This document shows, in pieces, positions 1 through 64,000 of a DNA stretch of 64,000 nucleotides. Location: positions 1,240,001-1,304,000 of the forward strand of contig NZ_AP019632.1 of the NCBI RefSeq assembly GCF_007035645.1, written 5' to 3'. This DNA comes from Enterobacter asburiae. Its GTDB lineage: Bacteria; Pseudomonadota; Gammaproteobacteria; Enterobacterales; Enterobacteriaceae. The notes beneath the pieces are model-generated. The model was not told the origin of the DNA and did no database searches. It was given only the letters and a program-made list of their open reading frames with translations. The position numbers and the translations under genes are program-made. Every line of letters begins with the position of its first letter. Position 1 is the first letter of the stretch.

Positions 1-237
1 CGTGCCGAAGCGGTGCGCAGCTGGATGCGTGACACCGGCGACGTGCCGGAAAGTTGTTTTGCGGTGCAGGGCTATGGCAAAAGCCGCCCTGTCGCAACCA
101 ACGACACCCCGGAAGGGCGTGCGCTTAACCGCCGTGTCGAAATCAGTCTGGTACCGCAGGCAAATGCCTGTCAGATACCCGGCAAACACATGGCGCCATC
201 GCAGGATGATGGCGTCTCAGAAAATAAAACGGAGTAA
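1..237 (+). CDS. OmpA-family C-terminal domain protein of the T6SS locus (5' truncated by window)
   Basis: Only the last 78 codons are in the window; the frame is open from base 1 to the TAA at 235-237. The segment GYGKSRP followed by ALNRRVEI is the end of an OmpA/MotB-type peptidoglycan-binding domain, where the NRRVEI stretch is the usual last strand. A hydrophilic tail of about 25 residues follows. Just before hcp in a T6SS locus this would be either a separate OmpA-like protein or the C-terminus of a TssL with a fused OmpA domain, anchoring the membrane complex to the cell wall. The fragment cannot tell these apart. The gap to hcp is 5 bases, so they are probably co-transcribed. Confidence 0.75.
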   Translation, partial: RAEAVRSWMRDTGDVPESCFAVQGYGKSRPVATNDTPEGRALNRRVEISLVPQANACQIPGKHMAPSQDDGVSENKTE

Positions 238-242
238 TTAAC

Positions 243-734
243 ATGGCAATTCCTGTTTATCTTTGGCTGAAGGACGACGGCGGCGCGGACATCAAAGGGT
301 CTGTTGACGTTCAGGATCGTGAAGGCAGCATCGAAGTGGTTGCACAGGAGCATAACCTGTACATCCCGACCGACAACAATACCGGCAAGCTGACCGGCAC
401 CCGCATCCACACGCCGTTCCTGTTCACGAAGGAAATCGATTCCTCCAGCCCGTACCTGTACAAGGCGGTGACCACGGGTCAGACCCTAAAATCCGCTGAG
501 TTCAAGTGGTACAAAATCAACGACGCGGGCCAGGAAGTGGAGTACTTCAACACCAAACTGGAAAACGTGAAGGTAGTGAAAGTGAATCCTGAAATGTATG
601 ACATCAAGGATCCTTCTAAAGAGAAGCACAACCACCTTGAACGCGTTGAACTGCGTTACGAAAAAATCACCTGGACCTACAAAGACGGCAACATCATTCA
701 TTCCGACTCCTGGAACGAACGCGCCACCGCGTAA
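243..734 (+). CDS. hcp: T6SS inner-tube protein Hcp (TssD)
   Basis: 163 aa, the normal length for Hcp. It begins MAIPVYLWL, followed by the KGSVDV segment and a C-terminal block (ERVELRYEKITWTY) typical of enterobacterial Hcp. Hcp hexamers stack into the tube propelled by the contractile sheath, with VgrG and PAAR at the tip, and can carry small effectors in the lumen. ATG at 243 is 5 bases after the upstream OmpA-domain gene. A strong intrinsic terminator directly follows the stop codon, suggesting that hcp is expressed at a higher level than the downstream genes. Confidence 0.95.
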   Translation: MAIPVYLWLKDDGGADIKGSVDVQDREGSIEVVAQEHNLYIPTDNNTGKLTGTRIHTPFLFTKEIDSSSPYLYKAVTTGQTLKSAEFKWYKINDAGQEVEYFNTKLENVKVVKVNPEMYDIKDPSKEKHNHLERVELRYEKITWTYKDGNIIHSDSWNERATA

Positions 735-740
735 GTCGCA

Positions 741-769
741 TGCGGACAGGGCCCTGTCCGCAGTTTTTT
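741..769 (+). terminator. Rho-independent terminator after hcp
   Basis: A perfect 11-base inverted repeat (TGCGGACAGGG and its complement) at 741-762 is followed directly by GTTTTTT. It lies between hcp and clpV on the same strand, so it either ends the upstream operon or acts as a partial terminator that lowers read-through into clpV. Confidence 0.9.
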
Positions 770-905
770 GCTGAGTGCCTGTACGTAACGGGCTTTCAGC
801 AAAGAAAACCACAAACTGCCAGCCTGACCATATGCGCTTTGGTCCCCTTCACGGGAAACAGCGAGGGGCGGTAGCGTGTCCAGGAACCGACAAAGAGAGA
901 ATCTC

Positions 906-3539
906 ATGGAAAATCCAGCCATCCTGTTACGTCGTCTGAACCCTTACTGTGCCCGTGCGATGGAAGGCGCGGCGTCGCTCTGCCAGACCCGCGCCCATGC
1001 GGAAATTTTGCCGGAGCACTGGCTGCTAAAACTGCTGGAGCAGGGGGAAGGTGACCTGACGGTGTTGGCGCGTCGCTATGAATGGGATATGGATGGCATC
1101 TGGCAGGATTTGCTTGGCTGGCTCGACAGACAACCTCGCTCCGTGCGCCATCGCCCCCAGCTGTCTGATGCCATTCAGACGCTGATGCAGGAAGCCTGGA
1201 TGATTGCCTCCCTTAATAGCGAAGAGCACATTCGCAGCGTCCATCTGCTGATGGCCCTGGTGGAAAAACCAAAACTGGCACGTTGTGACGGCCTTTGGCC
1301 GTTGTTAACGCTTGCTCAAAGCCAGCTGGAGCGCCTGCGGCCTTTGTTGGATGCGCAATCGGATGAACGTCTGGAAATGCAGCGCGAAGCTGAACTGGCG
1401 CAGAACCACGGTGGTGAGATGGAATTTGTCGGGCGTCCGGCTGGTGTGGAAATGAAAGAGGGGGAACTGAGCCCTGCACTGCAGAACTCGCTGGATAAAT
1501 TCACCCTCGATGTCACTGCCAAAGCGAAGGAAGGGAAGATCGATCCTGTGTTTGGCCGCGATACAGAAATCCGCCAGATGGTGGACATCCTTTCCCGCCG
1601 CCGTAAAAACAACCCGATCCTGGTCGGCGAGCCGGGCGTGGGGAAAACTGCACTGGTTGAAGGTCTGGCGTTGCGTATAGCCGAGGGTAATGTGCCGGAA
1701 TCCCTCAAAACGGTTACCCTGCGCACCCTTGACCTGGGTCTGCTGCAGGCTGGCGCGGGCGTGAAAGGTGAGTTCGAACAGCGTCTGAAAAACGTCATCG
1801 ACGCGGTGCAGCAATCGCATGTACCTGTTCTGCTTTTTATTGATGAAGCGCATACCATCATTGGCGCAGGTAATCAGGCGGGTGGTGCAGATGCGGCCAA
1901 CCTGCTGAAACCGGCGCTGGCGCGTGGCGAACTGCGTACTATTGCGGCCACCACCTGGTCTGAATACAAACAATACTTCGAGCGTGACGCCGCCCTGGAA
2001 CGTCGTTTCCAGATGGTAAAAGTGGATGAGCCTGACGATGACACTGCCTGCCTGATGCTCCGTGGCCTGAAATCCCGCTATGCCGAACACCACAATGTGC
2101 ATATCACCGACGATGCGGTTCGTGCGGCAGTTACTCTTTCACGTCGTTATCTGACCGGGCGTCAGCTTCCTGATAAAGCGGTCGATCTGCTGGACACCGC
2201 TGCCGCTCGCGTGCGTATGAGCCTCGACACCGTACCTGAACAGCTAATCCGCCTTCGCGCGAGTATCGCTGCGCTCGACATGGAGAAGCAGGCGTTACTG
2301 GAAGATATCGCCATTGGCAATCAGTGTCATGCCGAGCGTTTGAGCGAGATTGAGCAGGAAGAGGTGCGCCAGATAGTGACACTCGACGAACTGGAAACCC
2401 AGTACGGTCAGGAGATGAAACTCACCGAGCAGATACGCGAAAGCCGTCAGGATATATCACGCCAGCGTGAGACTCACAGGCTGCAACAGGAGCTTAACGA
2501 GATGCAGCGCAGCAACCCGTTGCTCTCCATGGATGTGGATGTCCGCACCGTTGCCAACGTGATTGCCGACTGGACAGGCGTGCCGTTGTCATCGCTGATG
2601 AAGGACGAGCAGACCGAACTGCTGACTCTGGAAAATGAAATCGGTAAACGTGTGGTTGGGCAGGATGTGGCGCTTGAGGCTATCGCCCGACGTCTGCGTG
2701 CGGCAAAAACGGGTCTCACCTCCGAGAATGGCCCACAGGGCGTATTCCTGCTGGTGGGACCGAGCGGGGTGGGGAAAACCGAAACCGCGCTTGCGCTGGC
2801 CGATGTCATGTACGGCGGTGAGAAGTCACTCATTACGATTAACCTCTCAGAATACCAGGAGCCGCATACGGTTTCCCAGCTGAAGGGCTCACCTCCGGGT
2901 TACGTCGGTTATGGCCAGGGAGGGATCCTGACCGAAGCCGTGCGCAAGCGCCCGTATAGTGTGGTTTTGCTCGATGAAGTCGAAAAAGCCCACCGCGACG
3001 TGATGAACCTGTTTTATCAGGTGTTTGATCGCGGCTTTATGCGTGATGGCGAAGGGCGTGAAATCGACTTCCGCAACACCGTTATTCTGATGACCTCCAA
3101 CCTCGGCAGCGACCACCTGATGCAGTTGCTCGACGAACAGCCGGAGGCCAGCGAAGGCGATCTCCACGAGCTGCTGCGTCCGATCCTGCGTGACCACTTC
3201 CAGCCCGCGTTGCTGGCCCGCTTCCAGACCGTCATTTACCGTCCGCTGGCGGAAGCGGCCATGCGTACCATCGTGGAAATGAAGCTGTTACAGGTTAGCA
3301 AGCGCCTGCATCGACACTACGGCCTGACCACGCACATTGATGAGAGCCTGTATGACGCCCTGACTGCCGCCTGCCTGCTGCCGGACACCGGCGCACGCAA
3401 CGTCGACAGCCTGCTGAACCAGCAAATCCTGCCGGCGCTGAGCCAGCAACTGCTCACGCACATGGCCGCGAAGCAGAAGCCACACAGCCTGACGCTGGGC
3501 TGGGATGACGAAGAAGGGATTGTGCTGGCGTTTGATTAA
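906..3539 (+). CDS. clpV: T6SS sheath-recycling AAA+ ATPase ClpV (TssH)
   Basis: 877 aa from the ATG at 906, which has AGAGAG about 7 bases upstream. An in-frame GTG at 876 would add 10 residues but has no good ribosome-binding site. The layout is that of ClpB/ClpV: an N-terminal Clp-N domain (about 1-160), a first AAA+ module with Walker A GEPGVGKT near residue 241 and Walker B LLFIDEAH near 308, a coiled-coil middle domain (about 395-540), and a second AAA+ module with GPSGVGKT near 618 and [11 protein letters not shown] near 685. ClpV unfolds contracted TssB/TssC sheath so that subunits can be reused. It is separated from hcp by a terminator and a 137-base gap, so it may have its own promoter. 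Confidence 0.95.
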
Positions 3540-3564
3540 CTGGTTTATCTAAAGGGTAGCAATT

Positions 3565-4206
3565 ATGGACAGCGCAAAAGAGATTGCCAAAGATATGCTT
3601 GAGGCCATTCATATCGATGGGTCTGGGTTTATCGGTGCTGTGGCGAAAGGTGTTATTTCCTTACCCATTAGCCTTGCCTATCTTGGCTATGATTTTATAG
3701 ATACGGAACACCGCAGAGAGAATCAGGATGATAAATTTCGGTTAACAGCACTGGTTAAAAAAGTAACTTTTAACGATGAGGTTATTTATAAGGTTATTAA
3801 ACCATTTATAGATGATTTTGTTTCTCATGTAGACATGCATAAAATTTCACATTTTTCAAGAAATATATCTGGAAGTGTTATAGGTAAAATGATGTTCTCG
3901 CAGTTTACGGGGGTTAACCTCGGAAGGGCGATTATATCTCAAGGAGTTGGTGCCTTTTTTTCTGGTTCTGTTGCTGGTGGTGTATTGGGAGTTGGCGCTG
4001 AAGCATCAAGATCTATTTATACATCACGGTACTTGCGTGAAAGAAACCCCATAATGTATGAGAAATTAAACAGTATGGGTGATTTTGATCTTTTTTATTA
4101 TCTTGTTGAGGACATTGTTAGGCCTTATGAGACGGCTTGCGAAATTGCAAAGATAAATTCTGAAGAGTTTAATAATGTCTGCGAATACTTCTTTGGAGGT
4201 TTATGA
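3565..4206 (+). CDS. Unrecognised protein in T6SS cargo position; candidate membrane-acting effector
   Basis: 213 aa; I do not recognise a family with certainty. It has no signal peptide. There are two apolar stretches: GAVAKGVISLPISLAYLGYDF near residue 25 and a glycine-rich run (AIISQGVGAFFSGSVAGGVLG) near 124-144 that resembles a glycine-zipper membrane segment. Base composition is much more AT-rich than clpV or the tss genes. It lies between clpV and vgrG, a usual cargo site, and overlaps the next small membrane-protein gene by 4 bases (ATGA). I infer a T6SS effector with its immunity gene; size and features are reminiscent of small ion-pore effectors such as Serratia Ssp6, but homology is not shown here. 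An accessory protein is an alternative. Confidence 0.6.
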   Translation: MDSAKEIAKDMLEAIHIDGSGFIGAVAKGVISLPISLAYLGYDFIDTEHRRENQDDKFRLTALVKKVTFNDEVIYKVIKPFIDDFVSHVDMHKISHFSRNISGSVIGKMMFSQFTGVNLGRAIISQGVGAFFSGSVAGGVLGVGAEASRSIYTSRYLRERNPIMYEKLNSMGDFDLFYYLVEDIVRPYETACEIAKINSEEFNNVCEYFFGGL

Positions 4207-4430
4207 ATATAAAAGATTTTATACTTATCATTGTTTCACGGATCGTAGCCAGTATCGGGATGACACTAGGAACTATCAGTATGATTTACTCTTTCTACTG
4301 TTTCTTTTTTTCAGCCAATCCTTACCGCTTTATTCTAGGTGGGGCAAGTATAGTAGCCTTTCTCATAGGTTATGGACTTTATAAATTCGCCTTGAAATAC
4401 ATTTATGATGAATGGGAACATTATAGATAG
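4203..4430 (+). CDS. Small two-helix membrane protein; candidate immunity protein for the preceding gene
   Basis: 75 aa, starting at the ATG of an ATGA overlap with the preceding stop, with GGAGG five bases upstream at 4195-4199, so translation is probably coupled. Two hydrophobic segments are visible: about residues 6-33 (ILIIVSRIVASIGMTLG onwards) and about 40-62 (FILGGASIVAFLIGYGLY), with a short charged tail. It has no signal-peptide cleavage site. A small inner-membrane protein coupled to a putative membrane-active effector is the expected form of an immunity protein against a pore-former; this function is inferred from position and topology only. It is AT-rich like its partner. Confidence 0.6.
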   Translation: MNIKDFILIIVSRIVASIGMTLGTISMIYSFYCFFFSANPYRFILGGASIVAFLIGYGLYKFALKYIYDEWEHYR

Positions 4431-4497
4431 TATTCATCATATTTGTTGAGTTTGGTTCTATTTAATATCATTCTAACCCAGGACAGGAATTATAGAA

Positions 4498-7017
4498 ATG
4501 GAAAATATATTTAAAATGACAGAGGGTATCCTTAATCGCTATAAACTGGATATTCATTCCTGCCCTTATCCATTGGATGTGGAACGTTTTGATGGTTTAG
4601 AACAAATGAGTGCTCTCTATCATTACACCATTCGTTTTACCAGTTCACATCCGGATCTTACGGCTGAAATGATGTTAAGTAAAACCGCTACGCTGAGCAT
4701 GGGGGTGGGGAAACTATTAGATTCTGTTGTCGGTAAAATTGTTCATGGTGTAGTGACAAATTTCCGACGCTTGGCTGGTTCACGCGATCAGGTTACGTAT
4801 GAAATTATTCTGGAACCTTTTATATCCTTACTGGATAAGCAGTTTCGTACTCACCGTTTCTTCGTCAACAAATCAGTGCCGGAAGTGGTAGAGCAAATTC
4901 TTGGCGAGCATGGTTTGAAGGGGTGGGAATATGAATTCAAGCTTAAACAAACCTACCCAAAACGGGAACAGATAAATCAGTACCAGGAAAGTGACCTCGC
5001 GTTTATCGAACGTCTGCTGGCTGAGGTGGGGATTTTTTACTTCTTCACGCTGCAACCGGATACCCAGACTGAAGTGGTGCACTTTGCTGATAAGCAGAGC
5101 GCCTGGACATTCGGTAAAAAACTGCCACTTAACAGCCCTTCGGGCACCAATGACAATGCCGTTGACTCGGTGTGGGATATCCACGTCTGGCACAACGTGG
5201 TGGAACGTTCGGTCACCGCCAGCGACTATAACCATCGCGAAGCGCAGAATATTCTGACGTCCGTTCCTGCAGACATGACCCGGGGCGACGGTGACGGTAT
5301 CACTTATGGTGATGTGTATCACTATCGTCCACGTCACCTCGAGCGGGGTGACAAAATTACCCCTGCAACCGAAACCGGTAACTTCTGGGCTCGTCTGGAG
5401 CATGAACGTTTTTTGTCCGCCCAGACTACAGTGACCGGCAGCAGTACGGACCATACCCTGGGTCCGGCGCAGGTTCTTACCATTACCGAAACCGCTATCT
5501 CGCAGACACTACCCCGTGAAACGGAGAATGGTGTTGTTATTATCCGCACTGGCTACTACGGCAGCCGTAAGAATGCCTTGAAAGTGACATGGGTAGCGAT
5601 GCCGTACTACGAGAACCGCTGCTGGCGTCCTGCTGCTAAAAAGCGCCCAGTGGTCAGCGGTACTATGACGGCCCGTGTCACCAGCGCCAAAGATAACGAC
5701 ATCTACGCCTGGCAGGATGCATCCGGCATGTACCGGGTGAAGTTTGATGCCGACCGTGATGACAAAAAACAGGGCATGGAAAGCATGCCGGTGCGTTTTG
5801 CCAAACCTTACGGTGGTGATAATTACGGCTTTCACTTTCCCCTGATACAGGGTACTGAAGTCGCCATTGCGTTCCATGAGGGCGATCCGGATCGCCCGTA
5901 TATCGCCCATGCCCTCCACGACTCCCGCCACGTCGACCATGTCACTGAAGCCAACAGCACGCGCAATGTTATCCGCACGGCTGGCCTGAACAAGATGAGG
6001 ATGGAGGACAAACGCGGCGAAGAGCACATTAAGCTCAGTACCGAATACGGGGGTAAGACCCAACTGAATTTAGGGCACAACGTCAATGCTTCCAGGGTTC
6101 TTCGTGGTGAAGGGGCAGAGTTGCGCACTAACGACTGGGTCAGCGTTCGTGGTGGTAAGGGCATTCTGCTTACTGCAGATGCTCAGCCTGACGTCGGCAG
6201 TAAAATGCTTGAAATGGACAGGGCTGTAGAACAACTGGAACAGGCACTCACGCTGGCAAGAAGCCTCCAGGCTGCTGCTAAAGGGGCACAGGCAACAGTA
6301 TCTGACATCGACAGCCAAAAGACGCTAAACAGCTCACTGAAATATCTAAAAATGCCAGGATTGCTGGCCAGCGCTCCCGCTGGAATAGGCATTATCAGTC
6401 CTGAGGCTGTCCGGCTTGCTTCAGGAGGGGCAAGTATTGGCCTTATGTCAGGTAAAAACACGGATATCAGTACCGGGCAATCGTTCACTGTAGCGGCAAG
6501 CGAGGCTGTAAGTTTGTTTGCACAGGCTGCAGGAATGAAAATGTATGCAGGAGCTGGGAAGGTTGACATTCAGGCGCAGGCAGATGCCATGAATGTCTCA
6601 GCATTACAGGACATCACTGTCGCCAGTAGTCAGGGAAGCGTGAAGATGAATGCCAGCAAGGAACTGATTTTAAGTTGCGGTGGCGCTTATATAAATCTTA
6701 GCGGCGGGAATATTGAACTGGGATGTCCGGGAAATATTTTGCTGAAAGCGGCCAATGTTAATCAGACAGGTCCTGCCAGCTTAGATACACCACCGGTGAC
6801 TTTCCCGAAAGGGTACAGCGAAGGGTTTATCACAACATCATCGGCCAGCGGAGCAGTCAAGCCTTTCACCACATATAAAATTACAACGGCTGAAGGGGAG
6901 GTTTATGAGGGCATTTCCGGTGCAGAAGGAGAGACTTCTCCAATATTTACGTCTATGCCATCGCAGTTAAAAATCGAATATCCGCGCAATATTGCTGATA
7001 GCCAGGAGGGCGAATAA
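4498..7017 (+). CDS. vgrG: T6SS spike protein VgrG (TssI)
   Basis: 839 aa. The N-terminal part matches the gp27/gp5-like VgrG core: LDIHSCPYPLDVERFDGLE, the region around EQINQYQESDLAFIERLLAEVGIFY, then KFDADRDDKKQGMESMPVRFAKPYGGDNYGFHFPL of the gp5 OB-fold, typical of VgrG, broken here only for reading. The DUF2345-type beta-helix needle follows (about 560-745). A C-terminal extension of about 90 residues after the needle contains YKITTAEGEVYEGISGAEG, which looks like a small beta-sandwich adaptor. Such extensions recruit cognate effectors in some VgrGs, and the lipase gene starts one base after this stop codon. The start at 4498 has AGGA upstream; the later ATG at 4516 lacks a site. Confidence 0.93.
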   Translation: MENIFKMTEGILNRYKLDIHSCPYPLDVERFDGLEQMSALYHYTIRFTSSHPDLTAEMMLSKTATLSMGVGKLLDSVVGKIVHGVVTNFRRLAGSRDQVTYEIILEPFISLLDKQFRTHRFFVNKSVPEVVEQILGEHGLKGWEYEFKLKQTYPKREQINQYQESDLAFIERLLAEVGIFYFFTLQPDTQTEVVHFADKQSAWTFGKKLPLNSPSGTNDNAVDSVWDIHVWHNVVERSVTASDYNHREAQNILTSVPADMTRGDGDGITYGDVYHYRPRHLERGDKITPATETGNFWARLEHERFLSAQTTVTGSSTDHTLGPAQVLTITETAISQTLPRETENGVVIIRTGYYGSRKNALKVTWVAMPYYENRCWRPAAKKRPVVSGTMTARVTSAKDNDIYAWQDASGMYRVKFDADRDDKKQGMESMPVRFAKPYGGDNYGFHFPLIQGTEVAIAFHEGDPDRPYIAHALHDSRHVDHVTEANSTRNVIRTAGLNKMRMEDKRGEEHIKLSTEYGGKTQLNLGHNVNASRVLRGEGAELRTNDWVSVRGGKGILLTADAQPDVGSKMLEMDRAVEQLEQALTLARSLQAAAKGAQATVSDIDSQKTLNSSLKYLKMPGLLASAPAGIGIISPEAVRLASGGASIGLMSGKNTDISTGQSFTVAASEAVSLFAQAAGMKMYAGAGKVDIQAQADAMNVSALQDITVASSQGSVKMNASKELILSCGGAYINLSGGNIELGCPGNILLKAANVNQTGPASLDTPPVTFPKGYSEGFITTSSASGAVKPFTTYKITTAEGEVYEGISGAEGETSPIFTSMPSQLKIEYPRNIADSQEGE

Positions 7018-7018
7018 C

Positions 7019-8956
7019 ATGACTACCGCTGTATCCTCACTCTGCCGTAAAAACCCCCATGCTCCATGTGACGAGCAAATGCCCTACTGGGTAGAATTTC
7101 AGTTGGTTGATGAGCAGGGCGAACCTGTGGCGAATATGCCATGGACTGCTGAAAGTTCACACCCTGTTTCCGGGCCGGTGGAGGGATTCACTTATTCTGG
7201 TCAGAGCGATGCTGACGGGCTAATCAGCATTGATATGCCACATGGTCTTGAGCTGAAACTGACACTTGACAGTAACCAACTGACAGAGGAAATGGAAAAG
7301 CGCTCTCTTCGCGTGGGTAGAGATCCTCTAAAAGACTCAATTGTTCGTCCAAAAGCAGAGAAAAATGGCTATGTGTGGCACTACGCCGTTGTGGGCGAAT
7401 TATGCCATGAGCAACCTGATTTACAATTAAGAGACGGGGAAGAGTTACCCTTATTTCATTTTCCAATCAGTAGTTCATTTAAGGGCGTTAAGGTCAGAAC
7501 AAATGAACTTGAAAAGCGCCATGTGATAGAAATTTGTCCGTTCAGAGCCTGGGAGCTAGTGCTCCATCACCAGAATGATTACTCTATGGCCAATGCCATC
7601 AATTTAGGGTTGGCCTCTGATTTAGCATATGATGATATAGATATCATTACGAAGTATTTTATTAATAAATGTCAGGACCTGTCGACGATACCATCCAGAA
7701 AGATTGGTCAATCGACTATTAATGCTTTAGTTGTTGATGTGCCGTATTCTGATAGGTATTTTCTTCCAATAGATATTGATTCGACCAAAGCTGATGATCC
7801 TGAAGGAGATACGCAGCTTTATTATGTCTACAACAACAATAAAATAGTCATAGCATGGCGTGGGACTGCCAGTCTGACTGATGGGATAACGGATGCTTCT
7901 TTCAGACCAGTAGCGCCCGATAGTTGCAATATCAAATCGGAATGTACTTCATTAGTTCCTGTTGGGAAGGTGCATACTGGTTTTTGGGCAGGCTATACCT
8001 TAATAGAACGAAAATTTGAAAAGGAACTTACTGAACTAACGAGAATAATACCGGGTAAAGAGTTATTCATTTGTGGGCATAGCTTAGGAGGAGCGCTGGC
8101 ATTAATTCATTCTGCTAGGTTAAAAAATAGGAACCCACTTCTTTACACATACGGTATGCCAAGGACGTTCACTAAAAATGCTGTAGATGCATTATCAAGT
8201 ATTATCCACTATCGGCATGTAAATGATCAAGACCCAGTACCATCAGTTCCACCTGAAGCTGATCTGGATAATCAGTTATATAAACTATGGGGGCCATTGG
8301 GAACAACGCTTGGTTTTTTATGGTCGGTCGTTGAGCTTACCGCCTGGCAAGTCGTAGAGTGGGGGGGCTGCTTTTGGCACCATGGGAATACGGTCGCATT
8401 TTTAACCACAACTCAAAGTAGAAAGTGGCAACAATGTAGTATTGAACTTCCTTACCCAAGAAATTGCATGACCATTCAGGCGAGGCTTCCTGAAAAGGTT
8501 AAACTTTATCTTGTTCCTTCGCTGGCGCTTCAGGAAGCCAGGCAATCAGGGCAAGATCAAAAGGCATTTAAAGCTTCACTTACTAAGGAAGAACTTCAAG
8601 AATTTTTCCCCGAAGGCATGAATCCAAATAGAGGGATGCCTGCGAATGTTGGAAATCATCTTCTGACATCATATATACCCTATATAAATAATAAATTGTT
8701 AGGGTTAGCTTATGAAAAAGGGCTAAGCGATGGAAAGATCTTCACTGAGCATGCCGATAAAGTAGCATCTTTTAATTTACAAATGGACCACTATTCAGGT
8801 GAAATCCCTAAGAATGAGTTTGACAGGAATAAAAAGTTTCTTTCGCTCGAGGATTTGCTAAAAAATTCGCTTAGCTCAACCATCTCTGCCGCATCCGGTT
8901 CCGATGCTCTTAAAAGATTTGGCCATTATGGTGAAGAGGACATAGAAAATGTATAA
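7019..8956 (+). CDS. tle: T6SS lipase/phospholipase effector (class-3 lipase fold)
   Basis: 645 aa. The ATG at 7019 has AGGAGGG about 9 bases upstream; a longer reading from 6992 lies inside vgrG. Residues about 22-95 form a beta-rich N-terminal domain (YWVEFQLVDEQGEPV, YSGQSDADGLISI). The central region is a class-3 lipase: the nucleophile elbow CGHSLGG puts Ser at residue 355, candidate Asp lies in HVNDQDPVP (403/405), and His in WHHGN (454/455). It would hydrolyse phospholipids of target-cell membranes. Position after vgrG and before two lipoprotein genes matches the Enterobacter cloacae Tle/Tli arrangement. The 5' end is GC-rich while the rest is AT-rich, suggesting a swapped toxin domain. 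It overlaps the first tli gene by 8 bases. Confidence 0.88.
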   Translation: MTTAVSSLCRKNPHAPCDEQMPYWVEFQLVDEQGEPVANMPWTAESSHPVSGPVEGFTYSGQSDADGLISIDMPHGLELKLTLDSNQLTEEMEKRSLRVGRDPLKDSIVRPKAEKNGYVWHYAVVGELCHEQPDLQLRDGEELPLFHFPISSSFKGVKVRTNELEKRHVIEICPFRAWELVLHHQNDYSMANAINLGLASDLAYDDIDIITKYFINKCQDLSTIPSRKIGQSTINALVVDVPYSDRYFLPIDIDSTKADDPEGDTQLYYVYNNNKIVIAWRGTASLTDGITDASFRPVAPDSCNIKSECTSLVPVGKVHTGFWAGYTLIERKFEKELTELTRIIPGKELFICGHSLGGALALIHSARLKNRNPLLYTYGMPRTFTKNAVDALSSIIHYRHVNDQDPVPSVPPEADLDNQLYKLWGPLGTTLGFLWSVVELTAWQVVEWGGCFWHHGNTVAFLTTTQSRKWQQCSIELPYPRNCMTIQARLPEKVKLYLVPSLALQEARQSGQDQKAFKASLTKEELQEFFPEGMNPNRGMPANVGNHLLTSYIPYINNKLLGLAYEKGLSDGKIFTEHADKVASFNLQMDHYSGEIPKNEFDRNKKFLSLEDLLKNSLSSTISAASGSDALKRFGHYGEEDIENV

Positions 8957-9716
8957 GAGATTAAATTCATTCGTCTTGTTCCAGTTTGCTTTATTGCTAA
9001 ATGGATGCGCTCAAGCAACTGACAGAACATTATCACCACCACTAAATACTGGCTGGGTTAGTATTGAGATTAAAAATCCTTCTGCGTATACAAAGCCTTT
9101 TCCTCTTGAAGTGTTGTATGTATCAACAACGTGCAAGCGTGAGTTGATGAGTATGCGAGATGGTCAACATTATGAGAAAGTGGGACTCAATCCAATAAAA
9201 ATACCGCTTCAGGAAAAGGACTCATCCGGTGTATGGATTGCAAAAATAGCAAAAGATGGCGGCGGTAAGTGTAACTGGAAACTGAGTGAATTCAATTTGG
9301 GTATTGAATATATTGATGCTACTCACCTCGGGAAGGGGTTAGTTCCGGGAACTGCAGTTGGTGCAACAATTGCGTTTGATGACAATGCAACAAAAAATGG
9401 TCGATTTAAGGTGTTTACAGGTTCCGAGCTTGTTTTATCTCCCATGTACTACCCTTTGATAGATAGTAATAAAGATATAAGTGTGAATGATACGTTGAAT
9501 TTATTTGGTCAGGATGATTTTTTACTGAAAAAGATAGTATCTTCAGAAAAAAATGTTCAAATTAAATTCGAACCGACAATTGATGAGTCTAAAGTCGTCA
9601 GGATGATTGCTCCAACAGAACAAAAAGTTGGGGTAAACTATAAAATTATCTACCCTGATGGCACGGTTGTGTCTGATGGATCAACTCACCCTGATGTAAA
9701 CAGGTTGAAGGATTAA
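8949..9716 (+). CDS. tli: Lipoprotein immunity protein against the lipase effector, copy 1
   Basis: 255 aa. Signal peptide MYKRLNSFVLFQFALLLNGC ends in a lipobox (LNGC), giving a lipidated Cys20; the next residues are AQ, compatible with outer-membrane sorting. The mature part has conserved cysteines (TTCKRE, KCNWK) and ends in YPDGTVVSDGSTHPDV. Overlap of 8 bases with the lipase gene points to coupled translation. Lipoproteins in this position neutralise periplasmic lipase effectors delivered by sister cells. Assignment as Tli rests on lipobox, size and position; binding to the lipase is inferred. AT-rich. Highly similar to the next gene, especially in the first two thirds. Confidence 0.82.
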   Translation: MYKRLNSFVLFQFALLLNGCAQATDRTLSPPLNTGWVSIEIKNPSAYTKPFPLEVLYVSTTCKRELMSMRDGQHYEKVGLNPIKIPLQEKDSSGVWIAKIAKDGGGKCNWKLSEFNLGIEYIDATHLGKGLVPGTAVGATIAFDDNATKNGRFKVFTGSELVLSPMYYPLIDSNKDISVNDTLNLFGQDDFLLKKIVSSEKNVQIKFEPTIDESKVVRMIAPTEQKVGVNYKIIYPDGTVVSDGSTHPDVNRLKD

Positions 9717-9782
9717 TCTCAGCAGCATCCGGTTCTGATGCTATTAAAAGATTTGGTCATTATGGTGAAGAGGACATGGAAA
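9717..9782 (+). pseudogene. Duplicated remnant of the 3' end of the lipase effector gene
   Basis: Between the two tli genes the DNA still reads in frame as SAASGSDAIKRFGHYGEED followed by MENV and a stop, almost identical to the last residues of the lipase (ISAASGSDALKRFGHYGEED then IENV). The remnant overlaps the start of tli copy 2 exactly as the true lipase end overlaps copy 1. The duplicated unit is 834 bases (distance between the two tli starts) and therefore included about 65 bases of the lipase 3' end plus the whole tli. It has no start codon suited to expression of a product. Confidence 0.85.
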
Positions 9783-10550
9783 ATGTATAAGAGATTAAAT
9801 TCATTCGTCTTGCTCCAGTTTGTTTTATTGCTAAATGGATGCGCTCAGGCAACTGACAGAACATTGTCACCACCATCGAATACTGATTGGGTTAATATTG
9901 AAATAAAAAACCCGTCTTCGTATACAAAGCCTTTTCCTCTTGAAGTGTTATACGTATCAACGACGTGCAAGCGTGAGTTGATGAGTATGCGAGATGGAAA
10001 GCATTATGAGAAGGTAGGGCTTAATCCAATAAAAATACCTCTTCAGGAAAAGAACTCATCCGATGTATGGATTGCAAAAATAGCTAAAGATGGCGGCGGT
10101 AAGTGTAACTGGAAACTGAGTGAGTTCAATTTCGGTATTGAATATACTGATGCTACTCATCTCGGGAATGGTTTAGTACCGGGAACTGCTGTTGATGCAA
10201 CAATCGCGTTTGATGACAATGCAACAAAAAATGGCCTATTTAAGGTGATTCAAGATTCTGAGCTCGTTTTATCACCTGCGTATTACCCCTTGATACAAAG
10301 TAATAAGCGCATCAGCACAAATGATATGTTGAATTTATTTGGTGAGAAAGACTTTATGCAAATAAAGATGATTTCCTCTGCCAAAAGCATTCAGATAAAA
10401 TTCATGCCAACTCTTGATGAATCTAAGTTGGTTAAAATGATTGCACCAAAAGAGCATAAAGTCGGAGAGTTTTACAAAATTGTCTACCCTGATGGCTCAG
10501 TTGTATCTGATGGATCAACTCACCCTGACGTAAGCAGACTGAAGGATTAA
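9783..10550 (+). CDS. tli: Lipoprotein immunity protein against the lipase effector, copy 2
   Basis: 255 aa from the ATG at 9783, homologous to the start of copy 1; an upstream in-frame ATG at 9738 lies in the lipase remnant and would mask the signal peptide. Same lipobox (LNGC, Cys20). By eye about 18 differences from copy 1 in the first 170 residues but about 25 in the last 85, so the C-terminal part has diverged faster. It may neutralise a different lipase variant or simply add dosage. Cysteines and the terminal YPDG-VVSDGSTHPDV region are kept, so the gene looks functional. It is followed two bases later by paar. Confidence 0.82.
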   Translation: MYKRLNSFVLLQFVLLLNGCAQATDRTLSPPSNTDWVNIEIKNPSSYTKPFPLEVLYVSTTCKRELMSMRDGKHYEKVGLNPIKIPLQEKNSSDVWIAKIAKDGGGKCNWKLSEFNFGIEYTDATHLGNGLVPGTAVDATIAFDDNATKNGLFKVIQDSELVLSPAYYPLIQSNKRISTNDMLNLFGEKDFMQIKMISSAKSIQIKFMPTLDESKLVKMIAPKEHKVGEFYKIVYPDGSVVSDGSTHPDVSRLKD

Positions 10551-10552
10551 AC

Positions 10553-10819
10553 ATGACAAAAGGCTTAGTTTTGCTTGGTGACAAAACCTCTCACGGCGGA
10601 AAAGTGATCTCCGCCTCTTCCAATATTACTGTCGACGGAAAAAAAGCCGCATTAGTTGGTGATATGGTTAGTTGCCCGGTAGAAGGGCATGGAACTAATC
10701 CTATCGTGGAAGGATCACCGCACCGGACATTTAACGATCGCGCTGTTGTCGTCGATGGCTGCAAATGTCAGTGCGGTTGTACTGTAATTTCAAGTGCTCA
10801 GAACAGCACAGTAGGATAA
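10553..10819 (+). CDS. paar: PAAR-repeat spike-tip protein
   Basis: 88 aa. Standalone PAAR protein: LLGDKTSHGGKVISAS, DGKKAALVGDMVSCP, EGHGTNPIVEGSP and the histidine and cysteine residues expected to bind the tip zinc (His14, Cys, His pairs). PAAR caps the VgrG trimer and sharpens the spike; short PAARs without extensions carry no toxin themselves. It starts 2 bases after tli copy 2 and ends 3 bases before the next gene, so it belongs to the same transcript as vgrG and the lipase module. Confidence 0.92.
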   Translation: MTKGLVLLGDKTSHGGKVISASSNITVDGKKAALVGDMVSCPVEGHGTNPIVEGSPHRTFNDRAVVVDGCKCQCGCTVISSAQNSTVG

Positions 10820-10822
10820 TCA

Positions 10823-11983
10823 ATGGGCTGGGAAAGGACGAAAGCAACAACAATGACGTTGCCTCCTGAGCCATCTTTTACGGGATGGCTGTTGGCAGGG
10901 GGGGGGGCCGCGGTTGTGGGGATTTTGCTGTTTATCCTGCATGCGTCAGACATGGTTAAGGCACTGGCTGTATTCAATATCTGGTGGCTGGCATCCAGCC
11001 CGGTTCTTGGCTGGTTTTTCCTGTTTTGCTTGCGGGGGTGGCTGTGGGGCAGAACAGTCAATGAACATCAGTTTTTGCAGAAGGAGGCTGAATACGGGCA
11101 GCAACAGTGGGAAGCCTGGGCTGGACGCTATCTGGCCGTACTGGGAAGCTGCATACTGCTACCTTCCGGAGTGACCTCTGACGCCATTGCTAAATCAGAT
11201 GCTGCAGATGCGCCGCAATTGCTTTCACTGACCAGCCATTTTGATGAGAAATCGACGACGCCCACCTCCTTGCTAGAACTGGGTCTGGCCGGTGTACAAG
11301 AGGCGATATCAATGTTGCCTGCGACAGTACCATTCAACGTCACCATAATGAGCGACATGATTTCGTCAGACTTCGAGACCCGGTTTCGCAAATCATGGGG
11401 GAAAATTTATCCTGGGCGTGAGCTAACAGGTTCGATCTCATGTTATGAAGCCCTTTCTTTTGACTGGCTCGAGGAGCGCCTTAAAAATCCCGTTTTCGAT
11501 ATTGATTTGATCCTGATATTGCAGAGTCAGGGTGCTGAACAGTATTCCGATGCACTCGCAGCGATGGTACTTACCAGCGATGATGTTGCTGAAAAATACC
11601 AGCTTTCACACTCCGCCCGCATATTGCGACCGATGCCGCTGGACATGACAAATTTCAGGGCTGATATGGGGTTGTTCCTCGAAACACAAACGATCGCCTG
11701 TCAGACGTCAAACGTGTTCTGTGATTACGGGCACTGGAATGACGGGTTTGCTGATCTAATGACCGCGTCTCAATCACTTCTGACACCGTGGGTGCCCCAG
11801 GAAATTGATGTACTGGAAAAATATAACGGAATTCCAGGGGGCGGGAGTGCGTGGCTTCTAGCCACATTACTGGCCGACATCGTGTTCGTCAGCAACAAAC
11901 CTGTTTTAGGACTGTTTACCTCAGGTGCTGATCGTTTTGTCAGTACTGTTACCTCAGGGAGTGAAAATAATGATGCCGGGTAG
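10823..11983 (+). CDS. Uncharacterised membrane protein of the T6SS operon
   Basis: 386 aa, no family recognised. Two hydrophobic segments near the N-terminus (about residues 19-40, WLLAGGGAAVVGILLFIL, and 49-72, VFNIWWLASSPVLGWFFLF), then a region with a conserved-looking WLWGRTVNEHQFLQKE motif, and a large soluble part. Near the C-terminus WLLATLLADIVFVSNKP may be another hydrophobic patch. It starts 3 bases after paar and overlaps tssM by 14 bases, so it is an integral part of the operon. Being directly upstream of tssM, it may be an accessory part of the membrane complex; that role is inference from position and topology. Confidence 0.7.
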   Translation: MGWERTKATTMTLPPEPSFTGWLLAGGGAAVVGILLFILHASDMVKALAVFNIWWLASSPVLGWFFLFCLRGWLWGRTVNEHQFLQKEAEYGQQQWEAWAGRYLAVLGSCILLPSGVTSDAIAKSDAADAPQLLSLTSHFDEKSTTPTSLLELGLAGVQEAISMLPATVPFNVTIMSDMISSDFETRFRKSWGKIYPGRELTGSISCYEALSFDWLEERLKNPVFDIDLILILQSQGAEQYSDALAAMVLTSDDVAEKYQLSHSARILRPMPLDMTNFRADMGLFLETQTIACQTSNVFCDYGHWNDGFADLMTASQSLLTPWVPQEIDVLEKYNGIPGGGSAWLLATLLADIVFVSNKPVLGLFTSGADRFVSTVTSGSENNDAG

Positions 11984-14900
11984 TACATGGAGCAGGGGAG
12001 GGCTTGCCGGCATAATAGCCTGCATCTCAGCGATTATAGTAGCCTTGATCCTTCATTTCGGCCCCTCGCATGGCCTTGATACCCGACTGAAGCAAGTGCT
12101 TGCATTTGTTGCCGTATGGATAGTCTTGCTGATTGTTTTCTATACACCGTTTATGTTCCGGTTTATGAAGGAAAAGTATCATCGCTGGCGAGAGCAGAAG
12201 AACAATGCGCTGCCTTCTGATGAATCAAGAGTTGCCCGGACTCCGCCACGCAATGTCACCGTTGATACTATCCGTGACGCCATGCGTAACCTCTATGGTC
12301 GGCGCTGGGGACGTAAAACACGCATTCTGCTGGTCACTGGGACAATATCTGAGGTGGAGCAGTTGACTCCGGGTCTTACGGGCCAGCTCTGGCAGGAAGA
12401 CCGCGGCACACTGTTGCTGTGGGGCGGTGATCTCAATACCCCAGCCGACAGTGCCTGGCTGACCGCGTTACGTAAGCTGCGTCGCCGTCAGGTGGATGGC
12501 CTGGTGTGGGTCACTTCGGCCTTTGACCAGCTCTCAGCACCAGGGCTGGAGCCGCCATTGCCGGTGCCGTCTGAAAGCACCATGGATGCCCTGTCTCACG
12601 CCATCAGCGCGCGTATGGAAACGATTGGCTGGAAACTTCCTCTCTACGTCTGGTCCCTGCACCCGCGCGCCGGTAAGCCGGAAGGGCGCATTTCGCAGGC
12701 GACCGGTTGTCTGTTGCCTGCCGGGTGTCATACCGAAGGGCTGGCAGAGCAGCTCTCCGCCCTGACACCGGATTTGATATCACAGGGTTTGCAGCAGACC
12801 TGCGGTGAAGTGAAACATAACTTCCTGCTGACGCTTGCCGACCAGCTGATTCGTGAGCCGGAAAGCGTGACCGCACCGCTGTCGGTGATGCTCAATCCGT
12901 ACCGCCCGCTGCCGCTGGCTGGTGTGGTGTTTAGTCAGCCCTCTGCCGGTGCCGAACGTGCCGTGACGCACCACTGGGGCATGGATAAGCGCTGGGATAT
13001 TCTGCCTGAATCTGTCCGGATGCTTCCTGCTGGACTGCGTCCGCGCAAGCCGGGCGTTCCCTGGCGCAAAGTGTTTGCGTCAGTTGTCGCCCTGGCGATG
13101 GTGGGCTGGGCTGCGTGGATGAGCATCGCGTATGTCACCAACCGCAGCCAGATTGACGGCGCGAATGCCCAGGCAGCACTTGCCGCCCGACAGAACCAGC
13201 CGCTGGAGCAGCGCCTGCACGCGCTGTCTGAACTCCAGAAAACGCTGGCCCGTCTGCAGTACCGGGCTGAGCACGGCGTGCCATGGTATGAGCAGGCCGG
13301 GCTGAGTCAGAATAATGCCCTGCTGACCGCACTTTGGCCACGTTACCGCGACAGCGCACTGCCATTGTTGCGGGATGCGGCCGCAGACCACCTGCAGAAG
13401 CAGATCAGTGCGTTTAACGCGCTGCCGCCGGGCAGTCCGCTGCGTGAGCTGATGGCAAAAGCTACCTATGACCAGCTCAAACTCTACCTGATGCTTACCC
13501 GTCCGGAACATATGGATGCGGCCTGGTTCAGCTCGGTGCTGCTGCACGACTGGCCAAAACGTGATGGTGTGAAAGACGGTGTCTGGCAGGGCGTGGCGCC
13601 GTCACTGCTGTCGTTCTATGGCGCACAGCTGGTTGCGCATCCTGAGTGGAAGCTCCGTGCTGATGAAAGCATGGTCAGCCAGGCGCGTTCCTTGCTGGTA
13701 CGCCTGATGGGCGTGCGTAACAGTGAATCGACCCTGTACCAGAAGATGCTCTCCAAGGTGGCTCATCTGTATGTCGATATGCGCCTTGAAGATATGACTG
13801 GCGATACTGATGCATCCCGTCTGTTCAGCACCACGGAAATTGTACCTGGCATGTTCACACGCCAGGCCTGGGAGCAGGCCGTCCAGCCCGCCATTGACAA
13901 GGTGGTGAAAGCGCGCCGGGATGAGCTCGACTGGGTGCTCACTGACAGCAAGCAGGTGAATAAACAGAATGAGACCTCACCGGAAGCGCTGAAAAAACGC
14001 CTGACGGAGCGTTATTTCGCGGACTTTGGCGGGGCCTGGCTGGAGTTTCTGAACAGCCTGCGCTGGAACCAGGCGCCCACGCTGTCGGATTCTATTGAAC
14101 AGTTGACCCTAATGGCCGACGTGCGTCAGTCACCGCTGGTGGCGCTGATGAATACCTTGAATGTACAGGGTCGTACCGGGCAGACAGGCGAAGCTATTTC
14201 GGATTCGCTGGTTAAATCAGCGAAAAACCTGCTCGGTGGTGACAACAAAGATGCCATTGACCAGAGCGTCGGTGTTCACGGCCCGCTGGATGCGACCTTT
14301 GGTCCTGTGCTGGCGCTGATGGACAAGAACCGCACGGGGGCACAGGAGCTAAGTTTGCAGTCGTTCCTGACCCGTATCACACAGGTGCGTCTGCGTTTGC
14401 AGCAGGTAACGAATGCTGCGGACCCACAGGCTATGACCCAGACCATCGCCCAGACAGTATTCCAGGGCAAAGCGGTAGACCTGACTGAAACTCGTGACTA
14501 CGGCAGCCTGATTGCCGCCGGTCTGGGTCAGGAGTGGAGCGGATTTGGGCGGACAGTCTTTGTGAGTCCGATGGAGCAGGCCTGGCAGCAGGTGCTTATC
14601 CCAGCGGCCAATAGCCTCAACGCCCAGTGGCAGCAGGCGGTGGTTGCTGAGTGGAACAGTGCCTTCGGCGGACGCTATCCGTTTAACAATTCCAGCAGTG
14701 ATATATCCCTGCCGCTGCTGGCTAAATACCTCAATGCAGATTCCGGGCGTATTGCACAGTTCCTGCAGAACCGCCTCAAAGGCGTGCTGCACAAAGAAGG
14801 CAATCACTGGGTGCCGGACAGCATCAACTCGCAGGGGCTGGCCTTTAACCCTGCATTCATGAATGCCATTAACACCCTGAGTTATATCTCCGATATCGCC

Positions 14901-15380
14901 TTCACTGAAGGCAATGCAGGGATGAACTTCGAACTTCGTCCGGGTACTGCCGATGGCGTGATGCAGACCAACATGATCATCGACAGCCAGAAGCTGACTT
15001 ATGTTAACCAGCTCCCGGCATGGAAGCGCTTCACCTGGCCTGCTGATACTGAAGCTCCGGGGGCGAACCTGAGCTGGATAAGCACGCAGGCGGGCACCCG
15101 CCAGTACGCTGATATCCCAGGTGCATGGGGCTGGATCCGCCTGCTCGATAAAGCCGTCGTCAGTGCTTACCCGGGCGTCGGCAGCAGCTACAGCCTGAGC
15201 TGGAAAGCACAGGATGGTCGCACCCTCAATTATACCCTTCGTACCGAAGCTGGAGAGGGGCCGCTGGCACTGCTGAAGCTGCGCAATTTCCGTCTACCGG
15301 AAACCATCTTCAGCACCACCGGTGCAACACTATCAGACCAGGTTATCAGTGCAGGAAATGCTACAGAGGACGTATATTGA
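11970..15380 (+). CDS. tssM: T6SS membrane-complex protein TssM (IcmF family)
   Basis: 1136 aa from the ATG at 11970, preceded by AGGGAG with 8-base spacing; an earlier ATG at 11925 lacks a site. Two transmembrane segments near residues 8-30 and 40-60, a cytoplasmic domain, a third transmembrane segment near 370 (VFASVVALAMVGWAAWM), then a long periplasmic part ending in the IcmF C-terminal domain (LLKLRNFRLPETIF). TssM spans the periplasm and joins TssL in the inner membrane to TssJ in the outer membrane. No canonical Walker A motif is seen in the cytoplasmic part (position LLVTGTISEVE), as in several enterobacterial TssM proteins. Confidence 0.93.
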   Translation: MMPGSTWSRGGLAGIIACISAIIVALILHFGPSHGLDTRLKQVLAFVAVWIVLLIVFYTPFMFRFMKEKYHRWREQKNNALPSDESRVARTPPRNVTVDTIRDAMRNLYGRRWGRKTRILLVTGTISEVEQLTPGLTGQLWQEDRGTLLLWGGDLNTPADSAWLTALRKLRRRQVDGLVWVTSAFDQLSAPGLEPPLPVPSESTMDALSHAISARMETIGWKLPLYVWSLHPRAGKPEGRISQATGCLLPAGCHTEGLAEQLSALTPDLISQGLQQTCGEVKHNFLLTLADQLIREPESVTAPLSVMLNPYRPLPLAGVVFSQPSAGAERAVTHHWGMDKRWDILPESVRMLPAGLRPRKPGVPWRKVFASVVALAMVGWAAWMSIAYVTNRSQIDGANAQAALAARQNQPLEQRLHALSELQKTLARLQYRAEHGVPWYEQAGLSQNNALLTALWPRYRDSALPLLRDAAADHLQKQISAFNALPPGSPLRELMAKATYDQLKLYLMLTRPEHMDAAWFSSVLLHDWPKRDGVKDGVWQGVAPSLLSFYGAQLVAHPEWKLRADESMVSQARSLLVRLMGVRNSESTLYQKMLSKVAHLYVDMRLEDMTGDTDASRLFSTTEIVPGMFTRQAWEQAVQPAIDKVVKARRDELDWVLTDSKQVNKQNETSPEALKKRLTERYFADFGGAWLEFLNSLRWNQAPTLSDSIEQLTLMADVRQSPLVALMNTLNVQGRTGQTGEAISDSLVKSAKNLLGGDNKDAIDQSVGVHGPLDATFGPVLALMDKNRTGAQELSLQSFLTRITQVRLRLQQVTNAADPQAMTQTIAQTVFQGKAVDLTETRDYGSLIAAGLGQEWSGFGRTVFVSPMEQAWQQVLIPAANSLNAQWQQAVVAEWNSAFGGRYPFNNSSSDISLPLLAKYLNADSGRIAQFLQNRLKGVLHKEGNHWVPDSINSQGLAFNPAFMNAINTLSYISDIAFTEGNAGMNFELRPGTADGVMQTNMIIDSQKLTYVNQLPAWKRFTWPADTEAPGANLSWISTQAGTRQYADIPGAWGWIRLLDKAVVSAYPGVGSSYSLSWKAQDGRTLNYTLRTEAGEGPLALLKLRNFRLPETIFSTTGATLSDQVISAGNATEDVY

Positions 15381-16975
15381 TGAGCACGCTCTATGCCTTA
15401 CTTAATGCCTGCCAGGCTGATCAGGGGCCACTGCTTGCCGCCACCCGTGAGCGTGTGGCGCAGTGGGACAGCTGGCTGCAGCCGCTGTCTGGGGCGTCAC
15501 CCGCTGGCGAAGACCCAGGTTATGACGACGATTTCCAGCAGATTCGCGAGGAAATTAATAAGCTCTCTGGCGCCAACATCGAGCTTATTTGCCTGCATGC
15601 AGAAAAGATTTTAACCACCGTTGCGAAAGATATCCGTGTCGCAACCTGGTACTGCTGGGCGAAGCTGCACCGCGAAGGTGAGCAGGGGCTGGGTGAAGGA
15701 CTTGAACTGCTGGCCGGTCTGCTGGAGCGCTTTGGTACACAACTGCACCCGCAACGTGATCGCAGCCGTAAGGCGGCGCTGGAATGGCTGGCAGGATCGC
15801 GCATGACTGACTCTCTTTCCCTGTACCCGGAAGTTGTTAGGGAAGAAGCGATGCGTACCACCGGAGCGCTGCTGCTGATAGCCGGGCTTACTGAAAACGA
15901 ACCAGATGTAATCCGTCCGGAACTCAATGCGCTGTACGGTGCCCTGGAAAGTCGTTTGCAGAAAGCCGGGGGGATGGATGCGGTGGTACCGCAGAACGCC
16001 AGAACCAGCGAAACCCCTTCATCTGTCAGCCATAGCGATGCCCCGGCCATCGGGCGAATCACTTCAGGCCAGGATTTGCTGTCCCAAGCCCGCATACTCA
16101 CCGAATACTTGCGCGAGCAGCCTGACGGCTGGTTGTCAGCGCATCATCTGATGAAAAGCCTGCGCCATGACACCCTGCGGGCCATCCCGGCTCCGGATGC
16201 GCAGGGGCGTACACGCATCGAGCCGCCAAGGGCGGATCAGCGCGCGTTACTCAAACGCCTCTACTTGCAACAGAACTGGGCTGAAATGCTGGAAACGGCC
16301 GATAGCACATTTTCCCGCGGTGCCAATCACCTGTGGCTTGATTTGCAGTGGTATATCCACCAGGCGCTGACGAAATCAGGGCAGGACACCCTGGCTGACA
16401 TTATTGCTGCCGATCTGAAAGGGCTGTTGTCACGCCTGTCCGGGCTGGAGACGCTGGCTTTCAGTGACGGCACGCCGTTTGCGGACGAAGTGACTCTGAA
16501 CTGGATCCAGCAGAGCGTGCTGGACACCGTCGGCGGGTGGGGCAATGAGACCCCAGCCGCTCCGAGCACCGCCGGTAACGATGACATTCTGGCGCTGGAG
16601 CCGGAAGCCGTGGCACTGGCCGACAGCGAAGGCCCGGATGTCGCGCTGGGCTGGTTACAGACCCGGCCGGGTATGACCACCGATCGTCAGAAGTGGCTGT
16701 TGCGTCTGCTGATGGGGCGCATTGCTGAACAGTACGGCAAAAATGACCTGGCGGTGCACCTGTTTGCAGAGCTGGGTGATCGTGCCAGAGAAGTGACCCT
16801 CAGCAACTGGGAACCTGAGCTGTTGTTCGAGGTACAGGCCCGCCATCTGAAACTCCTGCGCCTGAAAGCCGGTCGCAGTGAGGCTGATAAGGCCCGCCTT
16901 ACGCCGGTAATGGACCAGTTACTTGCCGGACTGATCGCCGTCGATCCTGCTCGTGCCGCCGTGCTTTGCGGTTAA
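15380..16975 (+). CDS. tssA: T6SS baseplate/cap protein TssA (ImpA N-terminal domain)
   Basis: 531 aa from the ATG at 15380, which shares one base with the tssM stop (TGATG). Residues about 35-60 (LSGASPAGEDPGYDDDF) are the hallmark start of the ImpA-N domain; a middle helical domain and a long C-terminal region of the VasJ type follow. TssA binds the baseplate and then the distal end of the growing tail, helping tube and sheath to polymerise together. Proteobacterial TssA proteins of this length are paired with TagA in some systems, and a TagA-like gene is present at the end of this operon. Confidence 0.9.
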   Translation: MSTLYALLNACQADQGPLLAATRERVAQWDSWLQPLSGASPAGEDPGYDDDFQQIREEINKLSGANIELICLHAEKILTTVAKDIRVATWYCWAKLHREGEQGLGEGLELLAGLLERFGTQLHPQRDRSRKAALEWLAGSRMTDSLSLYPEVVREEAMRTTGALLLIAGLTENEPDVIRPELNALYGALESRLQKAGGMDAVVPQNARTSETPSSVSHSDAPAIGRITSGQDLLSQARILTEYLREQPDGWLSAHHLMKSLRHDTLRAIPAPDAQGRTRIEPPRADQRALLKRLYLQQNWAEMLETADSTFSRGANHLWLDLQWYIHQALTKSGQDTLADIIAADLKGLLSRLSGLETLAFSDGTPFADEVTLNWIQQSVLDTVGGWGNETPAAPSTAGNDDILALEPEAVALADSEGPDVALGWLQTRPGMTTDRQKWLLRLLMGRIAEQYGKNDLAVHLFAELGDRAREVTLSNWEPELLFEVQARHLKLLRLKAGRSEADKARLTPVMDQLLAGLIAVDPARAAVLCG

Positions 16976-16995
16976 ATCCACAGGAACAGAAATAA

Positions 16996-18759
16996 ATGGA
17001 AGATTTGACCCTGCGCTATTTCGATGCGGAAATGCGCTACCTCCGTGAAGCGGCCAAAGAATTTGCCCGAACCCACCCGGACCGGGCCGCGATGCTTGAC
17101 CTGGATAAGGCCGGCACACCCGATCCGTATGTTGAACGCCTGTTTGAAGGCTTTGCTTTCTCGATGGGGCGGCTGCGTGAAAAGATTGACGACGATCTGC
17201 CGGAACTTACCGAAGGTCTGGTCAGTATGCTCTGGCCTCACTACCTGCGTACCATTCCGTCACTCTCGGTGGTGGCGTTCACGCCTGTGCTTCAGGCCGT
17301 GAAGATGGCGGAAGTCATGCCCGCGGGTCTGGAAGTGTACTCCCGCCCGGTAGGGCCGAAGAACACGGTCTGCCGCTACCGCACCACCCGCGATGTGATG
17401 CTCAATCCGCTGAACATCTCAGGGGTAACCATGACCACTGAGCCTGACGGGCGTTCGCTGCTGCGGATGCGTTTTGCCTGTAGCACACAGGCGGACTGGT
17501 CCCATGCGGACCTCAGCCACCTGAGCCTCTATCTCGGCGCAGATGCGCCAGTCAGCAGCCAGCTACACCTGATGCTGACAAGGCGGCAAGCCGCCTTGTA
17601 TATGCGTCTGCCCGGGCAGACTGACCGTATTCGCCTGGACGGGTACTTTTCGCCGGGAGGATTTGCGGAGGAAGATGGGCTGTGGCCGAAGGGGGATACT
17701 GCCTTCAGCGGCTACCAGCTGCTGCTGGAGTACTTCACCTTTCGCGACAAGTTTATGTTCGTCCACCTCAACGGTCTGGACGGGATTACGCCGCCTGTGG
17801 GAGCAGAGTACTTCGACATCGAAGTCGTGTTCAGTACGCTGTGGCCATCAGACCTGCCGGTTACTAATGATGCGGTTCGTTTGCACTGCGTGCCGGTGAT
17901 AAACCTGTTCACGCTGGAAGCTGATCCGCTCACCATTACGGGGCTTGAAAGTGAGTACCTGCTGCGCCCTAAACGGCTGCAGGACGGACATACCGAGATT
18001 TATGCTGTGGATTCAGTCATAGGCTCAAACCGGACTGGTGACGCGGAGTATGTACCGTTCAGCAGCTTCCGTCACAAGGGCGGTATGATGCGTCGTCACG
18101 CCCCGCCACGCTATTACCACACCCGCGTTAAGCGGGGCGTTACCGGGCTGTATGACACCTGGCTGATTCTCGGTGGTCACCAGTGGGAGGATGACAGGCT
18201 GTTTGAGCGTGAAGCCGTTTCGCTGCAAATTACCGGCACCAACGGTCAGTTACCGCGCCGGGCGCTGCAGAGCACGCTGCTTGACCGCTGTGAGCAGGTG
18301 GTGCAGACGCCACTGACGGTGAAAAACCTCTGCAAACCCACGCTGCCGGTTTACCCGCCAGCAGAAGACCGTTTTCACTGGCGGGTACTGAGCCACCTCG
18401 GCTCTGGGTTCCTGAACATGATGAGCACCGCCGAAGTGCTGCGCGGCACGCTGGCACTCTATAACTGGCAGGAGGATGAACTGAACACCCGCCGTCTGGA
18501 GGCGATTCAGCATGTGGAGCACCACCGCCTGCAGCGTTTTGAGCAGGGCTACCTGTTGCGGGGGCTGGATATCGAAGTGACCATCGACAGCAACGGCTTC
18601 ACCGGTGAGGGCGATATTCACCTGTTCGGTGAAATGCTCAACCGGTTCTTTGCGCTGTATGCCGATATGAACCTGTTTAACCAGCTCACCCTCATTGTTC
18701 AGCCAGAAGGAAAATGCATCCGGTGGAAAGAGAATCACAGTCCGCGTCTGCCCGGCTGA
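16996..18759 (+). CDS. tssF: T6SS baseplate protein TssF
   Basis: 587 aa. N-terminal signature EDLTLRYFDAEMRYLREAA, then RLFEGFAFSMGRLREKIDDD and LTEGLVSMLWPHYLRTIPS, are diagnostic for TssF (VasA/ImpG). It forms part of the wedge (TssE-TssF-TssG-TssK) of the phage-like baseplate. The start has an AGGAAC-like site in the 20-base gap after tssA. Its 3' end overlaps tssG by 46 bases, an unusually long overlap that probably reflects translational coupling because the two proteins assemble as a subcomplex. Confidence 0.94.
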   Translation: MEDLTLRYFDAEMRYLREAAKEFARTHPDRAAMLDLDKAGTPDPYVERLFEGFAFSMGRLREKIDDDLPELTEGLVSMLWPHYLRTIPSLSVVAFTPVLQAVKMAEVMPAGLEVYSRPVGPKNTVCRYRTTRDVMLNPLNISGVTMTTEPDGRSLLRMRFACSTQADWSHADLSHLSLYLGADAPVSSQLHLMLTRRQAALYMRLPGQTDRIRLDGYFSPGGFAEEDGLWPKGDTAFSGYQLLLEYFTFRDKFMFVHLNGLDGITPPVGAEYFDIEVVFSTLWPSDLPVTNDAVRLHCVPVINLFTLEADPLTITGLESEYLLRPKRLQDGHTEIYAVDSVIGSNRTGDAEYVPFSSFRHKGGMMRRHAPPRYYHTRVKRGVTGLYDTWLILGGHQWEDDRLFEREAVSLQITGTNGQLPRRALQSTLLDRCEQVVQTPLTVKNLCKPTLPVYPPAEDRFHWRVLSHLGSGFLNMMSTAEVLRGTLALYNWQEDELNTRRLEAIQHVEHHRLQRFEQGYLLRGLDIEVTIDSNGFTGEGDIHLFGEMLNRFFALYADMNLFNQLTLIVQPEGKCIRWKENHSPRLPG

Positions 18760-19817
18760 TAGCGCAACTGGGGGACCGGCTACCATATATCAACTTTTAC
18801 CGCTTCTGCCAGCTGCTGGAGCAAAGCCAGCCGGATAAACCGGTCACTGGCAGCACCTGGCAGGTACGACATGAACCGGTACGCTTCCGGCCCCATCCTG
18901 GCATGGGATTTCCGGCATCTGAAATCAAAGGAATTGAGCAGTCTGAACATTCCCATCTGCCGCCGAATGTGCGCATCACTTTTATGGGGCTCTACGGCGT
19001 GGAGTCCCCTCTGCCGACGCACTATATCGATGACATTACCCAGCGGCGGGAAGGGTATGAGGCCACCGCGGATTTCCTCGATATTTTCAACCACCGGTTG
19101 ATTGCTCAGTACTATCGCATATGGCGTAAATACTCGTACCCGGCGACCTTTGAAGAGGGTGGGAAGGATAAAATCTCGCAGTACCTGTTGGGGCTGGCGG
19201 GACTCGGCATTGACGGCTGTGCACAAAACATTGCCACCCCGGCCTCACGCTTTCTGGCGCTGCTGCCGGTCATGTTGCTGCCCGGACGTACCGCAGAGGG
19301 TATGACCTCACTGGTGCGCCTGCTGGCACCCAATACACGGGCGAAAATCTGGCACCATGACAAACGCCGCGTGCCTGTGAAGAAACCTTTGGTTATGAGC
19401 GTCAGCCAGCCAGTCACCCTGACAAACCGTCCGGTGATGGGTAACTATGCCACCGACGTAAACAGCCAGGTGCTGATGCGCCTGACAACCACTGACTCAA
19501 CTGAAGTGCTGGGCTGGTTACCGGGCGGGGAGCTCCACTCGGACCTGATGACGCTGCTGTATGTGTATCTTGGAACTCGCCTGGATGTCCGCCTGCAGCT
19601 ATCCGTCGACCGTAGCCTGCTGCCGGACGTGACGATGAACATTAAGCCCGATGCCGGAGCCGGGCAGCTGGGCCGCACCGCCGTGATGCGGCCGCTGAAT
19701 GCAGCGAACACCGTCACGCACTCCAAAACCATAACCATCAATCTTGGCCGCTATGAGCGGGTACAGGAAAATATTCACCGCAGGGAGACCGATGAAGATG
19801 GCGATTATCGCTGGTAA
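18714..19817 (+). CDS. tssG: T6SS baseplate protein TssG
   Basis: 367 aa. The segments LPYINFYRFCQLLEQ, VRFRPHPGMGFPASEI and LPTHYIDDITQR are typical of TssG (VasB/ImpH), the partner of TssF in the baseplate wedge. ATG at 18714 is preceded by AGAAGGA and lies 46 bases inside tssF; no later start would keep the conserved N-terminus. The 3' end overlaps tssJ by 26 bases. Confidence 0.93.
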   Translation: MHPVERESQSASARLIAQLGDRLPYINFYRFCQLLEQSQPDKPVTGSTWQVRHEPVRFRPHPGMGFPASEIKGIEQSEHSHLPPNVRITFMGLYGVESPLPTHYIDDITQRREGYEATADFLDIFNHRLIAQYYRIWRKYSYPATFEEGGKDKISQYLLGLAGLGIDGCAQNIATPASRFLALLPVMLLPGRTAEGMTSLVRLLAPNTRAKIWHHDKRRVPVKKPLVMSVSQPVTLTNRPVMGNYATDVNSQVLMRLTTTDSTEVLGWLPGGELHSDLMTLLYVYLGTRLDVRLQLSVDRSLLPDVTMNIKPDAGAGQLGRTAVMRPLNAANTVTHSKTITINLGRYERVQENIHRRETDEDGDYRW

Positions 19818-20334
19818 ATTTCCTCTGGCAGCTCTGGCCGTAGGTATCACACTGATACTTGCTGGCTGTGGGCTGACTCAAAAAGTCACAGATGGCACCG
19901 TTGCTGTGACCAAATCGATTTTTTATAAGCAAATAAAGACCCTGCATCTGGATATTCGTGCCCGTGAGGCCGTTAACAGCAATGCTGGCGGCGTGGCACT
20001 GTCGACGGTGGTGCGCATCTACCAGCTTAAGGATCGCAAAACGTTCGACAGTACTGACTATCCGTCACTGTTTAAAGAGGACAGTCAGGTCATCAAAGCA
20101 GACCTGCTGGTGGAGAAAGATATCCTCCTGCAGCCGGGCGGGGCGGTCACGGTAGATATACCAATGGAGGAAAATGCGCAGTACGTGGCGGTGGCAGGAA
20201 TGTTTATGTCACCGGACCAGGAGAACAATACCTGGCGTGTGGTAATGAGCCGCGATGACCTCGATCCGGATAAGGCACGCGTCATTGAGGCGGGGAACAA
20301 CCGCCTGACCCTGAAGGCGCTGAAAGATGAATGA
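19792..20334 (+). CDS. tssJ: T6SS outer-membrane lipoprotein TssJ
   Basis: 180 aa from the ATG at 19792, which has AGGGAG just upstream and gives a proper lipoprotein signal peptide: charged start, hydrophobic core and lipobox LAGC with Cys26. An upstream ATG at 19744 would put about 16 extra residues before the signal. The mature part shows the transthyretin-like TssJ pattern (VRIYQLKDRKTF, SLFKEDSQVIKADLL, YVAVAGMF). It anchors the TssM periplasmic domain at the outer membrane. It overlaps tssG by 26 bases and tssE by 8. Confidence 0.92.
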   Translation: MKMAIIAGKFPLAALAVGITLILAGCGLTQKVTDGTVAVTKSIFYKQIKTLHLDIRAREAVNSNAGGVALSTVVRIYQLKDRKTFDSTDYPSLFKEDSQVIKADLLVEKDILLQPGGAVTVDIPMEENAQYVAVAGMFMSPDQENNTWRVVMSRDDLDPDKARVIEAGNNRLTLKALKDE

Positions 20335-20779
20335 GACGCCCCGTTCCTCGCTTTACGAGACGCTATTTGGCAATTTTACCGGTGGGTTCGATCTGCATCA
20401 GGTCAGCGAAGAAAACCAGGTCATCCTTTCGGTTCTGGATAACATGCAGCGCGTTCTAAACTGTCGCGCCGGCACGCTGGCGCACCTGCCTGATTACGGG
20501 CTGCCCGATATGACGAAAATCCTGCAGGGGATGCCCGGAACGGCCCATGAGCTCATGGGCACATTGTCTGCCGTCCTGCTCAAGTATGAACCGCGTCTGA
20601 AAAAGATAGACGTTGTTCTGCTGGAGCAGAACATTCCCGGCGAGCTGCGCTATGCCATTGACGCTGAACTTAAAGGGATTGGCCTGGTGCGCTACGGGAC
20701 TGAGTTTATGCCCGAAGGACGGGTCCTGTTGCGGCATCTCAGGCAACAGCAGTATCTCGATACAACACCTCGTATATAA
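20327..20779 (+). CDS. tssE: T6SS baseplate protein TssE (gp25-like)
   Basis: 150 aa. The gp25/lysozyme-like fold of TssE is indicated by SVLDNMQRVLNCRAGTLAH followed by DYGLPD and by YEPRLKKIDVVLLEQN. TssE is the wedge component that starts sheath assembly. The ATG at 20327 overlaps the end of tssJ by 8 bases. It is followed 14 bases later by an unassigned gene. Confidence 0.92.
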   Translation: MNETPRSSLYETLFGNFTGGFDLHQVSEENQVILSVLDNMQRVLNCRAGTLAHLPDYGLPDMTKILQGMPGTAHELMGTLSAVLLKYEPRLKKIDVVLLEQNIPGELRYAIDAELKGIGLVRYGTEFMPEGRVLLRHLRQQQYLDTTPRI

Positions 20780-20793
20780 GGTCAGTTAACACC

Positions 20794-21264
20794 ATGTCAG
20801 TAAAATCACAGTTCCTGAAGAAGTTGCAGGCGCGACAACCTTCACCCGTTCCCGCAGTTAGCAAGAGTCAGGCCGATATTGCAGAGTTTCGCATGCGAAT
20901 GGCTCAGCTTCAGGAGCAAATGGACGCCTGGCTGTCAGATACCGGACTGAATGCAGAGCCACTGACGGTATACGTTCCTGACCTGCTGGTGGAGGGCGGG
21001 GCTTTTGATATTTCCGGTATCGTCCTGCGTTATGGTAATCGGGCGGTTAAGTTTATGCCGATATTTCTGTATGGACAGGGAGTTGCAGGCTGTGTCGAGG
21101 TGACTTTTTTTTCCGGGTACAGCGCGATTTCTCAAGGACGCCTGTTCATGCGGGTGGGGAGCGTAAATGACTGGATGTTTACTCCCCCTGATACATTACC
21201 TCAGTCAGGAAAACTATTTGATGAAGGTGTTTTTTTCGATCTGATTTTAGCGCTGCTGTCCTAG
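20794..21264 (+). CDS. Uncharacterised protein downstream of tssE
   Basis: 156 aa; I do not recognise the family. The first 20 residues are basic and proline-rich, residues about 25-45 look like an amphipathic helix (AEFRMRMAQLQEQMDAWL), and the rest is predicted beta-rich (LTVYVPDLLVEGGAFDISG, VKFMPIFLYGQGVAG). No signal peptide or membrane helix. It starts 14 bases after tssE on the same strand, so it is presumably a T6SS accessory or regulatory protein. The last 60 bases are more AT-rich than the rest. Confidence 0.65.
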   Translation: MSVKSQFLKKLQARQPSPVPAVSKSQADIAEFRMRMAQLQEQMDAWLSDTGLNAEPLTVYVPDLLVEGGAFDISGIVLRYGNRAVKFMPIFLYGQGVAGCVEVTFFSGYSAISQGRLFMRVGSVNDWMFTPPDTLPQSGKLFDEGVFFDLILALLS

Positions 21265-21367
21265 CAATAACATTCATTCCTTTATTCGTCATTGCGTTTC
21301 TACACGCAAAACTGCCTTACACATCAACTGACGAAATTAACCGACACGGATATGCAGGCCCTGCAGA

Positions 21368-22699
21368 ATGACCACACATATAACGTTAAAAACCGGCGGC
21401 GACCCGCGTACGCTGCCAGATTATGCCGCCCTCCGCGACGAACTCAGTAAGCTAACACATCCTGCTCGCCCTGATGTGAACTGGCAATATGTCCAAAGAC
21501 TCTGTCTCTCAATGTTTGAACAGAACGGTGTGGAGTTGCAGACAGCAGCCTGGTACACCCTTGCTCGTACTCACCTGTCTGGATTAGCTGGCCTGAATGA
21601 AGGGCTGGCGATTCTGGAGGCCCTGATTAGCCACCAGTGGGACATCTTATGGCCGAAGACGCAACACGCTCGTATGGAAATCCTTAGCGGCCTTAGCCAG
21701 CGCCTGCAGCAGCGCATGCGTATGCTGCCATTCAACAGCAGCCATCTTAGTGAGCTTTATCGTGCTGAAGCGTTACTTACCAGCCTGAGCGCGGTGCTCC
21801 AGCGCCTTGAGCTTAAACACCTTAGCCAGTTCGATACGTTACGAACGTTGATACGTTCAAGTGCTGAACGGCTGGAAAGCAGTAATGACACGTCCGATTT
21901 GAATGTGAACATGAAGCCCGATAGCGAATCGACTCTGGAGAAAGCCGAACCGATCGAAGAAGTGAAATGGGTATATGTTGTGCATCAGGAAAATCAGCCG
22001 AATGGGGAGGATCGTACGACAGCCCCCGTGCCTGTCAGACAGTGGAAGCCCTTTATTACCGGGATGTGTTCCACACTGGTGGTGTGCTTCGCTGTGGCGT
22101 GGGGATGGGCTTCTTTGTCCAGACCCGACCCCCTGGCGACTCAGGCTTTTGCCTCTCTGGCTCCGTTACCTGAAGTGCTCACGCCTGTGCAGCAAGACGC
22201 GTTAACACTGCGAGGTACTTTACCGTCCACGTTTATCACAGACACGCAGCAGCAGCTTGCCCGCCTGGATAAACTGCCTCCTGACTGGAATCTTTCCTAC
22301 AGCCTTCAGCTGTTAAAGCAGCTCCAGACATTATGGCCGGAGGAGGCGAAACCGCTCACAATGCAGTGGCAGCAAAAATTTAACGCGGCAGCGTTACCTG
22401 TCGACGCAATGAACAGCTGGTATCAGGGAATGATGACGCTTCAGCAACTGAGTCATCGGCTGAGTAGTCTGGACGAGCAAAAAGGAAAATACATCACGGT
22501 AAGCGAGCTTAAATCGGTAGTTTTTTCGACTATACAGTCATTTAACCAGACGATACCGGCTGAAGAACAACTCAGGCGCCTGTCACAGCATCCAGCAGGA
22601 GATGCGCTTCCTGAAGCAGAAAAGACTCAACTGGAGTTGCGTCTTAAACAGCTGGCAACGCGTTACGCTCAAATAAAACAGGATTCTTCTGCTCAGTGA
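21368..22699 (+). CDS. tagA: TagA-like T6SS protein (ImpA N-terminal domain, transmembrane segment, VasL-type C-terminus)
   Basis: 443 aa. The N-terminal third is related to TssA/ImpA-N (RPDVNWQYVQRLCLSMFE, AAWYTLARTHLSGLAGLNEGL). A single hydrophobic segment lies near residues 225-245 (ITGMCSTLVVCFAVAWGW), and the C-terminal 190 residues are helical as in VasL proteins (LRRLSQHPAGDALPEAEKTQL near the end). In enteroaggregative E. coli, TagA sits at the inner membrane opposite the firing site and stops and holds the extended sheath; the same role is likely. It is the last gene of the T6SS locus, about 50 bases from the 3' side of argW, after a 103-base gap in which I see no gene. Confidence 0.75.
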   Translation: MTTHITLKTGGDPRTLPDYAALRDELSKLTHPARPDVNWQYVQRLCLSMFEQNGVELQTAAWYTLARTHLSGLAGLNEGLAILEALISHQWDILWPKTQHARMEILSGLSQRLQQRMRMLPFNSSHLSELYRAEALLTSLSAVLQRLELKHLSQFDTLRTLIRSSAERLESSNDTSDLNVNMKPDSESTLEKAEPIEEVKWVYVVHQENQPNGEDRTTAPVPVRQWKPFITGMCSTLVVCFAVAWGWASLSRPDPLATQAFASLAPLPEVLTPVQQDALTLRGTLPSTFITDTQQQLARLDKLPPDWNLSYSLQLLKQLQTLWPEEAKPLTMQWQQKFNAAALPVDAMNSWYQGMMTLQQLSHRLSSLDEQKGKYITVSELKSVVFSTIQSFNQTIPAEEQLRRLSQHPAGDALPEAEKTQLELRLKQLATRYAQIKQDSSAQ

Positions 22700-22748
22700 A
22701 TTCTGGCGGTAGACAGACGAATGTGCTGGAAAAAGCGGGAGGGTAAAG

Positions 22749-22820
22749 TGTCCCCTGCAGGAATCGAACCTGCAACTAGCCCTTAGGAGGGGCTCGTTAT
22801 ATCCATTTAACTAAGGGGAC
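22749..22820 (-). tRNA. argW: tRNA-Arg, anticodon CCT
   Basis: Read on the minus strand from 22820, the 72-base sequence has a 7-base acceptor stem (GTCCCCT pairing with AGGGGAC), the T-loop GGTTCGATTCC and anticodon CCT in CTCCTAAG. It is nearly identical to E. coli argW, and it is next to yfdC as in E. coli. After the discriminator A the DNA reads CTT rather than CCA, so the tail is not encoded. The 3' end faces the T6SS locus. Confidence 0.93.
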
Positions 22821-22895
22821 GAGGCGGCACGAGTATAGCCTTATTTACACTTTGCGTTAAGCGCATCGCCGCCTGACTGCTCAAAGAGTCACCAT

Positions 22896-23825
22896 TCAGG
22901 TCGATTTTTTTGTCGATTTATCATCATTTTCCCGTGCCTTAAGCTCAGCTTTGCGTTTGTTCGACATGTCGTTACGAATTTGGGCATGGCTTAAAAGCGC
23001 GAAGATAAACGTTCCGCCGCAAATGTTTCCTGCCAGCGTCGGAAGGGCAAACGGCCAGAAGAAATCGCTCCAGTGAAGCGTACCGTTAAAGACCAGATAG
23101 AGGATTTCAACGGTACCGACCACAATATGCGTGGTGTCCGCCAGCGCAATCAGCCAGGTCATCAATATGATCACCACAATTTTGGCGCTTCCCGCTGAAG
23201 GAAACATCCAGACCATTGTGGCGATAATCCAGCCAGAGATGATGGCGTTTGAGAACATCTCGACCGGCGTGTTTTTCATTACGTCCATGCCGATTTTCAC
23301 AAACGCATCCCGGGTGGGTTCATCAAAGATCGGCATATATTCAAACGCCCATGCCGCGATGCCCGTGCCGATGATATTACCCAGCAGAACCACGCTCCAG
23401 AGCCGCATCAATAAACCGAAATTACCGAGTGTGGGGTTTTGCATCACCGGCAGAACGGCGGTCACCGTGTTCTCGGTAAACAGCTGCTGGCGGGCCATGA
23501 TGACAATAATAAAGCCGAAGGTATAGCCGAGGTTTTCCAGTAAAAATCCACCGGGTACGCCTTCCAGCTGCACATGAAATATCCCTTTCGCAAGCAGAGA
23601 TGCGCCCATTGAGAGTCCGGCAGCAATGGCTGACCAGAAGAGGGCCATCGCGTCGCGCTCCATCTCTTTTTCACCATCCTGGCGTATATGCTCGTGGATG
23701 GCCATTGCGCGGGAGGGGAGGCGATCTTCATCAATTTCTATCTTCTCGCCGCGCGCTTTCTCCTCGCTTTCAATTTCAAGCTCCTCAGTGCTCTCGCCAA
23801 TTTTTTCTTCGCCTACATCTTTCAT
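22896..23825 (-). CDS. yfdC: Formate/nitrite transporter family membrane protein YfdC
   Basis: 309 aa. A charged N-terminal tail of about 60 residues rich in Glu and Lys precedes about six transmembrane segments of the FNT (FocA/NirC) fold, for example ALFWSAIAAGLSMGASLLAKG and NIICGGTFIFALL-type ends. The predicted N-terminus MKDVGEEKIGE has GGGAG about 6 bases upstream. The substrate is not established; YfdC is a distant FNT member. Next to argW as in E. coli K-12. Confidence 0.9.
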   Translation of the reverse strand: MKDVGEEKIGESTEELEIESEEKARGEKIEIDEDRLPSRAMAIHEHIRQDGEKEMERDAMALFWSAIAAGLSMGASLLAKGIFHVQLEGVPGGFLLENLGYTFGFIIVIMARQQLFTENTVTAVLPVMQNPTLGNFGLLMRLWSVVLLGNIIGTGIAAWAFEYMPIFDEPTRDAFVKIGMDVMKNTPVEMFSNAIISGWIIATMVWMFPSAGSAKIVVIILMTWLIALADTTHIVVGTVEILYLVFNGTLHWSDFFWPFALPTLAGNICGGTFIFALLSHAQIRNDMSNKRKAELKARENDDKSTKKST

Positions 23826-24140
23826 ATCTGCTCCCGGAGGTTGATCTTTCTGTTAAGCGTAGCGGCTTTTATCGGGATGCCTGTGGGGATGCTCTTAAAT
23901 TGGCGGCAATGACAACAAAGGTGATACATCTCTTTCAAAGTCATTATAAAATTGCCAGCGAAACGAATTCCAAAAGCCAGGCTATGCTGAGATCAGAGTC
24001 ACGGTGGTTACTGCCCGTAATTGTGCTCATAGACATCGGTAAACGTGCTGTTACAATCGCTTGCACGTTTACAGACGGAGCGTCAACGGCTCCGTTACGG
24101 ATGGCAATCAACGATAGCCATACTGAACAGGGAGATATTT
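23826..24140. other. Intergenic region between divergent yfdC and mlaA
   Basis: 315 bases with no convincing gene. It must hold the promoters of both divergent genes. A short inverted repeat (ACGGAGC at 24075-24081 with GCTCCGT at 24089-24095) lies about 45 bases before mlaA and may be part of its leader. I see no clear operator. Confidence 0.5.
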
Positions 24141-24893
24141 ATGAAACTTCGGCTGTCGGCGCTTGCGCTTGGCGCGACGATGCTTGTGGGCTGCGCCAGC
24201 TCCGGTGAGCAAACGGGACGCTCCGATCCTCTCGAAGGATTTAACCGCTCAATGTATAGCTTCAACTACAACGTACTGGACCCGTATGTGGTTCGTCCGG
24301 TGGCAGTAGCATGGCGCGATTATGTTCCACAACCTGCGCGTAACGGGTTAAGTAACTTTACCAGCAACCTCGAAGAGCCTGCGGTAATGGTGAACTACTT
24401 CCTGCAGGGCGACCCGTATCAGGGGATGGTCCACTTTACCCGCTTCTTCCTGAACTCCATTCTGGGGATGGGTGGCTTTATTGATGTTGCAGGTATGGCT
24501 AACCAGAAACTGCAGCGTGAACAACCGCACCGTTTCGGCAGCACGATGGGACACTATGGCGTCGGGTATGGTCCGTACGTGCATTTACCGTTCTACGGTA
24601 GTTTCACCCTCCGTGATGATGGCGGCGATATGGTGGATACGCTGTATCCGGTTCTGTCGTGGCTGACCTGGCCGCTGTCGGTGGGTAAATGGACGGTGGA
24701 AGGGATTGAAACCCGCGCGCAACTGCTCGACTCCGATGGTCTGCTGCGCCAGTCTTCTGACCCGTACATTATGGTGCGTGAAGCGTACTTCCAGAATCAT
24801 GACTTTATTGCCAACGGCGGCAAGCTGAAGCCGGAAGAGAATCCAAACGCGAAGGCGATCGAAAACGAACTAAAAGATATCGATTCGGAGTAA
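24141..24893 (+). CDS. mlaA: Outer-membrane lipid asymmetry lipoprotein MlaA (VacJ)
   Basis: 250 aa from ATG at 24141 (GGGAGA upstream); an upstream in-frame ATG at 24045 would hide the lipoprotein signal. Lipobox LVGC gives Cys18. The MlaA family signature DPLEGFNRSMYSFNYNVLD follows, with RRFLNSILGMGGF-type and GHYGVGYGPYVHLPFYG motifs. MlaA, with OmpC/F, removes misplaced phospholipids from the outer leaflet and hands them to MlaC and the MlaFEDB complex. The transcript ends in a strong terminator shared with the convergent fadL. Confidence 0.96.
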   Translation: MKLRLSALALGATMLVGCASSGEQTGRSDPLEGFNRSMYSFNYNVLDPYVVRPVAVAWRDYVPQPARNGLSNFTSNLEEPAVMVNYFLQGDPYQGMVHFTRFFLNSILGMGGFIDVAGMANQKLQREQPHRFGSTMGHYGVGYGPYVHLPFYGSFTLRDDGGDMVDTLYPVLSWLTWPLSVGKWTVEGIETRAQLLDSDGLLRQSSDPYIMVREAYFQNHDFIANGGKLKPEENPNAKAIENELKDIDSE

Positions 24894-24895
24894 AT

Positions 24896-24924
24896 AAAAA
24901 AGGTGAGCAATGCTCACCTTTTTT
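24896..24924. terminator. Bidirectional terminator between mlaA and fadL
   Basis: A perfect hairpin AAAAAGGTGAGCA / TGCTCACCTTTTT with runs of A on one side and T on the other serves both convergent genes. Confidence 0.92.
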
Positions 24925-24937
24925 GATTCCAGCGCGA

Positions 24938-26221
24938 TTAGAACGCGTAGTTGAAGTTCGTACCGAACAGCCAGGCTTTACCTTCAGAGGTAAACTCGTA
25001 CGGACCTTCCTTGAACGTCACTTTCTGACCGTGCATATAAGATACGCCCGCATCGATGGATGCATTCTCGTTCAACGCATAGGTCGCGCCAGCACTTAAC
25101 CAGAAGCGGTCCTGATCCGGAATGGAAATGGAACGTTTATCTGCCGGAACCGGGCTGTCGTCAAATGCGATACCGGAGCGGAAAGTCCAGTTCTTATCGT
25201 AGTAGTAGGTGGTACCCAACGCTATACGATAGGCGTCGTGGAAGCTTTCGTCCTTATAGAACAGCGTTTGACCATTGGTACCGGTCGCTTTCAGCTCCTG
25301 GAACTGACTCCAGCTGGTATAGGCCAGGCTATAGTGAATAGCCCACTGTGGCGCAACGCGGTTGTAACCGGAGACTTCCCACATTTCTGGCAAATGCAGT
25401 GACAGTGAACCTGGAACGGTCTGGTTGGACGTTCCCCAAGGAATGGTGGTGCCCGCACCTGGAACCAGATTGTTCACAGGCGTCAGGATACCGCTCTTGT
25501 AATCGCCGTCGAAGTCAATTTTCACTTCGGAACGATAGGTCAGGCCCCAACGGTTGTTTTTATCCAGCTCGTACAGGATACCGGCGTTCCAGCCATAGCC
25601 CCACTCATCACCTTCAAGACTGGCAATTTTATTGCTGTTTTTAGGCAGGCGAGCGGTCTGTTCCCCGGAATAACGTTCGATCTTCGCATCGGCGTAGACG
25701 GCATCAAAGCCCAGGCCAAAACTCCAGTTATCGTTCAGGCGATACGCACCGCTCAGGTTGAGGTTCAGCGTAGTAAGGTCTGTTTTACCGCCGTATTCAC
25801 CAGCCGGGTAGTTGTTATTGAACTCGGTAGCCAGGCCGTAGTTAGACGTTACCGATGCACCCCAGCCAAACTGTTCGTTGATAGGTGCAACGAAGTGCAG
25901 GTTTGGGATCCATGCTGTTGGGGCAATATTGTCTGCTTTAAGGCTCGCACCCGTGTAAGGCGACTTACCAGAAACGTTGACATCAGGATCGATATAAACC
26001 GCACCGGCAGAAAAAGTCGGACGATCGAACATCATGATCAACGCGGGGTTACGACTCGCGTTACCCGCATCATCAGCGATAGCGCCTTCCCCGGAATACG
26101 CACGGCCAAGGCCAGAGGAAGAAAATTCGTTTAACTGAAAGCCCGCTGACCAGGCGGAAGTGGAGACGAGTGCCACTGCGACTGCCAGCGCAGTCTTGTT
26201 GAACAGGGTTTTCTGGCTCAT
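24938..26221 (-). CDS. fadL: Long-chain fatty acid outer-membrane transporter FadL
   Basis: 427 aa from the ATG at 26221 (MSQKTLF, as in E. coli); two codons further upstream another start is possible but not supported by homology. Signal peptide ends SAWSA, and the mature protein begins [21 protein letters not shown], the plug region of FadL. The barrel ends in an aromatic residue (NYAF), as required for outer-membrane assembly. It imports long-chain fatty acids and can serve as a phage receptor. Two FadR-like sites and a CRP-like site lie upstream, matching control by fatty acids and catabolite state. Confidence 0.96.
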
Positions 26222-26307
26222 GACCATAACCTCATTGAGTTATTTTTATTCAATAATTGTTACATACCGTAACAGGAGCGCGAAGTGTAGGGTCTGAGGT
26301 ATGACAG

Positions 26308-26345
26308 ACAAATCAGACCAGTGGCCAGAGTATAGGTCTGACCAG
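26308..26345 (-). promoter_or_regulatory. Two FadR-like operators upstream of fadL
   Basis: On the minus strand ACTGGTCTGATTTGT (26308-26322) and GCTGGTCAGACCTAT (26331-26345) match the FadR consensus ANCTGGTCNGACNTGTT. E. coli fadL has two FadR sites in the same place, where FadR represses until acyl-CoA releases it. Confidence 0.78.
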
Positions 26346-26471
26346 CCGGAATGTTGCAAGTTTGTTTATTAATATTTTCAAACATGTTTCGTGAAACGAG
26401 ATCTGGTTGGCAAAATTGTGACCATCACGACTCACCCAAAAGGGTGGTTTTTGTTTTAGATCATTTTTTAG

Positions 26472-26487
26472 TGTGATATTGGTCACT
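26472..26487 (+). promoter_or_regulatory. CRP-like site between fadL and yfcZ
   Basis: TGTGATATTGGTCACT fits TGTGA-N6-TCACA with one mismatch. It lies about 250 bases from fadL and 107 bases before yfcZ, so either gene could be the target. Confidence 0.55.
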
Positions 26488-26593
26488 TCTCCGATTTTGC
26501 GCCATTAACGGCTGGAGAGCGCCCGCTCCGGGGCGTAAAATATCAGCATCGTGTCTATCTCGCGCGCTGCGCGAATACAGAGGAAATTGAGCT

Positions 26594-26878
26594 ATGAGTA
26601 AATGCAGTGCTGATGAAACCCCGGTTTGCTGCTGTATGGATGTTGGGACCATCATGGACAACACCGATTGCACCGCCTCTTACAGCCGTGTATTCACCAA
26701 CCGTGCCGAAGCGGAAGAGACCCTGACCGCGCTGAGCAAGCGTGCGCGTGACGTTGAATCCGATCCGTGTGAAATCAAGTCTACCTTTACCGAAGTGGAA
26801 GGCGGCGTGAAGCTGGACATCGACTTTATCTTCGCCTGCGAAGCAGAAACGCTGATTTTCCAGCTGGGCCTGCGTTAA
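26594..26878 (+). CDS. yfcZ: YfcZ/YiiS family small protein
   Basis: 94 aa. Matches YfcZ of E. coli in length and sequence, with a cysteine-rich start (MSKCSADETPVCCCMDVG) and the acidic segment ASYSRVFTNRAEAEE. Function is unknown; the protein is small, soluble and acidic. It lies between fadL and fadI as in E. coli. It is followed by a palindromic repeat and a terminator-like hairpin. Confidence 0.9.
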   Translation: MSKCSADETPVCCCMDVGTIMDNTDCTASYSRVFTNRAEAEETLTALSKRARDVESDPCEIKSTFTEVEGGVKLDIDFIFACEAETLIFQLGLR

Positions 26879-26893
26879 TCTCTGCGGCCTGAT

Positions 26894-26930
26894 GCCCTCA
26901 CCCCCAGCCCTCTCCCACGGGAGAGGGTGC
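26894..26930. repeat. Palindromic intergenic repeat, copy 1
   Basis: CCCTCTCCCACGGGAGAGGG forms a hairpin preceded by GCCCTCACCCC. Three other copies with the same CCCTCTCC/GGGAGAGGG core and GGGGTGAGGG flank are at 36575, 49420 and 56681; this copy is inverted relative to copies 2 and 3. Confidence 0.8.
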
Positions 26931-26936
26931 AAACAC

Positions 26937-26975
26937 TAAAAACGGTAACCTGTGGGTTACCGTTTTGCTTTTTCC
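26937..26975 (+). terminator. Terminator after yfcZ
   Basis: AAAACGGTAACC and GGTTACCGTTTT form a 12-base-pair stem with a short loop, followed by GCTTTTT. It would end yfcZ transcription. Confidence 0.8.
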
Positions 26976-27066
26976 TTGGGGGCATTTTCTTTTTCTTCTC
27001 TGTGTTTTAGCTCGCACTTTTTCGTTTCCCCGATTGGCTGAATGTAAAAAAATGGTTAAGACTATT

Positions 27067-27083
27067 ATCAGGTCAGACCACTT
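27067..27083. promoter_or_regulatory. FadR-like operator upstream of fadI
   Basis: AAGTGGTCTGACCTGAT on the minus strand (ATCAGGTCAGACCACTT on the plus) fits the FadR consensus closely. It is 34 bases before the fadI start, so it would repress fadIJ when acyl-CoA is low. Confidence 0.72.
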
Positions 27084-27116
27084 TATGTTTGCGAAAATTT
27101 TTTACAGGGGAGTGTT

Positions 27117-28427
27117 ATGAGTCAGGCATTACCGCTTATTACCCGTCAGGGCGATCGCATTGCCATAGTCAGTGGATTGCGCACGCCATTTGCGCGTCAG
27201 GCAACGGCGTTTCATGGCATACCGGCCGTCGACCTGGGGAAAATGGTAGTGGGGGAGATGCTGGCTCGCAGCGAAATTCCGCCTGAGGTCATCGAACAGC
27301 TGGTATTCGGTCAGGTCGTGCAGATGCCTGAAGCCCCCAATATTGCGCGTGAAATCGTCCTCGGTACCGGGATGAACGTGCATACCGATGCCTACAGCGT
27401 CAGCCGCGCCTGCGCAACCAGCTTCCAGGCTGTGGCTAACGTCGCTGAAAGCCTGATGGCGGGCACGATTCGCGCCGGGATTGCGGGTGGAGCCGACTCC
27501 TCTTCGGTGCTGCCAATTGGGGTCAGTAAAAAGCTGGCGCGCATCCTGGTGGATGCCAATAAAGCCCGCACGACGGGTCAGAAACTCAAACTCTTCTCGC
27601 GTTTACGCCTGCGCGACCTCATGCCTGTACCACCTGCCGTCGCGGAATACTCCACCGGCCTGCGCATGGGCGATACCGCCGAGCAGATGGCAAAAACGTA
27701 CGGCATTACGCGTGAACAGCAGGATGCTCTGGCGCATCGCTCGCATCAGCTTGCGGCAAAAGCCTGGTCGGAAGGCAAGCTGACCGACGAGGTCATGACC
27801 GCCTATATTCCCCCCTACCGTGAACCGCTTGTGGAAGATAACAATATTCGCGGCACCTCAACGCTGGCGGATTACGCCAAACTGCGCCCGGCGTTTGACC
27901 GCAAACACGGCTCGGTGACGGCGGCGAACAGTACGCCGCTGACGGATGGCGCCGCCGCCGTGATCCTGATGACCGAATCCCGCGCGAAGGAGCTGGGCAT
28001 CACTCCCCTGGGCTATTTACGCAGCTATGCCTTCACCGCCATTGATGTCTGGCAGGACATGCTGTTAGGTCCGGCGTGGTCCACGCCGCTGGCGCTGGAG
28101 CGCGCGGGGCTGACGCTGGCTGATTTAACCCTGATTGATATGCATGAAGCGTTTGCCGCGCAAACCCTGGCAAACGTACAGCTGCTGGCAAGCGAGCGTT
28201 TCGCGCGCGATGTGCTGGGCCGCGCCCATGCCACAGGCGAAGTGGATCAAAGTAAATTCAACGTGCTGGGCGGCTCTATCGCCTACGGTCATCCATTTGC
28301 CGCCACAGGGGCGAGGATGATCACGCAAACTTTACATGAACTCCGTCGCCGTGGCGGCGGGTTTGGCCTCGTTACCGCCTGTGCGGCGGGTGGCCTTGGC
28401 GCAGCAATGGTTCTGGAGGCTGAATAA
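27117..28427 (+). CDS. fadI: 3-ketoacyl-CoA thiolase FadI
   Basis: 436 aa. Thiolase motifs: acyl-accepting cysteine in SRACATSFQ (Cys99), GGADSSS, and C-terminal [16 protein letters not shown] and [11 protein letters not shown] with the catalytic Cys. It is the beta subunit of the alternative (anaerobic) fatty acid oxidation complex, cleaving 3-ketoacyl-CoA to acetyl-CoA. ATG at 27117 has AGGGGAG upstream and lies after a FadR-like site. Its stop shares one base with the fadJ start (TAATG). Confidence 0.97.
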
Positions 28428-30574
28428 TGGATATGCCATCTGCATTTAATCTGACGGTTCGCCTCGATAACGTGGCCGTTATCACGATCGATGTGCCTGA
28501 TGAAAAGATGAATACCCTGAAGGCCGAATTTGGTGTTCAGGTGCGCACGATGCTAAAGCAGATCCGCGACAACAAAGCGATTCGTGGTCTGGTCTTTATC
28601 TCTGCCAAGCCGGATAACTTTATCGCCGGCGCGGATATCAACATGATCGCCCGGGCGCAAAGCGCTCTGGAAGCCGAAGAGCTGGCGCGTCAGGGCCAGC
28701 AGGTCATGGCGGAGATCAACGGTCTGCCGATCCCGGTCATTGCCGCGATCCACGGTGCCTGCCTGGGTGGTGGGCTTGAGCTGGCGCTGGCCTGTCACAG
28801 CCGGATTTGCACCGACGATGCGAAAACGATTCTGGGTCTGCCGGAAGTGCAGCTGGGCCTGCTGCCTGGCTCCGGCGGAACGCAACGACTGCCGCGCCTG
28901 GTGGGCGTAAGCACGGCGCTGGAGATGATCTTAACCGGTAAACAGCTGCGTGCCCGTCAGGCGATGAAAGCCGGTCTGGTCGATGACGTCGTGCCGCAGT
29001 CCATTTTGCTGGAAGCCGCCGTTGAGCTTGCGCTGAAAGGGCGTCAGGCAAAACGTCCTCTGCCGGTACGTGAGCGCGTGCTGGCCGGCCCGCTGGGAAG
29101 AACGCTCCTGTTCAACATGGTGGGCAAAAAGACCGAACAAAAAACCAAAGGCAATTACCCGGCGGCAAAGCGGATCCTCGAAGTGATCGAGACCGGGCTG
29201 TCGCAGGGAAGCAGCAGCGGCTATGCCGCGGAGGCCAAAGCCTTTGGCGAACTGGCGATGACGCCGCAGTCGCAGGCGCTACGCAGCATCTTCTTCGCCA
29301 GCACGGAAGTGAAAAAAGATCCGGGCAGCGAGGCGCAGCCCGCTCCGCTGCGTGCGATTGGCGTACTGGGTGGGGGGCTCATGGGTGGCGGAATTTCTTT
29401 TGTTACCGCCAGCAAAGGCAAATTGCCTGTACGAATCAAAGACATTAATCCTAAGGGGATCAATCACGCGCTACAGTATAGCTGGCAGAACCTTGATCAA
29501 AAGGTCAAGCGCCGCCATATCAAGGCAAGCGAGCGCGACAAAACCCTGGCGATGATATCCGGTACGACGGATTACAGCGGTTTTGCGCACCGCGATCTGG
29601 TGATTGAAGCCGTGTTTGAAGATCTGGCGCTTAAACAGCAGATGGTGGCAGACGTTGAGCAACATTGCGCCCCGCATACCATTTTTGCCTCCAATACGTC
29701 GTCATTACCGATTGGCGATATCGCAGCGAAAGCCGCGCGCCCGGAGCAGGTGATTGGGCTGCATTTCTTTAGCCCGGTCGAAAAAATGCCGCTGGTGGAA
29801 GTTATTCCGCACGCGACTACCAGTCCGCAAACTGTTGCCACCGTGGTGAAGCTGGCGAAAAAACAGGGCAAAACCCCGATTGTGGTAGCGGACAAAGCTG
29901 GCTTCTACGTCAACCGCATTCTGGCTCCCTACATTAATGAAGCAATGCGGTTGCTGACGGAAGGGGAGAAGATTGAGCACGTCGACGAGGCGCTGGTAAA
30001 GTTTGGTTTCCCCGTTGGCCCAATCCAACTTTTGGATGAGGTGGGAATAGACACCGGCACTAAAATTATACCAGTGCTGGAAGCTGCATATGGCGATCGT
30101 TTTAGCCCACCTGCAAACATTGTTTCTGCGATTTTGAAGGACGATCGCAAAGGCAGAAAAAATGAACGCGGTTTCTATCTTTACGGCGCGAAAGGGCGTA
30201 AAAGCAGGAAACAGGTCGACCCTTCGGTATATGGACTCATTTCGACCACAGGTCAGGGAAAACTGTCCGCCGTTCAGTGCGCTGAGCGCTGCGTGATGAT
30301 GATGCTCAATGAAGCGGCGCGCTGCTTTGATGAGCAGGTGATCAAGAGTGCACGCGATGGTGACATCGGCGCGGTATTTGGCATTGGTTTCCCGCCGTTC
30401 CTTGGCGGCCCGTTCCGTTACATGGATACGCTCGGCGCGGGTGAAGTGGTTGCTATCCTGCAACGTCTGGCTTCGCAATATGGTCCACGGTTTACACCGT
30501 GTGACCAATTATTGCAGATGGCGGAACGCGGCCAGACATTTTGGCCTGCAAGGGAAACTGTCCTCGTAAGCTGA
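28427..30574 (+). CDS. fadJ: Multifunctional fatty acid oxidation protein FadJ
   Basis: 715 aa. The N-terminal enoyl-CoA hydratase/isomerase domain (about 1-190) has the oxyanion region FIAGADINM and [12 protein letters not shown] with catalytic Glu residues in [16 protein letters not shown]. The 3-hydroxyacyl-CoA dehydrogenase part starts near 305 with the NAD-binding [12 protein letters not shown] and includes [15 protein letters not shown]. With FadI it forms the alternative beta-oxidation complex. It overlaps fadI by one base, so translation is coupled. Confidence 0.97.
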
Positions 30575-30783
30575 GGTCAAAGAAGGGTAAATCCTGAAGT
30601 GAATGGACCTGTTCTGGCGATTTTGTAAACAGAGATTGACTATACTTACGCCATTGAGGTAAAAAACAGCGTTTCATTCACCGAATGGATCAGGCACAAT
30701 GCCCGGCCATCGGGTTTTCTACCTCTTAGCATTTATCGCGGGTAGTTAACGCCGGTGATTCTGGTTAACAAAAGCGGTGCAAT

Positions 30784-31269
30784 ATGCAAGTTTTTATCAT
30801 GCGTCACGGCGACGCGGCACTCGATGCCGCCAGTGACTCAGTACGTCCTTTGACCGTCTGTGGCTGCGACGAATCTCGTCTGATGGCGACCTGGCTTAAC
30901 GGTCAAAAAGTGGACATCGAACGCGTTCTGGTGAGTCCGTTCCTGCGTGCAGAACAGACGCTGGATGTGGTAGGGGAGTGTATGAACCTGCCGACCAGTG
31001 TGGATGTTCTGCCTGAACTCACCCCGTGTGGCGATGTAGGCCTTGTCAGCGCTTATCTTCAGGCGCTGTGCAATGAAGGTGTCGCCTCCGCGCTGGTCAT
31101 TTCCCACCTGCCACTGGTTGGCTATCTGGTATCTGAGCTGTGCCCGGGCGAGACTCCTCCGATGTTCACGACATCCGCCATTGCCAATGTTTCTCTCGAC
31201 GAAACGGGCAAAGGTGTCTTCAACTGGCAAATGAGTCCGTGCAACCTGAAGATGGCAAAAGCGATCTGA
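30784..31269 (+). CDS. sixA: Phosphohistidine phosphatase SixA
   Basis: 161 aa, as in E. coli. The RHG signature MRHGDA contains the catalytic His8, and a second His is in VISHLPLVGY. SixA removes phosphate from histidine-phosphorylated proteins, notably the nitrogen PTS protein NPr, and was first linked to ArcB. In this window it is followed directly by smrB, whereas E. coli K-12 has the yfc fimbrial operon between them. Upstream are 209 bases with a likely promoter (ATTGACTATACTTACG near 30635). Confidence 0.93.
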   Translation: MQVFIMRHGDAALDAASDSVRPLTVCGCDESRLMATWLNGQKVDIERVLVSPFLRAEQTLDVVGECMNLPTSVDVLPELTPCGDVGLVSAYLQALCNEGVASALVISHLPLVGYLVSELCPGETPPMFTTSAIANVSLDETGKGVFNWQMSPCNLKMAKAI

Positions 31270-31282
31270 CGTGACGTGCGAT

Positions 31283-31311
31283 ATGGCGGGGCGCAATGTG
31301 CTTCCCGCCAT
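31283..31311. terminator. Hairpin between convergent sixA and smrB
   Basis: ATGGCGGG and CCCGCCAT form an 8-base-pair stem around a 13-base loop. It lacks a strong T-run, so termination is only likely, not certain. Confidence 0.45.
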
Positions 31312-31315
31312 TCTG

Positions 31316-31867
31316 TCAGGGCAACTCTGGCGGCTGCCACTCTTCCACTTCAATCAACACCAGCAACGCGGCATCTCCGCCGTACTCTTTCGGTGCCTGA
31401 TGAAAAGCCATTACGTGTGGGTGCTGAGCCAGCCACAGCGGCGTTTGTTGCTTGAGGATATGTTTACCGTGGCCGTGCATCACGCAGGCGCAAAAAACAT
31501 GTTCACGGCGACAGGCGGCGATCAACGCCCCCAGCTCTTGTTTCGCCTGCATCTGCGTTAAACCGTGCAGATCGAGAAACAGCTCCGGCGAATAATCCCC
31601 GCGGCGTAATTTTTTCAGCTCAAAATGGCTGACGTCTTCGCGTACGTACTTCACAGCCCCTTGCGTGTTGAGCAGCGGCTGAAATTCATCTGAAAAATAG
31701 TGGCTGTTATCGGCCTGCTCCTGCAGAAGGCGCTTGACCGGTACTTCGCTGATTTTTTTACGCAGCGGGCGATGGACGATGGTGTCCTGCGTGATTTTAC
31801 GCGTCCCGGTCATCAGCTGACGGAAGAGCGCCTGATCCTCCTCGCTGAGCGATGTTTTCTTTTTCAT
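31316..31867 (-). CDS. smrB: Ribosome rescue factor SmrB
   Basis: 183 aa. The N-terminal part is charged and helical; the C-terminal Smr domain shows [13 protein letters not shown] and [13 protein letters not shown], the conserved DLHG and GxGxG-like motifs. SmrB cleaves mRNA at the junction of collided ribosomes. The start MKKKTSL matches E. coli. Convergent with sixA. Confidence 0.93.
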
Positions 31868-32012
31868 TCGTCATTCTCATCTCGTATTTCCGACAGTGTA
31901 CCCGACTAAACGCATTTTTTAACCTCAAGCGCGACGCGTCATTGCTGATTTATCGCCGTCTTCATGGCAAACTAGCCGCCGAAAATTATGCGAGCATGCC
32001 CTGGAGGAAAGA

Positions 32013-32945
32013 GTGGATAAAATTTTTGTCGATGAAGCAGTAAACGAGCTGCATACCATACAGGACATGTTGCGCTGGTCGGTTAGCCGCTTCAGCGCCG
32101 CTAATATCTGGTACGGTCACGGTACCGATAATCCGTGGGATGAAGCCGTACAGCTGGTGCTGCCGTCTCTCTACCTGCCGCTGGACATTCCGGAAGACAT
32201 GCGCACCGCGCGCCTGACTTCCAGCGAAAAACACCGCATCGTTGAGCGCGTGATCCGCCGCGTGAACGAGCGCATTCCGGTCGCCTACCTGACCAACAAA
32301 GCCTGGTTCTGCGGCCACGAGTTCTATGTCGATGAACGCGTGCTGGTGCCGCGCTCGCCGATTGGCGAGCTGATCAACAACCACTTTGAAGGCCTGATAG
32401 GCCATCAGCCGCAGCACATTCTGGATATGTGTACCGGCAGCGGCTGCATCGCGATTGCCTGCGCGTACGCCTTCCCGGAAGCGGAAGTGGACGCGGTAGA
32501 TATCTCCACCGACGCGCTGGCCGTGACCGAGCACAACATCGAAGAGCACGGCCTGATCCATCACGTTACGCCAATTCGCTCCGACCTGTTCCGCGATCTG
32601 CCGACGCTGCAGTACGATCTTATCGTCACCAACCCGCCGTACGTTGATGCGGAAGACATGTCCGATCTGCCGAACGAATACCGTCACGAGCCGGAGCTGG
32701 GTCTGGCGTCAGGCTCTGATGGCCTGAAGCTGACCCGCCGCATTCTGGCCTGCGCGCCGGATTACCTGACCGACGACGGCGTTCTGATTTGTGAAGTGGG
32801 CAACAGCATGGTACATCTGATAGAGCAGTACCCGGATGTGCCGTTCACCTGGCTTGAGTTCGACAACGGTGGTGACGGCGTCTTTATGCTGACCAAAGCG
32901 CAGCTGCTCGACGCGCGCGAATACTTCAGCATCTATAAAGATTAA
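32013..32945 (+). CDS. prmB: Ribosomal protein uL3 glutamine methyltransferase PrmB
   Basis: 310 aa. GTG start at 32013 with GGAGGAAAG directly upstream; the N-terminus [13 protein letters not shown] matches E. coli. The class I methyltransferase fold has [14 protein letters not shown] for SAM binding and the NPPY motif ([13 protein letters not shown]) of glutamine N5-methylases. It methylates Gln150 of ribosomal protein L3, helping ribosome assembly. Divergent from smrB. Confidence 0.96.
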
Positions 32946-32949
32946 TCCA

Positions 32950-32967
32950 GCGGGCTTCGGCCCGTTT
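32950..32967 (+). terminator. Short hairpin after prmB
   Basis: GCGGGC TTCG GCCCGT followed by TT forms a UUCG-capped hairpin between prmB and aroC. The T-run is short, so read-through into aroC is likely. Confidence 0.6.
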
Positions 32968-33005
32968 CACATCGCTCAAACACAAACTACAACATCGGAG
33001 CCGTG

Positions 33006-34091
33006 ATGGCAGGAAACAGTATTGGACAGGTATTCCGCGTGACCACCTTTGGGGAATCACATGGGCTGGCGCTGGGCTGTATCGTTGATGGCGTACCGCC
33101 AGGCATCGAACTGACCGAAGCCGATTTACAGCACGACCTCGACCGTCGTCGCCCGGGCACCTCTCGCTACACCACGCAGCGTCGCGAGCCGGATCAGGTG
33201 AAAATTCTCTCCGGCGTCTTTGAAGGTCGCACCACCGGGACCAGCATTGGCCTGCTGATCGAAAACACCGATCAGCGCTCCCAGGACTACGGCGCCATCA
33301 AAGACGTCTTCCGTCCGGGCCACGCCGACTACACCTACGAACAAAAGTACGGCTTCCGCGACTATCGCGGCGGCGGACGTTCTTCCGCGCGTGAAACCGC
33401 GATGCGCGTGGCGGCAGGGGCGATTGCTAAGAAATACCTGCAGCAGAAATTTGGCATCGTTATCCGCGGCTGTCTGACCCAGATGGGCGACATTCCGCTG
33501 GCGATCAAAGACTGGGATCAGGTTGAACAAAACCCGTTCTTCTGCGCCGATGCCGACAAGCTTGAGGCGCTGGATGAACTGATGCGTGGCCTGAAAAAAG
33601 AGGGCGACTCCATTGGCGCGAAAGTGACCGTGGTGGCCGACGGCGTCCCGGCTGGCTGGGGCGAGCCGGTATTTGACCGTCTCGACGCCGACATTGCCCA
33701 CGCGCTGATGAGCATCAACGCGGTGAAGGGCGTAGAGATTGGCGACGGCTTTGACGTGGTTCAGCTTCGCGGCAGCCAAAACCGCGATGAGATTACGAAA
33801 GCGGGCTTCCAGAGCAACCATGCGGGCGGCATCCTGGGCGGTATCAGCAGCGGGCAGCAGATTGTTGCCAACATCGCGCTGAAGCCAACTTCCAGCATCA
33901 CCGTGCCGGGCCACACGATTAACCGCGATGGCGAAGAAGTTGAGATGATCACCAAAGGACGTCACGATCCGTGCGTGGGGATCCGCGCGGTGCCGATCGC
34001 AGAAGCGATGCTGGCGATCGTGCTGATGGATCACTTCCTGCGCCAGCGCGCGCAGAATGCGGATGTGACGACCACCATTCCACGCTGGTAA
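33006..34091 (+). CDS. aroC: Chorismate synthase AroC
   Basis: 361 aa from the ATG at 33006 ([20 protein letters not shown]); a GTG one codon earlier is less likely. [15 protein letters not shown] is the first chorismate-synthase signature, and [19 protein letters not shown] the third. It converts 5-enolpyruvylshikimate-3-phosphate to chorismate, the branch point for aromatic amino acids, folate, ubiquinone and enterobactin, using reduced FMN. It starts the tight array aroC-mepA-yfcA-epmC-yfcL. Confidence 0.97.
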
Positions 34092-34093
34092 AC

Positions 34094-34918
34094 ATGAAAA
34101 AAACCGCAATTGCTCTGCTGGCGCTGCTCGCCAGTGGAGCCAGTCTGGCCGCGACGCCATGGCAAAAAATCACCCATCCGGTGGCGGGGAGCGCGCAGTC
34201 CATTGGCGCCTTTTCCAACGGCTGTATCGTCGGTGCCCAGGAGCTTCCTCTCCAGTCTGATACCTATCAGGTGATGCGCACCGATCAGCGGCGTTATTTC
34301 GGCCACCCGGACCTGGTGCTGTTCATCCAGCGTCTGGGCAATCAGGTACATAATCTGGGGCTGGGCACGATGCTGATTGGCGATATGGGGATGCCTGCCG
34401 GCGGGCGTTTTAACGGTGGACACGCCAGCCACCAGACCGGACTGGATGTCGATATCTTCCTGCAGCTGCCGAAAACGCGCTGGACCTCCGCCCAGCTGCT
34501 GAAACCGCAGGCGCTAGATCTGGTGGCGAGCGACGGTAAGCGCGTGGTGCCGTCCCTGTGGACGCGGGACGTATCCAGCATGATCAAGCTGGCGGCAGAA
34601 GATAATGACGTCACGCGTATTTTCGTCAACCCGGCCATCAAGCAGCAGCTCTGCCTGGATGCCGGAACCGATCGCGACTGGCTGCGCAAAGTGCGCCCGT
34701 GGTTCCAGCATCGTGCGCACATGCACGTTCGTCTGCGCTGCCCGGCGAATAGCCTGGAATGTGAAGATCAGCCGCTACCTCCGCCAGGCGATGGCTGCGG
34801 TGCGGAACTGCAAAGCTGGTTTGAGCCGGCAAAACCTGGAACCTCTAAGCCTGAGAAGAAGACACCGCCTCCGTTGCCGCCTTCCTGCCAGGCGCTACTG
34901 GATGAGCATGTACTTTAA
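34094..34918 (+). CDS. mepA: Penicillin-insensitive murein endopeptidase MepA
   Basis: 274 aa, E. coli length, from the ATG at 34094, two bases after aroC. Signal peptide [23 protein letters not shown]-type metallopeptidase motifs: [20 protein letters not shown], with His and Asp zinc ligands, and the later [11 protein letters not shown]. It cleaves D-Ala-meso-DAP cross-links in peptidoglycan in the periplasm. An upstream in-frame start inside aroC would destroy the signal peptide. Overlaps yfcA by one base. Confidence 0.95.
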
Positions 34919-35727
34919 TGGATAATTTCGTCGATCTGTTTATGGTGTCGCCGCTGCTGCTGGTGGTGTTGTTCTTTGTGGCCATGCTGGCCGGTTTTAT
35001 CGACGCGCTCGCGGGCGGCGGCGGGTTGTTAACCGTGCCCGCGCTGCTGGCGGCGGGCATGAGCCCGGCGCAGGCGCTTGCCACCAACAAGCTGCAGGCC
35101 TGCGGCGGTTCGCTCTCGGCGTCGCTCTATTTTATCCGCCGCAAGGTGGTGAGCCTTGCCGATCAGAAGCTCAATATCCTGATGACCTTTATCGGCTCCA
35201 CGTCGGGCGCGCTGCTGGTTCAGCACGTGCAGTCCGATATTTTGCGCCAGATCCTGCCGATTCTGGTCATCTGCATCGGGCTTTACTTCTTGCTGATGCC
35301 AAAGCTCGGTGAAGAAGACCGCCAGCGTCGCCTGTACGGCCTGCCGTTTGCCCTGATTGCCGGGGGCAGCGTGGGTTTTTACGACGGTTTCTTCGGGCCG
35401 GGGGCGGGTTCATTTTATGCGCTGGCGTTCGTGACGCTGGCCGGGTTTAACCTCGCCAAATCCACCGCCCATGCCAAAGTGCTCAACGCGACCTCAAACG
35501 TCGGCGGCCTGCTGCTGTTTATCATCGGCGGCAAGGTTATCTGGGCAACCGGATTTGTGATGATGGCAGGGCAGTTCCTGGGCGCGCGCGCGGGCTCGCG
35601 TCTGGTATTAAGCAAAGGACAAAAACTTATTCGCCCGATGATCGTCATCGTCTCGGCCGTAATGAGCGCCAAACTTCTTTATGACAGCCATGGACAGGAG
35701 ATCCTCACCTGGTTGGGGATGCACTAA
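34918..35727 (+). CDS. yfcA: TSUP/TauE-SafE family membrane transporter YfcA
   Basis: 269 aa with about eight hydrophobic segments. The duplicated DUF81/TauE-SafE pattern is visible as AGFIDALAGGGGLLTVPALL near the start and GFYDGFFGPGAGSFYALAF in the middle. The family includes sulfite or organosulfur exporters; the substrate here is unknown. One-base overlaps with mepA (TAATG) and epmC indicate coupled translation. Confidence 0.92.
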   Translation: MDNFVDLFMVSPLLLVVLFFVAMLAGFIDALAGGGGLLTVPALLAAGMSPAQALATNKLQACGGSLSASLYFIRRKVVSLADQKLNILMTFIGSTSGALLVQHVQSDILRQILPILVICIGLYFLLMPKLGEEDRQRRLYGLPFALIAGGSVGFYDGFFGPGAGSFYALAFVTLAGFNLAKSTAHAKVLNATSNVGGLLLFIIGGKVIWATGFVMMAGQFLGARAGSRLVLSKGQKLIRPMIVIVSAVMSAKLLYDSHGQEILTWLGMH

Positions 35728-36272
35728 TGAACAGTACTCATAAATACGAACAGCTGATTGAGATTTTCGACGGCTGTTTTGCCGACGATTTTAATACCCG
35801 TCTGATTAAAGGCGACGACGAACCGATCTATCTTCCTGCTGATGCGGAGGTTCCGTATAACCGCATCGTCTTTGCCCACGGCTTTTATGCCAGCGGCTTG
35901 CACGAGATTTCGCACTGGTGCATTGCGGGGAAAGCGCGGCGCGAGCTGGTGGACTTCGGTTACTGGTACTGCCCGGACGGACGTGATGCCGCCACTCAGG
36001 GCCAGTTTGAAGATGTGGAAGTGAAGCCGCAGGCGCTGGAATGGCTATTCTGCGTCGCGGCGGGTTTCCCGTTCAACGTCAGCTGTGACAACCTCGAAGG
36101 CGACTTCGAGCCAGACCGTATCGTCTTCCAGCGCCGCGTTCACGCGCAGGTGATGGAATATCTTGAGAAAGGCATCCCGGAACGTCCGGCACGCCTGATC
36201 GAGGCCTTACAGAATTATTACCACACGCCGGTTATCACGGCGGAATGCTTCCCTTGGCCGGAAGATCTTTAA
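35727..36272 (+). CDS. epmC: Elongation factor P hydroxylase EpmC
   Basis: 181 aa, E. coli length. YfcM/EpmC features include [21 protein letters not shown], with a HExxH-like H-E-I-S-H metal motif and YWYCPDGRD. It hydroxylates the beta-lysyl-modified Lys34 of translation factor EF-P as the last step after EpmA and EpmB. It overlaps yfcA by one base and is followed by yfcL after 13 bases. Confidence 0.94.
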
Positions 36273-36285
36273 CAGAGGAAAGAAG

Positions 36286-36564
36286 ATGATCGCAGAATTT
36301 GAATCACGCATTCTGGCGTTAATTGATGACATGGTGGAACACGCCAGTGATGATGAGCTGTTCGCCAGCGGTTATCTGCGTGGTCACCTGACGCTCGCGG
36401 TAGCCGAGCTGGAAGCGGGAGACGATCACTCTGCCGACGCCGTTCACGCCGAAGTGGCCCGCAGTCTGGAGAAAGCCATTCAGGCCGGAGAGCTCTCGCC
36501 GCGCGATCAGTCTCTGGTGTTAGGCATGTGGGACACTTTGTTCCAGCAGGCGAAAGCGAAGTAA
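36286..36564 (+). CDS. yfcL: YfcL family protein
   Basis: 92 aa, matching YfcL of E. coli in size and sequence ([23 protein letters not shown]). Small acidic helical protein of unknown function. AGAGGAAAGA upstream is a strong ribosome-binding site. It ends the aroC-yfcL array. Confidence 0.9.
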
Positions 36565-36574
36565 GTGTTTCACC

Positions 36575-36610
36575 TCCCTCTCCCTGTGGGAGAGGGACGG
36601 GGTGAGGGCA
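36575..36610. repeat. Palindromic intergenic repeat, copy 2
   Basis: CCCTCTCCCTGTGGGAGAGGG with the flank ACGGGGTGAGGGC, between convergent yfcL and mnmC. The hairpin may also help terminate both transcripts. Confidence 0.8.
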
Positions 36611-36622
36611 CCAGACCGCACC

Positions 36623-38620
36623 CTACTTAACCTTCTTCCCCTTCAGCAGTTTCCGTACCCACAATCGATTCGGATTCAGCCCCGCAAGCGTAACCCTGTC
36701 CAGCGGAATCGGCTCGCCGCTCATTTGCGCAGCTAAAACTTCTGCCAGCAGCGGCGCGGAACAGAGCCCGCGAGACCCTAATCCACCCAGCATAAACAGC
36801 TCCGGATAAACCGGCGCGCTTACCGCGTTATCCCGGTTATCAGCAAGATCCTGATAGGCCTCAAGCGTCGCGTCGTAGTCCGGCACATTTCCCGCCATCG
36901 GCAAATGGTCGCGGGTGGCGCAGCGCACGCCGCAGCGCGCGTCACCCTCGCTGACGTCAACCTCTTTCGCCCACGCCGCATCCGGGAAACAGTCAATCAG
37001 GCGCTGGCGGTTTTGGGCCTGATCCGCTTCGCTGTAGCGCATATCCGTTTCGCCACGATGATAGCTGGCCCCGATGCAGTGGTGGCCGTTAGACGGATTT
37101 TGCGGCGTCAGATAGCCGTCATAGCACAGCACCTGACGTAGTTTGTTCAGTTCGGGCGCGGAAGGAATATGGCTTACCTGGCCGCCGACCGGATAAACCG
37201 GCAATGACTCTGTCTGGATAAACTGGCTGATGTTATGTCCGTTTGCCAGCACAACGCTGGCATGGCTTGCCTCTTTGCCATCAGCAAAACGCAGATTCCA
37301 GCGTTCTGTCCGGCTCAACGATTCAACCTTGTGAGCATAATGCGCCGTCAGCCCGCGCGACTGCGCCAGGGCAATGACCGCCGCGGTCAGTTCAGCCGGG
37401 CACAGCCAGCCGCCGAGCGGATACTGAATGCCCCCACACCCGGTTTCCACGCCAGCGGTGTCTGCCACCTCTTGCGCACTTACCGCGCGTGCAATCTCGT
37501 CAGGCAGGCCCAGCGACAGCATCTGCGTGATTTTTTGCTGGCTCTTTTCATCCCAGCCGAGCTGCGTCACGCCGCACCAGTCATGATCGAACGCCACCGG
37601 CAGGGCGTCGTACAGGCGACGGGCGAAGGTAAACGCCGCCGGGAAAAACCGGAACAGGGCCGGGTCGTGCGCGCTTAAAAGCGGATAGAGCGCCCCCTGG
37701 CGGTTGCCGGACGCGCCGCTTGCTGGCGCGTCGTCATCACAGTAGACCGTGACCTGCCAGCCGCGGTGGAGAAGCGCGAGAGACAGCAGAGCGCTGGCGA
37801 TCCCCCCGCCGACTATCGCCACCTCACGGGATGCGCTGGCGCCGCGTGCAAACCAGGGGGCACTGGCGGGGATGTCCAGCGTCTGCTCCATTCTGCCGAC
37901 CAGCATGTCGCGCTTGCGGCCAAAACCTTTGGTTTTCTGCATGGTAAAGCCCGCCTCCTGCAGCCCGCGGCGGACAAAGCCTGCCGAGGTGAAGGTGGCA
38001 AGCGTTGCGCCAGGGCGCGCCAGCCGCGCCATCGCGCTAAACAGATGCTGGCTCCACATGTCCGGGTTTTTGGCGGGGGCAAAGCCGTCAAGGAACCACG
38101 CGTCCACCGTCTGATTCATCGAATCATCGAGCGTATCGGTCAGGTCATTGATGTCGCCAAGCCATAAATCCAGCGTCACGCGTCCGCCGTCCAGAATCAG
38201 ACGGTGGCAGCCGCCGATGTGGGGTGGCCACTGCGCCTGAAGCTGCTCCGTCCAGGCAGCAAGCTCTGGCCAGCGCTGATGAGCGAGCCGCAGATCGTGC
38301 GCGGTGAGCGGGAATTTTTCAAAACTGATGAAATGTAATCTTTGTAGCGTAGCCTCAGGGTGGGCAGCGTGAAACTGGTCAAACGCCTGCCAAAGGGTCA
38401 GAAAATTGAGCCCGGTACCGAATCCGCTTTCCGCGACCACAAACAGGCTCCGCGGATGCTCCGGGAAGCGGGTGCTGAGCTGGTTTCCGTCGAGGAAAAC
38501 ATAGCGAGTTTCTTCGAGTCCGTTATCATTAGAAAAATAGACGTCATCAAAATCTCGGGAAACAGGTGTACCCTCAGCGTTGAATTCGAGGTTGGCGGGT
38601 TGTATAGCGTTTTGTTTCAC
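36623..38620 (-). CDS. mnmC: Bifunctional tRNA mnm5s2U modification enzyme MnmC
   Basis: 665 aa from the GTG at 38620 ([19 protein letters not shown] when read with Met), which matches the E. coli N-terminus; a longer ORF upstream overlaps the fabB promoter. The N-terminal methyltransferase has [15 protein letters not shown]; the FAD-dependent oxidoreductase starts near residue 265 with [17 protein letters not shown]. It converts cmnm5(s2)U at the tRNA wobble position to nm5 and then mnm5(s2)U. Divergent from fabB. Confidence 0.95.
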
Positions 38621-38695
38621 GTAAGTTACTCGTCTGACAGGCAGTGGCACGATCTTAACGATGTGAGTCCATCGGTGCAAATTTCCGCAGAAAAT

Positions 38696-38737
38696 GTCTG
38701 ATCGGACTTGTTCGGCGTACAAGTGTACGCTATTGTG
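38696..38737 (+). promoter_or_regulatory. fabB promoter with FadR and FabR sites
   Basis: A FadR-like site GTCTGATCGGACTTGTT (38696-38712) overlaps a -35 TTGTTC (38708-38713). The FabR-like palindrome GGCGTACAAGTGTACGCT (38714-38731) fills the 17-base spacer before the -10 TATTGT (38731-38736). In E. coli FadR activates and FabR represses fabB with the same layout. Confidence 0.8.
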
Positions 38738-38778
38738 CGACTCGAAACTTACTATAGTGCGACTTACAGAGGTATTGA

Positions 38779-39996
38779 ATGAAACGTGCAGTGATTACTG
38801 GCCTGGGCATTGTTTCCAGCATCGGTAATAACCAGCAGGAAGTCCTGGCATCTCTGCGTGAAGGACGCTCCGGGATCACTTTCTCTGAAGAGTTTAAAGA
38901 TTCAGGTATGCGTAGCCACGTATGGGGTAACGTCAAACTGGACACCACCGGTTTGATTGACCGCAAAGTGGTTCGTTTCATGAACGATGCCTCTATTTAT
39001 GCTTATCTCTCCATGCAGGAAGCGATCAAAGATTCCGGCCTGAGTGAAGAGGTTTATCAGAACAACCCGCGCGTGGGTCTGATCGCCGGTTCCGGCGGCT
39101 CATCAAAAGCGCAGGTATTCGGCGCTGACGCAATGCGTAGCCCGCGTGGTCTGAAAGCTGTAGGTCCGTACGTGGTCACCAAAGCCATGGGTTCTGCGGT
39201 TTCCGCGTGCCTGGCGACCCCATTCAAAATCCACGGTGTGAACTACTCCATCAGCTCCGCGTGTGCGACTTCCGCGCACTGCATCGGTAATGCTGTTGAG
39301 CAGATCCAGCTGGGTAAACAGGACATCGTATTTGCTGGCGGCGGCGAAGAGCTGGGCTGGGAAATGGCCTGTGAATTCGACGCGATGGGCGCACTGTCCA
39401 CCAAGTACAATGAAACTCCGGATAAAGCCTCCCGTACCTATGATGCGCACCGTGACGGTTTCGTTATCGCGGGCGGCGGCGGTATGGTTGTGGTTGAAGA
39501 GCTGGAGCATGCCCTGGCACGTGGCGCGCACATCTACGCTGAAATCGTGGGCTACGGTGCAACGTCTGACGGCGCCGACATGGTTGCGCCATCCGGCGAA
39601 GGCGCGGTGCGCTGCATGAAGATGGCGATGCACGGCGTTGACACCCCAATCGACTACCTGAACTCCCACGGTACCTCTACTCCGGTAGGCGACGTGAAAG
39701 AGCTGGGTGCGATCCGTGAAGTCTTCGGCGACAACAGCCCGGCAATCTCCGCGACCAAAGCCATGACCGGTCACTCTCTGGGTGCGGCTGGCGTGCAGGA
39801 AGCGATCTACTCTCTGCTGATGCTGGAAAACGGCTTTATCGCGCCAAGCATCAACATCAATGAGATGGACGAGCAGGCTGCTGGCCTGAACATCGTGACC
39901 AAACCAATGGACGCGACGCTGACCACCGTCATGTCAAACAGCTTCGGCTTCGGTGGCACCAACGCCACGCTGGTTATGCGTAAGCTGAAAGCATAA
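38779..39996 (+). CDS. fabB: 3-oxoacyl-[ACP] synthase I FabB
   Basis: 405 aa. Ketosynthase motifs: nucleophile in [12 protein letters not shown] (Cys162), [13 protein letters not shown] and [17 protein letters not shown] with the two catalytic histidines. It carries out chain elongation and is essential for unsaturated fatty acid synthesis. One residue shorter than the E. coli enzyme through a change in the GSGGSSKAQ loop. The start at 38779 has AGAGGT upstream; regulation by FadR and FabR is indicated by the promoter. Confidence 0.97.
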
Positions 39997-40015
39997 GTTT
40001 TACGTTTGATTCCGG

Positions 40016-40042
40016 AAGGGAGCCATAAGGCTCCCTTTTTTT
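40016..40042 (+). terminator. Terminator after fabB
   Basis: AAGGGAGCC ATAA GGCTCCCTT followed by TTTTT, a clear rho-independent terminator. Confidence 0.92.
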
Positions 40043-40204
40043 ATGCATTGACAAGCGGCTGATCTCACAGGCAAACTTCACCCCTCAACATTATCCTCAC
40101 GATAATGCGTAAGCGTTTAACGTCAACCAACGCACCTTAATCCTGATCATCAGGTAGAGGGGGCGTGGCATTTCCCCGCCTTACTCTTCATTTCGGAGTA
40201 AAGC

Positions 40205-41383
40205 ATGACTGCAGTAACTCAAACAGAAACAACCCCTTCAGCGAACGTCTCGCTGTTCCGTATCGCTTTCGCGGTATTTCTAACCTATATGACCGTCGGC
40301 CTGCCGCTGCCGGTGATCCCGCTGTTCGTTCATCAGGAGCTGGGCTATGGCAACACCATGGTCGGCATTGCCGTGGGCATTCAGTTTTTAGCCACGGTAT
40401 TGACCCGCGGTTACGCCGGACGGCTGGCGGATCAGCACGGTGCAAAACGCTCGGCGCTACAGGGGATGTTTGCCTGTGGGCTGGCGGGCGGCGCATGGCT
40501 GCTGGCTGCTCTCCTGCCGGTAGACGCCGCGTATAAGTTTGCGCTGCTGGTGCTGGGCCGCTTAATCCTGGGCTTTGGTGAAAGCCAGCTGCTGACCGGC
40601 ACCCTGACCTGGGGAATGGGTCTGGTGGGGCCGGCACGCTCCGGCAAGGTGATGTCCTGGAACGGTATGGCCATCTATGGCGCGCTGGCCGCAGGCGCAC
40701 CGCTTGGGCTGCTGATCAATAGCCAGTTTGGATTTGCGGCGCTGGCTGCCACCACCATGGTTTTACCCCTGCTGGCGTGGGCGTTTAACGGCTCGGTGCG
40801 TAAGGTGCCCGCGCACAAAGGCGAGCGTCCTTCCCTGTGGAGCGTGGTCGGCCAAATCTGGCAGCCGGGACTTGGCCTGGCGCTGCAGGGCGTGGGTTTT
40901 GCGGTGATTGGTACCTTCGTCTCGCTCTATTTTATGAGCCGCGGCTGGGCGATGGCCGGTTTTACGCTCACCGCGTTTGGCGGCGCGTTTGTGCTGATGC
41001 GCGTTTTCTTCGGCTGGATGCCGGATCGCTTTGGCGGCGTGAAGGTGGCGGTGGCGTCGCTGGTGATTGAAACCATCGGTCTGCTGCTGCTGTGGAATGC
41101 ACCCGTGGCATCCGTTGCGCTGCTTGGCGCGGCGCTGACCGGCTGCGGCTGTTCACTGATCTTCCCGGCGCTGGGCGTTGAAGTGGTGAAGCGCGTGGCC
41201 CCGCAGGTGCGCGGTACGGCGCTGGGCGGCTATGCGGCCTTTCAGGATATCTCATACGGGGTAACCGGACCGCTGGCCGGGGTGTTAGCCACCTCGTTTG
41301 GTTATCCGTCCGTCTTTCTGGCCGGTGCGGTTTCCGCAGTGGTGGGGATCGTGGTGACGCTGGTGGCGTTTCGCAGGACTTGA
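40205..41383 (+). CDS. yfcJ: Major facilitator superfamily transporter YfcJ
   Basis: 392 aa with about 12 transmembrane segments. The MFS loop 2-3 signature is visible as [17 protein letters not shown]. It matches YfcJ of E. coli in position between fabB and flk. The substrate is unknown; related proteins have been linked to efflux of sugars or small metabolites. ATG at 40205 has GGAGTAAAG upstream. Followed by a REP-type element. Confidence 0.88.
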
Positions 41384-41390
41384 GCCGTTA

Positions 41391-41470
41391 TTGCCGGGTG
41401 GCGGCTGTGCCTTACCCGGCCTACGGTTCGAGCCGCTGTAGGCCCGGTAAGCGCAGCGCCACCGGGCAAA
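41391..41470. repeat. REP/BIME element between yfcJ and flk
   Basis: Two inverted REP units: TTGCCGGGTGGCGGCTGTGC...CCCGGCCTAC and GTAGGCCCGGTAAGCGCAGCGCCACCGGGCAA. These are typical enterobacterial bacterial interspersed mosaic elements; it lies between convergent genes and may stabilise their mRNA ends. Confidence 0.92.
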
Positions 41471-41477
41471 ACCAACC

Positions 41478-42482
41478 TCAGGCAACCAGCCAGAAAATCG
41501 CCAGCGCAATGAGTAGCGCAATAAACATCAATCCCGGACGCGCAGAGAGCGTTCTGAACGTCTCGACGACCGGCGCAAACAGCGGGCTGTAGATCGGCTG
41601 AATGTTTCTCACCTCCGGCACGCCGCCTTCGCGCTCGGCGCGGCGAACGAAGATTTGATTGAGCAGATCCTGCACCTGCGCGGTGGTCAGAACCGTTTGT
41701 GGCGTGGCCTGCCAGTTTTGCTGGGCGTAATCCCGGATGACTTCAAACTCGTGCGGCTCAAGCGGCTGCTTCAGTGCCGCCTGGACGGTATGCAGGGTAG
41801 GGGCATTCTGGGTGCTGAGCGTCTGGCGCGCCTGGAGCCAGGTCACCAGATGCGTAAACTGTTTGGCCGGTATTAACTCACCCGCCTTCACGCCGGACAG
41901 CTCCAGCATGGATTGCCAGATAAGCTTCGTCGGTTCGCCGGTGGCCGCAGCCAGCTTCGTCACCATCTGCTTGAGCGTGTTGTGCTCGGCTGGCAGCAGC
42001 GGACGCTCGGTCGCCGGGCGCACCTGAGGCTGCGGAATAGACAGCTCGTTGTTCTGCAGCAGGGTCAGCACGGTTTTGAGCTGGTCGGGCGTCAGCTGGC
42101 CCAGCGCGGTCTGACCATACTGCTGGCGAATAAAATCGCTCACCGCCTGCCGGTTATTGCCCTGACCCAGCAGCTCCGTCAGCTGAGCAACAATCTGGCG
42201 CGTGGTGTGGTTCTGCTGCGCGGTATTGATACGCTGGTTCAGGTTTTGCTCGGCAGCAGGGAAATGGCGCGACTGCAGCGGTGCGTCGTTCCTCACGCCT
42301 AAATCATGCTTTACCCCGGCCCAGACTTCCGCGTTTTGCTGTGAAGTCAGCGCAATCAGGCGCGTGATCAGTCGCTCCAGCACGGTGCGCTGTTGCGTGG
42401 ATAGCGGTTGTTCACCGGCAACGTTTGGCGTGACGGGGCCTTCACCCGGAGGGCGTGGCGGCGTACCTGAAATGGGCTGCAT
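41478..42482 (-). CDS. flk: Flagellar/virulence regulator Flk (Div)
   Basis: 334 aa from the ATG at 42482, which has AAGGA 9 bases upstream; a TTG two codons earlier is too close to that site. The N-terminus is proline-rich ([15 protein letters not shown]), the middle is Gln- and Leu-rich, and a single C-terminal transmembrane segment ([17 protein letters not shown]) anchors it. In Salmonella, Flk prevents premature secretion of the anti-sigma factor FlgM at the hook-to-filament switch. Divergent from pdxB, as in E. coli. Confidence 0.9.
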
Positions 42483-42595
42483 CGTCAAAAATCCTTAAAG
42501 TCAAAACTCAGCGTAAACCAGGCATACATATATGCCTGGCGGCGAGATTATGGCACACTTGGCAGGTTTTCTTCCTCTCAAACAGGTACTCAGAC

Positions 42596-43732
42596 GTGAA
42601 AATCCTCGTTGATGAAAATATGCCTTACGCCCGTGAGCTGTTTAGCCGCCTGGGTAACGTTAAGGCTGTCCCTGGTCGCCCGATCCCGGTCAACGAACTG
42701 GATGACGCAGACGCGCTGATGGTGCGCTCGGTGACTAAAGTAAATGAGGCGTTGCTCGCCGGTAAAGCGATTAAGTTTGTCGGAACCGCAACGGCAGGGA
42801 CCGATCATGTGGATGATAAATGGCTGAAGCAGGCCGGAATCGGTTTTTCCGCCGCGCCGGGCTGTAACGCCATCGCCGTTGTGGAATACGTTTTCTCCTC
42901 CCTGCTGATGCTGGCCGAGCGCGACGGGTTTGCGCTGAAGGACCGCACCGTGGGGATTGTCGGCGTGGGTAACGTCGGCGGGCGCCTGCAAAAGCGCCTT
43001 GAAGCGTTAGGGATCCGCACGCTGCTGTGCGATCCGCCGCGTAAAGATAACGGCGATGACGAGGATTTCCGCTCGCTGGATGAGCTGGTTGCACAGTGTG
43101 ACGTGCTGACGTTCCACACGCCGCTGTTTAAAGAGGGGCCGTATAAGTCGCTGCATCTTGCTGACGAGGCGCTGATCCGTCGTCTGAAGGCTGGCACTAT
43201 TCTGATAAATGCCTGCCGTGGTCCGGTGGTAGATAACGCCGCGCTGCTGACATGCCTGAACGAAGGACAAGACCTCAGCGTGGTGCTGGACGTCTGGGAG
43301 CCGGAGCCGGATCTCAACGTTGAGCTGCTTAACAAGGTAGACGTGGGCACGGCGCATATCGCCGGTTATACCCTCGAGGGGAAAGCGCGCGGCACGACGC
43401 AGGTCTTCGAAGCCTACAGCGCTTTTATCGGCCATCCGCAGCAGGTGGCGCTGGATACCTTACTCCCCGCGCCTGAATTTGGCCGCATTACCCTGCACGG
43501 TCCGCTCGATCAGGCAACGCTGAAAAGGCTGGTGCATTTGGTGTATGATGTGCGCCGCGATGATGCGCTGCTGCGTAAAGTGGCGGGGATCCCGGGTGAA
43601 TTTGATAAGCTGCGCAAGAACTACGTTGAGCGCCGCGAGTGGTCTTCCCTGTATGTAATATGCGACGACGCCCCGTCGGCGACGCTGCTGCATAAGCTGG
43701 GATTTAACGCCGTTCATCACCCGGCGCATTAA
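42596..43732 (+). CDS. pdxB: 4-phosphoerythronate dehydrogenase PdxB
   Basis: 378 aa with the GTG start at 42596 ([13 protein letters not shown]), the exact E. coli N-terminus; an upstream ATG reading would start inside flk. D-2-hydroxyacid dehydrogenase fold: NAD-binding [17 protein letters not shown], catalytic Arg and Glu regions [11 protein letters not shown] and LDVWEPEPD, and His in [17 protein letters not shown]. It carries out the second step of the DXP-dependent pyridoxal phosphate pathway. Followed by a strong terminator before usg. Confidence 0.96.
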
Positions 43733-43747
43733 TGTCTTCTTAATGCT

Positions 43748-43780
43748 CCCTGTCGGATACTCCGACAGGGACGCTTTTTT
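43748..43780 (+). terminator. Terminator between pdxB and usg
   Basis: CCCTGTCGGA TAC TCCGACAGGG followed by ACGCTTTTTT. It lies between two co-directional genes, so usg may have its own promoter or depend on read-through. Confidence 0.88.
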
Positions 43781-43799
43781 ATTTCTGGAGTAAACCACC

Positions 43800-44813
43800 A
43801 TGTCTGAAGGCTGGAACATTGCCATTTTAGGTGCCACGGGTGCCGTGGGCGAAGCCCTGCTCGAAACCCTTGCTGAGCGTCAGTTCCCGGTGGGCGATAT
43901 CTATGCGCTGGCCCGTACCGACAGCGCAGGTGAGCATCTGCGTTTTAACGGTAAATCCGTCATGGTCCAGGACGCGGCCGCGTTCGACTGGACGCAGGCG
44001 CAGCTGGCGTTTTTCGCCGCGGGCGCTGAAGCGACGGCTGCGTACGTTGAAGAGGCGACTAACGCAGGCTGCCTGGTGATCGACCTGAGCGGTCTGTTCT
44101 CAATGGAGCCGGATGTGCCGCTGGTGGTGCCGGACGTGAACCCGTTTGTGCTGGCTGACTACCGCAACCGTAACGTCATTGCGGTCCCGAACAGCCTCAC
44201 CAGCCAGCTGCTGACCGCCCTGAAACCGCTGATCGACGACGGTGGCCTGTCGCGCATTACCGTCACCAGCCTGCTGTCCGCGTCCGCGAACGGCAAAAAG
44301 GCCGTTGACGCGCTGGCCGGGCAGAGCGCGAAGCTGCTGAACGGTATCCCGATTGACGAAGACGATTTCTTTGGGCGCCAGCTGGCGTTCAACATGCTGC
44401 CGCTGCTGCCGGACCGCGAGGGCTCCGTGCGCGAAGAGCGCCGTATCGTCGATGAAGTGCGTAAAATTCTGCAGGACGATGGCCTGATGATTTCCGCGAA
44501 CGTCGTGCAGTCTCCGGTCTTCTACGGCCACGCGCAGATGGTCGGCTTTGAAGCCCTCCGTCCGCTGGCGGCAGAAGAGGCGCGCGACGCGTTTGGCCGC
44601 GGTGAAGACATCGTGCTCTCTGAAGAGAGCGAGTTCCCGACCCAGGTTGGCGATGCCACCGGTAGCGCGCATCTTTCCGTTGGCTGCGTGCGTAACGATT
44701 ACGGGATGCCGGAGCAGGTTCAGTTCTGGTCCGTTGCCGATAACGTTCGCTTCGGCGGCGCGCTGATGGCGGTCAAAATCGCTGAAAAACTGGTGCAGGA
44801 GTACCTGTACTGA
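43800..44813 (+). CDS. usg: USG-1 protein, aspartate-semialdehyde dehydrogenase homolog
   Basis: 337 aa. Rossmann start [20 protein letters not shown] and family segments [29 protein letters not shown] (read in parts). At the position where true aspartate-semialdehyde dehydrogenases have the catalytic Cys (PNCxT), this protein has PNSLTS, so the nucleophile is replaced by Ser, as in E. coli Usg. It is therefore unlikely to be an active dehydrogenase; the function is unknown. Its stop shares one base with the truA start. Confidence 0.9.
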
Positions 44814-45625
44814 TGTCAGACGTGGAACAAAAGCCGGTCCATAGAATTGCCCTCGGAATTGAGTACGACGGCAGTAAATATTATGGCTGGCAGCGTCAGA
44901 ACGAGGTGCGCAGCGTCCAGGAGAAGCTGGAGAAAGCGCTCTCTCAGGTGGCAAACGAGCCGATTAACGTCCTGTGCGCGGGACGTACGGACGCGGGAGT
45001 TCACGGCACGGGGCAGGTGGTGCACTTTGAAACCACCGCCGTGCGTAAGGATGCCGCCTGGACGCTGGGTGTAAATGCGAATTTGCCTGGTGACATTGCG
45101 GTGCGTTGGGTAAAAGCTGTGCCGGATGATTTTCACGCGCGCTTCAGCGCCACGGCGCGTCGCTACCGTTATGTCATCTACAACCAGCGCCTGCGTCCGG
45201 CGGTGTTAAGCCAGGGCGTCACGCATTTTTATGAACCGCTTGATGCAGAACGTATGCATCGCGCGGCGCAGTGTCTGATTGGTGAAAATGACTTTACGTC
45301 GTTTCGTGCGGTGCAGTGTCAGTCCCGCACGCCGTGGCGCAACGTCATGCACATAAACGTCAGCCGTTTTGGCGCGTATGTGGTGGTGGATATCAAAGCC
45401 AATGCCTTTGTACATCATATGGTTAGGAATATTGTGGGCAGCCTGATGGAAGTGGGTGCCGGACACCAGCCGGAGAGCTGGATTGCAGACCTGCTGGCAG
45501 CGAAGGACAGAACGCTTGCGGCAGCCACGGCGAAAGCGGAAGGATTGTATCTGGTCTCAGTAGACTATCCGGATCGATTTGACCTGCCGAAACCGCCAAT
45601 GGGCCCGCTGTTTTTAGCGGACTAA
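44813..45625 (+). CDS. truA: tRNA pseudouridine synthase A, TruA
   Basis: 270 aa, E. coli length. The catalytic Asp lies in [18 protein letters not shown]; other conserved parts are [12 protein letters not shown] and [15 protein letters not shown]. It forms pseudouridine at positions 38-40 of the tRNA anticodon arm. One-base overlap with usg (TGATG) indicates translational coupling. Confidence 0.97.
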
Positions 45626-45653
45626 ACAAAGGTGCAATTAGGGCTTAGACAAT

Positions 45654-46313
45654 ATGGACGTAATACGTTTTCTGATTGATTTCATTCTGCATATTGATGT
45701 TCACCTGGCGGAGCTGGTCGCGCAGTATGGCGTCTGGGTTTACGCCATTCTGTTCCTCATTCTGTTTTGTGAAACCGGTCTGGTCGTTACCCCATTCCTG
45801 CCAGGGGATTCACTGCTGTTCGTTGCCGGGGCGCTATCGGCGTTACCCACTAACGATCTGAACGTGCATCTTATGGTTGTGCTGATGGTGATTGCCGCCA
45901 TTGTCGGTGATGCGGTCAACTATACGATTGGACGGGTGTTCGGTGAGCGGCTTTTCAGCAATCCTGATTCGAAAATTTTCCGTCGCAGCTATTTAGATAA
46001 AACCCATGCGTTTTATGAACGCCATGGCGGGAAAACCATTATCCTTGCGCGTTTTGTGCCTATTGTGCGCACATTTGCACCGTTTGTGGCGGGAATGGGG
46101 CATATGTCCTATCGTCATTTTGCGGCATACAACGTGGTTGGCGCGCTGCTGTGGGTACTGCTGTTTACCTACGCAGGCTATCTGTTTGGCGATCTCCCGG
46201 TGGTGCAGGAAAACCTTAAGTTACTGATTGTAGCGATTATTGTGCTTTCCGTACTGCCTGGCGTTATCGAAATCATTCGCCACAAACGTGCGGCGGCAAA
46301 ACAAGCGAAGTAA
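45654..46313 (+). CDS. dedA: DedA family inner-membrane protein
   Basis: 219 aa with 4-5 hydrophobic segments. DedA/VTT signature: [29 protein letters not shown], and [20 protein letters not shown] with the essential arginines. DedA proteins are needed for membrane lipid homeostasis; some family members flip undecaprenyl phosphate or phosphatidylethanolamine. Between truA and accD as in E. coli. Confidence 0.94.
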
Positions 46314-46403
46314 ATGCACACTGGCGGTTCGACCACTTTTTTATCCAAAGTTTCGGGCTGTTATGTTTTAATGTGCAACATTCATGGTCTGTTGGAGGCA
46401 AAA

Positions 46404-46481
46404 ATGGCATTATTCGCCTCTTATAGCAAAACTGGCATACGACCAGGTTCAGGCAGAAAGGTTATCAATGAGCTGGATTGA
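46404..46481 (+). CDS. Putative 25-codon leader ORF overlapping the accD start
   Basis: ATG at 46404 has a near-perfect Shine-Dalgarno TTGGAGG (46392-46398) at 5-base spacing. It encodes a 25-residue basic peptide beginning [11 protein letters not shown] and ending KVINELD, with TGA at 46479-46481. The frame overlaps the first 14 bases of accD in another frame. The site is stronger than that of accD itself, so ribosomes translating it would end just past the accD start and could reinitiate there. No function is known to me; it is a prediction from sequence. Confidence 0.45.
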
Positions 46482-47373
46482 ACGAATTAAAAGCAACATT
46501 ACCCCAACGCGCAAAGCGAGCATTCCTGAAGGGGTATGGACGAAGTGTGATAGCTGCGGTCAGGTTCTGTATCGCGCAGAGCTGGAGCGCAACCTTGAGG
46601 TGTGTCCGAAGTGTGACCACCATATGCGTATGTCGGCGCGCAACCGCCTGCATAGCCTGCTGGACGAAGGCTCTCTGGTAGAGCTGGGTAGCGAACTTGA
46701 GCCAAAAGACGTGCTGAAGTTCCGCGATTCCAAAAAATATAAAGATCGTCTGGCCTCTGCACAGAAAGAGACCGGCGAGAAAGACGCGCTGATCGTCATG
46801 AAAGGCACCCTGCATGAGATGCCGGTTGTCGCCGCTGCCTTTGAGTTCTCCTTTATGGGCGGCTCAATGGGCTCCGTGGTCGGTGCGCGCTTCGTGCGTG
46901 CCGTTGAGCAGGCGCTGGAAGACAACTGTCCGCTGATCTGCTTCTCAGCCTCCGGTGGTGCACGTATGCAGGAAGCGCTGATGTCGCTGATGCAGATGGC
47001 GAAAACCTCTGCTGCGCTGGCGAAAATGCAGGAGCGCGGTCTTCCGTACATCTCCGTGCTGACCGACCCAACCATGGGCGGCGTCTCTGCGAGCTTCGCG
47101 ATGCTGGGCGACCTGAACATCGCTGAGCCAAAAGCGCTGATCGGCTTTGCGGGTCCTCGCGTTATCGAGCAAACCGTTCGTGAAAAACTGCCGCCGGGCT
47201 TCCAGCGCAGTGAGTTCCTCATTGAGAAAGGCGCTATCGATATGATCGTCCGCCGTCCGGAAATGCGCCTGAAGCTGGCGAGCATTCTGGCGAAGCTGAT
47301 GAATCTGCCAGCGCCGAACCCGGATGAGCCGCGCGAAGGCGTGGTGGTACCGGATCAGGAACCCGAGGCCTGA
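46468..47373 (+). CDS. accD: Acetyl-CoA carboxylase carboxyltransferase beta subunit AccD
   Basis: 301 aa from the ATG at 46468 ([11 protein letters not shown]), with AAAGG six bases upstream. A four-cysteine zinc ribbon (CDSCG and CPKCD) occupies residues about 27-49, and the crotonase-like carboxyltransferase core shows [11 protein letters not shown] (here [10 protein letters not shown]) and [14 protein letters not shown]. With AccA it transfers the carboxyl group from biotin to acetyl-CoA to make malonyl-CoA. In E. coli the zinc domain also binds acc mRNA and inhibits its own translation. A short leader ORF overlaps its start. Confidence 0.97.
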
Positions 47374-47379
47374 TAACTG

Positions 47380-47411
47380 AAAAGGGCAGGGCCGGTTGGC
47401 GCTGCCCTTTT
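47380..47411 (+). terminator. Terminator after accD
   Basis: AAAAGGGCAG and CTGCCCTTTT pair around a 12-base loop, followed by GCTTTC. It would separate accD from folC, although folC is only 30 bases further on and may need read-through. Confidence 0.8.
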
Positions 47412-47443
47412 GCTTTCTAATCTGTTAATGACAACCGGGCATT

Positions 47444-48712
47444 ATGGAAAATAAAAGCATTCCCCAAGCCACGTCGCCCCTGGCCGCGTGGCTTTCTTAT
47501 CTGGAAAACCTGCACAGTAAAACCATCGATATGGGGCTTGAGCGCGTAAGCCAGGTCGCCGCGCGTCTTGATGTGCTCAAACCGGCACCTTTCGTGTTCA
47601 CCGTCGCGGGCACCAACGGTAAAGGCACTACCTGCCGCACGCTGGAATCTGTCCTGATGGCCGCAGGTTACAAAGTTGGCGTGTACAGCTCTCCACACCT
47701 GGTCCGCTACACCGAGCGCGTTCGCGTGCAGAACAGCGAGCTGCCGGAATCGGCGCATACGGCGTCGTTCGCGGAAATTGAAGCCGCACGCGGTGAGATC
47801 TCATTAACCTATTTTGAATACGGTACCCTGTCGGCGCTGTGGCTGTTCAAACAGGCGCAGCTGGATGTCGTGATCCTTGAGGTCGGCCTCGGCGGACGTC
47901 TTGATGCCACCAATATGGTGAGTGCGGACGTGGCGGTGGTCACCAGCATCGCGCTGGACCATATCGACTGGCTGGGACCGGATCGTGAAAGCATTGGCCG
48001 CGAGAAGGCCGGTATTTTCCGGGCGAATAAACCCGCCGTGGTCGGCGAGCCGGACATGCCGCACACCATTGCTGACGTGGCAAATGAGAAGGGCGCGCGT
48101 CTGCTGCGCCGCGGCGTTGACTGGCAGTATGAGGTTCAGAATAACGGCTGGCGCTTTAGCGATGCGCAGGGCGCGCTGGACAATCTGCCGCTGCCGCAGG
48201 TGCCGCAGCCGAACGCGGCAACCGCGCTGGCGGCACTGCGCGCCAGCGGCCTCGTGGTCAGCGAGCAGGCAATTCGTGACGGTATTCAGAGCGCAATTCT
48301 GCCCGGGCGTTTCCAGATTGTCAGCGAGTCACCGCGCCTGATTCTGGACGTGGCGCATAACCCGCATGCGGCGGCGTATCTCGCGGGACGTCTCAAATCG
48401 TTACCAAAAACCGGGCGCGTGCTGGCGGTTATCGGTATGCTTCATGATAAAGATATCGGCGGGACGCTGGCCTGCATGGAGAGTGTGGTCGATAGCTGGT
48501 ATTGTGCTCCACTGGAGGGGCCGCGCGGCGCGACGGCTGAGCAGCTGATGGAACATCTCGGCAAAGGCGCAATCTATAGTAGCGTGGCTCAGGCCTGGCA
48601 TGCCGCGATGGCGGATGCTAAACCAGAAGATACCGTGCTGGTGTGTGGTTCATTCCACACGGTGGCACATGTCATGGAAGTGATGGACGCGGGGAGAACC
48701 GGTGGCGAGTAA
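47444..48712 (+). CDS. folC: Dihydrofolate synthase / folylpolyglutamate synthase FolC
   Basis: 422 aa. Mur-ligase-type ATP-binding motif VAGTNGKGTTCRTLES and the second signature VGLGGRLDATNMV are diagnostic. It attaches glutamate to dihydropteroate and extends polyglutamate tails on folates. The gene ends with an 11-base overlap with dedD. Confidence 0.96.
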   Translation: MENKSIPQATSPLAAWLSYLENLHSKTIDMGLERVSQVAARLDVLKPAPFVFTVAGTNGKGTTCRTLESVLMAAGYKVGVYSSPHLVRYTERVRVQNSELPESAHTASFAEIEAARGEISLTYFEYGTLSALWLFKQAQLDVVILEVGLGGRLDATNMVSADVAVVTSIALDHIDWLGPDRESIGREKAGIFRANKPAVVGEPDMPHTIADVANEKGARLLRRGVDWQYEVQNNGWRFSDAQGALDNLPLPQVPQPNAATALAALRASGLVVSEQAIRDGIQSAILPGRFQIVSESPRLILDVAHNPHAAAYLAGRLKSLPKTGRVLAVIGMLHDKDIGGTLACMESVVDSWYCAPLEGPRGATAEQLMEHLGKGAIYSSVAQAWHAAMADAKPEDTVLVCGSFHTVAHVMEVMDAGRTGGE

Positions 48713-49388
48713 GTTTCAGAACCGTTTAACAGGAACCATTGTGCTGGTCGCGCTCGGGGTGATTATTCTCCCGGGTCTGCTCGACGGGCAGAAAAAGCAT
48801 TATCAGGACGAGTTTGCCGCTATTCCGCTGGTGCCGAAACCGGGTGACCGCGATGAGCCGGATATGCTGCCAGCGGCGACGCAGGCGCTGCCTGCTCAGC
48901 CGCCGGAAGGCGCGGCGGAAGAGGTGCGTGCAGGCGATGCCGCCGCACCGTCGCTCGATCCGTCTCGTCTGGCGGCAGCGAGCAGCAGCGATATCGATCC
49001 GGTGCCGGTAGAGCAGCCTAAACCCGTTGAAAAACCGAAGCCGGTTGAGAAGCCGCAGCCGAAACCGCAGCGGGATAAAGCCGCAGAGCAGCTGGCTGCC
49101 GCATCAGAAACCCCACCGCCGGCAAAACAAGACGCTGCACCGACCGGAAAAGCGTACGTTGTGCAGCTCGGCGCGCTGAAAAACGCCGACAAAGTTAACG
49201 AGGTCGTGAGCAAACTGCGCAGTGCGGGATATCGTGTTTACACTTCACCTTCCACGCCGGTGCAGGGTAAAATTACCCGTATCCTCGTGGGGCCAGAAGC
49301 GTCCAAAGATAAGCTTAAAGGTTCGCTCGGCGAGCTGAAGCAGATCTCCGGCCTGAGCGGTGTGGTGATGGGCTACAGCGCGAACTGA
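48702..49388 (+). CDS. dedD: Cell-division SPOR-domain protein DedD
   Basis: 228 aa. GTG start at 48702 (MASKFQNRLTG) 11 bases inside folC. One N-terminal transmembrane segment (TIVLVALGVIILPGLL), a Pro/Lys/Glu-rich linker with KPVEKPKPVEKPQPKPQ repeats, and a C-terminal SPOR domain (about 150-226; YVVQLGALKNADKVNEVV) that binds denuded septal peptidoglycan. It supports constriction along with FtsN. Confidence 0.94.
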   Translation: MASKFQNRLTGTIVLVALGVIILPGLLDGQKKHYQDEFAAIPLVPKPGDRDEPDMLPAATQALPAQPPEGAAEEVRAGDAAAPSLDPSRLAAASSSDIDPVPVEQPKPVEKPKPVEKPQPKPQRDKAAEQLAAASETPPPAKQDAAPTGKAYVVQLGALKNADKVNEVVSKLRSAGYRVYTSPSTPVQGKITRILVGPEASKDKLKGSLGELKQISGLSGVVMGYSAN

Positions 49389-49419
49389 TAAGATCTTACC
49401 CAACCTCGGAGTGGTTTGC

Positions 49420-49455
49420 TCCCTCTCCCTTGAGGGAGAGGGCCGGGGTGAGGGG
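49420..49455. repeat. Palindromic intergenic repeat, copy 3
   Basis: CCCTCTCCCTTGAGGGAGAGGG with GCCGGGGTGAGGG flank, between dedD and cvpA. It is co-directional with both genes and may act as an mRNA 3' end. Confidence 0.8.
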
Positions 49456-49544
49456 GAGCAGACGTCCACAGAGACGTCAAATGGACCGTGGCGTTGAACA
49501 TTTTTTCAGCGCCTTTTTTATTTACGCGCGGGAAGGAAATCCCT

Positions 49545-49560
49545 ACGCAAACGTTTTCTT
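49545..49560 (+). promoter_or_regulatory. PurR box upstream of cvpA-purF
   Basis: ACGCAAACGTTTTCTT matches the PurR consensus ACGCAAACGTTTTCGT in 15 of 16 positions. It lies 57 bases before cvpA, as in the E. coli cvpA-purF operon, where PurR with hypoxanthine or guanine represses. Confidence 0.88.
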
Positions 49561-49616
49561 TTTCTGTTAGAATTCGCCCCGAACTGGATGACAGGGCGTT
49601 AAATCGTGGGACACAT

Positions 49617-50105
49617 ATGGTCTGGATTGATTACGCCATCATTGCGGTGATTGGTTTTTCCTGTCTGGTTAGCCTGATCCGTGGCTTTGTTCGTGAAGCG
49701 TTATCGCTGGTAACCTGGGGTTGTGCTTTCTTTGTTGCCAGTCATTACTACACTTACCTGTCTGTCTGGTTCACGGGCTTTGAAGATGAACTGGTCCGAA
49801 ACGGAATTGCCATCGCGGTGCTGTTTATCGCAACGCTGATTGTCGGCGCTATCGTGAATTACGTGATAGGTCAGCTGGTCGAGAAAACCGGTCTGTCAGG
49901 AACGGACAGGGTGCTCGGGATCTGTTTCGGGGCGTTACGAGGCGTGCTGATTGTGGCCGCGATCCTGTTCTTCCTGGATACCTTCACCGGGTTCTCCAAA
50001 AGCGAAGACTGGCAGAAATCGCAGCTCATTCCAGAGTTCAGCTTCATCATCAGATGGTTCTTTGACTATCTGCAAAGCTCGTCGAGTTTTTTGCCCAGGG
50101 CATAA
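49617..50105 (+). CDS. cvpA: Colicin V production membrane protein CvpA
   Basis: 162 aa, E. coli length, from the ATG at 49617 (MVWIDYAIIAVIG); a longer upstream reading crosses the PurR box. About four transmembrane segments, with LIRGFVREALSLVTWGCAFFVA typical of CvpA. Needed for colicin V export in the original work, and more recently linked to bile and envelope tolerance; the molecular role is not settled. Leads the cvpA-purF operon. Confidence 0.95.
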   Translation: MVWIDYAIIAVIGFSCLVSLIRGFVREALSLVTWGCAFFVASHYYTYLSVWFTGFEDELVRNGIAIAVLFIATLIVGAIVNYVIGQLVEKTGLSGTDRVLGICFGALRGVLIVAAILFFLDTFTGFSKSEDWQKSQLIPEFSFIIRWFFDYLQSSSSFLPRA

Positions 50106-50138
50106 ACCCTGAGATGTGGCTTAACGAGGAAAAGACGA

Positions 50139-51656
50139 ATGTGCGGTATTGTCGGTATCGCCGGTTTCATGCCGGTAAACCAGTCGATTTATGACGCGTT
50201 AACGGTGCTTCAGCACCGTGGGCAGGATGCTGCGGGTATCATCACCATTGATGCAAACAACTGCTTCCGTTTACGCAAGGCGAATGGCCTGGTAAACGAT
50301 GTGTTTGAAGCCCGCCATATGCAGCGTCTGCAAGGTAATATGGGGATCGGTCACGTTCGTTATCCTACTGCTGGCAGTTCCAGCGCCTCTGAGGCACAGC
50401 CTTTCTACGTCAACTCACCGTATGGCATCACCCTTGCTCATAACGGCAACCTGACCAACGCGCATGAGCTGCGTAAAAAGCTGTTCGAAGAGAAACGTCG
50501 CCACATTAACACCACCTCTGATTCTGAAATTCTGCTCAATGTGTTCGCCAGCGAGCTGGATAACTTCCGTCACTACCCGCTGGAAGCAGACAACATCTTT
50601 GCTGCGATTGCCGCGACCAACCGCCAGATCCGCGGCGCGTACGCCTGCGTAGCGATGATCATTGGTCACGGCATGGTTGCCTTCCGCGATCCAAACGGCA
50701 TTCGTCCCCTGGTGCTCGGCAAGCGCGACCTTGGCGATGGCCGTACCGAATATATGGTTGCCTCTGAGAGCGTGGCGCTGGATACCCTGGGCTTTGAGTT
50801 CCTGCGCGACGTTGCGCCGGGCGAAGCGGTTTATATCACCGAGAAGGGCCAGCTGTTTACCCGCCAGTGTGCCGATAACCCGGTCAGCAACCCGTGCCTG
50901 TTTGAATACGTTTACTTTGCCCGCCCGGATTCCTTCATCGACAAGATTTCCGTCTACAGCGCGCGCGTCAACATGGGCACCAAGCTGGGCGAGAAGATTG
51001 CCCGCGAGTGGGACGATCTCGACATCGATGTGGTTATTCCTATTCCGGAAACCTCCTGCGATATCGCGCTGGAGATCGCCCGCATTCTGGACAAGCCATA
51101 CCGTCAGGGCTTCGTGAAGAACCGCTACGTTGGCCGCACCTTTATCATGCCGGGCCAGCACCTGCGCCGTAAGTCCGTGCGCCGCAAGCTGAACGCCAAC
51201 CGCGCGGAATTCCGCGACAAGAACGTGCTGCTGGTGGATGACTCCATCGTTCGCGGCACCACCTCTGAGCAGATTATCGAGATGGCGCGCGAAGCGGGTG
51301 CGAAGAAAGTTTACCTGGCTTCTGCCGCGCCGGAGATTCGCTTCCCGAACGTGTACGGCATCGATATGCCAACCGCCAACGAGCTGATCGCTCACGGCCG
51401 TGAAGTGGATGAAATTCGCCAGATCATCGGTGCCGACGGCCTGATTTTCCAGGATCTAAACGATCTCATCGACGCGGTGCGTGCCGAGAACCCGGAAATC
51501 CAGCAGTTTGAATGTTCCGTGTTCAACGGTATTTACGTGACCAAAGACGTTGACCAGCAGTACCTCGACTATCTTGATTCTCTGCGCAACGACGATGCGA
51601 AAGCCGTTCAGATGCAGAACGATCTTGAAAGCTTAGAGATGCACAACGAAGGTTGA
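50139..51656 (+). CDS. purF: Amidophosphoribosyltransferase PurF
   Basis: 505 aa. MCGIVGIAG gives the N-terminal nucleophile Cys once Met is removed; QHRGQDAAG and [11 protein letters not shown] belong to the glutamine amidotransferase domain, and [17 protein letters not shown] is the phosphoribosyl-pyrophosphate binding loop. It makes 5-phosphoribosylamine, the first committed step of purine synthesis, and is feedback-inhibited by AMP and GMP. Its transcription would be under the PurR box before cvpA. Confidence 0.97.
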
Positions 51657-51664
51657 TGCTCCGG

Positions 51665-51690
51665 CAGGTGAGGGCGAATGCCCTCACTTG
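51665..51690 (+). terminator. Hairpin after purF
   Basis: AGGTGAGGGC GAAT GCCCTCACTT forms a 10-base-pair stem just after the purF stop. It has no T-run, so it may protect the 3' end or slow polymerase rather than terminate fully before ubiX. Confidence 0.5.
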
Positions 51691-51745
51691 CAACTCCCCG
51701 CAAAATCCTGCACAGTCTGCCCTGAAATCAGTAAGGGCGAAAATC

Positions 51746-52315
51746 ATGAAACGACTCATTGTTGGGCTCAGCGGCGCCAGCGGCGCGATTTACGGCGTAC
51801 GTCTGTTACAGGTTCTGCGTAACGTGGCGGAAGTCGAGACCCATCTGGTGATGAGCCAGGCGGCACGGCAGACCCTCTCTCTGGAAACCGATCTCTCCCT
51901 GCGCGATGTTCAGGCACTGGCGGACGTGGTTCACGATGCCCGTGATATCGCCGCCAGCATCTCCTCAGGCTCGTTTAAAACGGCCGGCATGGTTATCCTG
52001 CCCTGTTCGATTAAAACGCTCTCCGGCATTGTGAACAGCTATACCGACACCCTGGTGACGCGCGCGGCGGATGTGGTGCTGAAGGAGCGTCGTCCTCTGG
52101 TGCTCTGCGTGCGGGAAACGCCGCTGCATCTCGGCCATCTGCGTTTAATGACCCAGGCCGCCGAGCTTGGGGCCATCATCATGCCGCCGGTTCCGGCGTT
52201 TTATCATCGCCCGACCTCGCTGGACGACGTGATTAATCAGACCGTCAACCGCGTGCTGGATCAGTTTGACATCGACCTGCCTGAAGATCTCTTCACCCGC
52301 TGGCAAGGGGCCTGA
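51746..52315 (+). CDS. ubiX: Flavin prenyltransferase UbiX
   Basis: 189 aa from ATG at 51746 (MKRLIVGLSGASGAIYG), matching E. coli; an upstream reading starting at 51653 overlaps purF. VILPCSIKTLSGIVNSYTD and PAFYHRPTSLDDVINQTVNRVLDQF (in parts) are UbiX signatures. It prenylates FMN with dimethylallyl phosphate to make the cofactor used by the UbiD decarboxylase in ubiquinone synthesis. Confidence 0.95.
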   Translation: MKRLIVGLSGASGAIYGVRLLQVLRNVAEVETHLVMSQAARQTLSLETDLSLRDVQALADVVHDARDIAASISSGSFKTAGMVILPCSIKTLSGIVNSYTDTLVTRAADVVLKERRPLVLCVRETPLHLGHLRLMTQAAELGAIIMPPVPAFYHRPTSLDDVINQTVNRVLDQFDIDLPEDLFTRWQGA

Positions 52316-52348
52316 ATCTGTGCACAAACAGAGTGCATGAAAAGAGAC

Positions 52349-52370
52349 GTTGCCCTGTTTCAGGGCAATT
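52349..52370 (+). terminator. Hairpin after ubiX
   Basis: TTGCCCTG TTT CAGGGCAA followed by TTATGC, an 8-base-pair stem with a weak T tract about 35 bases after ubiX. Confidence 0.5.
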
Positions 52371-52523
52371 ATGCAACGGCGATCATATCCTCGACATTTA
52401 ATTCGTTTTTTCCCTTTTTCTCTTTCCGGTTCGTTCGGCAGACCTGCTATCTTTCACCATTAAGGCAATATCGCAACGTTTTATTAACATATTTAACGTC
52501 GAAGTTTTGACCAGACGGCAATG

Positions 52524-52540
52524 TGGCATAAGACCTGCAA
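52524..52540 (+). promoter_or_regulatory. Sigma-54-type promoter before argT
   Basis: TGGCATAAGACCTGCAA has the invariant GG (52525-52526) and GC (52537-52538) at exactly 10-base spacing, matching the -24/-12 consensus TGGCAC-N5-TTGCA apart from the CT before GC. argT is nitrogen-regulated through NtrC and RpoN in enterobacteria. The ATG is about 67 bases downstream. Confidence 0.72.
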
Positions 52541-52606
52541 GATGAAGCCTGCAACACAACACACAACACAATACATAATAAAATCACGGTACTTGAGGGT
52601 AAATGT

Positions 52607-53389
52607 ATGAAGAAGACGGTTCTGGCTCTGTCTTTGCTCGTGGGGTTAAGTGCGGCAGCAGGTAGCTACGCAGCGCTTCCACAGACGGTTCGTATCGGTA
52701 CAGACGCAACCTACGCGCCATTCTCTTCCAAGGATGCGAAAGGCGATTTCGTGGGGTTTGATATCGATCTGGGAAATGAAATGTGCAAACGCATTGCGGT
52801 GAAATGCACATGGGTGGGCAGCGACTTTGACGCGTTAATCCCGTCGCTGAAAGCCAAGAAAATCGACGCCATTATCTCTTCTCTTTCCATCACCGAAAAA
52901 CGCCAGCAGGAGATTGCCTTCTCTGACAAGCTCTACGCTGCGGATTCTCGCCTGATTGCGCCGAAAGGCTCCCCGATTAAGCCAACCATCGACTCGCTGA
53001 AAGGCAAGCATGTTGGCGTGCTTCAGGGGTCGACGCAGGAAGGTTATGCCAACGCGACCTGGCGTGAGAAGGGCGTAGACGTGGTGGCTTACCAGAACCA
53101 GGATCTGATTTACTCTGACCTGGCCGCAGGCCGTCTGGATGCGGCATTCCAGGATGAAGTCGCCGCGAGCGAAGGCTTCCTGAAACAGCCTGCGGGTAAA
53201 GACTATGCGTTTGCGGGCCCGTCGGTAAAAGACAAAAAATACTTTGGTGACGGCACCGGTATTGGCCTGCGTAAGGATGATACCGAGCTGAAAGCCGCCT
53301 TCGACAAAGCCTTTGCAGAGCTGCGTAAAGACGGTACTTACGACAAACTGGCGAAGAAATACTTCGACTTCAATGTATACGGTGAATAA
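52607..53389 (+). CDS. argT: Lysine/arginine/ornithine-binding periplasmic protein ArgT
   Basis: 260 aa with signal peptide [22 protein letters not shown]. Solute-binding family 3: [52 protein letters not shown] and [12 protein letters not shown]. It delivers Lys, Arg and Ornithine to the HisQMP transporter. Paralogous to hisJ immediately downstream. Start has GAGGG at suitable spacing. Confidence 0.95.
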
Positions 53390-53400
53390 TGCCTGACGCT

Positions 53401-53421
53401 AACGCACCGCAAAGGTGCGTT
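53401..53421 (+). repeat. Hairpin 1 between argT and hisJ
   Basis: AACGCACC GCAAA GGTGCGTT, a perfect 8-base-pair inverted repeat 11 bases after the argT stop, without a T-run. It may stabilise argT mRNA or act with hairpin 2 to separate expression of argT from hisJ. Confidence 0.6.
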
Positions 53422-53436
53422 GCGGGAGCGGTTGAC

Positions 53437-53467
53437 CCAATGCGGTGCATTTGTTGCACCGTATTGG
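53437..53467 (+). repeat. Hairpin 2 between argT and hisJ
   Basis: CCAATGCGGTGCA and TGCACCGTATTGG pair over 13 positions with one G-T, around a 5-base loop. It is a strong structure without a T-run. Confidence 0.65.
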
Positions 53468-53615
53468 ATCGCTTTGTGCATACTTACGCATTTATAATGC
53501 AAAAATTCCCGCCTTAAGGGCATTAGTCTTTGCCTGAAAGAGGGGATTAATGGCACATTAGCACCACCCCGTCGTCGTAAAAATCCCGTATGAAGACAGT
53601 TTGTTGAGGACAAAT

Positions 53616-54398
53616 ATGAAAAAACTCGTGTTGTCACTATCTCTGGTGCTGGCCTTTTCCAGCGCCACCGCGGCATTCGCAGCCATTCCGCAGAAAATTC
53701 GGATTGGTACCGATCCAACCTATGCGCCGTTCGAATCGAAGAATTCAAAGGGTGAACTGGTCGGTTTTGACATCGATCTGGCCAATGAGCTGTGCAAACG
53801 CATCAAAGCACAGTGTACCTACGTTGAGAACCCGCTGGATGCGCTGATCCCGTCCCTGAAAGCGAAAAAAATCGACGTAATCATGTCCTCGCTCTCCATC
53901 ACCGAAAAACGCCAGCAGGAGATTGCCTTCACCGACAAACTCTACGCGGCCGATTCTCGTCTGGTGGTGGCTAAAGCTTCTGACATTCAGCCAACGCTGG
54001 AGTCCCTGAAAGGCAAACGCGTCGGCGTGCTGCAGGGCACCACGCAGGAAACTTACGGCAACGAACACTGGGCGCCGAAGGGGATTGAAATCGTCTCCTA
54101 TCAGGGCCAGGAAAATATCTACGCAGACCTGACGGCAGGCCGAATTGATGCGGCATTCCAGGATGAAGTCGCGGCAAGCGAAGGCTTCCTGAAAACGCCG
54201 GTGGGTAAAGATTACAAGTTTGGCGGCCCGTCCATTAAGGACGTGAAGTTGTTTGGTGTGGGCACCGGCATGGGCCTGCGCAAAGAAGACAATGAGCTGC
54301 GTGAGGCGCTGAACAAAGCGTTTGCTGAAATGCGCGCTGACGGCACCTACGACAAGCTGGCGAAAAAGTATTTTGATTTTAATGTTTACGGCGGCTAA
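53616..54398 (+). CDS. hisJ: Histidine-binding periplasmic protein HisJ
   Basis: 260 aa from ATG at 53616 (GTTGAGGACA upstream; an ATG-free earlier reading adds 5 residues without support). Signal peptide ends ATAAFA, and the mature part begins [21 protein letters not shown]. Binds L-histidine for HisQMP. About 70 percent identical by eye to ArgT, reflecting tandem duplication shared across enterobacteria. Confidence 0.95.
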
Positions 54399-54421
54399 TC
54401 GCCCCGTCAAATAACGTGCGG

Positions 54422-54442
54422 CCCCTCCCGGTGCGGGAGGGG
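54422..54442 (+). repeat. Hairpin between hisJ and hisQ
   Basis: CCCCTCCC GGTGC GGGAGGGG, an 8-base-pair GC-rich stem in the hisJ-hisQ gap followed by AAAAG. It has no T-run. In this operon type an intergenic structure lets the binding protein be made in excess over the membrane subunits; that role here is inference. Confidence 0.6.
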
Positions 54443-54486
54443 AAAAGACACGGTTCCACCACTCACGATACGACAGGGCTCGCGGT

Positions 54487-55173
54487 ATGCTGTACGGATT
54501 TTCTGGCGTTATTTTACAGGGCGCGCTTGTCACCCTTGAGCTGGCTATCAGCTCCGTGGTGCTGGCGGTGCTGATAGGTCTGGCAGGCGCAGGGGCGAAG
54601 CTTTCGGCTAACAAACCGCTGGCGCTTATTTTTGAAGGCTACACCACGCTTATTCGCGGCGTTCCCGATCTGGTGCTGATGCTGCTGATCTTTTACGGTC
54701 TGCAGATTGCGTTGAACAGCGTAACGGACGCGATGGGCATGGGACAAATTGATATCGACCCGATGGTGGCCGGTATTATTACCCTCGGTTTTATCTACGG
54801 TGCCTACTTCACCGAAACCTTCCGCGGTGCCTACATGGCCGTTCCGAAAGGCCACATTGAGGCGGCAACCGCATTTGGTTTTACCTCTTCACAAACGTTT
54901 CGTCGGATTATGTTCCCGGCCATGATGCGCTATGCGCTGCCGGGCATCGGCAACAACTGGCAGGTTATCCTCAAAGCTACAGCGCTGGTCTCGCTGCTCG
55001 GTCTGGAAGACGTCGTGAAAGCGACTCAGCTGGCGGGCAAGAGCACCTGGGAGCCGTTCTACTTTGCGGTGGTCTGTGGCGTGATTTATCTGGTCTTTAC
55101 GACCGCCTCCAATGGTGTGCTGCTTCTGCTCGAGCGTCGCTACTCCGTGGGTGTGAAGAGGGCTGACCTGTGA
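54487..55173 (+). CDS. hisQ: Histidine/LAO ABC transporter permease HisQ
   Basis: 228 aa with about five transmembrane segments. Begins MLYGFSGVILQGALVTLELAISS; the EAA loop is seen as GHIEAATAFGFTSSQTFRRIMFPAMMRYALP. It pairs with HisM to form the membrane channel used by HisJ and ArgT. It overlaps hisM by 4 bases. Confidence 0.95.
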   Translation: MLYGFSGVILQGALVTLELAISSVVLAVLIGLAGAGAKLSANKPLALIFEGYTTLIRGVPDLVLMLLIFYGLQIALNSVTDAMGMGQIDIDPMVAGIITLGFIYGAYFTETFRGAYMAVPKGHIEAATAFGFTSSQTFRRIMFPAMMRYALPGIGNNWQVILKATALVSLLGLEDVVKATQLAGKSTWEPFYFAVVCGVIYLVFTTASNGVLLLLERRYSVGVKRADL

Positions 55174-55886
55174 TTGAGATTATTCAGGAATACTGGAAAT
55201 CGCTGCTGTGGACGGATGGCTACCGCTTTACCGGCGTGGCGATTACGCTCTGGCTGCTGATCTCCTCCGTGGTGATGGGCGGCATTCTGGCGGTGTTTCT
55301 TGCCATTGGCCGCGTGTCGAACAATAAATTTATCCAGTTCCCGATCTGGCTGTTTACCTACGTGTTTCGCGGTACGCCGCTGTACGTGCAGCTGCTGGTG
55401 TTCTATTCGGGGATGTATACGCTTGAGATCGTAAAAGGCACTGAGATGCTGAATGCGTTCTTCCGCAGCGGTCTGAACTGTACGGTGCTGGCGTTGACGC
55501 TCAACACCTGCGCCTACACCACCGAGATTTTCGCCGGGGCAATTCGCTCTGTCCCTTACGGTGAGATTGAAGCGGCGCGCGCGTACGGCTTTTCCTCAGT
55601 GAAACTTTATCGCTGCATTATTCTGCCGTCGGCACTGCGTATCGCGTTACCGGCGTACAGTAACGAAGTGATTTTGATGCTGCACTCCACCGCGCTCGCC
55701 TTTACCGCGACGGTGCCGGATCTGCTCAAAATCGCGCGCGATATTAACTCCGCGACCTATCAGCCGTTTACCGCGTTTGGCATTGCGGCGGTGCTCTATT
55801 TAATTATCTCTTATGTTCTGATTAGCCTGTTCCGTAAGGCTGAAAAACGCTGGTTGCAGCATATAAAACCTTCTTCGACGCACTGA
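55170..55886 (+). CDS. hisM: Histidine/LAO ABC transporter permease HisM
   Basis: 238 aa with a GTG start at 55170 in a GTGA overlap with the hisQ stop. N-terminus [22 protein letters not shown] matches E. coli, and the EAA loop is [31 protein letters not shown]. Membrane partner of HisQ. Confidence 0.95.
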
Positions 55887-55891
55887 GAAAG

Positions 55892-56668
55892 ATGATGGCT
55901 GAGAACAAATTAAACGTTATTGATTTGCACAAACGCTACGGCGAACATGAAGTGCTGAAAGGGGTGTCGCTGCAGGCGAATGCGGGCGACGTGATCAGTA
56001 TTATCGGCTCATCCGGCTCGGGTAAAAGTACCTTCCTGCGCTGCATTAACTTCCTCGAAAAACCGAGCGAAGGCTCGATTGTGGTGAGCGGGCAGAATAT
56101 TAACCTGGTCCGTGATAAAGACGGCCAGCTGAAGGTCGCGGATAAGCACCAGCTGCGACTGCTGCGTACGCGCCTGACGATGGTGTTCCAGCACTTCAAC
56201 CTCTGGAGCCACATGACGGTGCTGGAGAACGTGATGGAAGCACCGATTCAGGTGCTGGGCCTGAGCAAGCAGGAAGCCCGCGAGCGCGCGGTGAAATACC
56301 TGGCGAAAGTGGGTATCGACGAGCGCCAGCAGATGAAATACCCGGTGCATCTCTCCGGCGGTCAGCAGCAGCGCGTCTCCATCGCCCGCGCGCTGGCGAT
56401 GGAACCGGAGGTGCTGCTGTTCGACGAACCGACCTCCGCGCTGGACCCGGAACTCGTTGGCGAAGTGCTGCGCATCATGCAGAAGCTGGCCGAAGAGGGC
56501 AAAACGATGGTGGTGGTGACGCACGAGATGGGCTTCGCCCGTAACGTCTCGAACCACGTTATCTTCCTGCATCAGGGGAAAATTGAAGAGCAGGGCCACC
56601 CGGACGAGGTGCTGGCGAACCCGCAAAGCCCGCGCCTGCAGCAGTTCCTGAAAGGGTCGTTGAAGTAG
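55892..56668 (+). CDS. hisP: Histidine/LAO ABC transporter ATPase HisP
   Basis: 258 aa. Walker [10 protein letters not shown], signature LSGGQQQR, Walker [13 protein letters not shown] and the switch His in [10 protein letters not shown]. It powers import through HisQM. Starts 6 bases after hisM and ends just before a palindromic repeat. Confidence 0.97.
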
Positions 56669-56680
56669 GTTTTGCCTTTC

Positions 56681-56703
56681 CCCCTCTCCCTGTGGGAGAG
56701 GGC
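56681..56703. repeat. Palindromic intergenic repeat, copy 4
   Basis: CCCCTCTCCCTGTGGGAGAGGG, the shortest of the four copies, lacking the GGGGTGAGGG flank. It lies between convergent hisP and the GNAT gene. Confidence 0.75.
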
Positions 56704-56704
56704 A

Positions 56705-57214
56705 TCAAGCCGCACTGTACTCCAGCCGATACACCCAGTCGTCATAGCGCACGCCGTCAATTTCATACGCCTTTTCCAGCACCTGCGTGCGCACAAACCC
56801 GGCTTTCTCCAGCACCCGCACCGAACCGCCGTTATCTGCCAGCACGTACGCGTTAATCGCTTTCACGCTGGTCTGGTTAAACGCGTAATCACACACCGCG
56901 CGCAGCGCCTCGCTGGCAATCCCTTTTCCCTGCGCGGCAGGCACAACCGTATAGCCAATATCGGCCTCTTCACGATTCTCAGGGCTGATTTGCAGGCCGA
57001 TATCGCCCAGCGGCGTATCGTCCTCCAGAGAGCGGATCACAAAGACATGCTCCGCCATCAGGCGTGCGGCAAACGTGCGTCGGGTCTCTTTTTCCGGCGC
57101 GATGGCGGCCATGTAGCGCATGATGCTGCGATCTTCACGCAGCGAACGGAAGAAGGCCCAGTCAGTGGGTTCGAAAGGAGTGAGGTGAAGCCGGGGTGTG
57201 GTGATGGTTGCCAT
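56705..57214 (-). CDS. GNAT-family N-acetyltransferase
   Basis: 169 aa from the ATG at 57214 (MATITTPRLHLTPFEPTDW), the usual start pattern of RimJ/RimL-type GNATs; another ATG at 57238 would add 8 residues and cannot be excluded. The acetyl-CoA-binding region is GYTVVPAAQGKGIASEAL (motif A Q/RxxGxG/A) followed by VLADNGGSVRVLEKAGF. Substrate unknown; related proteins acetylate protein N-termini or small amines. It sits between hisP and yfcH, where E. coli K-12 carries rpnB. Confidence 0.85.
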   Translation of the reverse strand: MATITTPRLHLTPFEPTDWAFFRSLREDRSIMRYMAAIAPEKETRRTFAARLMAEHVFVIRSLEDDTPLGDIGLQISPENREEADIGYTVVPAAQGKGIASEALRAVCDYAFNQTSVKAINAYVLADNGGSVRVLEKAGFVRTQVLEKAYEIDGVRYDDWVYRLEYSAA

Positions 57215-57258
57215 TGTTACGCCATATCTTCGGAACATGGCCTGTCACTGTAACATAT

Positions 57259-58152
57259 TCACCGCACCACATCCCCCAGCGCCTCTTCTAATTCATACCA
57301 GCGGAACGCAAACCCGGCCGCTTCCAGCCGTTTTGGCAGCGCCCGCTGTCCGCCTAATACCAGCACAGACGCTTCACCCATCATCAGGCGAATGACCGTG
57401 GCAGGCACGCGCAATATCGCCGGGCGGTGCAGGGCATGCCCCAGCGCGTGGGCAAACTGTTCGTTACGCACCGGATACGGCGCAACCATGTTAAACGGCC
57501 CGCGCAGATCGTTATCCAGCAGCCAGAGAATACCGTTGACCATATCGTCGATATGGATCCAGGCCAGATACTGACGGCCATTACCGATCGGCCCACCAAG
57601 TCCAAGCCGGAAAGGGGGAAGCATCTTCGCCAGAATGCCGCCCTTCGGCGCAAGCACGACGCCGGTCCGCAACAGGCAGACGCGGGTGCGATCGCTCTGC
57701 GCCGCGCAGGCGATACGCTCCCACTGGGCGCAGAGCTTATGGGTAAACTCGTTATGCGGCGGCTCTTCCTCGGTCACCACCACCTCGCCGAGATCGCCGT
57801 AATAGCCCACGGCTGAACCCGAAATCAGCACCGAAGGCGGCGTGTGGCTATTGCGGATCAGCTCGACCAGCTTTTCGGTGATGTTCCACCGGCTGCTGCA
57901 TAACAGCTGTTTTTGCTCTTCCGTCCAGCGCTTATCGGCGATGGGTTCCCCCGCGAGGTTAATGACGGCGTCGAAGCCGTCCAGATTTTGCTGCTCGGCC
58001 AGATTTTTCCAGATATCGATACCCGCCCCGAGCACCTGGCGCGCTTTCTCCGGGCTGCGCGTGACCACGGTAATGTCGTGATGCAAGGCCTGCAGACGCG
58101 CAATGAGGTGACGACCAATAAGGCCCGTGCCGCCGGTCAGCAAAATCTTCAT
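57259..58152 (-). CDS. yfcH: SDR-type epimerase family protein YfcH
   Basis: 297 aa. N-terminal NAD(P)-binding [19 protein letters not shown] and a C-terminal DUF1731 region ([23 protein letters not shown]). It resembles YfcH of E. coli; the reaction is not known. It starts 13 bases before the end of folX on the same strand, so folX and yfcH are probably one transcript. Confidence 0.9.
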
Positions 58153-58165
58153 ACAACCTCCAGGG

Positions 58166-58534
58166 TTACGCCTGGCGTCGCCAGCTTAGCGTCATGGAGA
58201 CGGAATCGGCGTAGCGCAGGGCGTGAAGTTTATCGATCTCAACTTCAGCATAAGTGACCCAGTGATGTTCGCGTGCGATATCGAGCACATCCTGAGTTAA
58301 TTTTTCCAGCAGAGAGAAGCGGTTATTCTCCACGTACTGAATGATGTTTTTGGTTATTGTGCGGTAGTTCAGCGCGTCGTTGATGTCTTCGCTGGCCCGC
58401 GCTTTGTCTGCGGGATAGTGAATTACCACGTTAATGACAATATCCTGACGGTTGGCGATCTCTTCCTCTTTGATGCCGATGAAGGTGCGCAAGCGTAAAT
58501 TTTTTATGCGAATAATAGCGTCTGGCTGTGACAT
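58166..58534 (-). CDS. folX: Dihydroneopterin triphosphate 2'-epimerase FolX
   Basis: 122 aa from the ATG at 58534 ([20 protein letters not shown]), matching E. coli; a longer upstream reading is unsupported. FolB/FolX fold with [18 protein letters not shown] and the catalytic Lys region [18 protein letters not shown]. It epimerises dihydroneopterin triphosphate to the monapterin form. Confidence 0.93.
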
Positions 58535-58609
58535 TGCAGGTCTTCTCCGTGTCAGTATTTCCTGCTCATCATACATGAGAGGCTCGCGGGCACCCAGCCT
58601 CATAGAGGG

Positions 58610-59239
58610 TTAAATCTGCTGGATTTTTTGCATCGCTCGCTCGGTGGCCGGGCGGGTTCGTATGCGCTCAAACCAGTTGTTCACCGCCGGGTAAGCGGCA
58701 AGGTCAATTCGGTGTTTTTCATGCGTATTCACCCACGGCCAGCAGGCGATGTCGGCAATACTGTAATGATCGCCCCCGAGCCACGGCGTTTTCTCCAGCC
58801 GACGGTTCAGAACGTCATAGAGCCGTTGAGTCTCAACCTGATAGCGTTCTATTGCATAAGGAATGGGCTGCGGGGCGTAAGCGGTAAAATGATGATTTTG
58901 CCCCAGCATGGGCCCCAGTCCGCTCGCCTGCCAGAAGAGCCATTGCAGGGTATGGTGACGCTCGCGCAGTTCGCCGCTCAGCAGTTTGCCGGTTTTCTCC
59001 GCCAGATAGAGCAAAATCTCACCGGACTCAAACAGGCTCAGCGGCCTGCCCCCGTCTGCCGGGTGGTTATCAATAATGGCCGGGATTTTATTATTCGGCG
59101 AGATAGCCAGAAAGAGAGGGCTGAACTGATCGCCTTTGCTGATATCCACGCGAATGATTCTGTAATCCAGCTCGGCTTCTTCAAGAAAAAGGGTGATCTT
59201 ATGGCCGTTTGGGGTAGGGGCGTAATAAAGGTCGATCAT
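58610..59239 (-). CDS. yfcG: Glutathione S-transferase-like disulfide-bond oxidoreductase YfcG
   Basis: 209 aa from ATG at 59239, with AGGAGTTGAGA upstream. Nu-class GST: MIDLYYAPTPNGHKITLFLEE with Thr/Asn in place of a catalytic Cys, SPNNKIPAIID and the SLFESGEILLYL glutathione-binding segment. E. coli YfcG reduces disulfides using two bound glutathiones. Divergent from yfcF. Confidence 0.93.
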   Translation of the reverse strand: MIDLYYAPTPNGHKITLFLEEAELDYRIIRVDISKGDQFSPLFLAISPNNKIPAIIDNHPADGGRPLSLFESGEILLYLAEKTGKLLSGELRERHHTLQWLFWQASGLGPMLGQNHHFTAYAPQPIPYAIERYQVETQRLYDVLNRRLEKTPWLGGDHYSIADIACWPWVNTHEKHRIDLAAYPAVNNWFERIRTRPATERAMQKIQQI

Positions 59240-59350
59240 TCTCAACTCCTGTCCATGCGAATAGTGGTGCCATGACAAATGAGTATAGGTGGTTGTTGTA
59301 AATCGTGAGTTTTCATCAAGTGACAGCGGGGCAAAGAGATTATATGTTGA

Positions 59351-60025
<675 letters not shown>

Positions 60026-60081
60026 TAAGCCCTGACGCTTCAGGTATGATGGGGGCAGTCTGTTTTCCCGAGGAGTGACTG

Positions 60082-60633
60082 ATGAAACTGATGTTTGCGT
60101 CGGATATCCATGGATCGCTGCCCGCTACCGAGCGTGTCCTTTCCCTGTTTGCACAAAGCGGCGCGCAGTGGCTGATTATTCTGGGGGATGTCCTCAACCA
60201 CGGCCCGCGCAACGCGCTGCCGGAGGGCTACGCCCCGGCGCAGGTCGCGGAAAAGCTCAACCCGTACGCCTCGCGCATCATTGCCGTTCGCGGCAACTGC
60301 GACAGCGAGGTGGACCAGATGCTGCTGCATTTTCCCCTTACCGCGCCATGGCAACAGGTGCTGCTGGAACAAAGCCGCCTGTTCCTGACGCACGGGCATC
60401 TTTTTAGCCCTGATAATCTCCCGGCGCTCGCGGCTGGCGATGTCCTGGTTTACGGTCATACTCATATTCCGGTTGCTGAAAAACGCGGTGAGATTTATCA
60501 CTTCAATCCGGGTTCGGTCAGCATACCGAAAGGCGGTTATCCTGCGAGCTATGGCATGCTGGATGGAAATACCCTGAGCGTTATCGCACTTAATGATCAG
60601 CAAGTTATTGCGCAGGTAGCGATTAATCCGTAA
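60082..60633 (+). CDS. yfcE: Metallophosphoesterase YfcE
   Basis: 183 aa. Metal-binding motifs of the calcineurin-like fold: FASDIHGS (DxH), LGDVLNHG (GDxxxxG), VRGNCD (GNxD), THGH and YGHTHIP (GHTH). E. coli YfcE hydrolyses phosphodiester model substrates with Mn2+. Start preceded by GAGGAGT. Confidence 0.94.
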
Positions 60634-60688
60634 GTTACACCTCAACTGCAAACGCGCCGAAAGAGCGCTTAGAAGAGAAGGTTTCCCG

Positions 60689-61243
60689 ATGGTGGAGCAG
60701 AGTCATTTGGCAAGTACAGAGTGGGTTGACATTGTCAGCGAAGAGAATGAAGTGATCGCGCAGGCCAGCCGCGAACAAATGCGTGCGGAGCGTCTGCGCC
60801 ACCGCGCAACGTACATCGTTGTGCATGACGGGATGGGCAAAATTCTGGTTCAGCGCCGTACGGACACCAAAGATTTTCTCCCGGGTATGCTGGATGCCAC
60901 CGCTGGCGGTGTTGTTCAGGCAGATGAAGTGCTGCTGGATTCCGCACGTCGCGAAGCAGAAGAAGAGTTAGGCATCGCCGGTGTGCCGTTTGCCGAGCAC
61001 GGTCAGTTCTATTTCGAAGACGAAAACTGCCGCGTCTGGGGCGGGCTGTTTAGCTGCGTCTCCCACGGCCCGTTCGCTCTGCAGGAAGAAGAGGTGAGTG
61101 AAGTCAGCTGGATGACGCCGGAAGAGATCACCGCGCGCTGCGACGAGTTCACGCCGGATTCGTTAAAAGCGCTGGCGCTGTGGATGACCCGCAACGCCAA
61201 AAACGAATCGACCAAATCAGAGAAAGAGGAAGAAGCTGAGTAA
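60689..61243 (+). CDS. yfcD: Nudix hydrolase YfcD
   Basis: 184 aa. Nudix box seen as [24 protein letters not shown] with the REAEEE core (Nudix REUXEE). Starts [22 protein letters not shown] lies upstream. Substrate not established; it hydrolyses nucleoside diphosphate-type compounds by family. Ends with an acidic/basic tail. The neighbouring regulator gene is convergent. Confidence 0.93.
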
Positions 61244-61246
61244 GCG

Positions 61247-62266
61247 TCAGCAACTCTCTCTCAGACAAAGACTGGACGCGATGGGCTTTTGATCGCGCCA
61301 GTCCCCGTCATTCAGACGCTCCAGTAGCGCTTTCCCGGCTTCAACGCCAATCTTACGATGCGGCACCGCCATCGTCGTCAGCGGCGGCTGACAGACGCGG
61401 CTCACATCGCTATCGCCAAAGCCTACCACAGCCAGATCGTCCGGCACCTTGATTCGCCTGCGCTGGCACTCGTACAGCGCGCCGCAGGCCAGCTCGTCAG
61501 AGACGCATACCAGCGCATCCAGCTCCGGCCACGCCAGCAGGAATTCTGGCAGCTGTGCCGCGCCGGTCGAGAAGCTCGGCGGCATCGCCGCGTTAATCAC
61601 ACGGTTCGGCGACATATGGTGGCGAAGCATGGCTTTGTACCAGCCCTGCAAATGCTGCTGGAAAATCCACTGCTCCTGGTTGGCGCACAGCAGGCCAATA
61701 TTTTGATAGCCGCGCTTAATCACCATTTCCGTAAGTTCATACATGGCCGCTACGTTATCAATCCCGATATTCATATCAATCGGGTCGGCGCGCATGGCAC
61801 CCATTTCCATCACCGGAATAGAGGCGTTTTTCAGCCAGTGGCGAACGGTATCGGTATGTTCAACGCTGAGCAGGATAGCGGCGGCAATATTCGACGCCAG
61901 CAGCGTCTCCAGCAATTTCTCCTCCTGCTCAAGACGATGCTGGGATTCAGCCAGCATGATCTGATACCCGGCAGGCTGTAGCACCTGCTGTAGTCCGGCG
62001 AACATCTCCGAGCATCCGGCTTCGGAGAGGTTAGGCACCACCATGGCTATCGTCCATGACGACGCCGAGGCCAGCGCGCTGGCGGCAAGATTAGGCATAT
62101 AACCCAGCTCCTGCACGGCAGCTTCAATTTTTTCACGTAGTTTATCGGAAACCTGTTCGGGCGTGCGGAGTGCACGGGACACGGTCATCGTGCCCACACC
62201 GGCAAGCTGTGCGACATCGGCGAGTGTCACTTTACCGGTACTGCGCCGTTTTCGGGTTAGAGACAT
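61247..62266 (-). CDS. LacI/GntR-type transcriptional repressor
   Basis: 339 aa. HTH TLADVAQLAGVGTMTVSRALR followed by the hinge helix NLAASALAS, then a periplasmic-binding-like ligand domain (WTIAMVVPNLSEAG, VCVSDELACGALYECQRRRIKVPDDLAVVGFGD). It is closest to gluconate-type repressors by sequence style, but the inducer is unknown. It is divergent from the PTS genes at 62501 and two LacI-type palindromes lie between them, so it very likely represses them and itself. Confidence 0.88.
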   Translation of the reverse strand: MSLTRKRRSTGKVTLADVAQLAGVGTMTVSRALRTPEQVSDKLREKIEAAVQELGYMPNLAASALASASSWTIAMVVPNLSEAGCSEMFAGLQQVLQPAGYQIMLAESQHRLEQEEKLLETLLASNIAAAILLSVEHTDTVRHWLKNASIPVMEMGAMRADPIDMNIGIDNVAAMYELTEMVIKRGYQNIGLLCANQEQWIFQQHLQGWYKAMLRHHMSPNRVINAAMPPSFSTGAAQLPEFLLAWPELDALVCVSDELACGALYECQRRRIKVPDDLAVVGFGDSDVSRVCQPPLTTMAVPHRKIGVEAGKALLERLNDGDWRDQKPIASSLCLRESC

Positions 62267-62375
62267 ACACCTTCCTGCTGACCAGACGCGTTCTTCATTT
62301 CCTTCGCTTCACGTGACAGGCAGTATACGCCTTAAATCCCTTTTTTTGCTGTGATTTAGCGCCGTGATCGCAATT

Positions 62376-62389
62376 TGATAGCGCTATCA
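62376..62389. promoter_or_regulatory. LacI-type operator 1
   Basis: TGATAGCGCTATCA is a perfect 14-base palindrome with the central CG typical of LacI-family operators. Its centre is 34 bases from operator 2. Confidence 0.75.
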
Positions 62390-62409
62390 CATTTCTGCAT
62401 GTTAACGGT

Positions 62410-62423
62410 TGGTAGCGCTATCT
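62410..62423. promoter_or_regulatory. LacI-type operator 2
   Basis: TGGTAGCGCTATCT shares the GTAGCGCTATC core with operator 1. Together they could bind a repressor dimer pair on nearly the same DNA face. Confidence 0.7.
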
Positions 62424-62424
62424 T

Positions 62425-62440
62425 TGTGATCGCGATCGCA
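62425..62440 (+). promoter_or_regulatory. CRP-like site before the PTS operon
   Basis: TGTGATCGCGATCGCA fits TGTGA-N6-TCACA with one mismatch, 61 bases before the EIIA gene. This suits catabolite activation of a sugar operon. Confidence 0.55.
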
Positions 62441-62500
62441 GTCATTCAGCGATGTGTTGAATAAAGTTTGCTCATCTTTAGCGTGTAGCGGGAGTGAAAA

Positions 62501-62944
62501 ATGCTCAAAAAATGGATATATGATACAACCATCACGCTACAGGAGAGCGTGGAAAACTGGCCGCAGGCGCTTGAGCTGTGCGCGAAGCCGCTTCTGGATT
62601 TGCAGGTGATTGAGCCTGAATACGTCACGGCCATCATCCAGCAGCACCACACGTTAGGACCCTATTATGTGCTGGCACCAGGGCTGGCGATGCCGCACGC
62701 GCGGCCGGAGGAAGGCGCCAAAGGACTGGGGTTGTCTTTATTAAAACTAAAACAGGGCGTCTCGTTTGGTGCCGGTGAGTTTGACCCTGTCGATGTGATT
62801 ATTATGCTCGCGGCACCGGATAAACATAGCCATATCGAAATGATATCCGCACTCGCAGAATTATTTTCCAGCGACGAGGATATGGAGAAACTGCATCAGG
62901 CGAATACCCTGGAGGAAATTAAAACGGTTATTGACCGCTTCTGA
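62501..62944 (+). CDS. PTS EIIA component, ascorbate/mannitol type
   Basis: 147 aa. EIIA type-2 domain with the phosphorylatable His in LAMPHARPEEGAKGLG and the conserved VDVIIMLAAPDKHSHIEMI. It accepts phosphate from HPr. Start has GGGAGTG upstream. Followed after 80 bases by the EIIB gene, in the order EIIA-EIIB-EIIC. Confidence 0.88.
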   Translation: MLKKWIYDTTITLQESVENWPQALELCAKPLLDLQVIEPEYVTAIIQQHHTLGPYYVLAPGLAMPHARPEEGAKGLGLSLLKLKQGVSFGAGEFDPVDVIIMLAAPDKHSHIEMISALAELFSSDEDMEKLHQANTLEEIKTVIDRF

Positions 62945-63024
62945 TTTAATTCTTTAATCCGATTATTCACAACATTACGCGACAGCGTGATGGGGCGTGC
63001 TCTACTCAAAATAAGGGGACAACA

Positions 63025-63297
63025 ATGAAAATCATGGCTATTTGCGGCTCCGGCCTGGGCAGCAGTTTTATGGTCGAAATGAATATTAAAAAGGTGCTTA
63101 AAAAACTGGAGATTGAGGCTGAGGTTGAACATTCCGATCTCTCCTCGGCCACGCCGGGCGCAGCCGATCTGTTCGTGATGGCAAAAGACATTGCGGCCAG
63201 CGCCAGCGTGCCGGAAAGCCAGCTGGTGGTGATTAACAACATCATCGACATCAACGAACTTGAAGCGCAGCTGTGCGCCTGGTTCGAAAGACAATAA
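63025..63297 (+). CDS. PTS EIIB component, ascorbate (UlaB) type
   Basis: 90 aa. Active-site loop ICGSGLGSSFMV, with phospho-Cys7, typical of UlaB-like lactose/ascorbate EIIB. Receives phosphate from EIIA and passes it to the sugar bound by EIIC. Start preceded by AAGGGGACAA. Confidence 0.88.
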   Translation: MKIMAICGSGLGSSFMVEMNIKKVLKKLEIEAEVEHSDLSSATPGAADLFVMAKDIAASASVPESQLVVINNIIDINELEAQLCAWFERQ

Positions 63298-63318
63298 CCC
63301 TGATAAGGCGAGGTGGAT

Positions 63319-64000
63319 ATGTTTATCCTTGAAACGCTGAATTTCGTTGTTGATATTTTAAAAGTCCCTTCGGTGCTGGTCGGCTTAATTGCGCTTATTG
63401 GTCTGGTTGCGCAGAAAAAAGCGTTTTCGGACGTGGTGAAAGGGACGATTAAAACCATTCTCGGCTTTATTGTGCTGGGCGGCGGTGCCACGGTGCTGGT
63501 GGGGTCATTAAATCCTTTGGGCGGTATGTTTGAGCACGCCTTTACGATTCAGGGCATTATTCCAAACAATGAAGCGATTGTGTCAATTGCGCTGGAAAAA
63601 TACGGTGCGGCGACCGCGCTTATTATGGCCTTCGGCATGGTGGCGAATATTATCGTCGCGCGCTTTACCCGCCTGAAGTACATCTTCCTGACCGGGCACC
63701 ACACGTTTTATATGGCGTGCATGATTGGCGTGATCCTGACGGTGGCAGGCTTTGAGGGCGTGGGTCTGGTCTTTACCGGCTCGCTGATCCTCGGCCTGAT
63801 CATGGCCTTCTTCCCGGCGATTGCACAGCGCTACATGAAGCGCATTACCGGCAACGATGAGATTGCCTTCGGGCACTTCGGCACGCTGGGCTACGTGCTG
63901 TCCGGCTGGATTGGCAGCAAGGTTGGCAAAGGCTCCCGCTCAACCGAAGAGATGAACCTGCCGAAGAACCTGAGCTTCCTGCGCGACAGCTCGATCTCCA
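63319..64000 (+). CDS. PTS EIIC permease, ascorbate (UlaA/SgaT) family, cut by window end
   Basis: The first 227 codons are visible and remain open at base 64000. Several hydrophobic segments with the UlaA-family features FILETLNFVVDILKVPSVLVGLIALIGL and TGHHTFYMACMIG. UlaA-type permeases import L-ascorbate or related acids; whether this one uses ascorbate is unknown, because the regulator is LacI-type rather than UlaR (DeoR-type). ATG at 63319 has GAGGTGG upstream. Confidence 0.87.
   Translation, partial: MFILETLNFVVDILKVPSVLVGLIALIGLVAQKKAFSDVVKGTIKTILGFIVLGGGATVLVGSLNPLGGMFEHAFTIQGIIPNNEAIVSIALEKYGAATALIMAFGMVANIIVARFTRLKYIFLTGHHTFYMACMIGVILTVAGFEGVGLVFTGSLILGLIMAFFPAIAQRYMKRITGNDEIAFGHFGTLGYVLSGWIGSKVGKGSRSTEEMNLPKNLSFLRDSSIS

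What the first reader, a model, noticed from the sequence alone, without database searches (positions are those of the whole stretch)
8949..10550. Tandem tli duplication that retained the tail of the lipase gene as a fossil
The 66 bases between the two immunity genes still encode the last residues of the lipase in frame. This fixes the mechanism: an 834-base unit spanning the end of tle and all of tli was duplicated. The two copies differ little in the first two thirds (about 10 percent by eye) but strongly in the last third (about 30 percent), suggesting partial gene conversion or selection for a new binding specificity.
Basis: seen in the sequence. Interest (0 to 1): 0.72.

Follow-up and report, generated by a model that had tools for sequence, protein, structure and literature searches.

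The report
Two immunity alleles joined in tandem
Two neighbouring antidote genes against a bacterial lipase weapon look like a simple gene duplication, but relatives indicate that they are two long-separated versions of the same gene joined together, with the tail end of a lost toxin gene left between them.

Summary
Between tli1 (8949-9716) and tli2 (9783-10550), 66 bases still encode the end of a tle lipase in frame. Repeat spacing is 834 without indels; divergence is 8.8% over the first 465 nt of tli and 25.7% over the rest.

The inference "this fixes the mechanism: duplication" does not hold. Relatives show two tli allele classes that differ in the last third: alpha (tli1; E. asburiae plasmid, Erwinia) and beta (tli2; Cedecea, Hafnia, Tenebrionibacter). 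Both occur elsewhere directly behind a complete tle. Sisterhood of tli1 and tli2 is rejected for the last third (p-AU 3e-5), for the fossil tail (0.003) and weakly for the first part (0.03). dN/dS is alike in both parts (0.13, 0.14) while dS rises from 0.32 to 1.37: older ancestry, not new selection. In the first part tli1 and tli2 are no more alike than tli1 and genes of other genera, so gene conversion between them is not needed.

Best reading: an illegitimate join of two allelic tle-tli modules, the "effector displaced, immunity retained" process described in Vibrio, here in a class-3-lipase locus. A Leclercia genome shares the junction. The fossil still carries a Shine-Dalgarno sequence for tli2.

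The parts
7019..8956 (+). tle: T6SS class-3 lipase effector gene (ORF listed from TTG 6992; likely start ATG 7019)
   Evidence: Pfam Lipase_3 PF01764 E 1.3e-23; GHSLGG motif; lies between vgrG and PAAR genes; start
8003..8059 (+). tle codons 338-356 (numbered from TTG 6992): variable patch, types A and B, just before the strand that leads to Ser364 of GHSLGG
   Evidence: alignment of 10 tle; tle window 331-360 correlates with the tli last third over 9 arrays (r 0.42; 0.76 if Leclercia's second tli is used; other tle windows correlate too); helix 343-352 then strand 357-363 in the model
8949..9716 (+). tli1: immunity lipoprotein gene, alpha allele
   Evidence: 95% aa to the E. asburiae plasmid gene behind a 95% identical tle; alpha clade 100/100 in the last third
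9414..9713 (+). tli1 last third (codons 156-255), alpha class; C-terminal beta strands
9716..9790 (+). fossil: last 24 codons and stop of a tle, closest to Leclercia and Cedecea tle ends
   Evidence: the first base belongs to the stop of tli1
9770..9774 (+). GAGGA, likely Shine-Dalgarno sequence of tli2, inside the fossil, 8 nt before the ATG
   Evidence: same block and spacing as before tli1
9783..10550 (+). tli2: immunity lipoprotein gene, beta class in its last third
   Evidence: in the beta clade with L111, L054, L055 second copy, L056, L057 (100/100); intact, dN/dS 0.08 and 0.12 against Leclercia's second copy
10248..10547 (+). tli2 last third (codons 156-255), beta class
10543..10552 (+). 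AGGATTAAAC: end of tli2 that is also the leader of the PAAR gene; second junction, where several related arrays hold a third tli (gamma) or its remnant
   Evidence: the same leader stands before PAAR in L111 and in E. coli PapRG-06-5
10553..10819 (+). PAAR tip protein gene
   Evidence: PF05488 E 3e-24

Best explanation
tle encodes a type VI secreted class-3 lipase, and tli1 and tli2 encode lipoproteins that block such lipases. tli1 and tli2 are two old alleles of one immunity locus, alpha and beta, not a recently duplicated gene. A module tle-tli(alpha) and a module tle-tli(beta) were joined by an illegitimate crossover between the stop codon of tli(alpha) and the last 24 codons of the other module's tle. 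That tle was lost except for its tail, while its tli was kept. Shown: the two allele classes, the junction, its presence in a second genome, the rejection of sisterhood (strong for the last third, weaker for tail and first part). Inferred: that it was a join rather than an old duplication with later replacement; which module was resident and which came in; that tli1 is the cognate of the present tle; that tli2 protects against beta-type neighbours; that the tail was kept because it holds tli2's ribosome-binding site; the functions themselves.
For: Trees and AU tests: tli1+tli2 rejected for the last third (p 3.4e-5) and the first part (p 0.033) (13 genes), and for the 67-nt tail (p 0.00325; 11 tails). 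Allele-fixed sites: tli1 alpha 25 of 25, tli2 beta 18 of 25. Both classes occur directly behind a complete tle elsewhere: alpha in L003, L060, L062; beta in L054, L056, L057. Fossil tail: at 4 of its 6 differences from the own tle tail it agrees with both the Cedecea live tail and the Leclercia fossil, against the own tail, L003 and L062; at a fifth it agrees with Leclercia's live tail and fossil, L056 and L060; one is its own. Nearest live tail by DNA is Leclercia's (93%, own 88%). The same junction stands in Leclercia sp. 29361, again with alpha before and beta behind. Elsewhere in the family displacement is plainer: in L068 and L072 the fossil tail resembles another tle type more than the live tle genes of the array (scores 127 against 60, 84 against 44), and in L111 a whole tle-tli plus a PAAR start sits in front of an older tle tail. 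L059 keeps 19 contiguous nt at its second tli start identical to its live tle tail while the part upstream is decayed with indels.
Against: The junction alone cannot tell joining from duplication followed by allele replacement. The tail is only 67 nt and its clades are not strongly supported (60/0 for the two fossils, 81/87 for the group with the Cedecea and Leclercia live tails). By protein score the window's fossil is undecided between own tail (117) and Leclercia's (119). tli2 is a distinct beta branch (84% at best in the last third, to L111) and carries alpha at 6 of 25 sites. In the first part the rejection is weak. In L074 the fossil matches that array's own tle best (103 against 31 for one piece), so own-type remnants do occur. 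Leclercia's tle has the B patch while its first tli is alpha. Binding and protection cannot be tested here.
Confidence: 0.8

Rival explanations
1. In-situ tandem duplication of the window's own tle end and tli, then divergence by selection or partial gene conversion.
For: 834-nt unit without indels, junction of the expected form; in L074 the fossil is of the own tle type.
Against: tli1 is nearer to an E. asburiae gene (95% aa, in an array without tli2) than to tli2 (83%); AU rejections; dN/dS alike in both parts.
Confidence: 0.06
2. Ancient duplication made the junction in an ancestor with a Leclercia/Cedecea-like tle; later homologous recombination replaced tle-tli1 in front of it by an alpha module.
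For: The junction is shared with Leclercia, whose live tail is the nearest to the window's fossil by DNA; the locus is a mosaic of strongly varying identity.
Against: Needs an extra allele replacement in front of the junction; the junction was seen in 2 arrays only (window and Leclercia), both alpha-[tail]-beta, never with two like copies.
Confidence: 0.13
3. The fossil is kept because its coding sequence still acts (a translated peptide), not for its ribosome-binding site.
For: Reading frame still open; 3 differences between the two fossils (69 nt, 96%).
Against: By eye the only ATG in the fossil frame opens four codons and lies 1 nt behind GAGGA, too close to use it; in L059 the coding part is broken by indels while the block at the start is intact.
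Confidence: 0.04

Closest known systems
Immunity gene arrays by sequential effector displacement in Vibrio (Kirchberger et al. 2017, PMC5361080; passages read)
   Same: New effector-immunity module in front, older immunity genes kept behind, a partial effector gene between them in some strains; alleles of one strain do not cluster together; homology-facilitated illegitimate recombination proposed.
   Different: The worked examples there exchange different effector types; here two alleles of one tle/tli family are joined, with a 24-codon tail that still carries a likely ribosome-binding site of the immunity gene behind it. Other genus and effector.
P. aeruginosa Tli1a/Tli1b (PMC13133936; one passage read)
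   Same: Two tandem lipoprotein immunity genes of a Tle effector; the authors suggest a possible duplication.
   Different: DUF3304 proteins of a Tle1 effector; the Tli here match no Pfam family at E 0.001.
P. aeruginosa PldB immunity proteins PA5086, PA5087, PA5088 (only a reference title seen)
   Same: Several immunity genes for one phospholipase effector.
   Different: Other effector family (recalled); nothing read about remnants between the genes.
E. cloacae Tle/Tli, proposed Tle6 (Jensen et al. 2024, PMC11470151; abstract and passages read)
   Same: T6SS lipase with an alpha/beta-hydrolase fold and its own immunity protein.
   Different: Its Tli is all alpha-helical ankyrin; this Tli is all beta by prediction.
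V. cholerae TseL/TsiV1 (Tle2 type; recalled, not tested)
   Same: Lipase behind vgrG with a periplasmic immunity protein (recalled).
   Different: Kinship not tested here.

Membership tests
Displacement-made T6SS immunity array | Immunity genes of different alleles in tandem behind one effector | tested here: met
   alpha and beta clades
Displacement-made T6SS immunity array | Remnant of an older effector before the retained immunity gene | tested here: met
   fossil 9716-9790
Displacement-made T6SS immunity array | The remnant comes from another effector allele than the present one | tested here: inconclusive
   tail with own tail as a clade rejected, p-AU 0.003, but protein score undecided, 119 against 117, and only 67 nt
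Displacement-made T6SS immunity array | Immunity alleles of one strain do not cluster together | tested here: met
   p-AU 3.4e-5 and 0.033
Displacement-made T6SS immunity array | Retained immunity gene protects against the old effector | not testable with these tools
   needs co-expression or competition assays
T6SS class-3 lipase effector | Lipase_3 domain with GxSxG, next to vgrG and PAAR | tested here: met
   secretion and activity not tested
Tle6 (E. cloacae type) | Ankyrin-repeat immunity protein | tested here: not met
   no ankyrin family among the Pfam matches of 40 tli at E 1; all-beta model, mean pLDDT 88
Tle2 (TseL type) | Sequence kinship to TseL | not tested
   recalled likeness only; no sequence fetched
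Simple tandem duplication | The two copies are each other's closest relatives | tested here: not met

The most novel reading that the evidence does not exclude
The double immunity array works as a switch platform. A cell immune to both alpha and beta lipases can exchange the specificity patch of its tle by homologous recombination without killing itself or its kin. The window and Leclercia share the array junction but carry tle patches of opposite type (A and B), each with a tli of the matching class in the array.
Probability: 0.25. Interest if true: 0.62.

Novelty: new member of a known kind. Interest (0 to 1): 0.42.

Why it matters
A pair that looks like a textbook duplication appears to be two alleles side by side, so effector tails between immunity genes should be read as possible marks of joined modules and tested against relatives. 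The case gives a natural alpha/beta immunity pair that differs mainly in one part, and a candidate patch in the lipase, which makes specificity directly testable. It also suggests why such tails may survive: they hold the start signal of the gene behind them.

Tried and rejected
Fossil scan in the wrong frame: the tle-tail queries were cut in the wrong reading frame, and one search used them too. Their fossil rows are discarded; one search repeats the scan correctly (10 rows in 8 of 26 arrays at E 1e-2, 6 arrays at 1e-4; shuffled tails gave 2 places in 20 repeats at E 1e-2). A checkpoint note still names 11 of 26; that figure is void. The gene positions are not affected.

Selection for a new specificity as the cause of the divergent last third: not supported, dN/dS alike. 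Conversion between the two copies: no sign. Fold search of the Tli model in PDB: no match at E 0.001. Pfam and NCBIfam: no family for Tli at E 0.001. PDB sequence search for Tli: best E 0.97. An order-wide search gave 6 of 394 genomes, five of them seen before, and no close new relative. Genus searches around G351, G413, G260 and G344 added one useful array, L111.

Matching the tle patch to tli class (9 arrays, 42 tle windows): with the first tli of each array the patch (301-360) gives r 0.39, p 0.03, and other tle windows are as high or higher (376-420 r 0.49-0.52; 526-555 r 0.46). With Leclercia's second tli, a choice made after seeing the data, the patch gives r 0.73, p 0.004, and windows at 331-405 are highest (0.67-0.76). 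Suggestive only. L059 was left out because its first tli is of another type.

The two fossils as a clade: not shown (60/0 with junction letters left out; 88/78 with them).
Full report
What is there. The window holds part of a T6SS cluster: a tssH-like gene (876-3539, named by its place in the annotated E. asburiae plasmid), unknown ORFs, vgrG, tle, tli1, tli2, PAAR and further cluster genes. tle carries a Lipase_3 domain (E 1.3e-23). tli1 and tli2 (255 aa each) start with a signal-like stretch ending in LLLNGC, which reads as a lipobox (judged by eye). No Pfam or NCBIfam family fits them at E 0.001. A model of Tli1 built with 37 other sequences is nearly all beta (mean pLDDT 88.3) and has no solved neighbour at E 0.001.

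The fossil. Bases 9716-9790 read in the tle frame as 24 codons and a stop, 92% identical to the live tle end. Copies are in register at 834 nt. tli1 and tli2 differ at 41 of 465 and 78 of 303 sites on either side of the best split, which falls at residue 155, near the strands that make up the C-terminal part of the model.

Relatives. tli relatives were found in 7 of 61 genomes of the genus and 45 of 392 of the family, the window's own genome included in both, in 8 loci of the species collection and on 21 plasmid records, of which one, of E. asburiae, is above 90%. Thirteen genes of 255 codons, the window's two included, are 79% or more identical to tli1 in protein. In their last third they split: win_tli1, L003 (E. 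asburiae), L055 first copy (Leclercia), L060 (Erwinia) and L062 form one clade (100/100, "alpha"); win_tli2, L111, L054 (Cedecea), L055 second copy, L056 and L057 another (100/100, "beta"), with L058 and L059 between. At 25 sites fixed differently between four other alpha and four beta genes, tli1 is alpha at 25 and tli2 is beta at 18, alpha at 6 and other at 1; in the first 465 nt there is no such site. Both classes stand elsewhere directly behind a complete tle, and a third kind of tli ("gamma") or a remnant of it follows either class (L003, L062, L060 behind alpha; L055 behind its second, beta copy). In Cedecea (L054) the next gene is of yet another kind (45%). So alpha and beta look like alleles of one place, and the window and Leclercia hold both in tandem.

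Tests of duplication. If the window had duplicated its own gene, tli1 and tli2 should be sisters. This is rejected for the last third (p-AU 3.4e-5), weakly for the first part (0.033), for tail plus first part (0.015) and for the whole unit (1.3e-5), and for the 67-nt tail with the junction letters left out (0.003). The fossil differs from the own tle tail at 6 of 67 sites; at four of them it agrees with both the Cedecea tail and the Leclercia fossil and differs from the own tail, L003 and L062; at five it agrees with the Leclercia fossil; one is its own. dS between tli1 and tli2 is 0.32 in the first part and 1.37 in the last third, dN/dS 0.13 and 0.14: the last third has older ancestry, not special selection. 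The first part is not specially alike between the two copies (91%, against 93% to Cedecea and 94% to E. asburiae), so conversion between them is not called for. tli1 against E. asburiae shows the reverse pattern (dS 0.16 and 0.03), and identity along vgrG-tle-tli1 is patchy against the eight loci compared: the locus recombines often.

The junction in a second genome. Leclercia sp. 29361 (L055; its contig has the length of G055:C1, a genome of the window's genus group) has tle-tli(alpha)-[tail]-tli(beta)-tli(gamma)-PAAR with the same junction, GGATTAAT[C or A]TCAGCAGC. So the join is older than the split of these two arrays or has moved between them. Its tle carries another patch than the window's.

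Family-wide picture. I examined 26 arrays, those for which I had longer stretches; duplicate loci, L080 and the many genomes with weaker matches were not included. In-frame tle tails outside live tle genes occur in 8 of 26 at E 1e-2 and in 6 at 1e-4 (shuffled tails gave 2 places in 20 repeats). Against own and foreign live tails by protein score: clearly foreign in 2 (L068, L072), clearly own type in 1 (L074), undecided in 5, the window among them (119 against 117). L111 has a complete tle-tli, a PAAR start, then an older tle tail and older tli genes, which is what displacement predicts. L074 shows that own-type remnants exist too.

Why the tail may be kept. The tle end overlaps the tli start, and its GAAGAGGA is placed like a Shine-Dalgarno sequence for tli1; the same block with the same spacing stands before tli2 inside the fossil. 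In L059 the second tli has 19 contiguous nt, start codon included, identical to that array's live tle tail, while the tail upstream is decayed with indels (the likeness of the decayed part was reached by 13 of 2000 shuffles). This is inference, not proof; several downstream tli genes have no such tail (for example the gamma genes 7 nt behind a stop).

How it likely works. tli1 is taken to be the cognate of the present tle: tle 7618-8217 is 99% identical to that of E. asburiae and the last third of tli1 98%, higher than the parts around them. tli2 likely protects against beta-type lipases of neighbours or kin. A variable tle patch (codons 338-356) before the nucleophile strand is of type A in the window, L003, L058, L060 and of type B in L054, L055, L056, L057; L062 and L059 have other forms. 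Its distances correlate with those of the tli last third but not the first part (r 0.39, or 0.73 with Leclercia's second tli, chosen afterwards; 9 arrays); with the first tli only, other tle windows do as well. L058 has an A patch with a tli of mixed class, a result against a strict rule.

Known or new. The process, displacement of effectors with retained immunity genes and sometimes partial effectors between them, was described for Vibrio (PMC5361080, passages read). Seven searches of the paper library listed, among the rows shown, no title or abstract start on this tle/tli family or on such allele pairs; most listed papers were not opened, and most subscription journals are not held. I file it as a new member of a known kind, with the allele join and the tail that bears a start signal as its particular features.

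Noticed in passing
window 10543-10552: Second clean junction: tli2's last codons AAG GAT TAA also form the leader AGGATTAAAC of the PAAR gene. The same leader stands before PAAR in L111 and E. coli PapRG-06-5, so the gamma tli of related arrays may have been lost through this short shared sequence.
   Followed up: partly
window 3565-4430: Between the tssH-like gene and vgrG lies a 213-aa ORF without Pfam or NCBIfam match, with a glycine-rich hydrophobic stretch, followed by a small membrane-protein-like reading frame; in the E. asburiae plasmid this slot holds a DUF2778 gene and a hypothetical gene. Looks like a second effector-immunity slot.
   Followed up: no
   Followed up: partly
L055 1-2340: Upstream in the same Leclercia locus lies another tle of a different type, matched in separate pieces as if broken, with its own tli and tli remnants.
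   Followed up: no
L068 11115-11225: Pluralibacter gergoviae: the fossil tail is of the window's tle type (score 127) while the two live tle ends there score 60, a plain case of a displaced toxin.
   Followed up: yes
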